Origin: Halobacteriales archaeon QS_9_68_17
GTDB taxonomy: Archaea; Halobacteriota; Halobacteria; Halobacteriales; Natronoarchaeaceae
Assembly: GCA_003023565.1 (NCBI GenBank)
Contig: PXSA01000004.1
Location: forward strand, 1 to 64,000
Direction of reading: 5' to 3'
Length of the DNA: 64,000 bases
In this document: one piece after another, positions 1-64,000 of the stretch
Numbering within the stretch: the stretch's first letter is position 1
How the letters are laid out: each line of letters starts with the position of its first letter
Translations under genes and position numbers: made by a program
Notes under the pieces: model-generated
Database searches by the model: none
Told to the model about the DNA's origin: nothing
Seen by the model: the letters and a program-made list of their open reading frames with translations, nothing else

Positions 1-843
1 CAGCGGAACCACCCTGAACCACGTCTGACTTCCGATCTCCTCCTCGATCCGTCCGCTGAACGCGTTCACGCCGGCAGACAACGCTCGGAAGCCAGCGTAC
101 AACAGCCCGATCTGCGCGATGCTGATCCCGGAGGCTCTCGCTACCGGCTGGACGAGATAGTTGAGTCCAGCTATCACCGCGTAGAAGACCCCGGCGTAGA
201 GCACGAACGGAACGAGAGCAGAACCCATGAGCTGTGACCGGACGGTCTCGAACGCAGCCGTCACATCGAACGAGTCGTCGTCTCCATCAGCGCTGTCCGT
301 TTCGGGGAACGTCAGTAAGACCGAGAACGCGACGGCGGTTGAGCCTCCCGAGACCAGCCACGGAAGCGCGAGGTCGATACCCCCAAGTGCGCCACCGGCG
401 ATAGCTGCCACCCCGCCAGTCACCTGTCCTAGCGCTTTTCCGCGGCCACGAACAGCCGAGAACTGGTCGCTATCGAACCGTTCATCCAGCATGTCGTAGA
501 GCCAGGCGTCCTCGGTACCCGAGCGGAACGTCTGTTCGAGTGCTGCCAGCGAGTACAGCAGGAGAAACGGCCCGAACGACGAGGAGAAAGCGAATCCGAC
601 GGAACCGATCGTCCCAAGCGCTGCACTCAACAGGAGACCGTTGCGCCGCCCGATCCTGTCGCCTATATAGCCTGTCGGAAGCTCCGCAAGAACGATGACC
701 GCCGCGAACGCGGAGTCGAGTGCTCCTACCTGCGTAAACGACATGCCACGGGAGGTGAGAAACAGCACCCAGATCGGCCCCGACAACTGAGCGGACCGAG
801 CTATCTGATACAGGTAGTACTTGACTTTTGTCGGCTTCGGCAT
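1..843 (-). CDS. MFS transporter (partial, runs off the left edge)
   Basis: Minus-strand reading from ATG at 843 gives MPKPTKVKYYLYQIARSAQLSGPIWVLFLTSRGMSFTQVGALDSAFAAVIVLAELPTGYIGDRIGRRNG..., with the MFS loop motif GDRIGRR and repeated hydrophobic segments. Open to the window edge. Confidence 0.85.
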   Translation of the reverse strand, partial: MPKPTKVKYYLYQIARSAQLSGPIWVLFLTSRGMSFTQVGALDSAFAAVIVLAELPTGYIGDRIGRRNGLLLSAALGTIGSVGFAFSSSFGPFLLLYSLAALEQTFRSGTEDAWLYDMLDERFDSDQFSAVRGRGKALGQVTGGVAAIAGGALGGIDLALPWLVSGGSTAVAFSVLLTFPETDSADGDDDSFDVTAAFETVRSQLMGSALVPFVLYAGVFYAVIAGLNYLVQPVARASGISIAQIGLLYAGFRALSAGVNAFSGRIEEEIGSQTWFRVVPL

Positions 844-1282
844 GCCGATCACGATATCGTACGGAGAACCCGAGCATAAATGAACCACTCGGATGAGAAG
901 TCCCGGACGACGACCCGCCCACGAAGGGTACTACTTAAATCAGGCTCTCCCGAGTGGTCGCCGAGTGCCCCGCGACGAGACGCTCGACCGGTTCGAGACC
1001 ACCGTCGACTCGACGCCGGCGAGACTTCGGCACCTGACGCCGAGGTCATCGACGAACTACCCGACGGCACGGACGACGACGCGGCGACGTCGACCGACGA
1101 CGAGTCCGGAGACGCCGTCAACGAGTTCACTTTCGGACGGTAACGCGTCCGGACGACGGCCACCGGCCCGTCGACCGACGTATTTCTCCTGCTGGGTCGG
1201 ACGGTCACGTCCCGCGAACGGGCGCGGTAACTGCTGGCCCGCCGGCGGTGCGCTGATATCCCCGCGCTCCGTGGTCCCGGCC

Positions 1283-1675
1283 ATGCCGACGGGGGTCACA
1301 GAACGGACCACCGACGCCGAGCGGGACGCCGCAGTCCGGCTCCTGCGAGGACTCCGGAGCCACGAGGACGAGGCGTCCGTCACGGTCGTGGCGCGACGGG
1401 GAGATACCGACTGTTCGGGCTGTACGAGGGCGGTGCGGGCGGCCACGCCGTTTCCGATGACGCGGCTCCCCGGGACGCCGCACTCGTCGGCGTCGTCGTC
1501 CAGTGAACTGCTCGGGGTCGTCGAGGCGTGGGTCGCGGAGCGCGACTGCGAGGACGTCGCGCTGGCGAACCGGGCCGGCAACGACGCGGCGCTGTCGTTC
1601 TACGAGGACGAGGCGATGGAAACGTGGGGGTACGCGGTGGAGACGGGGCTCTGTAGCAGCGATAGAACGCAGTGA
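1283..1675 (+). pseudogene. GNAT-family acetyltransferase remnant (frameshifted)
   Basis: One frame has MPTGVTERTTDAERDAAVRLLRGLRSHED; the next frame has YRLFGLYEGG; the first frame resumes with VVEAWVAERDCEDVALANRAGNDAALSFYED, typical of a GNAT C-terminus. Confidence 0.5.
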
Positions 1676-1734
1676 CACACTCCGACGGCACCCGAGGTGC
1701 CGTTCGATGTGTACATAGTTTCAATCGCTGCTAC
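1653..1734. repeat. Imperfect 82-bp palindromic element, copy 1
   Basis: gtagcagcgat...atcgctgctac ends are a perfect 11-bp inverted repeat; inner arms cggcacc/ggtgccg. A related copy is at 38233-38318. Confidence 0.8.
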
Positions 1735-2461
1735 CGTCGATCGTCGTTCCCGGCCGCTCGCCGGACAGGAACCCCGGCAGGCCGTCGAGGTCGAAGACTG
1801 AGGCCGGGCGGTCCAGCGCGAGCAGTTCACGCACCTTCCCGGCCATGCCGCCGCTGACGTCCGTCGCCGCGCTCCCGCCCAGCGCGTCCGCGACCTCGTC
1901 GAACGAGTCTATCCGCGGGATCACGTCGCCGTCGGCGTCGAGCACGCCCGGGACCGTCGAGCAGACGCCGACCCTGTCCGCGTCCAGCGACGAAGCGACG
2001 CGCGTGACGACCTCGTCGCCCGAGAGCACGGTAACGCCCTCGCCCGCGTGGGCGATCCCGTCGCCGTGGAGGACGGGGACGAACCCCTCACCCACCATCG
2101 TGGCGACCTGATCGGTCGGCAGCGTCAGCCGCGCGGCGTCGTCCCGGGACGCCACCGAAAGCGGGTGGACGGGGAGCGCCGGCACGTCGCGCTCCCGGAG
2201 GCGGTCGACGACGAAGCGGTTCAGCGTCGTCATCGCACCGTGAACGGCGAGCACGTCGTCGGCGTCGCGGGTCCCATCGGTCGTCGAGACGCCGCGTTCC
2301 TCCGCGTGGTGGTGGCCGAAGCTCCCGCCGCCGTGGACGACGACGAGGTCGTCGTTCGCGTCCGCCACGGCGTCGGCCGCGCGGTCGAGCGCCCGGCCGT
2401 CGAGCGTTTCCGGTCGGTCCTTCTCCGTGACGACGCTCCCGCCGAGTTTGAGGACGATCAC
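1721..2461 (-). CDS. Isopentenyl phosphate kinase
   Basis: VIVLKLGGSVVTEKDRPETLD...VVVHGGGSFGHHHAEERG...; amino acid kinase fold; GTG start overlaps the mevalonate kinase stop; adjacency to mevalonate kinase. Confidence 0.9.
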   Translation of the reverse strand: MIVLKLGGSVVTEKDRPETLDGRALDRAADAVADANDDLVVVHGGGSFGHHHAEERGVSTTDGTRDADDVLAVHGAMTTLNRFVVDRLRERDVPALPVHPLSVASRDDAARLTLPTDQVATMVGEGFVPVLHGDGIAHAGEGVTVLSGDEVVTRVASSLDADRVGVCSTVPGVLDADGDVIPRIDSFDEVADALGGSAATDVSGGMAGKVRELLALDRPASVFDLDGLPGFLSGERPGTTIDGSSD

Positions 2462-3468
2462 GACGACTCCACCCGCACGCCCTCGGTCGCCAGTTCGGCT
2501 CGGAACGCCTCCTCGCAGCCCGGCGTGAACTCGAGCGCGGTCTCCGACTCCTCCGTCTCGTCCAGCGCGACGATGCAGCCGCCCCCGCCCGCGCCGGTGA
2601 GTTTCCCGCCGTGCGCGCCGGCGTCGCGGGCGGCCCACACCATCGCGTCCAGCGACCGCGAGGAGACGCCGAGCGCCTCCAGCAGGCCGTGGTTGAAGTC
2701 CATCAGGTCGCCGAGTTCGGCGACGTGCTCGCCGTCCGGGTCCTCGGCGGCGTCCATCAGGACCGCCTCGCCCCGCCGGACGACGTCGCCGATCGCCTCC
2801 ACGGTGTCGGCGGCGAAGCCGTACTCCTCGCGGAGGTCGCGCACGCCGGCGACGAGCTTCCCGGTATCGCCCGCGCCGCCGTCGAAGCCGATGACGAAAG
2901 GCAGGTCGGGCGCGTCGATGCTCCGACAGTCGTCGCCCTCGACGCGGACGGCACCGCCCATCGCGGAGCAGAACGTGTCGGCGCGCGAGGCCTGCCCCTC
3001 CTGGACCTCGTACTCGGCGCGGAACGCGCGGTCGGCGACCTCCTCGGCCGGCAGTTCGACGCCGAGTTCCCTCGTGCCGGCGTCGATGCCGGCGACCGTG
3101 ACGGCGGCGGAGGAGCCGAGACCCGCCCCCAGCGGGATGTCGCTCTCGACGGTGATGTCGAAGCCGGCGTCGGGGCGGCTCGCGGCGTCGCGCGCCTGGT
3201 CGACGGCGGCCTCGACGTAGCCCATCGCCGCGTCGACCAGCGACTCGGCGACGTCGACGTCCGGGCGGCCGTCCGCGTCGCCGCCGTACTCGACGGTGAA
3301 CCCGTCGATCGAGAGGTCCTCGGCGTGGACCCGGAGCTTGCTGTCGGTTCGTTCCTCTACGGTCACCCTCGCGCGGCGCTCGATCGCGCAGGGGACCGCG
3401 GGTTCGCCGTAGACGACGGCGTGCTCCCCGAAGAGGTACACCTTCCCGGGAGCGCTGGAAACGGTCAT
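2458..3468 (-). CDS. mvk: Mevalonate kinase
   Basis: MTVSSAPGKVYLFGEHAVVYGEPAVPCAIERR...PLGAGLGSSAAVTVAG...KLTGAGGGGCIVAL; GHMP kinase motifs. Confidence 0.95.
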   Translation of the reverse strand: MTVSSAPGKVYLFGEHAVVYGEPAVPCAIERRARVTVEERTDSKLRVHAEDLSIDGFTVEYGGDADGRPDVDVAESLVDAAMGYVEAAVDQARDAASRPDAGFDITVESDIPLGAGLGSSAAVTVAGIDAGTRELGVELPAEEVADRAFRAEYEVQEGQASRADTFCSAMGGAVRVEGDDCRSIDAPDLPFVIGFDGGAGDTGKLVAGVRDLREEYGFAADTVEAIGDVVRRGEAVLMDAAEDPDGEHVAELGDLMDFNHGLLEALGVSSRSLDAMVWAARDAGAHGGKLTGAGGGGCIVALDETEESETALEFTPGCEEAFRAELATEGVRVESS

Positions 3469-3492
3469 ACGGGTGCCTGCGCGCCGAGGTGC

Positions 3493-4839
3493 TTAGGGGT
3501 TTTCGGACCGCTCCGCGACCCGCATCGTCATCTCCTGCTCCGGGTGGACCGTCAGCGACGGGAGCAGCGAGAGGGGCGTCTCACCGGTGAACTCCAGTCG
3601 GTACTCGCCGGCGACCGTCGCGAGGATGATCTGCGCCTCCAGCATCGCGAGGTGCTTGCCGATGCAGTGGCGCGGCCCGCCGCCGAACGGGAAGTACGCG
3701 AACCGCGGGCGCTCCGTCGCGCGCTCGGGCCGCCACCGCTCGGGGTCGAACGTCTCGGGGTCGTCCCAGAACCGCTCGGAGCGGTGCAGTCCCCACTGCG
3801 GAAGCATGATCGAGGTGCCAGCCTCGACGTCGTACCCCGCGAGCGTCACGTCCTCGGTCGGCTCCCGGAAGATCGTGTAGACGGGCGGGTAGAGCCGCAT
3901 CGCCTCCTTGATCGCCCACTCCACGTACTCGAACTCGGCGACGTGTTCCGCCCCGGGCCGGTCGTCGTCGACGACGGCGTCTATCTCCTCGTGGACGCGC
4001 CGCTCCGCCTCCGGATGCTCCGACAGCAGGAACCACGTGTACGTCAGCGTCAGCGCCGTCGTGTCGTGGCCCGCCAGCAGCATCGTCATCATCTCGTCTC
4101 TGAGCCTGTCCGGCGGCTGTTCGTCCTGGTCGCGCGCTCGAAGCAGGATCGACAGGAAGTCCGTCGGGCCGTCCTCGCCGCCGACGGTCCCCTCCCGCGA
4201 GTCGATAATGCCGTCGATGACTTCCTCCAGTTTCGAGAGCGCCTGTTCGTACTTCGCGTCTCCCGGCATCGGTGCCCACTCCGGCGCGGCGAACCGGATC
4301 GGGTCGGGCTCGAACCGGCGACCGAGCGGTTCGAGTTGCGCCTGTATCGTTCGGACGCGGTCCTCCGGCAACTGCACGCCCATCATCAGGTCGAGGATGA
4401 CGTCGAGGGTCACCCGCGTCATCGCGTCCTCGACGTCTATCACGTCGCCCGCGCTCCACTCGGCGACCCGCTCCTCGGCGTGGTCGGTGATCCGACCGGC
4501 CATCCCCGACAGCCGCCGCATCGAGAACGCCGGCTGCGCGAGGTCTCGCTGGTGTTCCCACGTCTCGCCCTCCGAGAGCAACAGTCCCTCGCCCAGTAGG
4601 TCGCCGAGCGCGTCCCCCTGGAACTCCGGCTTGCGGAACCGGTCGGAGTCGGAGACGAGTACCCGCTCGACCGTCTCCGGCGCGCAGACGACGTAGGTGT
4701 CCATCGGCCCCATGTCGAACCGCGAGACGTCGCCGTAGGCCTCCTCCAGTGCCGAGATGAAGCCGAACGGGTCGCGAGCGTACCGCCGACTGTCGCCGAA
4801 CAGCGGTTCTCCCTTCGGACCGGGCGGTGTGTCTGCCAT
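3493..4839 (-). CDS. Cytochrome P450
   Basis: Heme-binding motif FGGGPRHCIGKHLAMLEAQ, I-helix AGHDTTALTLTY, ExxR (EAMR). Confidence 0.95.
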   Translation of the reverse strand: MADTPPGPKGEPLFGDSRRYARDPFGFISALEEAYGDVSRFDMGPMDTYVVCAPETVERVLVSDSDRFRKPEFQGDALGDLLGEGLLLSEGETWEHQRDLAQPAFSMRRLSGMAGRITDHAEERVAEWSAGDVIDVEDAMTRVTLDVILDLMMGVQLPEDRVRTIQAQLEPLGRRFEPDPIRFAAPEWAPMPGDAKYEQALSKLEEVIDGIIDSREGTVGGEDGPTDFLSILLRARDQDEQPPDRLRDEMMTMLLAGHDTTALTLTYTWFLLSEHPEAERRVHEEIDAVVDDDRPGAEHVAEFEYVEWAIKEAMRLYPPVYTIFREPTEDVTLAGYDVEAGTSIMLPQWGLHRSERFWDDPETFDPERWRPERATERPRFAYFPFGGGPRHCIGKHLAMLEAQIILATVAGEYRLEFTGETPLSLLPSLTVHPEQEMTMRVAERSENP

Positions 4840-4931
4840 CGACGGTGATTAGGACTCGACTCGCATGAAAGCGAGGGTGCCGGGGACCCGGAGGCCGGCA
4901 GTATACCCGACTCGCCGTCGTAGGGCGACCG

Positions 4932-5274
4932 ATGAGCGACGACACCCACAGGGCTCGCCACGCGGGCGCACAGTTGATGACGGTCGCCGGAGCGGTCCTC
5001 GTCGGCTACGCCGTCTTCTCGCGTCGTCTGTCTCGCGTGGTACGGCGTCCGGCGTGGCTACCCGTGGGCCTGGGCGACGGCCGTCGCGACGATGGTGACG
5101 GCACTCGCGGTGTCGATCCCGCCGCATTTCGGGGCCGCGTACGACTACGACCACCTCGTCCACCTCGGACCGATATACCTCGCCGCGGGCGCGTTCCTCG
5201 CCGGCGCGGCCGTCTCGTGGCGGGCGCTTCACTGGGACGCGCGGACGCCGGCGGACGACCACGTCGAGAAGTAG
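4932..5274 (+). pseudogene. Small membrane protein with apparent frameshift
   Basis: MSDDTHRARHAGAQLMTVAGAVLVGYAVFS in one frame; CLAWYGVRRGYPWAWATAVATMVTALAVSIPPHFGAAYDYDHLVHLGPIYLAAGAFLAGAAVSWRALHWD in another. Confidence 0.5.
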
Positions 5275-5341
5275 CGATAGGCGTCGGACCGCGTCGCTAC
5301 GGACCTGGTCGCGCCGAGAGAACTGAAACGGTTGCCGGGGA

Positions 5342-6118
5342 TCAGACCATGCTCTCGAAGTCGTCGAGAGAGTAGGCCGGTTCCGCGCCGCGGCGGTCGA
5401 GCGTCTCGTTGGCCAGCAGCCAGTACACCACGGAGAGGGCCTTTCGGCCCTTGTTGTTCGTGGGGACCACGAGGTCGACGTTACCGAGGCCGTTGTTGGA
5501 GTCACACATCGCGATGACCGGGATGCCGACCGTGATGGCCTCCTTGACGGCCTGCGCGTCGCCGATGGGGTCGGTGACGACCAGCACGTCCGGTTCGATG
5601 TAGCCGTCGTACTTGGGGTTGGTCAGCGTCCCCGGGATGAAACGCCCGGTGCGGGCGCGAGCACCCACGGCCTCCGCGAACTTCTCGGCCGGGAACCGGC
5701 CGTACTGGCGCGAGGAGGTGACGAGGATCTGCTCGGGGTCGTAGTTCGCCAGGAAGTCCGCGGCGGTGCGGATCCGGCTGTCGGTCTTCGAGACGTCCAG
5801 CACGTACAGCCCGTCGGTCCGGACGCGGTGGATGTACCGCTCCATGTCCTGGGTCTTCTGCTGAGTCCCGATGTGGACACCCGCGCCGAGGTAGTCCTCG
5901 ACGGGGATGAGCAGGTCGGCCTCCTCGTCGGACATGACGTCCTCGTCGAGGGCACCCTCTTGTTCGTCCTCGGTCGCCTCCGCGGCGTCCTCGGCGGTCG
6001 CTTCCTCGGCGGGCTCGGCGTCGGTGTCGGCCGCCGGGCCGGCCCCTTCGGCCGGCTCGGGGTCGACCGCTTCTTTGGCGGCGTCGAGCCCTTCCTGGTC
6101 CGTGTCGTTGTCTGCCAT
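5342..6118 (-). CDS. rpsB: 30S ribosomal protein S2, acidic N-terminal extension
   Basis: [33 protein letters not shown]...[32 protein letters not shown]; operon context. Confidence 0.97.
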
Positions 6119-6120
6119 AG

Positions 6121-7377
6121 TTACAGTGCGTCGTCCGCGATGCGGATGAGTTCGTTCAGCTTGGCGGTTCGCTCGCCGCCGACGGCCCCCGTCTTGATGA
6201 ACGGGGCGTCGGTCGCAACGGCGAGGTGTGCGATGGTCGCGTCCTCCGTCTCGCCGCTGCGATGCGAGACGACCGAGTCGTAGCCGTGTTCGCCCGCCAG
6301 CTCGATGGCGTCGAACGCGTCGGTCAGCGTGCCGATCTGGTTGGGCTTGATGAGGATGCTGTTGCCAGCGCCCTTCTCGATGCCCGTCCGCAGGCGCTCG
6401 GTGTTCGTGACGAACAGGTCGTCGCCACAGATGAGCGTCCGGTCCGCTCGCGGGCTTCGCCCGCTCGTGCTCTCCGAGGCGCTGCGCGCCTCGTTGGCCA
6501 CGCGGTCGGTCAGTTCGGCGAACGCCTCGTAGTCGTCCTCGTCGAAGGGGTCCTCGACGTAGACGAGGTCGTACTCCTCGACCAGGTCCGCGATGTGCTC
6601 GATCTGCTCGTCGGTGTCGCGGACGCTGTCGCCGTAGACGTAGCCGTCCTCGTCGGCGTCGTACAGTTCGGCACCGGCAACGTCGAGGCCGAAGCCGATC
6701 TCGAAGCCGAACTCGTCGGCGACGGTGTCGACCGCCTCGTCCATGATCTCGAACGCCTCGCTGTCGTCGATCGACGGTGCCCACGCGCCTTCGTCGCCCT
6801 TGCCGGAGGGGACGCCGCGCTCGTCCAGGATGTCGGCGACCTCCTGGTGGACCGCGGCGTTCGCGAACACCGCGTCGGAGACGCTCGGCGCGCCGACCGG
6901 CGCGGCGAGGAACTCCTGGATGTGGGTGGCGTCCGCGGCGTGCTCGCCGCCGCCGATCACGTTGCCCAGCGGCGTCGGGAACTTCTCCCCGCGGAACGTG
7001 CCGCCGAGGTGCTGGTAGGTGGGAGCGCCGAGCACGTCAGCGCCGGCCTTGGCCGCGGCCATGCTGACCGCGACGGCGCTGTTCGCACCGACCTCCGAGA
7101 AGTCGTCGGTGCCGTCCGCGCCGCGCAGGGCGTTGTCAACGTCGCGCTGGTTGCCGGCGTACACCTGTCCCTCCAGTCGAGGGACGGCGAGTTCGCGGGC
7201 CTTCGCGATCGCCTCTTGTGGCGGCAGTTCGATCGCCTCGTACTCGCCGGTACTCGCCCCGGACGGGGCCGCCGCCCGGCCGAAGCCGCCGCTCTCGGTG
7301 AGCACGTCGGCTTCGACGGTGGGGTTCCCGCGGGAGTCGAGCACGCGGCGCAGTCGGACAGTGGTGATGAGTGTCAT
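6121..7377 (-). CDS. eno: Enolase
   Basis: [25 protein letters not shown]...[14 protein letters not shown]...[20 protein letters not shown]...[20 protein letters not shown]. Confidence 0.97.
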
Positions 7378-7559
7378 TGCATGTTCCTCGAAACGGTAAA
7401 GGGCAGGACGCCCTCGTCGTACTCCTCGGCCGCGATCAGGATCGGCTCCGTCTGGTCGGTGTCGATGAGCACGGGCGCTCCGTACGACACCTGCAGCGCA
7501 CGCGCGCCGAGGATCCTGGCCTTCTCGTACCGGGTGAATCGTTCCTGTCGAGACATCAC
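7374..7559 (-). CDS. rpoK: DNA-directed RNA polymerase subunit K
   Basis: [30 protein letters not shown]; position between eno and rpoN. Confidence 0.95.
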
Positions 7560-7750
7560 TGATACGGGGAGACGACGTCGACGAGGTCCTTGTGCGAGAC
7601 GACCATCCGACGACAGCAGTGGCGGTCCACGCCGAGGTCGTCGAGCACTTTCTCGGGGTCCTCGTCGCCCTCTCGGGCACGCGCCTTGAACTCTTCCCAG
7701 TGTTCACCCACGACCGTGCCGCACGTGAAACACCGGACTGGTACCATCAT
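7556..7750 (-). CDS. rpoN: DNA-directed RNA polymerase subunit N
   Basis: [20 protein letters not shown]...[20 protein letters not shown]. Confidence 0.97.
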
Positions 7751-7759
7751 GCTATCACC

Positions 7760-8155
7760 TTAGCGGTAGGACTTCTGGTAGCGGGCCCGCGCGCCGGGGC
7801 CGCCCCACTTCTTGGGTTCGGACTGACGGACATCGTTGACCAGCAGGGAGCGGTCGAACTCCATGAACGCGTCGCGGAGTTCGGCGTCGCTCAGGTGCTG
7901 GACGACGCCGCGGGCGACGGCGGTGCGGACTGCGTCCGCCTGCCCGCTGATACCGCCGCCCTCGACGCTGACGTCGATGTCGACCTGTTCGCGCTCGTCG
8001 CCGGCGATGCGAAACGGCTCCAGCATCTTCAGGCGCGCGAGTTCCGGTTCGACCAGCTCTACCGGCTGGGAGTTGATACGGACCTTGCCGTCGCCGTCGC
8101 GCACGGTGGCGCGGGCGATGGCGGTCTTCTTCTTGCCGCTCGTGTTGGTTACCAT
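7760..8155 (-). CDS. rpsI: 30S ribosomal protein S9
   Basis: [26 protein letters not shown]...[18 protein letters not shown]. Confidence 0.97.
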
Positions 8156-8586
8156 GTGACGTTAGCACCCAGTTGCTCGCTGACATCGCCCAGATGGACG
8201 AAGCGGATGTTCGACAGTCGGTCCAGCGACGTACCGTCGAGGACCTCCCCGTCGCGGTCGTGGGGGTTGCCCACGTAGACGCGGACGTTCTCGAACGCCT
8301 CGCGGCCGCGCTGTTTCTTGTAGGGGAGCATGCCGCGGACGGTCCGTTTGAGGATCCCGTCCGGACGCTTGGGGTAGTACGGCCCGCTGTCCGAGCCGAG
8401 TTCCCGGCGCTTCCGGTACTTCGACATGACGCTCTCCTCGTCGCCCGTGATGACGGCGTCCTCCGCGTTGATGACCGCGACGCGGTCGCCGTCGAGGGCT
8501 TTCGTTGCGACCTGACTGGCGACGCGGCCGAGGATGCAGTCTCGCGCATCCACGACGACGTCGGCCTCGAACTCCGCGATGCTCAT
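8149..8586 (-). CDS. rplM: 50S ribosomal protein L13
   Basis: [86 protein letters not shown]. Confidence 0.97.
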
Positions 8587-8933
8587 CGGATCACCCGCAC
8601 GTTGCTGCCTTCGGGGTTCCGTTCGATCGCCCGTTCGAGGTCGATGGTCTCGCCGACCTGTTCGATCTTGGTCTCCGCCGTCGACGAGAAGTCGACGGCG
8701 GCGACGGTGACGCTCTTCTGGAGTGCGCCGCTCCCGAGAACCTTGCCCGGGACGATGACCGTCTCGTCCTCCCGGGCGTACCGTTCGATCCGGCCGAGGT
8801 TGACCTCGGCGTGCGTTCGGCGTGGTTTCTCGAGGCGGGCCGCGACGTCCTGCCAGACGTTCGCGTCCGCATCCCGCGCCACCGATTTCAGCTCGGCGAC
8901 AAGACTGCTCAGCCGCGGATTTGTCTTACTCAT
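8583..8933 (-). CDS. 50S ribosomal protein L18e
   Basis: [71 protein letters not shown]. Confidence 0.95.
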
Positions 8934-8959
8934 AACGTACCTCCTGATGGAAGAAGTGA

Positions 8960-9044
8960 TGCAGGGAGCAGGATTTGAACCTGCGGACTCCTACGAGACA
9001 GCGCCCTGAACGCTGCGCCGTTGGCCTGACTTGGCTATCCCTGC
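8960..9044 (-). tRNA. tRNA-Leu (CAG)
   Basis: Reverse complement GCAGGGATAGCCAAGTCAGGCC...CAGCG TTCAGGG CGCTG...GGTTCAAATCC...TCCCTGCA folds as a class II tRNA with anticodon CAG. Confidence 0.95.
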
Positions 9045-9179
9045 ACGTCGCACCCTTGCAGGCGTTGATGGCTTTATCGCGCCCCCTCAAACCAGTTTCG
9101 GTTGCCGATCGATAGACGGCACCGCGGCTCTCGCCGGAGCGAGCGGCCGTCAGGGAACCGGTGTGAAGGGTCATCTGTA

Positions 9180-9959
9180 CTATAGTTGGACTGCTTCGCG
9201 GAGTTCCGTCGCGCGGTCCTCCAGGGTGTCCACGGAGCGAGAGACGAGGTCTTCGACGGTGAACGAGCCGTCGGTCTCGACGTGGAACACGAACGCGTTC
9301 GGCACGTCGTGGACCGCGACCTCCTTACCGGGGTAGCGGTTCGTGAGGTCGTTGTCGAACGCCTCGGTCAGCACGAGGTCGCCGTTCGTCGCGTCGGCGT
9401 CCGCGTGCTCCGCCTCGCGCTCTTCGAGGACGCCCCGAAGGATGTGGGGCTCCTGCTCCTCGAACTCGCCGGCGTCGTCGACGACCTCGGCGTACTGGAG
9501 GTGTCGGTAGCCGACCGCCACGCCGCCCTGGTGTTTGGCGTGGTTCTTCCCGGTGTCGAGCACCGCGTCGGCCTCCAGTTCGAGCCGCTGGTCGTCTTTC
9601 AGGTCGATGATCGGGATGTTGTCGTCCGCGGGTTCGACCTGCGGGTCGGCGCTAACGAGGTCGCCCGAGTAGGCCGTGTTCGGCCCCTCGACGTCGATAC
9701 TGAGGGTGACCTCGTCGCCCTTCTCGAACCCGCCGTCCGGCGTCGTCAGCGGCACCATCCCGAGTCGGTGGGCGATCTGCTCGTCGAACATGACCGACGA
9801 GTTCTCGATCACCCGGACGGTGTCGACCGAGAGCGTCGGCACGTCGGCGATCATCGCCCGGCGAATGCCGTTGGCGAACGCCGGCGTGACGCCCCGGACG
9901 AGGAACCGGGCGGAGCGGTCCTCGCGTTCGATGAACTCAACGTCGTAGTCCTCTGCCAT
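9180..9959 (-). CDS. rpoD: DNA-directed RNA polymerase subunit D
   Basis: [51 protein letters not shown]. Confidence 0.97.
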
Positions 9960-9962
9960 GGG

Positions 9963-10355
9963 TTAGAATCCGCCCTTTCCTTTGGGAGCGCGCGACCCGT
10001 CGTGCGGGATCGGCGTGACGTCCTCGATGCGGCCGATCTCCAGACCGGCGCGGGCGAGCGCTCGGATCGTCGCCTGCGCGCCCGGACCGGGGCTCTTCTG
10101 GAGGTTGCCGCCGGGGCCGCGGACGCGGACGTGGACGCCTTCCACGCCGGCCGCGAGCACTTCCTCGGCGACGGTCTCGGCCATCTGCATCGCCGCGTAC
10201 GGCGACGCTTCGTCGCGGTTCTGCTTGACGACCGCGCCGCCGGACGACTTGGCGACCGTCTCCGCGCCCGTCAGGTCCGTGACGGTGATGATGGTGTTGT
10301 TGAACGATGCGTGCACGTGGGCGATGCCCCACTTGCCGTCTTCTGATTCGCTCAT
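9963..10355 (-). CDS. rpsK: 30S ribosomal protein S11
   Basis: [32 protein letters not shown]...[23 protein letters not shown]. Confidence 0.97.
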
Positions 10356-10356
10356 G

Positions 10357-10881
10357 TCATTGGTCCTCCGCGCGTTCCGGGTGGAGATCGTCCGCGAGCG
10401 GACTGGTCCCGTCGAAGGCGATCTCCGGCTCCTCGTCGACGTCGACCTTGTACGACGGTCGCGTGACGCGGCCCTCGCCGACCACGATGTGCCCGTGGAC
10501 GATGAACTGCCGCGCCTGCTCGGGCGTGTTCGCCAGGCCCTCGCGGTAGGCGACCGTCTGGAGGCGACGCTCGAGGACGTCGTTGATCTCGAGCGACAGG
10601 ATGTCGTCGAGGCCGTCCTCCTCGTCGAGGACGCCGATGCGCTTCAGGCGGGCGAGGAACTCGTCGCCGCGCTTCGCGGCGGCCTCGGCGTCGCCCTGTG
10701 CGCGACCGAGCAGCGCTCGCGCCTCGCGGCGGTAGGAACGCAGTTCGGACTGGGCGCGCCAGAGTTCCTCCTTGTTCTTGAGGCCGTAGCGGCCGACCAG
10801 GTCGTGCTCCGAGGCGATGCGCTCGCCCTGGAACGGGTGGTTCGGCGTCTCGTAGGCCTTCGTCTTGCTTCCGAGCGGCAT
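10357..10881 (-). CDS. rpsD: 30S ribosomal protein S4
   Basis: [31 protein letters not shown]...[37 protein letters not shown]. Confidence 0.97.
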
Positions 10882-11405
10882 TATTCCTCATCACCCTCCT
10901 CGGCGGCCTCTTCCTCGGCCTCCTCGCGGATCTCCTCTACGTTGACGCCGATGGTCCCTTCCGTACGACCGGTGGACTTCGTGCGCTGACCGCGGACCTT
11001 CTGGCCGCGGTTGTGGCGGACGCCCTTGTAGGAGTTGATCATCTTCATGCGGTTGATGTCCTGCCGGCGCGTCATCGAGAGGTCGTTCCCGGTCTCGTGG
11101 GTGGACTCGCCGGAGAAGAAGTCGTTCCGGCGGTTCGTGAGCCACTCGGGGACCGCGTCCGCGTAGTTCTCGACCTGATCGACGACGCGGTCGATCTCGT
11201 CGTCGTCGAGGCGGCCGAACGTCGCCTGGCGGTTGACGTCGGCCTCCTCGGCGATGATGCGGGCCGTTCGTCGCCCGATGCCGTTCATCTCGATGAGGGA
11301 TCGCTCCACGGTCTTCGTCCCATCGAGGTCCGTCTGCCCGATGCGGACGAAGTACCGAAGGTCCTCATCGTCTTCGGGTTCGTCCTGTGGTTCTTCTGCA
11401 CTCAT
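10881..11405 (-). CDS. rpsM: 30S ribosomal protein S13
   Basis: [43 protein letters not shown]...[30 protein letters not shown]. Confidence 0.97.
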
Positions 11406-11498
11406 AGCTGGTATCGTTGTCGGGGTCGAAGCGTCGGAAACGCTTCGATGGTTTCGGGGGCAAGCCCCTCGCGAACCGGAAGCCCGGTTCGGAAACGA

Positions 11499-11583
11499 CG
11501 TCGTGGCGGGGATTCGAACCCCGGAGGCTTGACGCCACAGAGTTAGCAACCCTGCGCCTTGGGCCAGGCTAGGCTACCACGAC
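11499..11583 (-). tRNA. tRNA-Ser (GCT)
   Basis: Reverse complement GTCGTGGTAGCC...CAGGG TTGCTAA CTCTG...GGGGTTCGAATCCCC GCCACGAC+G; class II cloverleaf, anticodon GCT. Confidence 0.93.
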
Positions 11584-11806
11584 TCGCGTATCTACTGTCG
11601 CCCTTCCGGACTCGGGACACCACACCCCTACAGCGTATTGCGTCCGAACCTACTCCGCGAAGGGTACTTAACAGTCACGAAAGTATCGGACCCCGTGACT
11701 ACGGGGCAACCCCCACGCCGGCGGCCCGTGGTCCGACGGAGACGGGCGAAGACCGATTCGGCGTCGGGTCCCGGAAGGACGCGTCGGGACGACCGCGCTG
11801 AGACGT

Positions 11807-12520
11807 CTAAAGGCGGAGGTACGTGACGACCGAGAAGACGACGTTGTAGGCGGCGTGCGCGGCGATCGGTACCGCGAGGTTCCGGGTCTTCTCGTACACG
11901 TACCCGAGCACCGCGCCGGTGACGGTGATGAGGAAGACCCCCGAGACCATCCGCGCCGGCGGGCCGACGTAGTTAGCGACGTGCAGGGTCCCGAACAGGA
12001 GGCTCGCGCCCGCGATCGCTCCCGCCGGACCGAACGTCTCGCGGAGTCGATCCTGGATGATCCCCCGAAACAGCAGCTCCTCGGCGGGCGCGACGACGAC
12101 GATAGACAGCGCCCCGAGCGCGGGCAGGAACGCCGGTTCCGCGGCCGTCTGACCCTCGAGCACCGACCTCGGCAACAGATCCAGCACCCCCAGCCCGGAG
12201 GAGATCGCGACCGCCAGAGCCAGCGCCGCGACGGTGCCGCCGACGGCGAACCGCAGGTCGGTGCCGGCCGGGAGTTCGACCGGCACGGTCACGTCGTTCC
12301 GGCGGGCGTAAGCGACGCCGAACAGCAGCAGGCCGAACTGGCCGGCGGCGAGGAGATAGACCAGCATCCTCGTCGTGCCCATCGAGACTTCGAGAAACAG
12401 CAGGCCGAGTAGCAGCGCCGCCCCGACGACGTTGGCGAACACGACCGCGACGACCGTCAGGACGACGGCTCCGAGGACGGCCCGAATCGGGCTTTCCGAG
12501 GACCGGCGAGCGCTCGACAT
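11807..12520 (-). CDS. CPBP-family intramembrane metalloprotease
   Basis: APAEELLFRGIIQDRLRETFGPAGAIAGASLLFGTLHVANY...AHAAYNVVF; EExxxR and H motifs. Confidence 0.92.
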   Translation of the reverse strand: MSSARRSSESPIRAVLGAVVLTVVAVVFANVVGAALLLGLLFLEVSMGTTRMLVYLLAAGQFGLLLFGVAYARRNDVTVPVELPAGTDLRFAVGGTVAALALAVAISSGLGVLDLLPRSVLEGQTAAEPAFLPALGALSIVVVAPAEELLFRGIIQDRLRETFGPAGAIAGASLLFGTLHVANYVGPPARMVSGVFLITVTGAVLGYVYEKTRNLAVPIAAHAAYNVVFSVVTYLRL

Positions 12521-12667
12521 ACCAGAGTAGGAGCGGCGTGATCTGTTAAAGCTGGTGCGGCCTGTGGCGTCCCGCGTCGGCGTCGCGGACGGGGACCGGC
12601 GCTGACCGACGGCGATCCGGACGGTCCGAGGACGACGGGTCGCCGGGTGCGGCGCTTCGCCGCGGTC

Positions 12668-13702
12668 CTACGCGCCGATGTACTCGTCGTTGACCTCCCA
12701 CTCGCCCTCGTCGTTTTTCACCATGTACTCGCCGTAGTACGGCACGCGGTTCTCGACGGTCGCCTCGAACGTCTCCCGGATCTCGGGCTTGGTCATCTCG
12801 CCCATCGGCCGGAGGTCGTCGTTGCGGTTGAGACACCCCTTGAGGTATCCTTCGTGCGTGACGCGCACGCGGTGGCAGTTCGCGCAGAAGTCCGCGTTCT
12901 CGACGGGGTCGACTATCTCGACCATGCCGCGGCCGGCGTTCGGGCCGCCGTCGGCGGCGGCGCTCCCGCTGGACCCGTCCTCGCTCCCGGCGGCCCCGCC
13001 GTCGCCCTCGATCCAGTAGCGGCGGCGGCCGTGCATCTCGCGGCGTTCTATCTCGTCGGCCCGCTCCGCCAGCCAGTCGTGGACGCGCTGGATGTCGATG
13101 TTCCACTCGGGGCGGCCGGTGAGCTCCGGCATGTACTCGATGAGCTGTAGCTGGAGGCCGTCGTTCTCCGCGACGTGGTCGACCATCTCGGGCACGTAGC
13201 CCGCGGTGTGTTCGAACACGACCATGTTCAGCTTCACGGGGTCGAGACCAGCGTCGAGGGCGGCGTCGACGCCCTCTAACACCTTCTCGTACGCGCCGCT
13301 TTTCGTCACCTCGGCGAAGTCGTCGGGGTCCAGTGCGTCCTGCGAGACGTTGACGCGTTCGAGACCCGCGTCGACGAGGTCCTCCGCGCGGCCGGGGAGG
13401 AAGGTGCCGTTCGTCGTCATCGACACCTCCATCCGGTCGGGTGTCCGACGGATGATCCCTTCTAAGTCCTGCCGGAGCATCGGCTCGCCGCCGGGGAACT
13501 TTACCGAATCGACGCCGTATTCGGCGGCGACCGCCAGAAAACGAACCACCTCGTCGGCGGTCATCTCGTCGTCCTGCGGGTCCATCGGGCCGCGGGTGTC
13601 CCCCAACCCCTCGTTGTGGCAGTAGACGCAGTCGAAGTTACACCGGTCGGTCAGCGACACGCGGACGCCCGTCACTTCCCGACCGAACCCGTCCTCGAGC
13701 AT
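12668..13702 (-). CDS. moaA: GTP 3',8-cyclase (molybdopterin biosynthesis)
   Basis: [18 protein letters not shown] radical-SAM CxxxCxx[26 protein letters not shown]-terminal cluster motif. Confidence 0.95.
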
Positions 13703-13833
13703 ACCGCAGACTCGTGACTACGAGTTATTAAATCCGCCGTCCGACTCGCGGTTTCGTAACCGGTACCGGTTACGCCGTCCGCCGGAGCCACGCACGACAG
13801 GGCTTATTACCGGCGAGGGAGTGAGTCTCCGGC

Positions 13834-14829
13834 ATGTCCGACCCCCGCGACGCGGACGCGCCGAGCGACGCCTTCCAGGTGCTCGGCAGCGAGACGCGCC
13901 TGCGTGTGTTGCGAGCGCTGGTCGACGACGACGGGCGACCGGTGAGACGCACCTTTTCGGCGCTCCACGAGGCGACCGACGAGGACACGTCGGCGGGGTT
14001 CGCCTACCACCTCCGGCAGTTGACCGACCGCTACGTCCGGAAGGTCGACGAGGCGTACGAACTCACCTACGCCGGCACCGAGGTGGCCCGCGCCGTCGCC
14101 GCCGGCACGTACACCGAGAGCGTCGACCGCGACCCGGTCGACCTGTCCGGCGAGACGTGCCCGCTCTGTGGCAACGAGGCGCTCGCCGCGCGCGTCACGG
14201 ACAACGTGACGACGGTGTCCTGTGAGGCCTGCGGCGGGGACGTACTGGAGTTACCGTTCCCGCCTAGCGGCCACGGTACCCACGACGACGAGGCGCTGCC
14301 GAGCGCGTTCGACACCCACCACCGCCATCGGATCGCGGAGTTCGCGGCCGGCGTCTGCCCGGAGTGCGGCGGTGCCGTCGACGCCGACGCCGAGCGCGCC
14401 GGCGACCCCGGCCCGGCGACGGTGACGTTCACCTGCGTCGCCTGCGGCGCGCGCCTGCGCTGTCCGACGGCGCTGACGACGCTCGACCACCCCGCAGTCG
14501 TCTCGTTTTACCGCGACCACGGCCGCGACGTTCGCGACCGGCCGCTCTGGAACGTCGGCGACGAGTGGCGCGAGCGCGTCGTCTCCGAGGACCCGTGGTG
14601 CGTCCGGGTCGTCACGCGACTCGACGGCGAGGAACTCGCGCTGTACGTCGCCCGCGACGCGACCGTCGTCGAGACCAGACGGCGGTCCGTCGAGGACGGA
14701 AAGGACGTGGAGGGCGAGCACGGGGACCGCGAGAACGCGGACGGGAAAGGCGACGCCAGCGCGGACCGAACGGACCGTGAGGTGGCGGACGAGGCGGGCC
14801 GCGAAGGGAGCGGGAGCGCGTCGGCCTAA
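13834..14829 (+). CDS. HTH (ArsR-like) regulator with C-terminal zinc ribbons
   Basis: FQVLGSETRLRVLRALVDDDGRPVRRTFSALHEATDEDTSAGFAYHLRQLTDRYVRKVDEAYELTYAG; CPLCGN/CEACGG/CPECGG/CVACGA pairs. Confidence 0.85.
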   Translation: MSDPRDADAPSDAFQVLGSETRLRVLRALVDDDGRPVRRTFSALHEATDEDTSAGFAYHLRQLTDRYVRKVDEAYELTYAGTEVARAVAAGTYTESVDRDPVDLSGETCPLCGNEALAARVTDNVTTVSCEACGGDVLELPFPPSGHGTHDDEALPSAFDTHHRHRIAEFAAGVCPECGGAVDADAERAGDPGPATVTFTCVACGARLRCPTALTTLDHPAVVSFYRDHGRDVRDRPLWNVGDEWRERVVSEDPWCVRVVTRLDGEELALYVARDATVVETRRRSVEDGKDVEGEHGDRENADGKGDASADRTDREVADEAGREGSGSASA

Positions 14830-15524
14830 AGGAGGCCTCGCCGCTCGTCCTCGTCGTAAACCCGGTAGCCCGCCGCGTCGATCCGCGTTACGTCGAGGTC
14901 GGTCGGCGTCGAGTCAGCCTCCGTCCCCTCCCGGAGGGCGTCGACGGCGAGTTCGGCCGCCGCGGCCTCGTCGAGGCCGTCCTCGTACCGCCGTTCGAGG
15001 TGGCTCACGAGCGCCCCGTCGCCGCCGACGGCGGTCGCCCGCCACCCCGACGGCGTCCCGGACGGGTCGACCTGATACAGCGACGGGCCGCGGTCGTCGA
15101 CGCCCGCGACGAGGAGCGCGGCCCCGAACGGCCGAGACCCGCCGGTCTGGGTGGTCTCCTGCACGAGGTCGGCGAGCGCCTTCGCCAGCGCCTCCACGGT
15201 GGTCGGTTCGCCGTAGCGCAGGCGCTCCTCCTGTGCCCTCACCCGGGCGCGGTCGACGAGGCGGCGGGCGTCCGCGACGTGACCCGCCGTCGCGATACCG
15301 ATGCGGTCGTCGACGGCGTGAAGCTTCTCGACGCTGTCCGGGTCCTGTAGCGGCGAGCGGCGGCGACCGTTCGCCGCGAGGACGACGCCACCGTCGTACG
15401 CGACGCCGACCGCCGGCGCGCCGCGCTCGACCGCCTCCCGGGCGTACTCGACCTGATACAGGCGGCCGTCCGGCGAGAACACGGTGACTCCGCGGTCGTA
15501 CGCCGTCTGCTCGTGCCCCTGCAT
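14826..15524 (-). CDS. Proteasome alpha-type subunit (probable additional paralogue)
   Basis: YDRGVTVFSPDGRLYQVEYAREAVERGAPAVGVAYDGGVVLAANGR; proteasome alpha signature; divergent C-terminus. Confidence 0.9.
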   Translation of the reverse strand: MQGHEQTAYDRGVTVFSPDGRLYQVEYAREAVERGAPAVGVAYDGGVVLAANGRRRSPLQDPDSVEKLHAVDDRIGIATAGHVADARRLVDRARVRAQEERLRYGEPTTVEALAKALADLVQETTQTGGSRPFGAALLVAGVDDRGPSLYQVDPSGTPSGWRATAVGGDGALVSHLERRYEDGLDEAAAAELAVDALREGTEADSTPTDLDVTRIDAAGYRVYDEDERRGLL

Positions 15525-16151
15525 CTACGTCACCTCCGCGGGGTCGGCGCTGGTCCGTACGTCGACGCCCTCGACCGTGACGCGGGCCAGCGTCAGGCCG
15601 TTCCCGCTCGCGGTGTCGCGCTCGCTGGCGGCGTCGACCGCTGCGGCCGCCGTCGCCGCGGCGTCGTCGAGCGACCCGTCGGGGTCGTACCGGCGTTCGA
15701 GCACGCCGTAGGCGAGTTGCATCCCGCTCCCGGTCGCCGCGTAGTCGTCGGCCAGCACGCCGCCGCCCCCGTCGAGTTCGTAGACGCGCGGGCCCCCGTC
15801 GTCGACCCCGCCGAGGACGAGCCAGACGGGGTGGCCCCGCAGCGCGTCCCCGGCCGCCGTGGCGAGGGCGCTCACGGACATCGGCCGCCCCCGACGGTTC
15901 TCGTACAGCGACGCTTCCGCGCGGAGTCGCCGGACTAACGCCTGCGCCGCGCCGACCGATCCCGATATCGTCACCGCCGCCGAGGGACCCACCTGTTCGA
16001 TCTTCGATACGTCCTTGTTCGCCACGAAGCCGCCGCCGAGGCTGGCCCGGCGGTCCGCCGCGAGGACGACGCCGTCCGCAGCGGCGAGACCGACGGTCGT
16101 CGTGCCCGTTTTCGCCGCCCGCGCGCCGTCCGCTGTCGTCCGGTTCGCCAT
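15525..16151 (-). CDS. psmB: Proteasome beta-type subunit
   Basis: MANRTTADGARAAKTGTTTVGLAAADGVVLAADRRASLGGGFVANKDVSKIEQV; G|TTT processing site. Confidence 0.92.
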   Translation of the reverse strand: MANRTTADGARAAKTGTTTVGLAAADGVVLAADRRASLGGGFVANKDVSKIEQVGPSAAVTISGSVGAAQALVRRLRAEASLYENRRGRPMSVSALATAAGDALRGHPVWLVLGGVDDGGPRVYELDGGGGVLADDYAATGSGMQLAYGVLERRYDPDGSLDDAAATAAAAVDAASERDTASGNGLTLARVTVEGVDVRTSADPAEVT

Positions 16152-16186
16152 ACCCACCTCTCCGGGCGTCGGAGTGAAATATGTTA

Positions 16187-16204
16187 GCTAAAATATATTT
16201 TAGC
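16187..16204. promoter_or_regulatory. Perfect 18-bp AT-rich palindrome upstream of the proteasome pair
   Basis: GCTAAAATATATTTTAGC equals its own reverse complement; 35 bp separate it from the psmB-like ATG. Confidence 0.6.
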
Positions 16205-16253
16205 CGGTCGCCGGTCGGCGGCGCGGTTGCGGACGGACGGCGGTGACGGGCGC

Positions 16254-16490
16254 TCACATCACGAGCGAGCCGATCATCGCCGCGAGGAACACCGCGATGA
16301 GCAGCGTCACCAGTATGCCCGACCACCGCGGGTCCGTGTCGTCGTTCCCCGGTGTTCCGGTGATACCGATCACGTACGCGAGGCCCGCGACGGCGATCAG
16401 GAGTACGACGACGCTCGCGACCTCGTAGATGACCCCCACCATGGGATCGGATCGAACCCCGAGCAAGTAAAGCGTGACGCGGCGTGTCAC
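16254..16490 (-). CDS. Small two-TM membrane protein
   Basis: MVGVIYEVASVVVLLIAVAGLAYVIGITGTPGNDDTDPRWSGILVTLLIAVFLAAMIGSLVM; start may be the internal MVGV. Confidence 0.7.
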   Translation of the reverse strand: MTRRVTLYLLGVRSDPMVGVIYEVASVVVLLIAVAGLAYVIGITGTPGNDDTDPRWSGILVTLLIAVFLAAMIGSLVM

Positions 16491-16527
16491 GGGCTGAAAC
16501 CTACCATTCCGGGGGAACGAGCGGCGG

Positions 16528-17535
16528 TCAGTCGTCGCTCGTCTCGCCGCCGTCCGCGGCGGTCGTCGCGCGCCGTTCCTCCGCCAGTTGGCGCTCGTAG
16601 CGCCGTCGCATGACGTTGCCGTACATCGACAGCACGAGGCCGATGAACAGCACGAGGATGCCGACGTTGATACCGATCGTGAGCAGCAGGTTCGTCGGCC
16701 CGCCGCCCACAGTGAGTTCCCGCGGGATCGGGTACGTCTCGTCGAAGATACTGCCGACCAGCACGCTGACGATGCCGATGACGACCATCAGCCCGAACAG
16801 GTTCACTGCCCAGTTCCACGTCGGGGAGAGTTCGAGGTCCTCGATCCCCGTCGTGTCGTGGTCCTCGTCCTCGGCGTGGTACTCCGGCGTGATGTCCTTC
16901 GGCAGGAACGCCTTCATCTCCACCGGGTAGAACGCCGGGTGCGTGCCGTGCTCGAAGATGTGGAACATCACGCCCATCAGCATCACGATGCCCAGGAAGC
17001 CGTGGAACGCGACGAACGCCATCGCGGAGGCCTTCGTCGTGAACAGGCTGATGATGCCGGTCTTGCTCCAGATGAGCAGCCCAGAGATCATCAGCAGCGT
17101 CAGCTCTACGGCAAAGATCCAGACGACTCCCTTGCCGACGTAGGACAGTAGCGGCACTTCGTCGGCCTTGTACCCGGCGAACTGGCGGGCGTTGGGGTGG
17201 CGCTCGTCGGCGTAGCCGAGCGCGAACTTCACGTCCTGGATCGCCGCCTCGACGTCGTCCCGGCCGGGGAGGACGGTGCCGAAGTTGTCCCGCCCGCCCG
17301 GCGTGATGATCAGCAGCGTCATCCAGAACACGGTCAGCGTGATCAGGCCGAGCCCCGCGACGCGGTGGACGGCGATCACGCCCATGCTCCCGCCGAGCGC
17401 CTCGACCAGCCACCAGAGCTCGTCGTTGAACATGATGGCGTAGCCGCTGAAAAACAGCAGGAACACGTCGAGCGCCAGCAGCGAGTGGAACACGGTGGTG
17501 ACCCGCGTGAACTTGCCGTGGTCGAGGCTGGTCAT
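16528..17535 (-). CDS. Cytochrome b-type membrane subunit of formate-dehydrogenase-like complex
   Basis: FTRVTTVFHSLLALDVFLLFFSGYAIMF...HRVAGLGLITLTVFW...FHGFLGIVMLMGVMFHIFEHGTHPAFY; His-bearing TM helices; operon position. Confidence 0.85.
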   Translation of the reverse strand: MTSLDHGKFTRVTTVFHSLLALDVFLLFFSGYAIMFNDELWWLVEALGGSMGVIAVHRVAGLGLITLTVFWMTLLIITPGGRDNFGTVLPGRDDVEAAIQDVKFALGYADERHPNARQFAGYKADEVPLLSYVGKGVVWIFAVELTLLMISGLLIWSKTGIISLFTTKASAMAFVAFHGFLGIVMLMGVMFHIFEHGTHPAFYPVEMKAFLPKDITPEYHAEDEDHDTTGIEDLELSPTWNWAVNLFGLMVVIGIVSVLVGSIFDETYPIPRELTVGGGPTNLLLTIGINVGILVLFIGLVLSMYGNVMRRRYERQLAEERRATTAADGGETSDD

Positions 17536-18050
17536 CCGGGCTCACCTCCGTTATCGGCGTCGGTCCCACCGTCGTCGGACCCGGCCTGACGCGCTCCGGA
17601 CTCGGCGGGCGACGAGCGGCCCCCGTCCGCGGCGACCGCGTCCGAGCGGCGCTCACCGGGCTGGCGCATCCGGGCGGCGAGCCGTCGGAACGCCGCCCAG
17701 TGGAGGAACACGAACACCAGGATCGCCATCCCCATGATGACGTCCACCGCGTGGATCAATGCGATCATCGCGTCGAGCATCGGGTCCGTGTTGCCCGCGT
17801 TCCAGTCGGAGCCGACCCCGCCGCCCTCGATAGTCGGCTGGACGCGGTACAGGTTCTCGGTGAAGATGGCGAAGCCCTGCGCCCACCAGTAGGCCAGCCC
17901 CGTCACGACCAGTCCGACGAGGGCGCTGATGATCACGGCGAGGCGGTCGGTGAGCCTGCTGTCGGGGTCGGTGTAGTGGCTCTGGCGCTCCCGGGCCTCG
18001 GCGGGCGTCTCGCGCACCGGTTCGCGCTCGCCCTGCGGGTCGTCGCTCAT
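17532..18050 (-). CDS. Membrane protein of formate-dehydrogenase-like operon
   Basis: MSDDPQGEREPVRETPAEARERQSHYTDPDSRLTDRLAVIISALVGLVVTGLAYWWAQ...ALIHAVDVIMGMAILVFVFLHWAAF; overlaps both neighbours. Confidence 0.75.
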   Translation of the reverse strand: MSDDPQGEREPVRETPAEARERQSHYTDPDSRLTDRLAVIISALVGLVVTGLAYWWAQGFAIFTENLYRVQPTIEGGGVGSDWNAGNTDPMLDAMIALIHAVDVIMGMAILVFVFLHWAAFRRLAARMRQPGERRSDAVAADGGRSSPAESGARQAGSDDGGTDADNGGEPG

Positions 18051-18739
18051 CGGTCGAACACCCCGGCCTCTTCCTCTCCGAAGATGATCTCGAGCGCCGC
18101 CTCGTTGAAGAACGAGGCCTCGCCGCGGCGGTCGAGTTCCTCGGATATCTGGTCGGCCGTGCCGACGAGGATGGCGTCGGTAGCGCACTCCTCGGCGCAG
18201 GCCGGCCCCTTTCCGGTCTCTAGCTGGCGCTCCTCGCACATGGTGCACTTGTCCATGACCCCGCCGTTACCGGCTATCTGTGCGCTACCGTCGTCGGACT
18301 CCGGGAACTGTGGCGCGCCGAACGGACAGCCGGAGAGGCAGTACTGACAGCCGATACAGAGGTCGTCCCGCACCTCGACGTAACGGTTGTCGGGGTTCTT
18401 GAACAGCGAGTCCGTGGGACAGACGGAGACACAAGGGGCGTCATCGCAGTGGTAACACTGCATCGGAATGCTCGTCTCCCCCGGGTTCTGCCCCTCGCTC
18501 ATTGCCGCGCCGCTGCGCGGGTTGTTCCCGGGGTCCTCGGCCATCTGTCCCTCCAGCATCGTCGAGATGGAGATGCGCTGTTCGTCCCGGGGCACGTCCC
18601 ACGTGCGCTTGCACGCGACGTAACAGCCCCCGCAGTCGATACACGCCTCCACGTCCGGGAAGATGCGCGTCCCTTCGCCGGTGCTCATCACCCCTTCCCG
18701 CATGATCTCGCGGTCCTTTGATTGTTGGTTCGATGACAT
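18047..18739 (-). CDS. 4Fe-4S ferredoxin-type electron transfer subunit
   Basis: CIDCGGCYVACKRTWD; CYHCDDAPCVSVCPTDSLF; CIGCQYCLSGCPFGAPQF; CTMCEER. Confidence 0.93.
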   Translation of the reverse strand: MSSNQQSKDREIMREGVMSTGEGTRIFPDVEACIDCGGCYVACKRTWDVPRDEQRISISTMLEGQMAEDPGNNPRSGAAMSEGQNPGETSIPMQCYHCDDAPCVSVCPTDSLFKNPDNRYVEVRDDLCIGCQYCLSGCPFGAPQFPESDDGSAQIAGNGGVMDKCTMCEERQLETGKGPACAEECATDAILVGTADQISEELDRRGEASFFNEAALEIIFGEEEAGVFDR

Positions 18740-18741
18740 GA

Positions 18742-21700
18742 TTAGTGGCTATCCGACGAGCGGTTCCGGACGTCGTACGTTTTCTGTTGACCGAGGTCGT
18801 TCTCGTCCTGCGGGAACCCCTCGTTGAGCAGGTGGGTGTCCATGTTCAGTTCGTTCAGCAGGCTCTCGGTGGCCTGCTTGACGTTCACCAGCGCGGGCTT
18901 GGTCTCCTGCATCTGGGTCTCGGAGTCGTACCCGGGCGCGGTGATGATGTTGACGCTGTCGCCGATCGCGAGCGGTACCAGGCCGTCGGGGTAGCGTTCG
19001 GACAGGTCCTTCCCCTTGAACACGCCGCCCCAGTGGTACGGCAGGAACACCTCGCGCTCGTCCACGCGGTACGTGACGCGCGCTTTCACGAGGATGGACC
19101 CCCGGTTGGTGGTGGAGACGACGACCAGGTCGCCGCCGTCGACCCCGATATCGTCGGCGACGTCGGGGTGCATCTCCGCGTACATGTGCGGCTGGAGGTC
19201 GGCGGTGAAGACGTTGTTCCGCGTCTCCGCGCCGCCGCCCTGATGCTCGACCTGACGCCCGGTCGTCATCACCAGTTCGAACCCCTGCTCGTGGGCGCGC
19301 TGTGTCGCGTCCTGCTGGACCTCCTGGTTGTTCTGGTCCAGGCGGTAGAGGTTCGTCTGCGCGCCGAACGCGGGCCACTCGTCGACCAGGTCCTCCCGCG
19401 GGCTCTCGACCGGTTCGCGGTGGATCGGTACGGTGTCGTAGAAGTTCCACGCGACGGCCCGCGCCCGGCCGCGGCCGGTCGGCGGATCGGGCTGGGAGTT
19501 CTGGTACTCCTCGTAGTCGGCGGGGTCGATCTCGCCGAGGAAGACGTCCTGGAAGTCCTGCGCCGCCTCGTACGGCGACCGCTCCGGGTTCAGCGCGTAC
19601 CGGACCGGCCCCGCCATGTGACCCGAGTTCGTCGGGTCTCGCGGGATCGTGTTCGCGAATCCGGGATACTGCGGGACACCCTCGACCTCGCTGTCCCACC
19701 ACTCGGGTTCGTACGTCCCGCGAAGCATGTCCAGTCCCTCCTCGCCGTCCTGTTCGTACGTCTCCTGCAACGGGTAATCCTCGCTCGGGTACCCCTTCTC
19801 GCCGCGGACTTGCTCCCAGTCGTCGAGGGTCGGGGCCTGTTCGCCCCACCGGGCGCGGAAGTCGTGGCCGCCCTCCCGCGGGTCCATCCGGTCCCGCCAG
19901 ATGATCGGCGTGCCGGGGTGGTCGGGCACGTCGCCCTCGGGGTTCTCGCCCCAGCACGGCCACGGAAGCTGCCAGTACTCGCCCTCGTGCGGCCCGGCCT
20001 TCGCCTCCAGGTCCTCCGTGCTGAACACCTCGTCGTACTCCTGTTGGGACTGCAGTCGCTCGGGCGACATCTGGTAGCCGATGGTGCGGACGCCGAGGTT
20101 GATCTCCCTGAGCACGTCCTCGTAGGACTCCGTGCCGTTGTGCAGCTCCGGCCCCGGCCCCCAGTTGAAGTGCTCGCCGAAGCCGAGGCGGTCGGCGAGT
20201 TGCTGGATGATCTCGAGGTCCGGACGGGTGTTGTGTCCCGGCGGGCGCACCGGCTCCTTCCACTGGACCGAGCGGTGGGAGTTGGTGACGCTGCCGGCGT
20301 GCTCGTACGGACTGGCGCAGGGGAGGAAGATGACCCCGTCGTCGCGCTCGGCCATCACGGAGGCCACCGACGGGAACATGTCGACGACGACGAGGGTGTC
20401 GAGCTCCTCCATCGCCTGCTTCATCCGGTCCATCTCGGTCAGCGAGTTGGCCGAGTGCCCCCAGAACACGGCCATCTTGGTCTTCTCGGGCTGGTAGAGC
20501 GTCGACTCCAGCAGCCGGTCCCCCTGGTCCAGCGCGGACTCGTACCACCGGGAGACGGTGAGCCCGTTCTGGAACATCATGGAGGTGTCGTCCTCCGTGT
20601 CCTCGGGGTCGCCGATGATGGCGTCGCCCCCGCCGGCCTGCTCCTCGTAGAGGTCGTCCGGCATGTGGTCGAACTTCTCGTACAGGTCCTCGAACGACAC
20701 CTCGCCGTCGGTGTAGGGGCTCTCGGACCAGACGTGCGCCCAGTACCGCCACGTGGACGCGGACGAGACGGAGTAGTAGCCCGGCAGGATGTGGGCGTTC
20801 GGGCCGAGGTCGGTCGTCCCCTGGATGTTCGCGTGCCCGCGCATCACCTGTAGGCCGCCGCCCGCCCGGCCGATGCCGCCGGTCGCCAGTGCGGTGATGG
20901 CGTGTGCGCGGATGTTCTGCGTGCCGTTGGTGTGCTGGGTGCCGCCCATCGCCCACTCGATCTGGACGTTGGGCATGTTCTCGATGATGAGGTCGCCGAC
21001 CTCGCGGATCCCGTCCTCGCTGATCCAGGTGATGTCCGAGACGGTTTCGAGGTCGTAGTTATCCAGTTCGGCCTCGAGGTCCGGCCACCCGTTGACCCGC
21101 TGTTCGATGTGCTCCTCGTTCAGGGCGTCCTGCTCGATGAGGTAGTTGAGCAGTCCCAGCATGAACGCCGTGTCCGTCCCCGACCGGAGTCGGTAGAACT
21201 GGTCGGCGTGGGCCGCGGTCTTGGTGAATCGCGGCTCGATGACGATCATGTCGCCGCCGCGTTTCTGCCCTTCGAGGATGTGCTGCATCGCGATCGGGTG
21301 GGCCTCCGCGGGGTTCTGGCCGATGATGATGTCCAGGTCGTAGTTGCGGTAGTCGTTGATCGTGTTGGTCATCGCGCCGTAGCCCCACGTGTTCGCGAGG
21401 CCGGCGACGGTCGGGGAGTGACAGATCCGGGCCTGGTGGTCGACGTTGTTCGTCCCCATGAAGGCGATGAGCTTCCGGAGCGCGTACGCCTCCTCGTTGG
21501 AGTGGTGGGCGCTGCCCAGCCAGTAGACGCTGTCCCGGCCGTACTCCTCCCAGATCCGCTCGATCTCGCCGGTTATCTCGTTGTACGCCTGCTCCCAGGT
21601 GATCCGCTGCCACTCGCCGTCGACCCGCTGGAGCGGATGCTTGACACGCTTCTCCGAGTGCTCCGTCCCGTAGATACTCGCTCCCTTCGCGCAGACCGAC

Positions 21701-21987
21701 CCGTTGTTGATCGGGTTCTCCGACCACGGCTCCTGACCGACGAAGGCGTTGCCCCGCCGTTCGCCCTTGAATCCGCAGCCGACGGCACAGTAGTTGCACA
21801 CCGAGTTCACCGTCTCGGTGTTTCCGAGCGCGCCGTCGGGCGCTTCGCCCCCTTCCGACGGATCCTCTTCCTCCTGTCCGAGGACCTGCCCGGTCGTTGC
21901 TCCGCCGATCGCGACGGCACCGGCCAGCGCGCTCGCCTTCATGAACGAGCGTCTGTCGAGGTCCAGCGTTACCGGTTCTCCGCTCAC
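18742..21987 (-). CDS. Molybdopterin oxidoreductase, formate dehydrogenase alpha-like, Tat-exported
   Basis: DRRSFMKASALAG Tat signal; CNYCAVGCGFKGE cluster motif; HQARICHSPTVAGLANTWGYGAMTN (Cys at the usual SeCys position). Confidence 0.93.
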   Translation of the reverse strand: MSGEPVTLDLDRRSFMKASALAGAVAIGGATTGQVLGQEEEDPSEGGEAPDGALGNTETVNSVCNYCAVGCGFKGERRGNAFVGQEPWSENPINNGSVCAKGASIYGTEHSEKRVKHPLQRVDGEWQRITWEQAYNEITGEIERIWEEYGRDSVYWLGSAHHSNEEAYALRKLIAFMGTNNVDHQARICHSPTVAGLANTWGYGAMTNTINDYRNYDLDIIIGQNPAEAHPIAMQHILEGQKRGGDMIVIEPRFTKTAAHADQFYRLRSGTDTAFMLGLLNYLIEQDALNEEHIEQRVNGWPDLEAELDNYDLETVSDITWISEDGIREVGDLIIENMPNVQIEWAMGGTQHTNGTQNIRAHAITALATGGIGRAGGGLQVMRGHANIQGTTDLGPNAHILPGYYSVSSASTWRYWAHVWSESPYTDGEVSFEDLYEKFDHMPDDLYEEQAGGGDAIIGDPEDTEDDTSMMFQNGLTVSRWYESALDQGDRLLESTLYQPEKTKMAVFWGHSANSLTEMDRMKQAMEELDTLVVVDMFPSVASVMAERDDGVIFLPCASPYEHAGSVTNSHRSVQWKEPVRPPGHNTRPDLEIIQQLADRLGFGEHFNWGPGPELHNGTESYEDVLREINLGVRTIGYQMSPERLQSQQEYDEVFSTEDLEAKAGPHEGEYWQLPWPCWGENPEGDVPDHPGTPIIWRDRMDPREGGHDFRARWGEQAPTLDDWEQVRGEKGYPSEDYPLQETYEQDGEEGLDMLRGTYEPEWWDSEVEGVPQYPGFANTIPRDPTNSGHMAGPVRYALNPERSPYEAAQDFQDVFLGEIDPADYEEYQNSQPDPPTGRGRARAVAWNFYDTVPIHREPVESPREDLVDEWPAFGAQTNLYRLDQNNQEVQQDATQRAHEQGFELVMTTGRQVEHQGGGAETRNNVFTADLQPHMYAEMHPDVADDIGVDGGDLVVVSTTNRGSILVKARVTYRVDEREVFLPYHWGGVFKGKDLSERYPDGLVPLAIGDSVNIITAPGYDSETQMQETKPALVNVKQATESLLNELNMDTHLLNEGFPQDENDLGQQKTYDVRNRSSDSH

Positions 21988-22163
21988 CGGTCGACACTCC
22001 GTTCGATCGCCGTACCGATCGTCTCGGTGTCTGTGCGCATGACTTAGACGATCAACGGGAAGCGCAAAGAGTGTTAATCAATAGTCCAACGAACCGACGT
22101 TATTATCCGTTTATTTCTACTCGTACTCGTAATAACTACCACATGTATTTAGAAAATGAGGAT

Positions 22164-22178
22164 CGATCTTATAGATCG
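22164..22178. promoter_or_regulatory. Inverted repeat CGATC-TTATA-GATCG in the divergent fdh/HdrA-like intergenic region
   Basis: Perfect 5-bp arms around TTATA in an AT-rich divergent promoter region. Confidence 0.35.
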
Positions 22179-22263
22179 TCGCTGGTCGTTCCCGGCCCGG
22201 TACCTGTCCTCTGTTCGATGATTGCCAACACACTTGCCGGACCGGGTCCTACCATGGGGGGCA

Positions 22264-24384
22264 ATGAACACGGGGGCCTTCGTCTGTTCCTGCGGTGACG
22301 AGTGTCGCGTGGACCTCGAAGGTGCGCGCGAGGGTGTAGAGGGCGTCGACGTCGCGGCCAGTTCGAGTCGGCTCTGTGGCGACGACGGCCTGCGGAAAGT
22401 AGCGCACGTGATAGACGAGTACGACCTCGACGAACTGCTCGTCACGGCCGTCGACGACGGCTGCAAGGACCGATTCCGCCGTCTCGCTGAGGAGGAGGGC
22501 CTCCACCCCGAGGCGGTGGCCTTCGTCGACCATCGCGAGGGCGCGGGATGGGTCCACGACGAGGCCGCGGCCACGGAGAAGACCAGCCGACTCCTGAACG
22601 CCAGATACACCGGCCGTCAGGAGGAGCCGGTCTCACGGAGCGTGTCGCGCGAGGCCGGCGAGACGGTCGCGGTCGTCGGCGACGCGGAGACCGCGAGCGC
22701 GCTGGCCGGGGAGGCGGAGGTGACGCTGATCGCCAACGGCGGCGAGTACGCCGGGACGGACGCCGACCTGGACGACGTGACCGTCGAGCGCGGGCGCGTC
22801 ACGCACGTGGGCGGCGAGTACGGCGGGTTCGAACTCACGCTCGAAGCGCGCGTCACCGAGGACTGCATCTCCTGTATGCAGTGCGTCCGCGAGGGACCCG
22901 ACGGTCTCGTCACCCGGAAACCGGTTGATATCGCGCCGGAGGCTCCCGACGGCGAGTGGGCGGACTGCTGTCCGACCGACGCCATCGAGATGGGCGGCGT
23001 CGAGCGGACGATCGAAGCGGACCAGGTTGTCTTCCCGGCCGCCCGGTCGAAGGACCGCGGCGGACGCATCGGCTTCTACACCGGGCCGGTCGACGCCGGC
23101 ACCGTCGCCGCCGTGGAGCGGTTGCTCGGCGGCGTCGAGAAGCCCGACCACCTCGACATCGACATGGACGTCTGCGCGTCGGGCGAGTCGAGCCAGAAGG
23201 GGTGCAACGAGTGCGTGGAGGCGTGTCCCCACGGCGCGGTCGACCGCCCCCGCATCGACGAGGTCGCGTTCGACCCGGTGGCGTGTCAGGACTGCGGAGC
23301 CTGTACGAGTTCGTGCCCGACCGGAGCCGTGACACTGCGCGATCCGTCGAACGAGCGCATCGCTCGCGAGGTCGAGACACTGGTCGAAGCGCCCGATACG
23401 GGCGGCCTGTTCGGCGGCGAAGACCCCATCGGCGAGCAAGTGGTCGCGTTCGTCTGCTCCGAGTCGGCCGAGGAGGCGCTCCGGGAGTACGGCCGCCTCT
23501 CGGCGGCCGGCCGCGACCTGGAGTACCCGCCGGTCCTGCCGGTGCGGGTGAACTGCACGGACACGGTCGGCGAGGCGCACGCGCTGCACGCGCTGGCCGC
23601 GGGCGCGGACGGTGTCGCCGTCGTCGGCTGCGGGGGGAGCTGTCTGCACTCGGGACCGGACCCGAAGGCCGAACTCGTCGAGCGCGTCAACGCGGCCTGT
23701 CGCGACCTCGGCCTCGGCGAGCGGATGACGTTCCTCGCGCCCGACCCCGCCGACCCCGACGGGTTCGTCGACTCGCTGTCGTCGTTCGTCGACGGCCTCG
23801 GCGAGTCTCCCGTGCCGGCGGGCGAGCACGCGGCGACGGGCGACGTGGACGACGGGAGGGCGACGGCCCCGTTCGACAACCACTCGTGGGCGCTGGAGAG
23901 CGTCCGGGCTATCGTTGACCACGCGGAACCGGAACGCGACGTGGTCCGCGGCCTCTCGAGCTTCGGTCGGATGGCGGTCTCCGACGACGACTGCGCGCTC
24001 ACGCCGTCCTGCGCGACGCTCTGTCCGACCGACGCCATCCGGCGGAAGGAGACCGACCTGCAGTTCGACCACGAGCGCTGCGTGAACTGCGGCCTCTGCG
24101 AGGAGGGCTGTCCGGAGTCGGCGATCACGATGCGGGACGGTCTCGACCTGTCGCTCCTGCCCGAGAACAGCGGCGACTTCGAGGACCCGGCGTGGTCGAC
24201 CGTCTACGAGGGCGAGATGCTCGCCTGCGTCCGGTGCGGCCGGGAGTTCACCAGCGTCGAGTCCGCCGAGAAGGTGGAGTCCGAGGTCGGCGAGCGGGTG
24301 GCGGGCATCGCGCCGGACGCCGAGCACAGCGTGTTCGAGTACTGTAACGACTGCCGACCGAAACTGCTGTTCGAGGGGGCCTGA
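22264..24384 (+). CDS. HdrA/MvhD-like multi-[4Fe-4S] protein
   Basis: CISCMQCVREGP, CNECVEACPHGA, CQDCGACTSSCPTGA, CVNCGLCEEGCPESA clusters; MvhD-like VAFVCSESAEEALREYG...VRVNCTDTVGEAHALHALAAGADGVAVVGCGGSCLHSGPD. Confidence 0.88.
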   Translation: MNTGAFVCSCGDECRVDLEGAREGVEGVDVAASSSRLCGDDGLRKVAHVIDEYDLDELLVTAVDDGCKDRFRRLAEEEGLHPEAVAFVDHREGAGWVHDEAAATEKTSRLLNARYTGRQEEPVSRSVSREAGETVAVVGDAETASALAGEAEVTLIANGGEYAGTDADLDDVTVERGRVTHVGGEYGGFELTLEARVTEDCISCMQCVREGPDGLVTRKPVDIAPEAPDGEWADCCPTDAIEMGGVERTIEADQVVFPAARSKDRGGRIGFYTGPVDAGTVAAVERLLGGVEKPDHLDIDMDVCASGESSQKGCNECVEACPHGAVDRPRIDEVAFDPVACQDCGACTSSCPTGAVTLRDPSNERIAREVETLVEAPDTGGLFGGEDPIGEQVVAFVCSESAEEALREYGRLSAAGRDLEYPPVLPVRVNCTDTVGEAHALHALAAGADGVAVVGCGGSCLHSGPDPKAELVERVNAACRDLGLGERMTFLAPDPADPDGFVDSLSSFVDGLGESPVPAGEHAATGDVDDGRATAPFDNHSWALESVRAIVDHAEPERDVVRGLSSFGRMAVSDDDCALTPSCATLCPTDAIRRKETDLQFDHERCVNCGLCEEGCPESAITMRDGLDLSLLPENSGDFEDPAWSTVYEGEMLACVRCGREFTSVESAEKVESEVGERVAGIAPDAEHSVFEYCNDCRPKLLFEGA

Positions 24385-24386
24385 CG

Positions 24387-25013
24387 ATGGACACTACCGC
24401 GCTCTACGACGCACGGACCGAACTGCTCGACTTCGCCATCGACGCCTTTGGCGACGTCCCGTCGGCGGAGTTCCTCTCGGAGGTCCGAGCGGGCGTGACC
24501 GTCCCGGACGACGAGGTCTCCCCGTCGCTGGACGCGGGGTTCGACGCGCTGGAGCGGTTCGTTCAGGAGAACGCCGACCGACCCGTCGACGACCTGCAGG
24601 ACGAACTGACCACCGAGTACACGCGGCTGTTCGTCGGGCCGCGCCCGGTCGTCGTGGCCCACGAGACGCACTACCGGGACGACACCGAGTTCATCGGCGA
24701 GGGACTCGCCGACGTCGAGGAGGCTTACGCGGCGGCGGGATGGAAGCCGCCCGAGGACTACCCCGAGGAGAACGACTTCGTCGCGGTCGAACTCGGCTTC
24801 CTCCGGAACCTCGTGCGGCGACAGCGCGACGGACAGGAGGAGGCGTTCGGCTACGAGCGGGTGTTCCTCGACGAGCACCTGCTGACGTGGGTCGACGACC
24901 TCGCCGCGGACGTGCGCGAGGAGACCGACGAGGACCTCTACCTCGCCGCCGCCGGCGTCGCGGAGGGCCTCGTCGCGTTCGAGGACGAACTCGCCGCGCA
25001 GATGGTTTCGTAG
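24387..25013 (+). CDS. TorD/DmsD-family molybdoenzyme chaperone
   Basis: LTTEYTRLFVGPRPVVVAHETHYRDDTEF...PPEDYPEENDFVAVELGFLRNLVRRQ; follows FeS protein gene. Confidence 0.9.
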   Translation: MDTTALYDARTELLDFAIDAFGDVPSAEFLSEVRAGVTVPDDEVSPSLDAGFDALERFVQENADRPVDDLQDELTTEYTRLFVGPRPVVVAHETHYRDDTEFIGEGLADVEEAYAAAGWKPPEDYPEENDFVAVELGFLRNLVRRQRDGQEEAFGYERVFLDEHLLTWVDDLAADVREETDEDLYLAAAGVAEGLVAFEDELAAQMVS

Positions 25014-25069
25014 GCGCTTCACTTCCGGTCCGCGGCGCTCGCTTTCTCCCGTCGGCCGCCTCCGCGCCC

Positions 25070-25300
25070 AGTGGCTCGACGCGCGCGAGCACGGCGTCGC
25101 CGTGGTCGGGGGCGCGACCTCGCGGAAGACGCCCGAGGAGACCGACGCGACCGCGGTCGACCTCTCGGCGGGGACGCGCGAGGACCCAGCGAAGCCCGCC
25201 TACGCTCACGGCGGCAAGGACGGAACGCCCCAGCCGGTCGAAACGCTACGACGGGTCGGTGGAGTACATGCGCGAGACGCCACTCGATGCGGTTCCGGAC
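25070..25300 (+). pseudogene. Probable DUF763-like remnant
   Basis: LDAREHGVAVVGGATSRKTPEETDAT...AYAHGGKDGTPQPV then, in another frame, KRYDGSVEYMRETPLDAV; no start and no full domain. Confidence 0.35.
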
Positions 25301-25372
25301 GGTGGTCGGCGCGACACCGACCTCGTCCGCGGTGACCGACGCCGAGTGGTTCCGAGCGTCCCGCTTGAGCAT
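25260..25372 (-). pseudogene. Lrp/AsnC-type HTH remnant
   Basis: MLKRDARNHSASVTADEVGVAPTTVRNRIE matches an AsnC-like HTH only; frame then degenerates. Confidence 0.45.
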
Positions 25373-25486
25373 GTGGAGGATGTCGCGGTCGGCGTCGTCG
25401 GTCGCACGGCTCCACGGCGGACGACGTTCGACGGCGTTCCCGACGTATCGTCGGCAGAAGGGAGCACGGTCGGACGGCGAGCTCTG

Positions 25487-25720
25487 CTACGCGTCCCCGG
25501 CCGTCGCGACGGTCCCGAAGAGGAAGGCGACCGACGCGCCGAGCAGCCACATCGCGACCGGCGTCGCGGTCGCTATCGCCCGCTCCATTCGGAAGTACCA
25601 CGTCCACGTCGCGTGGAGTTCGGCGACGAACGCCACCACGCCGACGGCGGCGACGACGAGACAGAGCGCCGTCGCCGAGAGGACGGTCCCGACGCGGCAG
25701 ACGCGGGCGAGGTCACGCAT
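25487..25720 (-). CDS. Small two-TM membrane protein
   Basis: MRDLARVCRVGTVLSATALCLVVAAVGVVAFVAELHATWTWYFRMERAIATATPVAMWLLGASVAFLFGTVATAGDA. Confidence 0.7.
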   Translation of the reverse strand: MRDLARVCRVGTVLSATALCLVVAAVGVVAFVAELHATWTWYFRMERAIATATPVAMWLLGASVAFLFGTVATAGDA

Positions 25721-25994
25721 CGACCCACCACCGGCCGACGAGCAGGAGACCGAACAGCGGGACGAGGGCGTACAGCATGTAGTAGACGAACAGGCCGACG
25801 TAGCTGACCGTCGATTCGAGGTGGATCGACCAGTGCCACGTCCCTTTCAGTTCGGCGATGATCGCGACGGTGCCGACGGTGAGCAGCGCGAACGCGAGCA
25901 ACGCGGTCAGCGAGTAGACGACGACGCGGAGGTAGCCGTAGAGCGTCTCGCCGTCGAGGCGAGCGCCGCCGCGGTCGACGGTTCGCTCCGACAT
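25713..25994 (-). CDS. Small two-TM membrane protein, related to 25487-25720
   Basis: LTALLAFALLTVGTVAIIAELKGTWHWSIHLESTVSYVGLFVYYMLYALVPLFGLLLVGRWWVDA; shared AEL-x2-TW-x-W motif. Confidence 0.75.
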   Translation of the reverse strand: MSERTVDRGGARLDGETLYGYLRVVVYSLTALLAFALLTVGTVAIIAELKGTWHWSIHLESTVSYVGLFVYYMLYALVPLFGLLLVGRWWVDA

Positions 25995-26131
25995 TACGCC
26001 CTCCAGTGGTGTCGGTAGGCGTCGTAGGCGATGACGCCGCACACCACCGCGCCGACGAGCATGACGGCTATCGCCACGTCGGGCGGGAGCGGTAGTTCGG
26101 CACTGGCGAGCCCACTGCTGGCGTGTAGCAT
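25994..26131 (-). CDS. 45-aa membrane microprotein
   Basis: MLHASSGLASAELPLPPDVAIAVMLVGAVVCGVIAYDAYRHHWRA; stop overlaps the start of the next gene (TAATG). Confidence 0.6.
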   Translation of the reverse strand: MLHASSGLASAELPLPPDVAIAVMLVGAVVCGVIAYDAYRHHWRA

Positions 26132-26233
26132 GGTCTCAGTGTAGCCCCGAGGTCGCTTAAACGCTTCCTACCCTCGGGTTTCGGATACACGGAGCGTTTA
26201 TTACCGGTACGGCGTTACACGGTACTTATCCGC

Positions 26234-27466
26234 ATGGAACGACGCCGCCCCCTCCTCGGCAAGCTCGCCGGCATCGCCGGGACGGTCGGTCTGGCGGGAT
26301 GTGTGAACCCGCTCTCGGCCGGTCGTACCGAGACGGACCTCGACCTCGACCCCAATCCGTACGGGGACGACCTGCCCGACCGGCAACACGCCCAGTCGGC
26401 GTACGTGAGGCGAGACGACCACGGAAACCCGCTGCTCCCCCGCCACCACCGCGTGCTGCTCCTCGACCTGGCGGCGTCGCCGTCGGTGGAGACGGGGCAG
26501 ACGATAGAGCGGGCGATGCGGGCGCTGGAGGGGGCCTTCGAGTGGGCACCGGACGGTCTCTTTCACCTCCTCGCGTGGGGGCCGGGCTACTTCGAGCGCG
26601 TCGACGCGCTCGATGGCGCGCCGGTCCGCCGGCCCGAGGTGCTCTCGCGGACGGACGACCCGGACCTGCTCGACATCGACGCCGCGCTCGCGCTGTCGAG
26701 CGACGTGCCGTCGCATCTCGACGCCGCCGAGAACGCCATGTTCGGCGGCCGCGACTCGCTCGCCGGGAGTCCGGTCGAGGACCGCCTCGGAGACGCGTTC
26801 TCGACGGTCGGTCGCCGGACGGGGTTCGTGGGCGAGGGACTGCCGGTCGAACACACCGACGCCGAGGGGTTCCCTGCGGACCCGCCGCTGTCGGAGGGCG
26901 ACCGGATGTTCATGGGGTTTCGCTCCGGCCTCCGCGGCACGCAGGCCAGCGAAGACCGGGTCACCATCGACGACGGCCCGTACGGCGGCGGGACGACCAT
27001 GCACCTCAGCCACCTCACGCAGTCGCTCACGCGCTGGTTCGACGCGTTCGACGAGAGCGAGCGCGTCGCCCGGATGCTCTCGCCGGAGTTCGACCCCGAC
27101 GACGTCGAGGGGTTCACCGACGGCGTGCCGTTCAGCGACGCCGTTGCCGAACACGCCAGCGAGCACGACGTGGTCGGCCATCACGAGAAGGTCGCCCGCG
27201 TCCGCGAGGGCGGCGAACCGATCGTCCTCCGGCGGGACTTCAACACCGTCGACGGCGGGCGGGCGGGCGTCCACTTCCTCTCGTTTCAGGCGTCGCTCGA
27301 CGACTTCGAGAAGACGCGCAAGGCGATGAACGGCTGGTACGTCCGCGACGACAGCGAGCGGATCCGGGACACGGACAACAACGGGATCCTGAAGTTCATC
27401 TCCGTCGAGTCGCGGGCGAACTTCTACGTCCCGACGCGGGAGTACAGAGCGCTCCCCGGGTTCTGA
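26234..27466 (+). CDS. Tat-exported lipoprotein, DyP-type peroxidase-like
   Basis: MERRRPLLGKLAGIAGTVGLAGC lipobox; MFMGFRSGLRGTQASEDRVTI...HLSHLTQSLTRWFD...VLRRDFNTVDGGRAGVHFLSFQASLDDFEKTRKAMNG resembles DyP C-terminal motifs. Confidence 0.7.
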   Translation: MERRRPLLGKLAGIAGTVGLAGCVNPLSAGRTETDLDLDPNPYGDDLPDRQHAQSAYVRRDDHGNPLLPRHHRVLLLDLAASPSVETGQTIERAMRALEGAFEWAPDGLFHLLAWGPGYFERVDALDGAPVRRPEVLSRTDDPDLLDIDAALALSSDVPSHLDAAENAMFGGRDSLAGSPVEDRLGDAFSTVGRRTGFVGEGLPVEHTDAEGFPADPPLSEGDRMFMGFRSGLRGTQASEDRVTIDDGPYGGGTTMHLSHLTQSLTRWFDAFDESERVARMLSPEFDPDDVEGFTDGVPFSDAVAEHASEHDVVGHHEKVARVREGGEPIVLRRDFNTVDGGRAGVHFLSFQASLDDFEKTRKAMNGWYVRDDSERIRDTDNNGILKFISVESRANFYVPTREYRALPGF

Positions 27467-27481
27467 GCGCCGTCACGTCCG

Positions 27482-27856
27482 TCACGTCGGCGGCCCGTCG
27501 GGAGGGCCGCCCGCCGGACCGCCCATCGGTCCCCCCGGCGGTCCCGCCGTGTCCCCGTCGAGGAAAACGCGGGCGTAGAGGTCGACGTGGAGTTTCAGGA
27601 CCTGTTCGGGGTCGAGACCCGTCCCCGCGGCCTGGTCGTCGAGGAACTCGCGGAGGTCGTCGGTCGGGTGGTGACGGACCGTCGTCCCCTCCACCTCGAA
27701 CTCGACCTCGTCGGCACCGCTCACGAGGTGTTCGACCTCCAGCAGCGCCTGTTCGGCCTTGGTCTCCATCGCGCTCTCGGCGTCCGTCATCCGCTCGTCG
27801 CCCCACTCGTCGACCGCCGCCATGAAGCGGTCGCCGGGTTCGAACGAGAGCGTCAA
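27482..27856 (-). CDS. Conserved haloarchaeal protein, acidic, Gly/Pro-rich tail
   Basis: LTLSFEPGDRFMAAVDEWGDERMTDAESAMETKAEQALLEVEHLVSGADEVEFEVEGTTVRHHPTDDLREFLDDQAAGTG; likely TTG start overlapping upstream TGA. Confidence 0.6.
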   Translation of the reverse strand: MTLSFEPGDRFMAAVDEWGDERMTDAESAMETKAEQALLEVEHLVSGADEVEFEVEGTTVRHHPTDDLREFLDDQAAGTGLDPEQVLKLHVDLYARVFLDGDTAGPPGGPMGGPAGGPPDGPPT

Positions 27857-27990
27857 AACGACACCCCCGCGTCGCCGTCGGCGAACGCCGGTTCGAAGCG
27901 CCTCGCCTTCTCGCAGACCGGACAGGGCCGAACCTGCTCGGTCAGTAGCTGTTCCATGTGACCGCACTCGGTGCACTCGTAGTACGTCAT
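27853..27990 (-). CDS. Zinc-ribbon small protein (45 aa)
   Basis: MTYYECTECGHMEQLLTEQVRPCPVCEKARRFEPAFADGDAGVSF. Confidence 0.65.
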   Translation of the reverse strand: MTYYECTECGHMEQLLTEQVRPCPVCEKARRFEPAFADGDAGVSF

Positions 27991-28481
27991 TCCGGTCGCT
28001 CACCACCGCTCGTCGGCACCCACTCGGTTTCGGCCTCGCAGACGCCGCAGTAGCGGGTGTGCGGCTCCTCGATGGCCTCGTCGGACTCGGAGACGGTCCC
28101 GCAGCGCTGGCACTCGTAGTACGTCCGCGGTTCCGCGCGGTCGGTCCGCGCCGACGCCATCCGGTCGGCGCGCCGAGTGTGGTGACGTTCCCGTCCACCG
28201 CCGTGTTCCCGTTCCCGGGACTCGCCCGGCGGGAACGACTGCGGCAGCGGTCCCGACTGGCCGAGTTCGCTGTTGATCACGGCGAGGAAGCCGAGCGCGG
28301 CGAGGATCACCCCCAGACCGACCCAGCCGCTCGTCGGCGTGTGACCGATGTACCCCTCGAACGACCCGGTCGACCTCATCGACGTGAACACGTTCAGGGC
28401 GGTGAGGATCAGCCACGCCCCGACGAGCAACACGAGCGCCGTGAGGACCGGGTGCTGTCGGATCGCGTGTCGGTTGGTCAT
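27987..28481 (-). CDS. Membrane protein with C-terminal zinc ribbon
   Basis: MTNRHAIRQHPVLTALVLLVGAWLILTALNVF...LGVILAALGFLAVINSEL...YYECQRCGTVSESDEAIEEPHTRYCGVCEAETEW. Confidence 0.75.
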   Translation of the reverse strand: MTNRHAIRQHPVLTALVLLVGAWLILTALNVFTSMRSTGSFEGYIGHTPTSGWVGLGVILAALGFLAVINSELGQSGPLPQSFPPGESREREHGGGRERHHTRRADRMASARTDRAEPRTYYECQRCGTVSESDEAIEEPHTRYCGVCEAETEWVPTSGGERPE

Positions 28482-28540
28482 GCACTAGGTGCTCCCACGC
28501 CGACGCCAAAAACGGTTCACCAACGCGTCCGTCCGCCGAC

Positions 28541-29422
28541 CTATCGGTCTCGTTCGTCTTCCGGGCCGGACTGCACTTCCCACCCCGCGTTCGTCGCCGC
28601 GTCGGAGAGCGGGACGAACTCCCACCCCGCCGCCTCGGCGATACCCTCCTCGCCGGGGAGGCCGACGACGACCATTCGCTCGGAGTAGAACATCGAGTGC
28701 TCGTCGACGCCGGCCAGACGTTCACCGGGGCCGGTGCCCGTCCCGTTGAAGAAGTCGGCGTCGATGCCGTGGTTCCGCTGGAACGTCCCGATGACGTGGG
28801 CGGGCACGTCGCCCACGATGCCGATCCAGTCCGACCAGCGCTTCGAGTCCCTGACCGCCGCGGCGGGCTTTTCCAGCCGTTTCAGGGCCTCGTAAGTGAA
28901 CGCCGTCGCCATGTCGTCGACCCCGCCGCCGTGGGGGCCGCTCGCCGCCGAGTCCGGCGGCTCGGCACCCGACCCGCCCGCCTCGTTCGACGCCGCCGTC
29001 GTCCCCTGCCCGCCCGACTCGCCGCCCGCCCCGGCTCCGCCGGACTCCTTGGGGATGCCCGCCGGGCTACCGTGGGACTCGCGCGGGACGTGGGGGACGC
29101 GGGTCTCGTCGCTCGCGCCGGTGGCAGGGCCGGAGGCGTCTCCGGAGCTCGCCGCGCCGGCTCCGGCGTCGGCGGAACCGGTCGGCTCGCCCTCGTCGGA
29201 CGACGGTACCGACGGCGAGACGGCGTCGCTCTCGTCGGTCGACGGTTCGCCGTCGCCCGACCCGGCCGAGGACGGGCCGACCGGCGCGTCCGCCGCGGGC
29301 TGCGTCGACACGGGCGCTTCCGCGTCGTCCTCGTCGCGCCAGAGCCAGTCGCCCGCGTTGCCGTCGTCTCCGTCGCCCGGTTCCTCCGTCTCGATGTCGT
29401 CGAGGTCGATCCGTTCGGTCAT
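28541..29422 (-). CDS. Conserved haloarchaeal protein, disordered N-terminus
   Basis: MTERIDLDDIETEEPGDGDD...DDMATAFTYEALKRLEKPAAAVRDSKRWSDWIGIVGDVPAHVIGTFQRNHGIDADFFNGTG; low-complexity N-terminal half and ordered C-terminal domain. Confidence 0.75.
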   Translation of the reverse strand: MTERIDLDDIETEEPGDGDDGNAGDWLWRDEDDAEAPVSTQPAADAPVGPSSAGSGDGEPSTDESDAVSPSVPSSDEGEPTGSADAGAGAASSGDASGPATGASDETRVPHVPRESHGSPAGIPKESGGAGAGGESGGQGTTAASNEAGGSGAEPPDSAASGPHGGGVDDMATAFTYEALKRLEKPAAAVRDSKRWSDWIGIVGDVPAHVIGTFQRNHGIDADFFNGTGTGPGERLAGVDEHSMFYSERMVVVGLPGEEGIAEAAGWEFVPLSDAATNAGWEVQSGPEDERDR

Positions 29423-31185
29423 TGCTCTGGTGGGGTCGCGGGAGCGTCCGCGAGCGGGGTGTGGTCGTCGGCCGCCGCCGCGAGGTCGAGGCGCTCGCAC
29501 AGCGCTCTCGTGGGGCGGCCCTTCCGGTCCCAGCCGCGGGCCGCGTAGTACCGCGTCAGGAGGTCCTCGAACCCGTCCGGGTCGATACCGTCGGCGTCCT
29601 CGACCGACTCGGTCAGCACGGGCGGGAGCTCGTCGTCCGCGCGGTCGAACCCCTCGCGGACGTTGAACAGGCGGACCAGCGTCCAGATCCGCTCGCCGGC
29701 GGTCCGGAGTTCCGCCGGCGTTCTGTCCTCGCCGACGGCGGCGAACCGCTTTGCGGCGAGGTCGTCGAGCACCTCGCCGCCGAAGTCGTCGCCGACGAGG
29801 CTCCAGACGAGCGACCGGCGGTCCTGTTCGGCGACCACGGCGCTGACGCGGTCCCCGTCGGTCCAGTCGCCGAACACCTCCTCCTCGACGGGGCGGGCGC
29901 GACGGTGACAGCCGCCGCGGTCGCTGGTCGCGTAGGCGAGCGCCATCGCGCGGGAGCCGCGGGGGTCGTAGCCGGGCAGTTCCATCGCCTTCACCGTCGG
30001 GACGAGGTCGGCACCGCCGAAGCGCTCGGCGGCGGCGTCGACGCCGTCGGCCAGCGCGTCGCCCAGCGGTGTCTCCCGACCGGCTATCTCCTCGATGAGC
30101 GCCCGGGCGCTCCCGGGGTCGCCGAAGGTGAACTCGCGGTCGACCACGCCGGTCTCGCTCGCCCGGACTGCCCACGCCACCGAACCCCCGGCGCTGATCA
30201 CGTCGACGCCGAGCCGGTCACAGGTCTCGCCGAGTTCGGCGACGGCGTCGAACTCGGCGACGCCCAGCCCCGCGCCGAGCGACATCGCGCTCGCGCCGCG
30301 GGGGACGTACTCGCCGTTCTCCGTCTCGACGCGGAAGCCGCCCGGCACGTCGGCGTCGCCGTTCTCGCGGCCCGTGGCGGCGTCGCGGACGGCCTCGACA
30401 CCGATGTCGTCCGTCCCCTCGAACCGGCTCTCCTGCCAGCCGCGGGTCGAGAGGACGCCCACCTCGTTGGCGAACTCGGCGGACTCGACGGTGCCGCTGG
30501 CGCGCTGCCAGCGGCCGACCTCGGCCTCGCCGTAGGTCCGGTCCGCGCGCTCGCGCAGGTCGTCGAAGCCGTCGGGCGGGTCGCCGCGAGCGACGACCGC
30601 CTTGAGCCGCTTCGACCCCATGACCGCGCCGGCCCCGCCGCGGCCCGCGTGGTGGTTGGCCTCGTCGGAAGCGATAGTCGCGTACTCGACCGCGTTCTCG
30701 CCGGCGGGACCGACGCAGGCCACCGCGGCGTCCGGGTGGGCCTCGCAGGTCGCGACGGCGTCCTCGCCCCACTCGTCGGCGGGTTCGACGGTCGCGTCGC
30801 CGCCCTCGACCGCGATCCGGACCGGTTCGGCCGCGCGGCCGGTGACGAGCAGGCCGAGGCCGTCGCCCAGCGACCCGCGGAGGCGCTCGGCGAACTCGCC
30901 GCCGCTGTACGAGTCGAGGAAGGTCCCTGTCAGCGGCGACTTCGTGACCGCGGCGTACCGCGGTTCGCCCGGCAGCGCCGCCGAGAGCGGGCCGTGCATG
31001 AAAAGCAGGGCGTTCTCGGGGCCGAGGGGGTCCGTCCCCGGTTCCAGTTCCTCGTACAGGTACCGCGCGCCGAGGCCCTTCCCCCCGACGAAGTCCCGAC
31101 GCCACCGCTCGGGGACCCGTTCGCTCTTTACGGTGCCGTCCGAAAGGTCGACACGGAGAAGGCCCTCGGGCGCGCGGTGTGACAT
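29419..31185 (-). CDS. Aldehyde:ferredoxin oxidoreductase family protein
   Basis: LLRVDLSDGTVKSERVPERWRRDFVGGKGLGARYLYEELEPGTDPLGPENALLFMHGPLS...FLDSYSGGEFAERLR...EANHHAGRGGAGAVMGSKRLKAVV. Confidence 0.92.
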   Translation of the reverse strand: MSHRAPEGLLRVDLSDGTVKSERVPERWRRDFVGGKGLGARYLYEELEPGTDPLGPENALLFMHGPLSAALPGEPRYAAVTKSPLTGTFLDSYSGGEFAERLRGSLGDGLGLLVTGRAAEPVRIAVEGGDATVEPADEWGEDAVATCEAHPDAAVACVGPAGENAVEYATIASDEANHHAGRGGAGAVMGSKRLKAVVARGDPPDGFDDLRERADRTYGEAEVGRWQRASGTVESAEFANEVGVLSTRGWQESRFEGTDDIGVEAVRDAATGRENGDADVPGGFRVETENGEYVPRGASAMSLGAGLGVAEFDAVAELGETCDRLGVDVISAGGSVAWAVRASETGVVDREFTFGDPGSARALIEEIAGRETPLGDALADGVDAAAERFGGADLVPTVKAMELPGYDPRGSRAMALAYATSDRGGCHRRARPVEEEVFGDWTDGDRVSAVVAEQDRRSLVWSLVGDDFGGEVLDDLAAKRFAAVGEDRTPAELRTAGERIWTLVRLFNVREGFDRADDELPPVLTESVEDADGIDPDGFEDLLTRYYAARGWDRKGRPTRALCERLDLAAAADDHTPLADAPATPPEQ

Positions 31186-31214
31186 CTATCAGTAAAAACG
31201 GAACGCAACGTCTA

Positions 31215-31889
31215 ATGAGTGATCGTAGTTCAACGGTAAGTTCAGCGGAACGTACAGGACGCGACCGGACCGGCGTGGTCGTCGCGGGCGGCCGGTCGAC
31301 GCGGTTCGGCGGCGAGGACAAGGCGGTCGCCGACCTCGCCGGGACGCCGATGATCCGGCGCGTCACGGACGGGATCGCCGGCGTCGTCGACGACCTCGTG
31401 GTCAACTGCCGCGCGGACCAGGTCGACGCGATCCGGAACGCGATGGCGGGGTACGACCGCGACGTGACGTTGGCCGAGGACCCCGATCCCGACGAGGGGC
31501 CGATGGCGGGCATCGGGACGGGCCTGCGCGCGGCGGCGACGGAGTACGCGGTCGTGGTCGCCTGCGACATGCCCTTCGTCGACCCCGACGTGGTCGACTA
31601 CCTGTTCGAGCGGGCCGCCGGACGCGACGCCGCCGTCCCGCAGTTAGACGACCAGTGGTTCCAGACGACGCAGGCCGTCTACCGCGCCGACGCGATGGCC
31701 GCGGCCTGCGAGGAAGCGCTCGCCGACGGGAAACACAAGATCATCGAACCCCTGTTCGAACTCGACTACGTCGCGGTCGGCGAGGCGGAGGTCGAGGCGG
31801 TCGGAACGCTCGACACCTTCGAGAACCTGAACACCTCCGAGGAGTTCGCGGCCGCAGCGGAGCGCTTCGAGGCCCCGTCTGGCAACTAA
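31215..31889 (+). CDS. mobA: Molybdenum cofactor guanylyltransferase
   Basis: TGVVVAGGRSTRFGGEDKAVADLAGTPMIRRV...EDPDPDEGPMAGIGTGLRAAATEYAVVVACDMPFVDP. Confidence 0.93.
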   Translation: MSDRSSTVSSAERTGRDRTGVVVAGGRSTRFGGEDKAVADLAGTPMIRRVTDGIAGVVDDLVVNCRADQVDAIRNAMAGYDRDVTLAEDPDPDEGPMAGIGTGLRAAATEYAVVVACDMPFVDPDVVDYLFERAAGRDAAVPQLDDQWFQTTQAVYRADAMAAACEEALADGKHKIIEPLFELDYVAVGEAEVEAVGTLDTFENLNTSEEFAAAAERFEAPSGN

Positions 31890-31932
31890 TCGGGGCGTCC
31901 GCTGTTCGGCGGGAACGTGGAACGGCCGGCCG

Positions 31933-32147
31933 ATGAGCGCGGACCACACGACCGCACCGGTCGAGGCGGGCGAGGAGTACACCGTCGAGATGGAGGACAC
32001 CGGCGACGAGGGCGACGGCGTCGCCACGGTTCGGGACTTCGTCGTGCCGGTCCGGGGGCGAACCTCGGGGAGCGCGCGAGCGTCCGGATCGACGAGGTGC
32101 GGGACGACTTCGCGCCGGCGGAAACCGTCGAGTCCGACGTGGAGTGA
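31933..32147 (+). pseudogene. TRAM-domain protein with single-base frameshift
   Basis: VEAGEEYTVEMEDTGDEGDGVATVRDFVVPV then, in another frame, GANLGERASVRIDEVRDDFAPAE; one missing C before GGGGGC would restore VPGANLGE. Confidence 0.7.
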
Positions 32148-32190
32148 CGGGTCAAAACCCTTATCGACGTGACGCGACGTAGCTTCGGGC

Positions 32191-33116
32191 ATGGACGAAG
32201 ACGACGTTCTCGACCTGCTGCGCGGCGTCGAGGACCCGGACCTGGGGGACGACATCGTCTCGCTGAACCTCGTCAACGACCTGACTGTCGAGGACGGCAC
32301 GGCGCGGGTCTCGCTCGCGCTGGGCGCGCCGTACTCGCCGAACGAGACGGGGATCGCCGACCGCGTCCGCGAGGTGCTCTCGGACGCCGGACTGGAGGCG
32401 GACCTCTCCGCGGAGGTCGACACCGGGCTCTCTGCCGCGGAGCAGGTGCTCCCGAACGTCGAGAACATCATCGCGGTCGCGAGCGGGAAAGGCGGCGTCG
32501 GCAAGAGCACCGTCGCCGTCAACATCGCCGCCGGCCTCTCGCGGATGGGCGCGCGCGTCGGCCTGTTCGACGCGGACATCTACGGGCCGAACGTGCCCCG
32601 GATGGTCGACGCCGAGGAGGTGCCACAGGCCACCGCGGACGAGACGATCATCCCGCCCGAGCAGTTCGGGATGAAGCTGATGAGCATGGCGTTTCTGGTC
32701 GGCGAGGACGACCCCGTCATCTGGCGCGGCCCGATGATCCACAAGATCCTCACCCAGCTGTGGGAGGACGTCGACTGGGGCCACCTCGACTACATGGTCG
32801 TCGACCTGCCGCCGGGCACCGGCGACACGCAGCTAACGCTGCTCCAGAGCGTCCCCATCGCCGGGTCCGTCATCTCAACTGCCCCGACTGCGGCAGCGAC
32901 CACCCCATCTTCGGCGAGGGCGGCGGCGAGCGCTTCGCCGACGAACACCGGATGCCGTTTCTCGGCTCTATCCCGCTCGACCCCGAGGTGCGGACGGGCG
33001 GGGACGAAGGCAGGCCCGTCGTGCTGGACGAGGACAGCGAGACGGGCCGGGCGTTCCGCGACATGACCGAGCGCGTCGCGAACAACGTCGGGATCGTCAA
33101 GCGCCGGCAGGCGTAG
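32191..33116 (+). pseudogene. Mrp/ApbC-family P-loop ATPase with internal deletion and frameshift
   Basis: [21 protein letters not shown]...[25 protein letters not shown] | [39 protein letters not shown]; residues normally between are absent and the frame changes at about 32870. Confidence 0.8.
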
Positions 33117-33207
33117 CCCGGACCTGACGCCCGATCGGCCACGCGCCGGGCCTCGGCTCCGTTTCCGGAGCCCGCGGAGTTTTGCCGTCCCGCGTCGACC
33201 AGCACGC

Positions 33208-33930
33208 ATGGACATCGTCAGCGCGCTCGACGCCGAGCGGGGCCTCGTCAGCGTCGTCGGCGCGGGCGGGAAGAAGACGACGCTGTACGCGCTCGCCGAG
33301 CGGATCGACCGCGCCGTCGTGACCGCGACGGTCCGCATCCCGATTTTCGACCAGCACGTCGCGTCGGTCGCGGTGACCGAGGACCCGCTCGACGCGCTCC
33401 GCGCCGCCGACGGGTGGCCGCTGGGACTCGTCCCGGAACGGGAGCGCGACGACCGCTACCGCGGGTACGACGCGGCGGTCGTCGGCGAGATAGCTGCGGT
33501 CGGGGACGCGGTGCTCGTGAAGGCCGACGGCGCGCGGACGCGCGAGTTCAAGGCCCCGAACGACCGCGAACCGCAGGTTCCCGCGGCGACCGACACGGTC
33601 GTCCCCGTCGCCAGCGCGCACGTCGTCGGGGAACCGCTGACCGACGAACTGGTCCACCGACCGGAACTCGTCGCCGACATCGCCGGCATCGACGTGGGGG
33701 ACGCGGTCACGCCCGAGGCCGTCGCCGCGGTGCTCGCCAGCGACCGCGGCGGCATGAAGGACGTTCCGGACGGCGCGACGGCGGTCCCGCTCGTGAACAA
33801 GGTCGACGACGAGGAACTGGAAGCCGCGGGGAGAGCGGTCGCGGCCGCGACGCTGTCGCGGTGTGACGCCCCGCGGGTCGTCCTCGCGCGGATGACCGCC
33901 GAGGACCCGCTGGTCGACGCGGTCGAGTGA
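33208..33930 (+). CDS. yqeC: YqeC-like selenium/molybdenum cofactor accessory protein
   Basis: LVSVVGAGGKKTTLYALAERI...VLVKADGARTREFKAPNDREPQVPAATDTVVPVASAHVVGEPL. Confidence 0.8.
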   Translation: MDIVSALDAERGLVSVVGAGGKKTTLYALAERIDRAVVTATVRIPIFDQHVASVAVTEDPLDALRAADGWPLGLVPERERDDRYRGYDAAVVGEIAAVGDAVLVKADGARTREFKAPNDREPQVPAATDTVVPVASAHVVGEPLTDELVHRPELVADIAGIDVGDAVTPEAVAAVLASDRGGMKDVPDGATAVPLVNKVDDEELEAAGRAVAAATLSRCDAPRVVLARMTAEDPLVDAVE

Positions 33931-34029
33931 CCGCCGGGCGGCGGTCGCCGCCGTCGACCGGCGACTTCTCCGGTCGGAGCGGTCGCCCGGACGAGCGCGC
34001 CGGCCACGTCGGTCGCCGCGGCGGCCCGG

Positions 34030-34428
34030 TCAGGAGATCAGTTGCGCCCCCTCCTCGGAGAGTTCGACGGTCACGTCCTGCCGGGTCTGCTCGCTGATCT
34101 GGTCGAGGTTCCGCGTCAGTACCTCCAGGATGTCCTCCGGTTCGGGGTAGACCAGCATGTTCTGCTGGTCGTCTTCCATCGTCAACTGGGTGTCCGAGAG
34201 CGCGATCTGGTCGTTCTCGATGCTGGCGACGATAGCCGGGAGCGTCTCCTCGCCGCCGGGGTCGCCCTCCGCGACGCGGGTGATGTACAGGGAGTCGAGT
34301 CCGATGAGGTCCTTGTACTCCCGGATCCGCTCCGCGCAGTCGACCATGTCGCGAGTCACCGCCGTCTTCTCCGGGTTGCCGTGAGTCCCTTCGTAACACT
34401 GCTTGCAGATCCGCAACTCCATGCGCAT
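34030..34428 (-). CDS. Conserved haloarchaeal protein
   Basis: MRMELRICKQCYEGTHGNPEKTAVTRDMVDCAERIREYKDLIGLDSLYITRVAEGDPGGEETLPAIVASIENDQIALSD. Confidence 0.7.
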   Translation of the reverse strand: MRMELRICKQCYEGTHGNPEKTAVTRDMVDCAERIREYKDLIGLDSLYITRVAEGDPGGEETLPAIVASIENDQIALSDTQLTMEDDQQNMLVYPEPEDILEVLTRNLDQISEQTRQDVTVELSEEGAQLIS

Positions 34429-34546
34429 GTCCGGCGCTTCGACGGCGAGTCCATTACGCGTTGGCCGACCTCTCGGCCGCGTGGTACGTCGACGCGGTCG
34501 GAGCGGTTCGCAGTCGTTACAAGCCCCTCCCGCGATAGCTGAGGGT

Positions 34547-34762
34547 ATGAGCGACTTCGAACCGGACGAGGAGCGCGTCGAGAGCCTGCGTTCGGTCGCC
34601 GACGACGTGCGCGGGGAGAGTTCCGAGAGCAGACAGATCGCCGCTATCCTCTACCGCGTCAGCGACCTCTACGACGAGGACGAGGACACCGACCCACGGG
34701 AGATCTACCTCAACGTGCGGAACATCCTGAAGGTGAAAGAACGGGGCGGACTGGACCGGTAG
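34547..34762 (+). CDS. Small conserved haloarchaeal protein
   Basis: MSDFEPDEERVESLRSVADDVRGESSESRQIAAILYRVSDLYDEDEDTDPREIYLNVRNILKVKERGGLDR. Confidence 0.8.
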   Translation: MSDFEPDEERVESLRSVADDVRGESSESRQIAAILYRVSDLYDEDEDTDPREIYLNVRNILKVKERGGLDR

Positions 34763-34802
34763 CATCGCGGTCGTTTTCACGCTGGACCCCCTCGGAGGAC
34801 GC

Positions 34803-35435
34803 GTGGACGCACACCAACAGGACACCTCGAACCCCTTCGGGATGGACGAGGACTGCGAGAACTGTCCCGCCCTCTGCGAGTCGCGGACCCAGGTCGTCCA
34901 CGGCTACGGCGACGTGGGCGCGGACTTCGTGTTCGTGGGCGAGCGCCCCGGTCCGGGGGCCGACGAGACCGGCGTCCCCTTCACCGGCGACCCGGGGAGC
35001 GAGGACTTCCTCGCTATCCTCCGGCGACTCGCGCTGTGTGCCTCCCCGGCCGACAGCGTCGAACCGGAACTGGAGAACGCGTTCGTCACGTGTCTGACGC
35101 GCTGTCGCCACCCGGAGCGCCCGCCGACCGACGAGGAGGTCGTCACCTGCGAACCCTACCTCAACGCCGAGATCCGGATGATCAACCCCGAGATCATCGT
35201 CCCGGTCGGCGCTCGCGCCCTCGACGAGATCGCCGTCGAGTACACGACGACGCCCGCGGCGGAGTTCGACGCGGTCGACGACCACGCGACGACGATCCGC
35301 GGGCGCGGCTTCGAACTCGTGCCGATGATCGACCCCGGCGAGCAGACCGAGGAACAGACGCAGGCGTTCGTGGAGCACTTCTCGGAACTGATGGCGAGCG
35401 ACTACCGCCAGACGAAGGGCCGCCGGAGCAGGTAG
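34803..35435 (+). CDS. Type IV-like uracil-DNA glycosylase
   Basis: CENCPALCESRTQVVHGYGDVGADFVFVGERPGPGADETGVPFTGDPG...CLTRCRHPERPPTDEEVVTCEPYLNAEIRMINPEIIVPVGARA. Confidence 0.92.
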   Translation: MDAHQQDTSNPFGMDEDCENCPALCESRTQVVHGYGDVGADFVFVGERPGPGADETGVPFTGDPGSEDFLAILRRLALCASPADSVEPELENAFVTCLTRCRHPERPPTDEEVVTCEPYLNAEIRMINPEIIVPVGARALDEIAVEYTTTPAAEFDAVDDHATTIRGRGFELVPMIDPGEQTEEQTQAFVEHFSELMASDYRQTKGRRSR

Positions 35436-35442
35436 CGCCCCC

Positions 35443-35634
35443 TCACCAGTACGGCGTGTCGAGGCGGTCGGCCCACCCCAGCGCGACGAAGGCGGCGACC
35501 GCGACCAGAACCAGTCCGAGCGTCGCGTACGACCGGCCCTGCGCGCCGGTCGAGAGGAAGTAAAGCGGCGCGGCGACCGCCGCGAACCCGACCAGCGCGA
35601 CCGCGGTTCCCCCGATAAGCGTCGTCCAGCGCAT
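35443..35634 (-). CDS. Small two-TM membrane protein
   Basis: MRWTTLIGGTAVALVGFAAVAAPLYFLSTGAQGRSYATLGLVLVAVAAFVALGWADRLDTPYW. Confidence 0.7.
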   Translation of the reverse strand: MRWTTLIGGTAVALVGFAAVAAPLYFLSTGAQGRSYATLGLVLVAVAAFVALGWADRLDTPYW

Positions 35635-35701
35635 GCCCTCCGGTAGGCGCGCGAGAGCCAAAAACGGCGGCCCTATAGGGACGGAACACGCAGAGTCGGG
35701 T

Positions 35702-36448
35702 ATGACAGTTGTCGCTGTGCTGGCGGATCCGCCCCGCGACGGCGTCGTCCTCTCACGGCTCCCCGAGACCTCTCCGCTCTCCGCGAGCGAGGCGACGGAG
35801 CTGTACGCGGCCATGCTGAAAGACGTGGTCGCCGCCGTGTCGGGCAGCGGTGCGGACCTGCTCGTGAACTACCGCGACGACGGGGACCTTCCGGAGTCGG
35901 ACGAGCGCTCGGCGGCCCAGTTGCGCGCCGTCGTCGCGGACGCGCTCGGGTCGAGCGACGACGTTCGCTTCGAGGTGCAGGTCGGGTCGTCGTTCTCGGC
36001 CCGCGCGGGCAACACCGTCACGCACCTGCTTGAGCAGGAGGCGGTCCGGTCCGCGGCGGTCGTCACCCCCGCGGTGCCGACGCTCGGGCGCAAGGAGATA
36101 GACAACGCGGCGATGAAGCTCCGGCGGAACGAAGTCGTTCTCGGCCCGAGCGACGGCGGGCGCGCGTACTACGCGGGCTTTACGGACACGATCGACTTCG
36201 AGGACGCCTACGCGCCACCCGCGCTGGAGACGCTGACCCACCGCGGCGTCGACGCCGGTCACGACGTGGACTTCCTCCCGCAGTTCCCGGTCGTGGAGAC
36301 GGGCCGGGACCTCGCGAGCGTCGTCTCGCTGGTCCGCGCGCGGACCCGGGCCGAGCGCGTGATCCCCGAACACACCGCGGCGGCGGTCGCCGACCTCGGC
36401 CTTACCGTCGAGTCGACGGACGGCGCGCCGGCGATCCGGCGGGAGTAG
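35702..36448 (+). CDS. Nucleotidyl/glycosyltransferase-like protein (DUF2064-like)
   Basis: MTVVAVLADPPRDGVVLSRLPETSPLSASEATELYAAMLKDVV...VVTPAVPTLGRKEIDNAAMKLRRNEVVLGPSDGGRAYYAGF. Confidence 0.75.
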   Translation: MTVVAVLADPPRDGVVLSRLPETSPLSASEATELYAAMLKDVVAAVSGSGADLLVNYRDDGDLPESDERSAAQLRAVVADALGSSDDVRFEVQVGSSFSARAGNTVTHLLEQEAVRSAAVVTPAVPTLGRKEIDNAAMKLRRNEVVLGPSDGGRAYYAGFTDTIDFEDAYAPPALETLTHRGVDAGHDVDFLPQFPVVETGRDLASVVSLVRARTRAERVIPEHTAAAVADLGLTVESTDGAPAIRRE

Positions 36449-36519
36449 CCGGCCAGTCGGGAGCGGCCGCCGCCTCGTTCTCGCGGGTCGAACGCGACGG
36501 CCACCGCCGGTCCCCGGAA

Positions 36520-37190
36520 GACGAACCGGTAGCGACCGGCCGGGAGGCCCGGACAGACCGTCAGGTTCAGCCGGCGGTCCGCGGAGCTCGGGCCGATAGA
36601 GTCGCCGGCGGTCGTTTCGAGTTCGACCGCGTCCCCCAGCCGTCAGTGACGGACGGCGACGCGCGGGAGACGGAGTGACCGTCGAAGGTCACGCGGACCA
36701 GCGCGGCGGGGGCGGAGACGACCTCGGCGCAGCCGGTCGCCCCGTCGCTTCCGTCGACGGTCGCCGTCAACGCGGAGGTCGGTCACGCCGACCCGGTCGT
36801 CGCAGGCGTTCGGCGCGGCGGCCGCGACGAACAGCAGGACCGACTCCTCGAAGTCCGTCGCCGAGACGAACTCGCCGGCCGCGTCCGACCGAATGATCAT
36901 CCGAGCACCGCCGAGCGCGCTCCTCGGGGTCGATGACGACTGTCCGGGCGGGGCTCTCGTCATTGTCGTCGTACCAGCGGGGCGTCCCTTCAATGCCATT
37001 GTACTGATGAACCTCGATGTCGGGGGACCCGTCGCCGTTCGGGGCGTCCGCGGTGCCGTCCGTCGCGGTCGATCCGTCGTCCTGGTCGGACTCGCCCGCA
37101 CCGCTGAGGCAGCCGGCGACCGCGCCGGCGAGCGACGCGCCGCCGATCCGGCGGGCAGTTCGTCAGGAGGTCGGGGTCGTACCCGACACC
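36520..37190 (-). pseudogene. Decayed haloarchaeal lipoprotein
   Basis: Fragments in different frames: GRRIGGASLAGAVAGCLSGAGESDQDD (lipobox), ARMIIRSDAAGEFVSATDFEESVLLFVAAAAPNACDDRVGVTDLRVDGD, LTATVDGSDGATGCAEVVSAPAALVRVTFDGHSVS. Confidence 0.55.
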
Positions 37191-37423
37191 TGTTCGAGTG
37201 AGGACGAAGCCCTCGTGTAGGCTGCGATCGCCGCTGTAGTTACCCGACACGGCGGTCGGTCGCGACCCCGAGCGCAGTAGGTGAGACGCACCGCGTCGCA
37301 GTACGTCAGATTGAAGTCTCCGAGTCACCGAACCGTAACCGATACTGTCGGTTGTACGTCCGTGACGCGGTTCGCTACCCCTCGGTGGCGCATCGCGGCA
37401 CGCGGGTCCACCCGACAGCGTGA

Positions 37424-37508
37424 GCCGTCGTTGGACAATCCGGTCGTCCGCCGGTCTTGAGAACCGGCGGTGCTTCGCACCATGTGGGTTCAAATCCCAC
37501 CGACGGCG
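37424..37508 (+). tRNA. tRNA-Ser (TGA)
   Basis: GCCGTCG...CCGGT CTTGAGA ACCGG...GTGGGTTCAAATCCCAC CGACGGC+G; class II cloverleaf, anticodon TGA. Confidence 0.95.
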
Positions 37509-37647
37509 CTCCGACAGCGTTCGACTCCCGGCCGTCTTCCCACCCGCGGCCACGCCGTTTTCGTCGTCTTCTCCCGCGTTGACGGTCCCATCAGTCCCTA
37601 AATAGGACCGAAAACCTATTTCGGCGGGAAGACGTTGTATAAGAATA

Positions 37648-38232
37648 ATGGCCGATAGCGGCGAGGGGGACGCAGTCGGGGGGACGGTCATCGTCGCCGA
37701 CGACAACGAGAAAGTGACGGACCTGTACGCCGGGTATCTCGACCCCCAGTACGAGGTCAGACGCGCCTACGGCGGAGAGGAGACGCTGGAGCGGGCCGAC
37801 GGCAGTGTCGATGTCGTCCTGCTCGACCGACGGATGCCGGACCTGTCCGGCGACGACGTTCTCGACGAGCTCAGGGAGCGGGAGTACAGCCTCCAGGTGG
37901 TCATGGTGACCGCGCTGGAGCCGACGATGGACATCGTGGACATGCCGTTCGACGACTACGTCGTCAAGCCCGCGACCGAGGAGGAGCTACACGAGGTCGT
38001 CGAGCGCCAGATCGTGCGGGCGACCTACGACACGCGACTCAACGAGTACCTCCGGCTGACGTCGAAACTGGACGTGCTCCGCGAGGAGAAAAGCGAGGAG
38101 GAACTGGAAGAAAGCGACCGCTTCGAGATGCTTACCGTGCTCGCCCGGTCGCTGTACGACGACATCCAAGAGATGCTCGACGAGCACGACCTGGACGCGG
38201 ACGAGCCTGAGGGGCTGATCGAGCCGCCCTGA
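37648..38232 (+). CDS. Response regulator with C-terminal HalX domain
   Basis: TVIVADDNEKVTDLYAGYLDPQYEVRRAYGGEETLE...VVLLDRRMPDLSGDDVLDEL...TYDTRLNEYLRLTSKLDVLREEKSEEELEESDRFEMLT. Confidence 0.93.
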   Translation: MADSGEGDAVGGTVIVADDNEKVTDLYAGYLDPQYEVRRAYGGEETLERADGSVDVVLLDRRMPDLSGDDVLDELREREYSLQVVMVTALEPTMDIVDMPFDDYVVKPATEEELHEVVERQIVRATYDTRLNEYLRLTSKLDVLREEKSEEELEESDRFEMLTVLARSLYDDIQEMLDEHDLDADEPEGLIEPP

Positions 38233-38318
38233 CTACGGTAGAAACTGGACGCAGTGACACGCTCGAACGGCACCCCGAGTGCCGTTGACGTGTGAGTAGT
38301 TTCGATCGCTACTCTACC
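38233..38318. repeat. Imperfect palindromic element, copy 2
   Basis: Shares cgcagtgacac-(a/g)ctc-aacggcacc...gtgccgtt and tagtttc-atcgct-ct with 1653-1734. Confidence 0.75.
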
Positions 38319-38760
38319 ACTCGGGGGCCGGATCGAGCGCGCGGGCGAGCAGGTCCTCGTCGTACGCCGCCGACGTCTGCTCCGGGTGCGCGTCGTCCGT
38401 CTCGCGGACGGTGCGGGCCGTGTTCGCGAAGTTCTCGAACGTCGCCTCGTCGACCATCCGCCCGTCGAGCGTGACGGCCCCCGGTCCCCTCCGCCTTCGC
38501 CGCCTCGAAGCGCTCTATCCTGCTCACGTCGCGGCGGAGTTCCCCTTCGGCCGGCATGTGGATGCGGTTCGTCTGCGCGGTCTGTTTTGGAGGGGCCGCC
38601 GACGGAGACGAGGCCGTTCGCGCTGGCCTCGTTCGAGAGGTCGGCGAGCAGGCCGTCCCACGTCGGGCGGGAGCCGTCGATGGCGCGGCCGCCGAGTTCG
38701 GCGGTGGAGTCGACCGGGCCGAACACGAGGCCGGTGAGCCGCGAGTCCGCGCCGAGTTTC
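38317..38760 (-). pseudogene. HpcH/HpaI-CitE-like lyase remnant (C-terminal part)
   Basis: Minus strand: ISKLGADSRLTGLVFGPVDSTAELGGRAIDGSRPTWDGLLADLSNEASANGLVSVGG ... FENFANTARTVRET ... AAYDEDLLARALDPAPEW*, in more than one frame. Confidence 0.5.
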
Positions 38761-38771
38761 GATATCTCGCG

Positions 38772-39021
38772 GAGGTCGTCGCGGCGCTGGACGGCATCCC
38801 CGTCACGCCGGTGCAGGACACGGCGGACGTCTTCGGCGACCCCCACGTGAGCGCGCGAGATGCTCGTCGACGTGGAGCAGCCGGGTGCGGACGAGGCGGT
38901 CACCATCGCCGGGTCGCCGGTCGAGATGACCGGGACGCCGCCGGAACCGGACGGGTGCGCCCCTCCTCGACGAACACCGCGAAGAGACCCTCGGACGGAA
39001 GTCGACCCCGAGCGACGACTG
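38772..39021 (+). pseudogene. CaiB/BaiF-type CoA-transferase remnant (C-terminal part)
   Basis: EVVAALDGIPVTPVQDTADVFGDPHVSAR | EMLVDVEQPGADEAVTIAGSPVEMTGTPPEPDG | LLDEHREETLGRKSTPSDD* across frames. Confidence 0.55.
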
Positions 39022-39147
39022 AGCGGCGAGCCGGTCGGCCGTCCCGGGCGTCCGGGGTCGTCGCTGGAACCCAGCCACACCGCCCCGTGGCCCGGCGCAA
39101 CCGGCGGTATGGAAATCCTTTTGCGCCGTCCGTTCACACACCACCGT

Positions 39148-39468
39148 ATGGACTGGCCGCACGACCCCGACGACGAGAAAGGCAGCGAAGGGATGCGGAA
39201 GTACGGGATGGCCGTTCTCGCGAAGAAACTCGACGACGAGGAGGATTTCCCCCTCCGCGCCGACGAGTTCGTCGAGGAACACGCCGACGAACCGCTCCGA
39301 CTGAACCACCGCCGCGTCGTCAGCGTCGCCGACGTCTTCGAGTTCGTCGAGGAAGACGCGTTCGAGGACATCGTCTCGTTCCACAAGGGCGTCGGCCGCG
39401 CGATGCGCGAAGGCGGCTTCTGGGAGTACCACCCGGAGGGCGACGACCCCGGCAAGAACCCGGCTTGA
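39148..39468 (+). CDS. Conserved haloarchaeal protein (DUF5785-like)
   Basis: MDWPHDPDDEKGSEGMRKYGMAVLAKKLDDEEDFPLRADEFVEEHADEPLRLNHRRVVSVADVFEFVEEDAFEDIVSFHKGVGRAMREGGFWEYHPEG. Confidence 0.85.
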   Translation: MDWPHDPDDEKGSEGMRKYGMAVLAKKLDDEEDFPLRADEFVEEHADEPLRLNHRRVVSVADVFEFVEEDAFEDIVSFHKGVGRAMREGGFWEYHPEGDDPGKNPA

Positions 39469-39725
39469 CGGGTCGACGGCGCTCGTTCGCGGATCGCTTT
39501 ATCCCGGTAGCGGCCGCTGGACCCGCGCTCCGTCCCCGCGAACCCCGTCTCCGGCGGCGCGCTCCGTCCGCGGGCCTGTAGGGACGCAGAACCCGGACGC
39601 GGCGGTAACACCCGCTCGCGAACCGCCGTTTTACCCCGATCCGCCTTCGATCACGGATGTTCGATGCAGATTCGCATAAAGGTAGCGGGGGTAGATTTTA
39701 GACCAGTCGTGGCAACGTTTCGCAC

Positions 39726-40292
39726 ATGCAGAGCGACGTGACGATTCGAGACGTGATGACAAGGGAGTACGTCGGCGTCAGCGAATCGGACACCGTCCTC
39801 GACGTCGTCGGACTGATGCGGCAGGAGGAGACCGGGTGCGTGGTCGTTCTCCGGGGGAGCGACCCCGTCGGCATCCTCACCGAGTGGGACGTCCTCGGGG
39901 TCGTCGCCGACGAGTCGTCCCCGAGGGAGACGACCGCCGCCTCCGTGATGTCCGACCCCGTCCTCACCGTCTCGCCGGACCAGCAGCTACGGACCGCCGC
40001 CGGGAAGATGTCGCGCGAGAACATCCGCCGCCTCGTCGTGATCGAGAACGGCGAGGTCGTCGGCGTGCTGAACGAGCGCGACGTCATCGCCGCCGCGGCG
40101 TCGTTCCGCCGCCCGGAGGAACCGGCACCCCCGTCCTCGGCGGCCGGGAACCAGCACGACAGCCGCATCGCCGCCGGACCGAACGGCGAGGAGTACTCCG
40201 ACCAGAGCGTCTGCGAGACCTGCGGCTCGCTCTCGGACACGCTCCGGGAGTACAACGGCCAACTGGTCTGCACCGAATGCCGGGAAGTGTGA
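39726..40292 (+). CDS. Tandem CBS-domain protein with C-terminal zinc-finger-like Cys pairs
   Basis: TIRDVMTREYVGVSESDTVLDVVGLMRQEETGCVVVLRGSDPVGILTEWDVLGVV...VMSDPVLTVSPDQQLRTAAGKMSRENIRRLVVIENGEVVGVLNERDV; CETCG...CTECRE. Confidence 0.92.
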   Translation: MQSDVTIRDVMTREYVGVSESDTVLDVVGLMRQEETGCVVVLRGSDPVGILTEWDVLGVVADESSPRETTAASVMSDPVLTVSPDQQLRTAAGKMSRENIRRLVVIENGEVVGVLNERDVIAAAASFRRPEEPAPPSSAAGNQHDSRIAAGPNGEEYSDQSVCETCGSLSDTLREYNGQLVCTECREV

Positions 40293-40370
40293 TCGCGGCG
40301 CGACGGTTCCCCGGTGTACGACGTGTTCACGGCAGTCACACTTATAAGACATGCAATAATATGACACTGT

Positions 40371-41681
40371 ATGTCACATAATACGAGAAGGCGTGACATT
40401 CTCAAGGGGATCGGAGTCGCTGGGACGATCGGTGTCGCCGGCTGTATCGGCAGCGAGAGCGGAAACGGCGGCGGCGGTAGCGGGAGCGGGCCGGACGTAC
40501 TGAACGTCATCGGCTACCCCGAAAGCGGTATTCAGTTGTTCCGCGACTACTACGATACCGGCGGGTCACAGGACATCATCGTCCCCGACGGTCTGCGCGA
40601 CGGATCGATGCCCGGCCAAGCCGGCAACGACATGGCGAACGTCGTCGGGACCGCGCCGGCCGCCGGCGGTCCGAGCCAGGAGGCGTTCAACGACCTCTAT
40701 CAGGACGAGTACGGCGAGACTCCGGGCGTGTTCACGTCCCAGTCGTACGACTCCGTCGCCCTCCTGATCCTGGCCAACGTCGCCGCCGGGGAGAACAGCG
40801 GCCCGGCGGTCAAAGAGCAGCTCCGCCGCGTCGCCAATCCCGACGGCGAGGAGTACGGCCCGAGCGAGTTCATCGACGCCGTCGAAGCCGTCGCGAACGG
40901 CGAGAACGTCAACTATCAGGGCGCGTCCAGCGCGACCAACTTCAACGAGGCCGGCGACCCGGCCTCCGCGGCGTACTCCATCTGGGAGTTCGAAGGAGCG
41001 GACTCCGAGGCGATCAACACGCTCGAGACCCAGAACTTCGAGGGCGAGAACCCCGACGGGGCCGGCCCCGCTGCCGACGAGTCGCCGGGCGGTCTCGGCC
41101 GCGAGGTCCTCGTCGGCATCCTCCTGCCCGAGACGGGCGACCTCGCCTCCGTCGGCGGCCCGATGATCAACGCCGCCGAGATACCGGTGAAGCAGGTCAA
41201 CGACTCCGACCTCGACCTGGAGGTCAACGCCATGTTCGAGGACACGCAGACGTCGCCCGACCAGGGTGTCAGCGGTGCCCAATCCCTCGTCAGCGCGGGC
41301 GTCCCGGCGGTGTGTGGGACCGCGTCCTCCGGCGTGAACGTCCCCGTCTCGCAGGAGGTGTTCATCCCGAACGAGGTCGTCGGGTGTTCGCCGTCCAGCA
41401 CGGCGCTTTCGGTCACGAACCTGGAGGACGACGACTACATCTTCCGGACCGCGCCGAGCGACCTGCTCCAGGGTGCGGTCATGGCGCAGGTGTCCGCCGA
41501 GCGCCTCGAAGGGGCGACCGCCTCGACGCTGTACGTCAACAACGACTACGGACAGCAGCTATCGGAGCGGTACACCGAGGTGTTCGAGAGCGAGCACGAC
41601 GGCGAGGTGCTGAACCAGGTCAGCTTCAACAAAGGCGAGTCGTCGTACAGCAACGTGATCGAGCAGGCGCTATCCGAGTAA
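40371..41681 (+). CDS. Liv-type ABC transporter substrate-binding lipoprotein, apparently circularly permuted
   Basis: Tat/lipobox RRRDILKGIGVAGTIGVAGC; then PDVLNVIGYPESGIQLFRDYYD...YQGASSATNFNEAGDPASAAYSIWEF (normally C-terminal), then GREVLVGILLPETGDLASVGGPMINAAEIPVKQVND...SYSNVIEQALSE* (normally N-terminal). Confidence 0.85.
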   Translation: MSHNTRRRDILKGIGVAGTIGVAGCIGSESGNGGGGSGSGPDVLNVIGYPESGIQLFRDYYDTGGSQDIIVPDGLRDGSMPGQAGNDMANVVGTAPAAGGPSQEAFNDLYQDEYGETPGVFTSQSYDSVALLILANVAAGENSGPAVKEQLRRVANPDGEEYGPSEFIDAVEAVANGENVNYQGASSATNFNEAGDPASAAYSIWEFEGADSEAINTLETQNFEGENPDGAGPAADESPGGLGREVLVGILLPETGDLASVGGPMINAAEIPVKQVNDSDLDLEVNAMFEDTQTSPDQGVSGAQSLVSAGVPAVCGTASSGVNVPVSQEVFIPNEVVGCSPSSTALSVTNLEDDDYIFRTAPSDLLQGAVMAQVSAERLEGATASTLYVNNDYGQQLSERYTEVFESEHDGEVLNQVSFNKGESSYSNVIEQALSE

Positions 41682-41815
41682 GCCGCCGACGGACTCTCGA
41701 ATTTTTTCGCGTCGCGAGCGACCCCGCACCGTCGAGCCTCGGGCGTGGGTACCGCCGCAGAGAACCCCGACCGAGTCGTGACGGTGCTGAAAAGGGCCGC
41801 GGTGAGACGCCGCGC

Positions 41816-42520
41816 TCAGCCGCCGAGGAACTCCTGGCGGACCTCCTGGTCGTTCAGGAGCGCGGTGCCGCTGTCGACGAACTTGTTCTCGCCGTTCGCG
41901 AGCACGTAGCCGCGGTCGCAGCGCCGCAACGCCTCCTTCGCGTTCTGTTCGACCATCAGTATCGCCGTCCCGGCCTCGTTGATCTCGTCTACCTTGTCGA
42001 ACATCTCGTCGACGAGGTCCGGCGCGAGGCCGGCGCTCGGTTCGTCGAGCAGGAGGAGGTCCGGATCGAGCATCAGCGCCCGCCCCATGGCGAGCATCTG
42101 CTGTTGCCCGCCGCTCATCGTGCCGGCTTTCTGGTCCTTGCGCTCCTCCAGAATGGGGAAGCGGTCGTACACCTCGCGGAGCGCCGCCTCCGGCATCTCG
42201 TCGAGGATGTACGCGCCCATCTCCAGGTTCTCCTCGACGGAGAGAGCGGCGAACACGTTGTCGTTCTGCGGCACGTAGCCGAGTCCTTTGTGGATGACGC
42301 CCTCCGGTTGCGCGGCGGTGATGTCCTCGCCCGCGAACGTCACCGTCCCGCCCATGTGGGTCGTCAGGCCGAAGACGGACTTCATCACGGTGGACTTGCC
42401 CGCGCCGTTGGGACCGACGATAGTGACGTACTCCTCTTCAGCGACGTCCATGTCCACGTCGGTGAGGATCTGGAGGTCGCCGTAGCCGGCGTCCAGCTCT
42501 CGGACTTCGAGCAGGGCCAT
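41816..42520 (-). CDS. livF: Branched-chain amino-acid-type ABC transporter ATP-binding protein
   Basis: VGPNGAGKSTVMKSVFGL Walker A; MSGGQQQMLAMGRALMLDPDLLLLDEPSAGLAP. Confidence 0.95.
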   Translation of the reverse strand: MALLEVRELDAGYGDLQILTDVDMDVAEEEYVTIVGPNGAGKSTVMKSVFGLTTHMGGTVTFAGEDITAAQPEGVIHKGLGYVPQNDNVFAALSVEENLEMGAYILDEMPEAALREVYDRFPILEERKDQKAGTMSGGQQQMLAMGRALMLDPDLLLLDEPSAGLAPDLVDEMFDKVDEINEAGTAILMVEQNAKEALRRCDRGYVLANGENKFVDSGTALLNDQEVRQEFLGG

Positions 42521-43353
42521 CAGACCTCACCTCCGAGGTACGCCTCGATGACGTCCTCGCTGGCCTTGACCTCCGCCGGCGTCCCTTCCATCAGTATCTT
42601 CCCCTGATGCATGACGATCACTCGCTCGCAGTTGTTCATGATGAGGTCCATGTCGTGTTCGACGATGAGGAAGGTGTAGCCGTCCTCCCGGAGTTCGTGG
42701 ATGTGCTCGAGCAGTCGCCTCTCCAACGACGGGTTGACGCCCGCGAACGGCTCGTCGAGCAGGAGCATGTCGGGGTCGGTCAACAGCGCGCGGGCCATCT
42801 CCAGCAGTTTGCGTTGCCCGCCGGAGAGGTTCCCCGCGTACTCCTCCGCGAGGTGGTCGATCTCGAAGAAATCAAGCACCTCCCAGACGCGTTCGAGGAG
42901 CTCCTCCTCCTGCCGTCGGACGTCGTCGCGGAGGCCGGGCACGACCGAGCGCCAGAGCTTCTCGCCGCGCTGGTTCTTCGGGGCAAGCATCATGTTCTCC
43001 AGCACGGTCATCTCCTCCAGTTCGCGGGCGATCTGGAACGTCCTGACCAGCCCGCGGTCGGCGATCTCGTGGGACGCGAGCCGAGTGATCTCCTCGCCGT
43101 TGAACCGCACCGCCCCGGCGTCGGGGTCGTTCATTCCCGTGATGAGGTTGAACGTCGTGGACTTCCCGGCCCCGTTGGGACCGATCAGTCCAGTCAGCGT
43201 CCCCTCCTCGACCTCGAAGGAGACGTCGTCGACCGCAGTGATCCCGCCGAACGTCTTCTTGAGGTTCCGCACCTGCAGCGGGTACCGCCCGCGTTCGTCG
43301 GCATTGGACGCCTCGGCCGCAGTCCGGTCGGCTTGCTCCGTGGTTTCGCTCAT
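42520..43353 (-). CDS. livG: Branched-chain amino-acid-type ABC transporter ATP-binding protein
   Basis: IGPNGAGKSTTFNLITGM; NLSGGQRKLLEMARALLTDPDMLLLDEPFAGVNP. Confidence 0.95.
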   Translation of the reverse strand: MSETTEQADRTAAEASNADERGRYPLQVRNLKKTFGGITAVDDVSFEVEEGTLTGLIGPNGAGKSTTFNLITGMNDPDAGAVRFNGEEITRLASHEIADRGLVRTFQIARELEEMTVLENMMLAPKNQRGEKLWRSVVPGLRDDVRRQEEELLERVWEVLDFFEIDHLAEEYAGNLSGGQRKLLEMARALLTDPDMLLLDEPFAGVNPSLERRLLEHIHELREDGYTFLIVEHDMDLIMNNCERVIVMHQGKILMEGTPAEVKASEDVIEAYLGGEV

Positions 43354-44741
43354 CGGGTCTCACCTCCGTCGGCGGCGGCGACGTCCTCGTCCGGGCCGCC
43401 GCGGTCCGGGCGCGAGAGGTCGACGCTCGCGGCGGTCTCCTTGCGGTGACCGAGCATCCCCTCGGGCCGGTTGTGCATCAGCCAGATCAGCACCAGCCCC
43501 ATGATGACGAGGCGGAGCTGGCCGATGCTGTTCAGCGTGTACACGAGGAACGGCACGGGGTCGAGCGACGCCCCGATCGGGGCCATCGCCTGCCCGAAGC
43601 TCCCGGGGCCGTCCGGGATGTCGACCGCCGCTTGAACGAGGTTCTTGAAGTACCGCGGCCCCTCGTACAGCAGCGCCGCGAACACCGCCCCGCCGAGGAC
43701 GCTCCCGGTGTTCGACCCCGCGCCGCCGATGATCAACGCGATCCAGACGTAGAAGGTGATGTTGGGCCGGAACGACGGGGGCGTGATGCTCCCGCGGCCG
43801 GCGTACCAGAGGATGCCGGCGAAGCCCATCAGCGCGCACCCGAGGACGAACGACTTCAGCTTGAACCGGCTGGTGTCTTTCCCGAGGGAGTTAGCCACGT
43901 CCTCGTCCTCGCGGATCGCCTTGAGGACGCGCCCGAACGGCGACTCCCCGGTCCGGGAGAGCAGCCAGTAGTAGAGGGCGACGACGCCGAGCAGCACCAG
44001 ACCGTAGACGAAGCCGTCGACGACCGGTTTGGGGTTGCTCGGGATCACGACGGAAACGGCGTCTACCAGCCCGAGGTAGGGGTCCCAGAGGAACAGCGTC
44101 CTCAGGATCGCTTCGAGGGGGTCCACGTAGTTGAGGATGAGTCCCCCTCCGCCGCCGAACCCGACCATCTCGGCCGCGGGGTCGTAGCTGAACAGCGTCA
44201 CGCCGCCGACCGCGATATCGACCGTGCCGGGCACGTCGAACGACTGGAACGTATCCGACATGAACGTGAACCGGATGATCTCCGAGAAGGCGATCGTAAC
44301 GATCGCGAGGTAGTCCGCGCGCAGTCGGAGCGCGGGCAGGGCGACGACGAGTCCGACCGCCGCGGCCACGAGCACGCCGCCGATGGCCGCGATACCGAGG
44401 GGCAGGCCGAAGCCACCGACCTGTGCCGCACCGCCCTGTGCCGCCGGCGGTTTCGCGAGGACCGCCGTCACGTAGACGCCGATACCCATGAACCCGACGA
44501 CGCCGATGTTGAACAGCCCGGTGTACCCCCAGTGGAGGTTCAACGCGAGCGCCAGCATTCCGAACACGGCGACGTAGAACGTCAGGTTCGCGATGGAGTT
44601 CATGTGGCCGCGCACGCTGAAGCCGAAGACGAGGCCGGCCAGGATGTACGCGAGGTAGATGCCGCCGAACACGGCGAGCACCAGTCCGGGGTCCCGGTTC
44701 AGTAGGTCGGACGCTCGGGAACGGAAGCCGCTCGGACTCAT
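43350..44741 (-). CDS. livM: Branched-chain amino-acid-type ABC transporter permease
   Basis: ALALNLHWGYTGLFNIGVVGFMGIGVYVTAVL...ADYLAIVTIAFSEIIRF...FGRVLKAIREDEDVANSLGKDTSRFKLKSFVLGCALMGFAGILW. Confidence 0.93.
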   Translation of the reverse strand: MSPSGFRSRASDLLNRDPGLVLAVFGGIYLAYILAGLVFGFSVRGHMNSIANLTFYVAVFGMLALALNLHWGYTGLFNIGVVGFMGIGVYVTAVLAKPPAAQGGAAQVGGFGLPLGIAAIGGVLVAAAVGLVVALPALRLRADYLAIVTIAFSEIIRFTFMSDTFQSFDVPGTVDIAVGGVTLFSYDPAAEMVGFGGGGGLILNYVDPLEAILRTLFLWDPYLGLVDAVSVVIPSNPKPVVDGFVYGLVLLGVVALYYWLLSRTGESPFGRVLKAIREDEDVANSLGKDTSRFKLKSFVLGCALMGFAGILWYAGRGSITPPSFRPNITFYVWIALIIGGAGSNTGSVLGGAVFAALLYEGPRYFKNLVQAAVDIPDGPGSFGQAMAPIGASLDPVPFLVYTLNSIGQLRLVIMGLVLIWLMHNRPEGMLGHRKETAASVDLSRPDRGGPDEDVAAADGGETR

Positions 44742-45850
44742 GCCGTCGACCTCCCGCTGAAGATCCCCTGCGGTTTGAACAGGAGGATGAGGATCATCAC
44801 GGCGAACGCCGCCGCCCGCCCGAACTCGGACGGGATCCAGACGATGGAAAGCGACGCCGTCATGCCGATGACGATGCCGCCCGCGATGGCACCGTAGATC
44901 GAACCGATGCCGCCCAGGATGACCGCCGCGAAGATGAGCAAGAGCAGGAGCCATCCGTCGTTGAATCCTATCGTCCCCTTCCAGAGGACGAACATGTAGC
45001 CGGCGACGCCGGTGAGGCCGCCGCCGATGATCCATGTGGACTTGACGACGCGCTCGGTCGGGATGCCGGTGATCCGCGCGAGGTCCTCGTTGTCGGACAT
45101 CGCGCGCATCGCCTTACCGAGTTTCGTCCGCTGGAGCAGCAGGTGGACGCCGAGCATCAGCGCCGCCGAAACCACTAGCAGCGTCACGTCGTGAGCGTTG
45201 ATCCGGACGTACCCGTCGACGAACAGGAGGCTCGCAGTCGGTTGCTGCCCGGCGGCGGTCGTGCCGCGGACGTCCGAACCGAAGACGAACACGATCAGGT
45301 AGCGGAGCGCGAACGCCACGCCGATGCTCGTGATCAGCAGCGTGATCCCGCTCTCGTCGCGGATCGGCTTGTACACGAAGCGGTCGATGAGCAGGGCCAG
45401 CGCGACGGTGGCGACGCCCGCGATGAACATCCCCGCGACGACCGCGAGCGGCGAGGTCACGATACCGACGCCGAGGGCACCGCCGTACACCGACCTGCCC
45501 GAGCCAACGAGCAACAGCGAACCGGCGTCCGCGTCGCCCAGACCCGCGAGCAGGTACGACGCCGCCATGCCGCCGAAGGCCCCGGTGGTGATGTAGTCGC
45601 CGTGCGCGAAGTTCGCGAAGTTGAGAATGCTGTACGTCATCGAGAGACCGATCCCCGCGAGACCGATGATCAGCCCCCGCATCAGTCCATCCCAGGCCCA
45701 GGACGCAATGTCCGAAAACAGTATGCGCCCGGTGATCAGCCCTTCGCCGAGGAACCACGCCATGTAGAGACCCACCAGCGCGACGCCGAGCGCCAGCGGT
45801 TGTTCGACGAAGAACCGTCGACCGCGCGCGTACGTTTCTGATACACCCAT
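44738..45850 (-). CDS. livH: Branched-chain amino-acid-type ABC transporter permease
   Basis: GLAGIGLSMTYSILNFANFAHGDYITTGAFGGM...GKAMRAMSDNEDLARITGIPTERVVKSTWIIGGGLTGVAG...GGIGSIYGAIAGGIVIG. Confidence 0.93.
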   Translation of the reverse strand: MGVSETYARGRRFFVEQPLALGVALVGLYMAWFLGEGLITGRILFSDIASWAWDGLMRGLIIGLAGIGLSMTYSILNFANFAHGDYITTGAFGGMAASYLLAGLGDADAGSLLLVGSGRSVYGGALGVGIVTSPLAVVAGMFIAGVATVALALLIDRFVYKPIRDESGITLLITSIGVAFALRYLIVFVFGSDVRGTTAAGQQPTASLLFVDGYVRINAHDVTLLVVSAALMLGVHLLLQRTKLGKAMRAMSDNEDLARITGIPTERVVKSTWIIGGGLTGVAGYMFVLWKGTIGFNDGWLLLLLIFAAVILGGIGSIYGAIAGGIVIGMTASLSIVWIPSEFGRAAAFAVMILILLFKPQGIFSGRSTA

Positions 45851-46050
45851 GTGATAACACTCCTCAGGTGGTTCTCCTACACCCAACTCATAATAACTTT
45901 TCCTAGAACGATTCGACAGACGAGGTGTGGATCCCCCGCGTTGGACTGTCGGAACCGCTTTTCACCCACTCGGTAGTAAGACCTTTGCCCGCGGCTATCG
46001 GATCCCGACGGTACAGGCACGGCGACTCCCGCCGCCGAGAGACCCGTCCG

Positions 46051-46539
46051 ATGGACGTCGATCGCCCCACGACGGACGACCTGAACGCCCTCGTCGAGCA
46101 GTGGGTAGCCCTCGCGAGCGAACAACGGGCGCACGGCTCCCACCTCGCCGCCGATGCGAACCGCGTGGCGATGCGAGAGACGCTCGCCAGGGCCATCGTC
46201 ACCGGCTGCGCGCGCGTCGCCCGCGACGGCGACGACCTGCTCGGGTTCGTCACCTACGAACCGGCGAGCAGTCAGTACGAGGGCGACGTGACGCGCGGCT
46301 ACGTCCAGAACCTCTACGTCCGGCCCGACTCGCGCGGCGACGGCGTCGGCGCGGCGCTACTCGACGCCGCCGAACGCCAACTCGCGGAGATCGGAGCCGA
46401 CGCCGTCTCGCTGGAGGCCCTCGCCGACAACGCGGCCGCGCGCCGGTTCTACCGCCGGCACGGGTACGGCGTCCACCGGGTCACGATGGAGAAGCCGCTC
46501 GCGGCGGAAAGCGACAGTCACTCAAAGGGCGACCGCTAA
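46051..46539 (+). CDS. GNAT-family N-acetyltransferase
   Basis: GYVQNLYVRPDSRGDGVGAALLDAAERQLAEIGADAVSLEALADNAAARRFYRRHGY. Confidence 0.93.
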   Translation: MDVDRPTTDDLNALVEQWVALASEQRAHGSHLAADANRVAMRETLARAIVTGCARVARDGDDLLGFVTYEPASSQYEGDVTRGYVQNLYVRPDSRGDGVGAALLDAAERQLAEIGADAVSLEALADNAAARRFYRRHGYGVHRVTMEKPLAAESDSHSKGDR

Positions 46540-46551
46540 CCCACTGTCTGC

Positions 46552-46625
46552 GCCAGGGGAGCTTGGGCGGTTCAAGCACTCGACTTGTAATCGAGAATTC
46601 GTGGGTTCGAATCCCACCCCTGGCT
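46552..46625 (+). tRNA. tRNA-Thr (TGT)
   Basis: GCCAGGG...CTCGA CTTGTAA TCGAG...GTGGGTTCGAATCCCAC CCCTGGC+T; anticodon TGT. Confidence 0.95.
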
Positions 46626-46825
46626 TCCGCCCGGCCCGAACGGACGGGGGCGCGACGGGACTTCCGGAGCCCCAGTCGAGACGCCCCGCGAGCGGAGCGC
46701 GGCGGCCCCGAGCGTGACCTGTTCGAGTGATTCTCGGAACAGTAGTCCATCGTGACGACCTCTCCGGGAAGCACATCCCGCCAGCCCCGGGTCCCCATCG
46801 TTTCCGCGTCGACCCGCCCGGCCGT

Positions 46826-47773
46826 TTAGAGCAGCGCCCCCGACGTCAGCACTGCGATGAGCGCGGTGAGCGTCAGCACGCTCGCGAGCGTCGTGACCAT
46901 GATGGCCGTGCTCACGTACTCGGCGGCGGAGACCGCCCCGCCGCTCTCGCCGAACTCGACCGTGAGCATCAGCGGCGTCACGGCGGCGGGCATGGCGCAC
47001 TCCAGAACGAACACCCGACCGACCGTGCCGTCGAGACCGATCGCCAGCGCGACGCCGAGGGCGGCGACGGGCGCGGCGAACAGTTTCAGCGCGACGGCGG
47101 GGGCGGTGCGGGAGACGGCCGTGCCGTAAGTCGTGTTCGCGAGTTGGATGCCGAGCAGGAGCAGCATAACGGGGATAGAGGAGTCGCCCGTGAGCTTCAG
47201 CGTCCGCATCGCGGTAGCGTCGGCGGGCGGGACGACGCCGAGCAGTTGTGCGAGGCCCGCGAGGACGACGGCGTAGACGAGCGGGAGTTCGAACACGGTT
47301 AACGCGGCGTCGCGAGTCGACCTCGACGCCCCGCGCGAGGCGACGTAGACCCCGAGCGTGTACATCAGCACGGACTGGGCGGCGATGTACAGCACCGCCG
47401 TGCTCCGGCCGATCGCGCCGAACGCGAACGCGGACAGCGGGATGCCGTAGTTGCCGGCGTTCGGGAACGTACTGGAGAGGACGAGCGACCCGAGCGTCGG
47501 CGACTGCTCCCCAACGAACCGGCCGACGCCCTCCGCCGCGACGACCATGACGACGGTGAACAGGCCGACGCCGGCGAACAGCGTTGCCGCGGTGCCGCCG
47601 GATATCGGCGTCGTGACGAGGCTGTGGAAAACGAGCGCCGGCATGAGGACGTACAGCGTCACGGCCGCGAGCGGGTCGACGTCTATCTCGCGGAACCGGC
47701 CGAGGAGAAACCCGACACCGGCCACCGAGAGAACCGGCAAGATAGCCGTCGTCAGGGCCGACAACAGCGACAT
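46826..47773 (-). CDS. AEC-family transporter
   Basis: LTTAILPVLSVAGVGFLLGRFREIDVDPLAAVTLYVLMPALVFHSL...SSTFPNAGNYGIPLSAFAFG...AMPAAVTPLMLTVEFG. Confidence 0.88.
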   Translation of the reverse strand: MSLLSALTTAILPVLSVAGVGFLLGRFREIDVDPLAAVTLYVLMPALVFHSLVTTPISGGTAATLFAGVGLFTVVMVVAAEGVGRFVGEQSPTLGSLVLSSTFPNAGNYGIPLSAFAFGAIGRSTAVLYIAAQSVLMYTLGVYVASRGASRSTRDAALTVFELPLVYAVVLAGLAQLLGVVPPADATAMRTLKLTGDSSIPVMLLLLGIQLANTTYGTAVSRTAPAVALKLFAAPVAALGVALAIGLDGTVGRVFVLECAMPAAVTPLMLTVEFGESGGAVSAAEYVSTAIMVTTLASVLTLTALIAVLTSGALL

Positions 47774-47848
47774 GACTGATCGAGCACCGCTCGGACCTAC
47801 AAGGCTTTCGAGTCGCCGTGGCGGACCGAACGCGCGGATCGCCGCGGA

Positions 47849-48133
47849 TCAGAAGAGGTTCGACAGCGTCGAGACGACGCCGTCGGGGTCCTCCTGCCAG
47901 GTGCGCTCGACGACCTCGCCCGGGAGCTTCACGTGGCCCACGCCGGATTCGCCGGCGTGTTCGGCGACGACGGCGACGAGGTTCCCGACCGCCTCGGCCT
48001 CGACTCGCCCGTAGCCGACGCAGTTCGTCTCCGGGTCCTCCGCGGACCACATCTCCTCCTCGATGTCGAGCAGGGGCGGTTCGAGGTGGGTCACCGTCGC
48101 CCGCTCCCGCACGGCGTCGGGATCGGTGTCCAT
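47849..48133 (-). CDS. Small conserved haloarchaeal protein
   Basis: MDTDPDAVRERATVTHLEPPLLDIEEEMWSAEDPETNCVGYGRVEAEAVGNLVAVVAEHAGESGVGHVKLPGEVVERTWQEDPDGVVSTLSNLF. Confidence 0.75.
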   Translation of the reverse strand: MDTDPDAVRERATVTHLEPPLLDIEEEMWSAEDPETNCVGYGRVEAEAVGNLVAVVAEHAGESGVGHVKLPGEVVERTWQEDPDGVVSTLSNLF

Positions 48134-48174
48134 AGGCTACGGAAGGGCGGTCGGCGGCAAAGCGTTTTCCCCGG

Positions 48175-49893
48175 TCAGGCCTCGTCGTCGCGGATCCGTC
48201 GCAGTCGCCGCCGGTCGAAGTCGTAGGCCCCGTCGTCGTCCCGCGCGACCAGCGAGTCCGTTCGGAGTTCGGTCAGCAGGCTCCGGACCGACTCCATCGG
48301 CGCGTCGACCCGCGGCTCGACCTGCCGGGGCCGCAGCGGTCCCTCGCTCGCTATCAGGGTCAGAACGTCCCAGGCGTACTCCTCGTTGCACAGCGAGTCC
48401 CTGCGGGCGAGCGCGATCCGGCGGCGCACCGGGTCCGAACGGAGCAACGCCATGTCGTCGTCCGCGGTGGCGCTCCCGCCGTCCGCGCTCGTTCTGGCGT
48501 CGCCACCGGTCCGGGAGTCCGACCGGCCCGATGCGCCGCCCCCCGACGCGCCGTCGGTCGCCCACTGCTCCCGCGCGTACCCCCGGTACTGCTCCAGCTT
48601 GATCTCCTTCCGTGCGAGCGCCGTCTCCAGTTCGTCGACACGCTCCTCCAAGCTCTCGACCTCCGGGTTCTCGGCCCGTTCGGCCGGCCGCTCGTTCTCG
48701 TCTCGGAGGCGCTCGTTCTCGGCCTCCAGTTCTTCGATCCGCTCTCGCGTGGTCTCTAGGTCGGCCTCCAGTCGCTCTATCCGCTCGCGTCGCTGGTCGG
48801 TCGGTTCCTCCGTCGGCAGTTCCGTCCGCTGGGTGTCCTCGTCCGCGGCGACGTCGCCGTGCCGGAGCGCGTTCGCCATCTTCCGGGCCGCCGCGGAGAC
48901 GTCCCGGGCGGACTCCAGTTCGCTTTTCAGTTCGGCGATACGCGCCTCCTTGCGTTCGAGTGCCGACTCCAGGTCGGCCACGCGGTTGCGCTCCTGCTCC
49001 TGCTGTTCGGTGATGTCCTGAAGGTCCCCGACCAGCGTGTCGCTGACCGACTTCAGTTCCGGGCGCTCGAAGTCGTCGAGGCCGGGCGTCGCGCCGGCGT
49101 CGAACGTCCGCTTCCGGCGGAACTGGACGCGCCGAACGTCCGCCTCGGTCCAGTCGGTCTGGAGGAAGGCCTCGCCGTCACCCAGGTCCGACACCCTCTC
49201 TCCGTATTCCGTGTCGACGATGCGCCCGACGACCTTCGTGTCGTTCTCCCAGGTGAGGCGGTGCCAGACGAGCCAGTTCGCCTGCGTGATGAAGTCCTTC
49301 TTGACGTCCGCGGGGCGCTGGCTGATGCCGAGGATGCCGAGACCGTGCTTGCGTCCCCGCTTCCCGACCTTGATGAGCATCTGCCCGGTCTCGCCGAGGC
49401 CGCCCCCCTCGGGGATGTACTCGTGGACCTCCTCGACGACGAGCAGGAAGGGCTTTTTCAGCTTCTTCTCCTTCGTGAACAGGTGCCGCGCCGTCTCGCG
49501 GATGAGTTCGGAGGCCTCGTCCTCGTCGAGATAGCCGGAGACGTCGAGGATCACGGGGACGTTCTCCTCCAGCGCGAGGGTGGCGACCTTCTCGGCGTGT
49601 TCCGCACCGACCTGGATGTCGCACTCCTCGTCCGCGCCCGCGTGCAGGAGTTCGTACTCCTCTTTCAGCCCGTAGTACTCCCCGTCGGTGTCGACGACCA
49701 GGAGGGGGTAGCCCGCTTCGAGCAGTTCCTCGCCGATGACGCTCGCCGTGTTCGACTTCCCCGACCCCGACTTACCGGTGACGAACCCGCGGCCGGTGAG
49801 GAGTTGCACAACCGGCAGGGTGACGGGGTCGCCGTCGCTGTCGCCGTCAGCCGACCGGTGCTCGCCGACGGTGACGTGCTGGCTCTCGGTCAT
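48175..49893 (-). CDS. HerA/DUF87-type ATPase with coiled-coil and C-terminal winged-helix-like region
   Basis: LLTGRGFVTGKSGSGKSNTASVIGEELL...LLVVEEVHEYIPEGGGLGETGQMLIKVGKRGRKHGLGILGISQRPADV; long E/R-rich heptads. Confidence 0.9.
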   Translation of the reverse strand: MTESQHVTVGEHRSADGDSDGDPVTLPVVQLLTGRGFVTGKSGSGKSNTASVIGEELLEAGYPLLVVDTDGEYYGLKEEYELLHAGADEECDIQVGAEHAEKVATLALEENVPVILDVSGYLDEDEASELIRETARHLFTKEKKLKKPFLLVVEEVHEYIPEGGGLGETGQMLIKVGKRGRKHGLGILGISQRPADVKKDFITQANWLVWHRLTWENDTKVVGRIVDTEYGERVSDLGDGEAFLQTDWTEADVRRVQFRRKRTFDAGATPGLDDFERPELKSVSDTLVGDLQDITEQQEQERNRVADLESALERKEARIAELKSELESARDVSAAARKMANALRHGDVAADEDTQRTELPTEEPTDQRRERIERLEADLETTRERIEELEAENERLRDENERPAERAENPEVESLEERVDELETALARKEIKLEQYRGYAREQWATDGASGGGASGRSDSRTGGDARTSADGGSATADDDMALLRSDPVRRRIALARRDSLCNEEYAWDVLTLIASEGPLRPRQVEPRVDAPMESVRSLLTELRTDSLVARDDDGAYDFDRRRLRRIRDDEA

Positions 49894-50001
49894 TCGATCG
49901 TTGCTCTCCTCTCGCCCGGGGATAATGAACCTCCTGCCTCGGTCGCTACCTCCGATCCGCAGGAAAGTATTATAAGTAAGCGCCTTCTCTATCCGATCGC
50001 A

Positions 50002-50196
50002 ATGGCGAAAGGTACGGTCGATTTCTTCAACGACACTGGCGGTTACGGTTTCATCGATACTGAGGACGCGGACGAAGACGTGTTCTTCCACATGGAGGAC
50101 GTCGGCGGCCCCGACCTCGAGGAAGGTCAGGAAGTCGAGTTCGACATCGAGCAGGCCGACAAGGGCCCGCGCGCGACGAACCTCGAACGCCTGTAA
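50002..50196 (+). CDS. Cold-shock domain protein
   Basis: MAKGTVDFFNDTGGYGFIDTEDADEDVFFHMEDVGGPDLEEGQEVEFDIEQADKGPRATNLERL. Confidence 0.97.
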   Translation: MAKGTVDFFNDTGGYGFIDTEDADEDVFFHMEDVGGPDLEEGQEVEFDIEQADKGPRATNLERL

Positions 50197-50338
50197 GGCG
50201 AAACCGAAACGGTATCGGCAACAGAACACAGTATTTTGACACCGACTAGCGACACGCAACGGCGGCGTGGCGTCGGAGAGAAACGCCCGGAACGAGACGG
50301 GGACTGTCGTCCCCGCGGGGAGAGGGTACCGAACCCCG

Positions 50339-51004
50339 TTAGAGGCCGATCCAACCGCTCGACACTTCCCGGTCGCGGAGGTGCCAGCGGTGCTCGACGC
50401 TGCCGCCCTCCTCGCGGACCTCGACGATGGCGTCGAACAGCGGTTCCAGCAGGTGGACGGCGTCGGAGTCCCGGCCGACGTCGAGGTGGAAGTGCCCCAT
50501 GCCCGACGCCTGCCTGATGCGGGAGGTCACCATATGTAGCAGGCGGAACACGCTTTCAGGCGGGTGATCCTCCAGAAGCGGCGTCACCGAGTCCACGCAG
50601 ACCCGGAGTTCGGCGGGATCGAACCCGTCGCCGTCCGCTTGGAACTCGTCGACGCCGGCGATGACCTCCGTGCCGAGCGCGCTCAGCATTCGGCCGTCGA
50701 CGACGGATTCCGGGACCTCCGGACGGTCGGTGAACTCCGCTTCCACACCCTGTCGAACGACCCGAATCGGGCCGCAGCCGTCCTCCGGAAGTCGTTCGGT
50801 GGCGCTGTGGCCGTCGGTGAACACGAACAGCCGTCGCCGCGGTTCGTCCCGGGACTGACCGAGCAGGCGACGGCAGGCGTACATGTGAGCGCTCTCCGTC
50901 GCATCCCCCACGAGGAGGATGTTACTCCCCTCTCGTTTCAGCTCCGCGAGTTCCTGCGAGAAGGTCGTCCCCTCGGGCACACCCCCTCCGTGCTCAGTGT
51001 GCAT
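50339..51004 (-). CDS. Haloarchaeal RecA/KaiC-like family protein without a canonical Walker A
   Basis: ELKREGSNILLVGDATESAHMYACRRLLGQSRDEPRRRLFVFTDGH...ELRVCVDSVTPLLEDHPPESVFRLLHMVTSRIRQASGMGHFHLDVGRDSDAVHLLEPLFDAIVEVRE. Confidence 0.75.
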   Translation of the reverse strand: MHTEHGGGVPEGTTFSQELAELKREGSNILLVGDATESAHMYACRRLLGQSRDEPRRRLFVFTDGHSATERLPEDGCGPIRVVRQGVEAEFTDRPEVPESVVDGRMLSALGTEVIAGVDEFQADGDGFDPAELRVCVDSVTPLLEDHPPESVFRLLHMVTSRIRQASGMGHFHLDVGRDSDAVHLLEPLFDAIVEVREEGGSVEHRWHLRDREVSSGWIGL

Positions 51005-51217
51005 TCTTTCAATACATGGTGGCCAGGATATAATAAAGATTGCGGCTCGAATTTTTCATCGGATCGCCGGTCGGAGCGAGCAAGACGGGGATCGAGCGGC
51101 AACTCGTGGACCGATCCGCGCGGACGACGGTACGTTCCGGACCGGTTTGAACGCTTCGAATCCAATGAGATCGCGACGACCAGTCGGTTTTTGGGACTGC
51201 CCGCCGAACCCCGTAGT

Positions 51218-51824
<607 letters not shown>

Positions 51825-51934
51825 GGCCCGGTCAACCGGTCGGCGTTCGTGCCGAACGGGGTTTCGCCCCGACGCGCTCACTGGACGGGTTCGAACCGAT
51901 CGCTTCGACCCGCGAAGAGCCGACAAAACGGCTC

Positions 51935-52297
51935 TTAGGTCGGACCGAAGCGATACCCGTCCCACTCCTGACTCTCCGGTTCCCGAACGCCAACACCGGG
52001 CTCTCGGAGTTCGTCGACGTGGACGGGTTCGACCTCGTCGCCGGTCTCGATCTCCTCGGTGGTCGCCTGCCCCAGCGCGCGGACCGCCTCGCCGTCGACC
52101 TCGAACTCGACGATGGCGAGCGTGTTGGGTTCGCGGACGCCGGGCGGCGTCGCGGTGCTCGTCGTCCACGTGACGACCTCTCCGGTCTCGTCGCTGAGGT
52201 CGGCGGTCTCGGTCTGTTCCTCGCCACACTCCGGACAGACGGTGTGGCCGGGGTACGTGACGTGGCCGTTGGGACAGCGGTGCGCGTCGAAGCTCAT
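51935..52297 (-). CDS. Zn-ribbon OB-fold (DUF35-type) protein, probable small subunit of two-subunit thiolase
   Basis: MSFDAHRCPNGHVTYPGHTVCPECGEEQTETADLSDETGEVVTWTTSTATPPGVREPNTLAIVEF; overlaps the thiolase start region. Confidence 0.88.
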   Translation of the reverse strand: MSFDAHRCPNGHVTYPGHTVCPECGEEQTETADLSDETGEVVTWTTSTATPPGVREPNTLAIVEFEVDGEAVRALGQATTEEIETGDEVEPVHVDELREPGVGVREPESQEWDGYRFGPT

Positions 52298-53448
52298 CGT
52301 GCTCCCTCCAGGACGGTTGTAGTGACGCAGTTGCCGAACCCGCCGACGTTGCAGGCGAGACCGACGTCGGCCTCTACCTGCCGCGGACCCGCGTCGCCTA
52401 TCACCTGCTCGTGTATCTCGTACACCTGCGCGACGCCGCTCGCGCCGAGCGGGTGCCCCTTCGACTTGAGGCCCCCGGAGGTGTTGATCGGGAGGTCGCC
52501 GTCGCGTTCGGTCTCGCCCTCCTCGACGGCCTCCCACGCCTCGCCGGGGTCCGCGAAGCCGAGGCCCTCCATCTGGAGGAACTCCAGAATGGTGAACATG
52601 TCGTGCAGTTCCGCGACGTCGATGTCGTCGGGGCCGACGCCGGCCATCTCGTAGGCCTGTTCCCCGCTCTCGACGACGCCGCCCATCGTCGTCGGGTCGT
52701 CGCGTTCGTGGACGACGTGGGTGTCCGTCGCGCCCGCGACGCCCGTGACGACCGAGTAGTCGTCGGTGTACTCCTCGGCGACGGATTCGGGACAGAGCAA
52801 AAGCGCGGCGCTCCCGTCCGTGATGGGACAGAAGTCGTAGAGTCGAAGGGGGTCGGCGATGACGGGCGAGTCGAGGATCGTCCCCAGGTCGACCTCCTTC
52901 CGGAACTGCGCATGGGGGTTGTCCACGCCGTTCCTGTGGTTCTTCCTGGCGACTTTGCCGAGCGTCTCCCGGGGCGCATCGTACTGCTCGAGGTAGTGGC
53001 GCGCGGTCATCCCCGCGAAACTCGGGAGCGTCACGCCGTGTTTGTACTCGACGGGGTGCGTGAGCGACGCGATGACGTCGGTCGCCTCCGCGGTCGTCCT
53101 GTGGGTCATCTTCTCGCCGCCGACGAGCAGGGTCAGGTCGCTCGCGCCGCTGGCGACCGACTGCCAGGCGGCGTAGGTCCCCGCGCCGCCGCTCGAACTG
53201 GTCTGGTCGATGCGCTGGGTGTACGCCGGCATCGCGCCGAGGTCGTGGGCGAGGGCGTTCGGGACGCCGGTCATCCCCTCGAACTCCCCGCTCGCCATGT
53301 TCGATACGTACAGGTGGTCGAGGTCGTCCCCCTCGACCCCCGCGTCGTCGAGGCAGGCCTTGCCCGCCTCCGCGAGCAACTCGCGGACCCAGGCGCCGCG
53401 CTGCCCGAACTGGGTCATCGCCGCGCCGATGATCGCTACGCGTTCCAT
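52294..53448 (-). CDS. Thiolase (acetyl-CoA C-acetyltransferase family)
   Basis: MERVAIIGAAMTQFGQRGAWVRELLAEAGKACLDDAGVEGDDLDHLYVSNM...QRIDQTSSSGGAGTYAAWQSVASG...NTSGGLKSKGHPLGASGVAQVYEI. Confidence 0.93.
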   Translation of the reverse strand: MERVAIIGAAMTQFGQRGAWVRELLAEAGKACLDDAGVEGDDLDHLYVSNMASGEFEGMTGVPNALAHDLGAMPAYTQRIDQTSSSGGAGTYAAWQSVASGASDLTLLVGGEKMTHRTTAEATDVIASLTHPVEYKHGVTLPSFAGMTARHYLEQYDAPRETLGKVARKNHRNGVDNPHAQFRKEVDLGTILDSPVIADPLRLYDFCPITDGSAALLLCPESVAEEYTDDYSVVTGVAGATDTHVVHERDDPTTMGGVVESGEQAYEMAGVGPDDIDVAELHDMFTILEFLQMEGLGFADPGEAWEAVEEGETERDGDLPINTSGGLKSKGHPLGASGVAQVYEIHEQVIGDAGPRQVEADVGLACNVGGFGNCVTTTVLEGAR

Positions 53449-53727
53449 ACGCGAACGCTCGCCGGGGAGGAATTTATAGGCTGGTGATGACGGCGGGCGT
53501 TCCAGTACGGCGAGTGACAGGGACACTGCGTGGCCGGGAGCGCGGCGAGGAGCGGTCGCGACGAGTCGCGTGAGGACGGGGAAAGGCAGGCTCTCCGGTC
53601 GAACCGTACGGCGGCGAAGCCGCCGTTTCGCCGGGCGCGACCCATGGAACGCCCGGGAATCTTTCGCCGAGCTTTCCGCCGTGAGCGGTCGCGCTTCGCG
53701 CGACCCGAACGGGACGAAGGTCGTCGG

Positions 53728-54471
53728 TCAGAGGTCTATCCCGCCGTTGACGTCCAGTACCTCGCCGGTGATGTACGACGACTCCTCGCTGGCGAGGAAG
53801 CGAACGGTGGCAGCGATGTCCTCGATCTCCGCAAAGCGGCCCAGCGGGATCTCCGCGACGATCTTCTCCTGAACCCTCTCGGGGACGGTCTCCAGCATGT
53901 CCGTTCGTGTGAACCCGGGCGCGACGCAGTTCGCGGTCGACCCGCCGTTCGCGAGTTCGAGCGCCATAGTGCGGGTAAACCCGAACAGGCCGCTCTTGGC
54001 GGTGGCGTAGTTCGCCTGCCCGAAGTTCCCCTGCTTGCCGACGATGCTGGAGATGTTGATCAGTCGGCCCTCGTCGGCGTTTCGGATGTCGTCGTAGAAC
54101 GCCTGCGTGCAGTTGAACGTCCCGCCGAGGTTGACGTTCATCACCTGGTCCCACTCGTCGCGGGTCATCTCGGTGAACCGGGTGTCCTTGGTGATGCCGG
54201 CGTTGTTCACGAGGACGTCCAGCGGGCCGAACTCGTCGTGGATCCTCTCGCGCATCGCGTCGACGTCGTCGCGGTCGGTGACGTCCGCCTGCGCGGCGAT
54301 CGCGCGGCCGCCTGACGCCTCTATCGCCTCGGTTGCCTCCAGTGCCGACGACTCAGACGACCGGTAGTTGACGACGACGTTCGCCCCTTCCTGCCCGAGA
54401 TGTTCCGCGATGCCGCGGCCGATACCCCTCCCCGATCCCGTGATCAAACAGGTGCGGTCGTCCATTTTCAT
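53728..54471 (-). CDS. phaB: SDR-family acetoacetyl-CoA / 3-oxoacyl reductase
   Basis: CLITGSGRGIGRGIAEHLGQEGANVVVNYRSS...LVNNAGITKDTRFTEMTRDEWDQVMNVNLGGTFNCTQAF...ISSIVGKQGNFGQANYATAKSG; PHA cluster. Confidence 0.88.
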   Translation of the reverse strand: MKMDDRTCLITGSGRGIGRGIAEHLGQEGANVVVNYRSSESSALEATEAIEASGGRAIAAQADVTDRDDVDAMRERIHDEFGPLDVLVNNAGITKDTRFTEMTRDEWDQVMNVNLGGTFNCTQAFYDDIRNADEGRLINISSIVGKQGNFGQANYATAKSGLFGFTRTMALELANGGSTANCVAPGFTRTDMLETVPERVQEKIVAEIPLGRFAEIEDIAATVRFLASEESSYITGEVLDVNGGIDL

Positions 54472-54649
54472 GGTTCGAGACGGTGCAGGGACGGCGGTCC
54501 GCCGGCCCTTCCGGACCGTACGCTCGCCGTTCCTGTCGCTAGGTACACGATCAATCAGTTGGGGGTAAAAGGGTTCCCCCGCTCGGAACCGAAACGTACG
54601 GAGCCGCGGAGCGGCCGAGAGAGCGGTGCGCGCCGACCCGGCGACGCCG

Positions 54650-56200
54650 TCACCCCTCGTTGGTCAGGTCGCGGGCCTGCTCGATCCAGTCTTCGAGACG
54701 GCTGACCGGCACGTCCGCGTCGGTACCGAGGTCTGCGACGTCCGCCGCCGCGAGGTCGGCGACGCTCTCGACGCCGGCGTCGCGGAGCTCCCGGGCGTAG
54801 GACGGGCCGACGCCCTCGATGTCTTCGAGGGTCGTGGTCGACTCGACGTCCGGCCCCTCCGCTGCGACGGCCTCGGCCTCGTTCTCCTCCGCGTCTACGT
54901 CCTCGGCGAGAGCGGCGTCCGGCTCCTCGGGCTCGGTCGTCGCCTCGGCCTCGGTCGACTCGTCGCCTTCGGTGTCAACGACCTCCTCCGCGGCCCGCTC
55001 GTCGACGTGGATCTCGCCCGGTTCGGCGGGTGCCTCCTGGATATCGGGCTCGGCCATCTCCTCGACCGCCTCGTCGGAGCGGGACTCGCCCGGCGTCTCG
55101 TCGCCCGACGCCTCCTCGACCCGCGAGCGCTCCTCGAACCACTCGCAGACGTCGGGCCACAGCTCCGCGTGGGAACTGGAGGAGACGGACATCCCGATGT
55201 GGCCGGTGGGGAACTCCATCGTCGTTACGTCGTCGCTCGGGATGACGTCGTTGAACGGTTTGGAGGCCTCCGGCGGGATGAGGTGGTCGTACTCCGCGAC
55301 GATCTGGAGGACCGGCATGTCGATGTTGCCGAGCTCGACGTGCCTGCCGCCGAGGTCGAGTTCGTTCTCGTAGAGCTTGTTCTGCTGGTAGACGTCGCGG
55401 AGGAACTCGACGTAGGTCTGGCCGGCGACGTCGATGCCGTCGCCGAGCCACTCCTCCATGCGCGCGAAGTTCTCCACGAAGTCCTCGTCCTCGATGTTCT
55501 CGTAGAGGCGGACGTACTTCGTCACGCCGTTGGCGATGGGGTCCATCAGCGCGAACCCGACGTCCAAGAACTCCGCGGGGACGTTGTCGAACGTCTCCGC
55601 GACCTTTTCGGGGTCGTAGTACTCGTCGGCCCCCCACAGTTCGAGCACGCCGCCGTCGCCGGCGAAGCAGAGCCCGGCGGCCATCAGCGCGAGGTTGCGG
55701 ACCTTCTCGCGGTGGAGCGCGGCGTACATGACGCTCATCGTCCCGCCCATGCAGTAGCCGAGGATGTCGATCGAGTCCTGCCCCGAGCGCTCGCGGACCA
55801 CGTCGACGCAGTCGTCGATGTAGCGGTTGACGTAGTCGTCGAGCGAGAGCGAGGCGTCGAGCTTCGACGGCTCGTTCCAGTCGATCATGTAGACGTCGAA
55901 GCCGTTCTCCAGCAGCGTCTGGACGACCGAGCGGTCGGGCTGGAGGTCGAGGATGTACGGCCGGTTGATCAGCGCGTAGACGATGAGGATCGGGACGTCG
56001 TGTCGCTCCTCGGTCTTCGACTCGTAGTGGTAAAGCTGGAGCTTGTTCTCCTCGTAGACGACTTCTTTCGGCGTCTGGCCGACGTCGACGTTCGCGACGG
56101 TTTCGCCCGCGTCCGGCGCGGCGGCCGACTTCTCGGCGAGTTCGGTGGCGTTTTCCCAGGCCTGTCGCTGGAGGTCGATCGCGTCGGCGTAGGGGTTCAT
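54650..56200 (-). CDS. phaC: Class III PHA synthase subunit PhaC with acidic linker and C-terminal helix-hairpin-helix-like domain
   Basis: [20 protein letters not shown] lipase-like box, [11 protein letters not shown]-terminal [34 protein letters not shown]. Confidence 0.95.
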
Positions 56201-56748
56201 TCTTCGAGTTCCTCGATGATGCGGTCGAGCTTCCGTTCGACGGCGTGCTGGCGGCGTTCCAGTTCGACGAGGCGCTCGCCGACCTCGACGATCTGCCCCT
56301 CGGTGGCGAAGCCGAGTTCGCTGAGCGTGGACTCGGAGGCCTCGCCGGCCTGTTGACGGAGGTCGAGGGCCTGCTGGACGGACTCGCCGGTCGCCGCGGC
56401 GAACGCCGTCGTGCTCATCGCCTCCTTGAACGCCTCGTTGGCGGTGTTGAGCCAGATGTCGCGGAACTCCTCTACCTCGATGTCCTCGCCCTGCATCGAG
56501 TCGTTCACGCGGTCGACCATCCGCTGGGCGGCGTCCATCCAGGCCTCGTAGGCCCGGGCGTAGCCCTGTACGCCCTCGGACAGTTCGTCGCCCTCCGAAG
56601 CGGACTCCAGCGTCTCGGACCAGGACTCGACGAACTCCGCCTGGGCCTCGACGTTCTGTTCGAAGGCGTCCATGAACTGCTGGTTCATCCGTTCGACGAA
56701 GTCGTTCCAGTTCCGCGCCGTGTCGTCGGGGTTGAAGGAGTCTGCCAT
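56197..56748 (-). CDS. phaE: Class III PHA synthase subunit PhaE
   Basis: [40 protein letters not shown]...[54 protein letters not shown]; adjacent to phaC. Confidence 0.92.
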
Positions 56749-56790
56749 TATTGTATCGAAAGAACGGTGTCGAAAGTGAAAAGCGTGGCC

Positions 56791-57270
56791 TCAGTCCGCC
56801 GCGACGTCGATGTCCTCGGCGACGTCCTCGACGCTGTCCTCGACCTGTTCGTGGGCGTCGAGGAAGGTGTCGAACGTGGTGTCGACGGCGGCGGTGTAGT
56901 TGTCGGCGGCCTCGTCGAAGGCGGCGACGCTCTCGTCGAGCATCTCGCCGAACGACTCCCACGCGTCGGCCTGCATGTCGTCAACGGACTCGAAGCCGTC
57001 GTCGACGGCCTGCCGCAGTTCGTCTAAGTCGGCGGCGTCCTCGGGCATCGAGGCCTCGAGGGCGTCGAGGGAGGCGTGGGCGGCCTGCTGGCTCATATCG
57101 TTGGTCCGTGCCTGCAGGGCCGCGACGGGTTCGACGCTGTTGGCGAACGTCTCGACGAGGGCCTTCTGGGCCTCGACGGCGTCGTGGGTCGCCTGCTGGG
57201 TCTGTTCGACGGCGGTGCGCTGGAACTCGAACGCGGTCTGGATGGGGTCAGTGTCAGTCATCGTTATCAC
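56791..57270 (-). CDS. phaP: PHA granule-associated phasin
   Basis: [55 protein letters not shown]; helical phasin-like; cluster context. Confidence 0.85.
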
Positions 57271-57583
57271 TTCTGTTACGTTTCACGGGGACGACGACGG
57301 TCTGCACGATGTCGCCCTCCTGGATATCGAGGGCTTCGCGCTCGGCGTCCGGGATACTGATCCGGCCGTTGCTCTGGACGCGGGTCTTGAACGTCGCCGT
57401 GCCCATGGTCAGCTGGCCGAGATCGGTCATGGTGTCCAGCCCGCCGGCGTTGGCCGAGAGGAACTGCTCGAACAGCTCCTGCTGTGACTCCACCGCCTGT
57501 TCGCTCGCTTGCTGCATCTGCTGTGCGAACGCTGCTGGCGACCACGGCATCCCGGTCCGGTCGTCGTCGTCCTCCGTCATCAA
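57254..57583 (-). CDS. phaR: AbrB/SpoVT-domain regulator of PHA cluster
   Basis: C-terminal TRVQSNGRISIPDAEREALDIQEGDIVQTVVVPVKR swapped-hairpin domain; adjacent to phaP. Confidence 0.82.
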   Translation of the reverse strand: MMTEDDDDRTGMPWSPAAFAQQMQQASEQAVESQQELFEQFLSANAGGLDTMTDLGQLTMGTATFKTRVQSNGRISIPDAEREALDIQEGDIVQTVVVPVKRNRSDNDD

Positions 57584-57786
57584 CAGCCCCTACGGCGGGG
57601 ACTGTCTTAAGCGTTCCCCCTGAAAACCATTTATTACCATTACATACCAACATATGGTTTGATAGTCCCGGAGACGGATCGATACGGTACGAAACCGAGC
57701 GTCGGAACTATCGTTGCACCGCCGTCGAGAGCCAAACCATCCGACCACAGGTCACTTAACGACTCAGAGCCAACAAGGGAACGACA

Positions 57787-58443
57787 ATGAGCAACCAGTC
57801 GCCGGAACTCACCACGCCGCTGTCGGCCATGACGAGCGCCTGGGCGCGGATGACCGGGTCGTTCTTCAGGAGCGCCGCAGCGGCCAACACCGCCGCCCTC
57901 TCCGCGTTCGACCCCGACGGAGACGACGAAGAGGGGCACCGAGAGCCGCCTTCGATCCCGTCGGTCGCCTACGAGGAGGCCGACTGGGAGGTCGAGCGGT
58001 CGGTCGAGCGCTCGGAGGACGTCGCCGTCGGCGACACCGTCCGCTTCTCGAAGGTACTCGACGACGAGGACGTTCATGACTTCGCGCGCGTGAGCGGGGA
58101 CACGAACCGACTCCACCTCGACGACGAGTTCGCCGAGACGACGCGGTTCGACGGTCGCATCGCGCACGGGACGCTCGTCTCGGGGCTCATCAGCGCGGCG
58201 CTCGCGCGCCTCCCCGGCCTCACCATCTACCTCTCGCAGGACCTGGAGTTCACGGGACCGGTCACCATCGGCGACCGGATCAGCGCGACCGCCGAGGTCA
58301 TCGAGGACCTCGGCGACGACCAGTTCCGCCTCTCGACGGTCATCGCCGACGAGGACGGCGATCGGACCGTCATCGAGGGCGAGGCCGTGGTCCTCATCGA
58401 CGACTCCCCCGACGAGGAGCATCCGCCCGCGACCCAGCGGTAG
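57787..58443 (+). CDS. phaJ: MaoC-like (R)-specific enoyl-CoA hydratase
   Basis: VGDTVRFSKVLDDEDVHDFARVSGDTNRLHLDDEFAETTRFDGRIAHGTLVSGLISAALARLPG. Confidence 0.9.
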   Translation: MSNQSPELTTPLSAMTSAWARMTGSFFRSAAAANTAALSAFDPDGDDEEGHREPPSIPSVAYEEADWEVERSVERSEDVAVGDTVRFSKVLDDEDVHDFARVSGDTNRLHLDDEFAETTRFDGRIAHGTLVSGLISAALARLPGLTIYLSQDLEFTGPVTIGDRISATAEVIEDLGDDQFRLSTVIADEDGDRTVIEGEAVVLIDDSPDEEHPPATQR

Positions 58444-58524
58444 TCGCAGGACGTTCGTCCAAAACCGACCACTGACAGCGCTTCTCGACCCGTTCGCCCG
58501 CCCCGCGGCGAGATGGGCAGATAT

Positions 58525-58540
58525 TTTAGGCTCCCCTAAA
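58525..58540. promoter_or_regulatory. DtxR-type palindromic operator candidate, site 1
   Basis: TTTAGG-CTCC-CCTAAA; 16 bp upstream of the ATG at 58557. Confidence 0.65.
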
Positions 58541-58556
58541 GAGTAGGCGGCAACGA

Positions 58557-59780
58557 ATGAGCGGCGACATCTGCGTTATCGTTCCGACCATCCGCGAGTA
58601 CGAGTGCATGCGGGCGTACTTCGACAACGCCCGCAAGTACGGGTTCGACCTCGACCGCCTACACGTCCTCCTCGTCACCGAGGACTTCTGCGACACCGAG
58701 GCGATGCGGTCGATGCTCGCCGACGAGGGCGTCTCCGGCGAGGTGTTCGACGGCTCGCGGCGCGAGCAGTGGTACGGGGACCGCGGCGTCTCCGAGTACG
58801 CCCACGTCGTGCCCGCGGCGAGTCACGCCGAGACGAGTTTCGGCCTGCTGTACATGTGGGACGGCGACTTCGACTACGGCTTGTTCATCGACGACGACAC
58901 GCTCCCCCACGAGGACTACGACTTCTTCGGCGCGCACATGGCGAACCTCGCGTTCGAGGGCGAGGTCGAGTCCGTCGCCTCGGACGAGAACTGGGTGAAC
59001 GTCCTCTATCAGAACTTCGACGAACACGGCCTCTACCCGCGGGGGTACCCCTACTCCGCGATGGACGAGACGGTCGAGACCGGCACCGTCGGCGTCGCGC
59101 GCGGCGAGGTCGTCGCCTCGCAGGGGCTCTGGACGAACGTGCCCGACTTAGACGCCGTGCGTATCCTGATGGACGGCGACCTGCAGGGACAGGCCCGGAC
59201 GCGGACCGGCGCGGAGGACTACGCGGAGGACTTCGTCGCCGAGTGCGGCAACTACCTCACCGTCTGCTCGATGAACCTCGCGTTCCGACGCGAGGTGATC
59301 CCCGCGTTCTACCAGTGCCCGATGGACGAGAACCCGTGGGACGTCGGCCGGTTCGACGACATCTGGAGCGGCGTCTTCCTCAAGCGCGCTTGCGACGTAC
59401 TGGGCAAGCGTATCTACAACGGCGCGCCGCTGTGCGAGCACAACAAGGCACCCCGGTCGACGTTCGACGACCTGAACAACGAGGTGCCCGGCCTCGAACT
59501 GAACGAGCACCTGTGGCGCGTGGTCGATGGCGTCGAGCCACGCTCGACGGACGGTTCGAGCGGGCAGCGCCCGCGGGACGACGCGGGCGCGGAGGCCGAC
59601 TCCTACGCCGCCGTCTTCGACGCCATGGCCGCCGCGCTCGCCGACGGCGACTGGGACGAGTACGCGAACGGCGAGTTCTTCAACTACGTCGGCGAGTACA
59701 TGGGCGACTGGCTCGACTGCCTCGACGCCTTAGACGGTCTGGACGGGCGATCCCGCGCGCCCGCCGCCGCCGACGACTGA
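58557..59780 (+). CDS. Alpha-1,4-glucan-protein synthase-like (reversibly glycosylated polypeptide family)
   Basis: ICVIVPTIREYECMRAYFDNARKYGFDLDRLHVLLVTEDFC...DGDFDYGLFIDDDTLPHEDYDFFGAH...MNLAFRREVIPAFYQCPMDENPWDVGRFDDIWSGVFLKRACD. Confidence 0.8.
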   Translation: MSGDICVIVPTIREYECMRAYFDNARKYGFDLDRLHVLLVTEDFCDTEAMRSMLADEGVSGEVFDGSRREQWYGDRGVSEYAHVVPAASHAETSFGLLYMWDGDFDYGLFIDDDTLPHEDYDFFGAHMANLAFEGEVESVASDENWVNVLYQNFDEHGLYPRGYPYSAMDETVETGTVGVARGEVVASQGLWTNVPDLDAVRILMDGDLQGQARTRTGAEDYAEDFVAECGNYLTVCSMNLAFRREVIPAFYQCPMDENPWDVGRFDDIWSGVFLKRACDVLGKRIYNGAPLCEHNKAPRSTFDDLNNEVPGLELNEHLWRVVDGVEPRSTDGSSGQRPRDDAGAEADSYAAVFDAMAAALADGDWDEYANGEFFNYVGEYMGDWLDCLDALDGLDGRSRAPAAADD

Positions 59781-59911
59781 GACCGTCGGCCGCTGCCGCG
59801 AGACGTCTGCCCCGACGGCGATACGAGATCCGGGCACTGCGAACCGATATGCTTCACGGAAGTACAGCCGGGAGCGTCGTCCCGCGTCGGCGAACCGGTA
59901 GGTATAAATGA

Positions 59912-59927
59912 TTTAGGGAGGCCTAAA
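59912..59927. promoter_or_regulatory. DtxR-type palindromic operator candidate, site 2
   Basis: TTTAGG-GAGG-CCTAAA; 7 bp upstream of the iron transporter ATG at 59935. Confidence 0.7.
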
Positions 59928-59934
59928 CCTACGT

Positions 59935-61089
59935 ATGAACGAAGACGACGGAACCGATCGGCGGTCGTCGAACCGTCGCCGATTCCTCGCCGTCGCGGGC
60001 GCGGCCGGAGTGGCGTCGGTGGCTGGCTGTAGCGCGCTTCTGGACGCGGTCAACGGCGACGGAGACGACGGCGGCGACGGCCCGGGCCTCATCGGCTCCG
60101 GGCGTGAGGGCCGCGACGAACCGGGCGGCACCCCCATGTCCGAGATGCCCGACCTGACCGGCACCCTCACCCTCTACTCCGGCCGCGGGGAACCGCTGGT
60201 CGGCGAACTCGTCTCACACATCGAGGACCTCTACGACGACTTCACCATCGACCCCAAGTACAACAGTTCGACGGACCTCGTGAACCAGATCACGGAGGCG
60301 GGCGACGCCAGCCCGGCCGACGTCTTCTTCTCCGTCAACTCCGGGTCACTCGGCGTCCTCGCGGACGCCGGGATGGCGGCGACGCTCCCGGACGACGTCG
60401 CGGGCAAAGTCGACGGCGCGTACCGCGACGACGACAACCAGTGGGTCGGTACGTCCGGCCGTGCGCGAACGGTCCCGTACAACACGAACGAGTTCTCGGA
60501 AGACGACATCCCGAACGACGTCTTCGCCTTCCCGGACGCGGACCGGTTCCAGGACCTCATGGGGTGGGCACCGTCGTACGGCTCCTTCCAGGCGTTCGTC
60601 ACCGCGATGCGTATCCTGAACGGCGAGGAGGAGACGAAGGCGTGGCTGGAGGGGATGGTCGACCGGGGCGTCGAACCGTACTCCGACGAGTTCACCGTCG
60701 CCCGACGGATCGCCGGCGGCGAACTCGGCGCGGGCTTCACGAACCACTACTACATCCAGCGCGTCGTCGACAACCGCGACGACCCGCCGATCGCCACGGC
60801 GTTCACCGAGGGCGACGCCGGCGCTATCTTCAACGTCGCCGGCGCTGCGGTCGTCAGTTCGACCGACCAGCAGGAGACGGCCGCGAACTTCGTCCGCCAC
60901 CTCCTCTCGGCGGAGGCCCAGGAGTACTTCGCGACGACCACCTTCGAGTACCCGATGATCTCCGAGGTCGAACCGGTCGGAGCACTCCCGACCGTGGACG
61001 AACTGAACCCGCCGGAACTCGACCTGACCGAGCTGTCGGACCTCGGGCCGACGCTGGAACTGATGCGCGAGGCCGGCCTCGACGTCTGA
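59935..61089 (+). CDS. Iron(III) ABC transporter substrate-binding lipoprotein
   Basis: NRRRFLAVAGAAGVASVAGC; TLTLYSGRGEPLVGELVSHIEDLYDDFTIDPKYNSSTDLVNQITEAGDASPADVFFSVNSGSLGVLADAGM; FbpA/FutA-like. Confidence 0.92.
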   Translation: MNEDDGTDRRSSNRRRFLAVAGAAGVASVAGCSALLDAVNGDGDDGGDGPGLIGSGREGRDEPGGTPMSEMPDLTGTLTLYSGRGEPLVGELVSHIEDLYDDFTIDPKYNSSTDLVNQITEAGDASPADVFFSVNSGSLGVLADAGMAATLPDDVAGKVDGAYRDDDNQWVGTSGRARTVPYNTNEFSEDDIPNDVFAFPDADRFQDLMGWAPSYGSFQAFVTAMRILNGEEETKAWLEGMVDRGVEPYSDEFTVARRIAGGELGAGFTNHYYIQRVVDNRDDPPIATAFTEGDAGAIFNVAGAAVVSSTDQQETAANFVRHLLSAEAQEYFATTTFEYPMISEVEPVGALPTVDELNPPELDLTELSDLGPTLELMREAGLDV

Positions 61090-61100
61090 CGTGACCTGAC

Positions 61101-62720
61101 ATGGCTACGGAACCCGGAACGACCGCGACCGACGAGTCGACCGACCCGGGGAGTGAGTCTCGGTCGTACCCCCTCGGGCTCACCTTCCTGAGCGGCGCGG
61201 TCGCCGCGGGCTCCGTACTGCCGCTGCTCTGGCTGATCGAAACCGCACTCCGGTCCGGCCTCGGGGAGCCGGTCGCCCTGCTTTTCGACCCGCTCACCCT
61301 GCAGGTGCTCGCCAACAGCGTCGTCCTCGTCGCCGGCGTGACGGTCGCGTCGGTGCTCATCTCCGTGCCGCTCGCCTACCTCACCGTTCGGACGGACCTG
61401 CCGTTCCGGCGGTTCTGGACGGTCGCGGTGATGCTCCCGCTCGTCATCCCGAGTTACATCGGCGCGTTCGCGTTCGTCTCGGTGTTCTCCCCGAACGGCG
61501 AGGTGCAGTCCCTGCTCACCCCCCTCGGCGTCGAGGAACTGCCCGGCATCTACGGGCTGGAAGGGACGGTGCTGGTGCTGACGCTGTACACCTATCCGTA
61601 CGTCTACATCACGTCGCGGGCGTCGCTGAAGACGCTCGACACCAGCCTCGTCGACGCCGCGCGAACGCTGAAACACACTCGTTGGGAGGCGTTCAAGCGG
61701 GTCGTCGTCCCGCAGATCCGTCCCGCGGTTGCCGCGGGGGCGCTGCTCACCGCGCTGTACACGCTGTCCGACTTCGGGACGCCGCAGATCATGCGCTACT
61801 CGGTGTTCACCCGCATCATCTACACGCGGTGGGCGACCAGTCCCGAGTTCTCCGCCGTGCTGTCGCTCCAGTTGCTCGCGGTGACGGTGTTGATCCTCGC
61901 CGTCGAGTCGCGGATCCGCGGCGACGACACGCTCCACGGGAGCGGCGGGACCCCCCACTCCTCCGGACGCATGCGTCTCGGCCGCTGGAAGTGGCCGGCG
62001 CTCGCGTTCCCCGCGCTCGTCGTCGGGTTCGCGCTGGTCGTCCCCGTCGGGACGCTCCTGCTGTGGCTCGTTCGAGGCGGCGCGACGGGCAGCGGCGTCC
62101 CGTTCGAACTGGCGTACGTCGCCAACTCCGTCGACGTCTCGCTCGCCGCGGCGCTGATAGCGACCCTCGTGGGCCTCCCCGTGGCCTACCTCTCCGCCCG
62201 ACACCGCACGCGGGTGGGCGACCTGTTCGAGCGGATCACCTACGTCGGCTACGCCGTGCCGGGCGTCGTGATGGGGCTGGCGCTGGTGTTCGTCGGTATC
62301 AACGTCGCGCCGAGCCTCTACCTGACGCTCCCGCTACTCGTCTTCGCGTACGTGGTCCGCTTCCTGCCCCAGTCCGTGGGGTCGACGCGGGCCTCGTTCC
62401 TGCAGGTCAACCCCGCGCTCCCGGAGGCGGCCAGAACGCTCGGCCGGAGCTCGGTCGGCGCGTTCCGCGCCGTGACGCTCCCGCTCGCCGCGCCGGGGTT
62501 ACTCGGCGGGGCCGCGCTCGTGTTCCTCACGACGATGAAAGAATTACCGGCAACCCTCATGCTGAGTCCGTCCGGCTATAAGACGCTCGTCACGTACATC
62601 TGGCAGATGCAAGCGGACGGCTACTACGGCGACGCGGCGGTGCCGGCGCTGGTGCTCGTCGCCATCTCGGCGCTCGCTATCTTCGTGATCATCTCACAGG
62701 AGGGGTACGATGTCAAATAG
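61101..62720 (+). CDS. Iron ABC transporter permease (fused two-domain)
   Basis: Two permease halves: VDAARTLKHTRWEAFKRVVVPQIRPAVAAGAL and PEAARTLGRSSVGAFRAVTLPLAAPGLLGGA (EAA-type loops). Confidence 0.93.
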   Translation: MATEPGTTATDESTDPGSESRSYPLGLTFLSGAVAAGSVLPLLWLIETALRSGLGEPVALLFDPLTLQVLANSVVLVAGVTVASVLISVPLAYLTVRTDLPFRRFWTVAVMLPLVIPSYIGAFAFVSVFSPNGEVQSLLTPLGVEELPGIYGLEGTVLVLTLYTYPYVYITSRASLKTLDTSLVDAARTLKHTRWEAFKRVVVPQIRPAVAAGALLTALYTLSDFGTPQIMRYSVFTRIIYTRWATSPEFSAVLSLQLLAVTVLILAVESRIRGDDTLHGSGGTPHSSGRMRLGRWKWPALAFPALVVGFALVVPVGTLLLWLVRGGATGSGVPFELAYVANSVDVSLAAALIATLVGLPVAYLSARHRTRVGDLFERITYVGYAVPGVVMGLALVFVGINVAPSLYLTLPLLVFAYVVRFLPQSVGSTRASFLQVNPALPEAARTLGRSSVGAFRAVTLPLAAPGLLGGAALVFLTTMKELPATLMLSPSGYKTLVTYIWQMQADGYYGDAAVPALVLVAISALAIFVIISQEGYDVK

Positions 62721-63843
62721 CACGCTGCAACCGACGGACGAACCGCGGACGAGTCGCCCGGACCCGGCGACGGACGAGACGGTGCTGGAACTCGACGGCG
62801 TCTCCAAGACCTACGGGGACGAGCGGGTCATCGACGACCTCTCGCTGTCGGTGGCCGACGGCGAGATACTGACGCTGCTCGGTCCCTCCGGTTGCGGGAA
62901 GACGACGACGCTCCGGCTCATCGCCGGTCTGGAACGCCCCGACGGGGGCACGGTGTCGCTCGACGGGTCGGCAGTCGCCGGCGACGGCGACTTCGTCGCG
63001 CCCGAGCGCCGCGGCGTCGGCGTCGTCTTCCAGGAGTTCGCGCTGTTTCCCCACATGACCGCCGAGGAGAACATCGCGTTCGGCCTGAAAGACCGGCCCG
63101 AGGCGGCACGGGAGGCCCGCGTCGACGAGATGCTCGACCTCGTGGGGCTCGACGCCCACCGCGAGAGCCGGCCCGACGAGCTATCGGGCGGTCAGCAACA
63201 GCGCGTCGCGCTGGCCCGGTCGCTCGCGCCCGAACCGGAGATGCTGCTGCTCGACGAACCGTTCTCCAACCTCGACGTCGACCTCCGCGTCGAGATGCGC
63301 GAGGAGGTGCGGAAGATCATCAAGGAGGCGGGCGTCACCGCCATCTCGGTGACCCACGACCAGGAGGAGGCCCTCTCGATCAGCGACCGCGTCGCGGTGA
63401 TGGACGACGGCCGCATCGAGCAGGTCGACCGCCCGGAGCAGGTGTTTCAGCACCCCGAGTCGCGCTTCGTCGCCGGGTTCCTCGGTCACGCGAGTTTCCT
63501 GTCGGGCTACGTCGGCGGCGGTAGCGTCGAGACGGGACTGGGGACGCTCGACCGCGACCGCATCCACGGCCTCGCCGAGGAGTACGAGGGGACGAAACTC
63601 GACGTGCTCGTCCGCCCCGACGACCTCCGGGCGGAACCGGTCGCCACCGCCGAGTCGGCCGACGGCGTCGTGACCCACCGCCGCTATCTCGGGCCGACGG
63701 TCCTCTATCGCGTCGAACTGGGGAACGGCGACGTGCTGGAGTGTATGCACAACCACACCGACCAGGTCGCCGTCGGCACGAACGTCGCGGTGGGCCTCGA
63801 CGCGGACCACGACCTCGCCTGGTTCCCCGCGTCCCAGCGCTGA
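62710..63843 (+). CDS. Iron ABC transporter ATP-binding protein
   Basis: LLGPSGCGKTTTLRLIAGLERPDGG; DELSGGQQQRVALARSLAPEPEMLLLDEPFSNLD; C-terminal TOBE-like region. Confidence 0.94.
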   Translation: MSNSTLQPTDEPRTSRPDPATDETVLELDGVSKTYGDERVIDDLSLSVADGEILTLLGPSGCGKTTTLRLIAGLERPDGGTVSLDGSAVAGDGDFVAPERRGVGVVFQEFALFPHMTAEENIAFGLKDRPEAAREARVDEMLDLVGLDAHRESRPDELSGGQQQRVALARSLAPEPEMLLLDEPFSNLDVDLRVEMREEVRKIIKEAGVTAISVTHDQEEALSISDRVAVMDDGRIEQVDRPEQVFQHPESRFVAGFLGHASFLSGYVGGGSVETGLGTLDRDRIHGLAEEYEGTKLDVLVRPDDLRAEPVATAESADGVVTHRRYLGPTVLYRVELGNGDVLECMHNHTDQVAVGTNVAVGLDADHDLAWFPASQR

Positions 63844-64000
63844 TGTCCGTGGCCGCGCTCCGCGACCGCGTCACCGCGAGACGCGTCGCGGCGCTCGTCG
63901 CCGCGCTCTCGGGCGCGCTCGTCTTCTCCCTCGCGACCGACCTCTTCCCGCACCTCTCCAATAACCACGACGAGGGCGTCTATCTCCAGCAAGCGGAGAT
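63843..64000 (+). CDS. Membrane protein / glycosyltransferase-like, N-terminal fragment (runs off the right edge)
   Basis: MSVAALRDRVTARRVAALVAALSGALVFSLATDLFPHLSNNHDEGVYLQQAE; start overlaps upstream TGA; open to edge. Confidence 0.6.
   Translation, partial: MSVAALRDRVTARRVAALVAALSGALVFSLATDLFPHLSNNHDEGVYLQQAE

Follow-up and report, generated by a model that had tools for sequence, protein, structure and literature searches.

Natural circular permutation of a LivJ-type substrate-binding protein in haloarchaea, with likely recurrence at a single locus

The protein encoded at positions 40371-41681 (+) of the stretch of DNA analysed here, 64,000 nucleotides of contig PXSA01000004.1 of Halobacteriales archaeon QS_9_68_17 (“the window”), is a natural circular permutation of a LivJ-type substrate-binding protein, and this conclusion rests on the order of its segments, on the single family match obtained once the sequence is rotated, on AlphaFold models, and on at least 146 collinear homologues in independent genomes. 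We call the order found in the window P1, a second permuted order P2, and the normal order CAN. Our main reading, to which we assign a probability of about 0.82 in the absence of any binding, transport or expression data, is that the product is a functional, membrane-anchored permuted lipoprotein serving an amino-acid or amide ABC importer, and that its gene has been permuted repeatedly at the same locus.

The gene is a single open frame from the ATG at 40371 to the TAA ending at 41681, with 436 aa plus the stop, and it was assigned to the P1 form from its sequence, its Pfam and PDB matches and its collinear homologues. All of its parts lie on the plus strand. It opens with a Tat-like leader with an RRR motif and a lipobox at Cys25 (residues 1-25, 40371-40445), recognised by inspection and without a signal-peptide predictor, and continues with a Gly/Ser-rich tether (residues 26-40, 40446-40490), defined by its sequence and by comparison across clades, which now abuts an internal position of the ancestral chain. 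Next come the ancestral C-terminal part (residues 41-225, 40491-41045), assigned by its match to the Peripla_BP_6 profile, and an acidic Gly/Pro linker of 17 residues that bridges the ancestral C and N termini (residues 226-242, 41046-41096), delimited in the same way as the tether. The chain closes with the ancestral N-terminal part, made up of the strand-helix unit N1 (residues 243-281, 41097-41213), which in P2 relatives is the extreme C terminus, and the remainder, N2N3 (residues 282-436, 41214-41678), placed by profile and PDB matches and clade comparison; the end of N2N3 is the end of the chain in P1, whereas the canonical protein runs on from there into the C part. Export by the Tat leader and lipidation of Cys25 would follow from this architecture in our main reading, and both are inferred.

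The rotated order can be read from the family matches. Residues 246-434 match positions 2-187 of the Peripla_BP_6 profile, and the residues from 41 on match positions 191-312; with a cut-off of 31.7 bits for this family, the whole protein scores 109 bits and the C part alone 36.5 bits, so both halves belong to it. The only Pfam families matched by the window protein are Peripla_BP_6, ANF_receptor and Peripla_BP_5. The canonical N-to-C order of the LivJ-type fold is absent, the order being C-linker-N, and a single match appears only after rotation: the two Pfam stretches, 109 bits in all, then become a single one of 119 bits, and the top PDB score climbs from 51.6 to 62 bits, with alignments to LivJ/LivK-type proteins that span some 290-310 residues. 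Given that the segments are reversed and that rotation restores the single match, the order is truly permuted. Projected onto 3ipc, the P1 cut sits near residue 192, at a helix-to-strand transition and inside lobe 2; in the type I fold both halves of the chain contribute to each lobe.

A preliminary description, made from sequence alone, had claimed one uninterrupted frame with its halves in reverse order, a Tat/lipobox leader and Gly/Ser linker in front, and an acidic Gly/Pro linker between the old termini. The first of these claims held by the frame and the Pfam and PDB matches, the second by inspection (RR motif, Cys25 and tether), and the third with the linker at the place given above; the comparison of each half with the LivJ-type family, which it had proposed as a check, matched both to Peripla_BP_6 in reverse order. 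Its wording that the two lobes are reversed failed, and the reading of the protein as having swapped lobes was rejected, since the cut is inside lobe 2 and each lobe draws on both halves; the correct statement is that the two halves are rotated.

This order is widespread among haloarchaea. A first survey found full-length collinear homologues across many genera, and at least 146 of the 394 sampled genomes of the haloarchaeal class have a collinear full-length P1 match, several of them in one-contig genomes; the figure was counted from listed rows, and hence is a lower bound. Permuted and canonical relatives are covered by 79 named loci from GTDB genomes, with permuted genes in Halostella, Halorubrum, Haloferax, Haloplanus, Natrialba, Halorussus and others, and a search of 295 genomes of the phylum gave, at E 1e-75, hits from the same archaeal order only. 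A set of 233 homologous ORFs, whose loci overlap in part, comprises 153 P1, 61 CAN and 19 P2 forms. The preliminary description could not say whether homologues share the order; they do, and a second permuted order exists too. Within P1 and P2 pairs dN/dS is about 0.1-0.4, and in close pairs dN is 0.03-0.15 against a dS of 0.24-0.71; since dN is well below dS in these close pairs, the gene is under purifying selection. As a separate observation, the binding-protein gene appears to be frameshifted in L124 (Halolamina rubra, 5953-8730) and in L099, and here sequencing error and decay could not be distinguished.

Tail-to-tail with the gene on the minus strand lie a livF-type ABC ATPase (41816-42520; LivF model, 227 bits), a livG-type ABC ATPase (42520-43353; LivG model, 239 bits), a livM-type permease (43350-44738; LivM model, 111 bits; frame read from 44738, true start undetermined) and a livH/UrtB-type permease (44738-45850; UrtB 114 bits, LivH 103 bits), all of these scores being below the curated cut-offs; the convergent livFGMH set of the preliminary description thus held as livF/G/M/H-type genes. 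Because the NCBIfam Liv/Urt models stay below those cut-offs, the ligand, whether a branched-chain or other amino acid, an amide or urea, is undetermined. Directly upstream, at 39726-40292 (+), is a gene for a small CBS-domain-like protein, with only a partial family match and CBS assigned by inspection, a homologue of which precedes the binding-protein gene in many, not all, loci, permuted or not. Among P1 and P2 loci with sufficient flanking sequence, almost all have the binding-protein gene tail-to-tail with livF-livG-livM-livH in that order, and most CAN loci have the same arrangement, while a few CAN genes show the usual co-directional layout or lie away from liv genes. This shared convergent locus is shown, and by it P1, P2 and most CAN genes are positional orthologues. 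The binding protein would deliver its ligand, an amino acid or an amide, to the neighbouring LivFGMH-type transporter, although both the ligand class and this pairing are inferred. Apart from this, a canonical-order relative with co-directional liv genes and about 31-42% identity by half was seen in the halophilic bacterium Halanaerobium salsuginis (L134).

In the second order, P2, the leader and tether are followed by N2N3, the C part, an acidic linker of the same kind and, last of all, N1, the cut falling after the first strand-helix unit of lobe 1. P2 is present in the named loci L112, L114 and L117, and searches for the form found it in genomes G327, G402, G395, G478, G482, G487 and G488, with the G402 copy lying within a single 5.06 Mb contig; after overlapping records are merged, the carriers are seven species in three separate lineages, in all three of which the canonical three-residue spacing at the N/C junction is retained. 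No P2 form was found in the 171 genomes of a third large family (f5). Two side observations belong here: in one genus, L165 and L166 (G402 and G395) are P2 and L196 (G387) is canonical at a convergent liv locus; and the P1 protein of L102 (MAG QH_10_67_13), whose sister is the L114-type P2 group, has lost PD and begins a couple of residues downstream of the usual P1 start, which could mark a separate cut.

The permuted chain is predicted to fold into the usual two-lobed Venus-flytrap of a type I (HAAT/LivJ-type) protein. Structure prediction, which the preliminary description had proposed as a check, gave a confident AlphaFold model for P1 (pLDDT 83, pTM 0.82), and in the P2 model (pLDDT 80.5, pTM 0.79) strands and helices follow one another in the same circular order. 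The latter model aligns with Thermotoga LivK (3td9) over 348 columns with a TM of 0.75 by target, and the P1 model aligns with LivJ-type chains over about 197 columns, about half, as an order-dependent aligner allows. Across 45 P1 proteins there is little or no variation at the positions aligned to the binding-site segments of LivJ proteins of known structure (SSG, SPSST, RTAPSD, YGQ, GYP and PDG), and among these are residues that we take, from knowledge of LBP, to be ligand contacts. The product, which the preliminary description had suggested may be exported and functional, is probably functional, though function is unproven; conservation and purifying selection are shown, and export and fold are inferred.

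All proteins were rotated to the normal order before tree building. In the first tree (88 rows), P2 falls at three well-supported places inside P1, and P1 itself splits into a main clade and further groups that stand apart next to canonical genes, namely Hrr (L168-L175 and L021), g21 (L176 and L024) and L172 alone; a tree without long branches and with more P2 gives the same picture, its starred branches forcing at least six changes for P1 and three for P2. The protein tree rejects P2 as one clade (p 2e-6 and 5e-53), all permuted proteins as one clade (p 0.014 and 0.039), and main P1 plus Hrr as one group (p 0.010); a common origin of main P1 with g21 (p 0.32) or with L172 (p 0.40) is not rejected by it. 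Trees of the N half and of the C half each place P2 at three places, which argues against mosaics; deep branches have weak support in the C-half tree taken by itself, which weakly groups most P1. The tree of the neighbouring LivFGMH proteins, a separate data set, agrees with the scattering of forms; it rejects a single clade of all permuted forms (p 9e-7), of main plus Hrr (p 8e-7), of main plus g21/L172 (p 6e-5) and of P2 (p 1e-6), and the P2 groups fall within one 13-row part of it. These clade tests were run on groups named after the first tree had been seen, so that their p-values are somewhat optimistic, and the LivFGMH tree cannot exclude transfer of the binding-protein gene alone. The joining linkers differ as well: that of the main clade, FEGxNPDGAGPSADxxPGG, is recognisable in P1 and P2, and elsewhere we find AEDPVGVDxFEA in the Hrr group and IPQPEPxGSGS in g21. 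Several separate tree placements are therefore shown; there is good support for no fewer than three P1-P2 changes and two P1 origins, and a third P1 origin is likely. A bolder reading, in which one locus has been recurrently permuted at two or more cut sites with some six or seven order changes on the tree, is one to which we incline by a small margin only.

As to how the permutation arose, the ancestral termini would have been joined by the short acidic linker and the new P1 termini opened at a helix-strand turn in lobe 2. The most likely route, which is inferred, would be an in-frame tandem duplication of the gene, with a 5' loss leaving the retained leader and tether abutting the new internal start, and a 3' truncation; permutation by duplication is the classical route (PMC3320104). 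Such a rearrangement would have happened more than once in haloarchaea at this locus, with two cut sites, in lobe 2 for P1 and in lobe 1 for P2. In all three orders the leader stays in front; in the permuted ones the new ends carry almost no redundant sequence, and the linker between the old termini has 13-24 residues between anchors (14-24 with a median of 17 among 112 P1 proteins). Two P1 genes stand in tandem in the Haladaptatus-type genomes G037, DYF46 and G342 (L016, L094 and L226), and thus duplication does occur at the locus; in L094 and L016 the second copy keeps the leader and seemingly lacks the lipobox Cys, which leaves the possibility that one copy is soluble. The duplication and loss of both outer halves put forward in the preliminary description is nevertheless plausible only, because no doubled or partly redundant intermediate was found among the 233 homologous ORFs. 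Codon-level inspection weakly suggested GGC-rich tether DNA and Gly-rich loops as microhomology for the cuts. The direction of change is not fixed, given the canonical N/C spacing of P2 and the confinement of P2 groups to a single 13-row section of the liv tree; P2-to-P1 steps are still possible, and so is a duplicated ancestor that persisted for long.

Among the rival explanations, an assembly misjoin in the window, which the preliminary description had feared, could draw on the fact that this genome is a 42-contig assembly, 89% complete, but the identical order in well over a hundred other, independent genomes, some of them single-contig, leaves it practically no room. It could also be held that rearrangement left the permuted gene inactive or in decay, for which the absence of functional data is the only point in favour; the open frame, the retained leader and lipobox, a dN/dS well below 1, the conserved site residues and the wide distribution all speak against this, and we regard it as very improbable.

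Two further rivals concern recurrence itself. A single ancient P1 permutation may have spread by vertical descent and gene transfer; the canonical and P2 genes within the P1 range would then reflect, instead of fresh permutations each time, a return to another order, transfer, or recombination of permuted with canonical copies. Haloarchaea exchange genes readily, g21 and L172 are not excluded from the main clade by the protein tree, the C-half tree weakly groups most P1, and P2 (G402 and G395) and canonical (G387) carriers share a genus, all of which favour such a history; against it stand the rejection of main P1 plus Hrr both by the protein tree (p 0.010) and by that of the neighbouring genes (p 8e-7), the group-specific linkers, and the rejection of P2 monophyly in both data sets. 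Further order changes would still be needed for P2. We regard this single-origin history as possible but rather unlikely. Another proposal is that the main P1/P2 clade retained a duplicated ancestor of the form N-C-linker-N-C, from which P1 and P2 were trimmed independently in different lineages, which implies that the termini were joined only once in that clade and that only the trimming recurred. The linker shared by main-clade P1 and P2 and the intact canonical N/C spacing of P2 agree with this, but no doubled gene occurs in the 233 ORFs, the duplicate would have to persist along many branches, and the Hrr and g21 linkers would be left unexplained, so we consider it unlikely.

Both parts of the window protein belong to the LivJ/LivK-type (HAAT) family, Peripla_BP_6, with solved members such as 3ipc, 3td9, 4gnr and 2lbp. 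It resembles these in its aligned binding-site segments, its Tat/lipoprotein-type leader and the Liv-type permease and ATPase genes alongside, and it differs in the rotated halves, the linked old termini, the cut in lobe 2 (P1) or lobe 1 (P2), and the convergent orientation of the haloarchaeal gene relative to the transporter genes. The one described permuted type I binding protein that we found is TpMglB-2 (Tp0684) of Treponema pallidum, a natural, lipid-anchored circular permutation classed as “type Ic / cluster Bc”, which binds glucose with a conformational change like that of the normal form, and in which the first three N-lobe strands have moved to the end, adding a fourth inter-lobe crossing (PMC4990184). 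The type Ic proteins belong to the sugar (MglB) family, occur in spirochaetes and Gram-positives, and have one topology (PMC4990184). The haloarchaeal protein is likewise a circularly permuted type I binding protein, but family, cut sites and taxa differ, the window protein having no MglB-type sugar-family match, P1 moving the whole first half, and P2 only the first strand-helix unit. Since the TpMglB-2 permutant binds glucose and moves normally, function of the haloarchaeal permutant is plausible by analogy. DNA methyltransferases are another permuted protein family, with several circular permutations and documented duplication intermediates (PMC3320104, citing Jeltsch 1999 and Bujnicki 2002); theirs, however, is a comparison across a broad superfamily, whereas the haloarchaeal forms occupy one locus as positional orthologues and come from a single archaeal order. 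No report of a permuted LivJ in haloarchaea was found in the open-access literature searched, subscription papers and preprints being outside the search; the haloarchaeal protein adds an archaeal, amino-acid-type case with new cut sites to TpMglB-2.

The most surprising part is the recurrence at one locus. Most natural circular permutations are viewed as one-off ancient events that set remote homologues apart, and such events leave the mechanism and the selective value of permutation hard to test. Here the normal, P1 and P2 forms are positional orthologues, and several of their hosts are cultured, some of them in genetically tractable genera such as Haloferax. The three orders would thus allow a direct comparison of folding, anchoring, ligand binding and fitness, and intermediates can be looked for where the change of order is recent. 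Permuted proteins of this kind escape annotation by family match. If the bolder reading of recurrent permutation is true, this locus would provide a natural series in which the origin and fixation of circular permutants could be followed.
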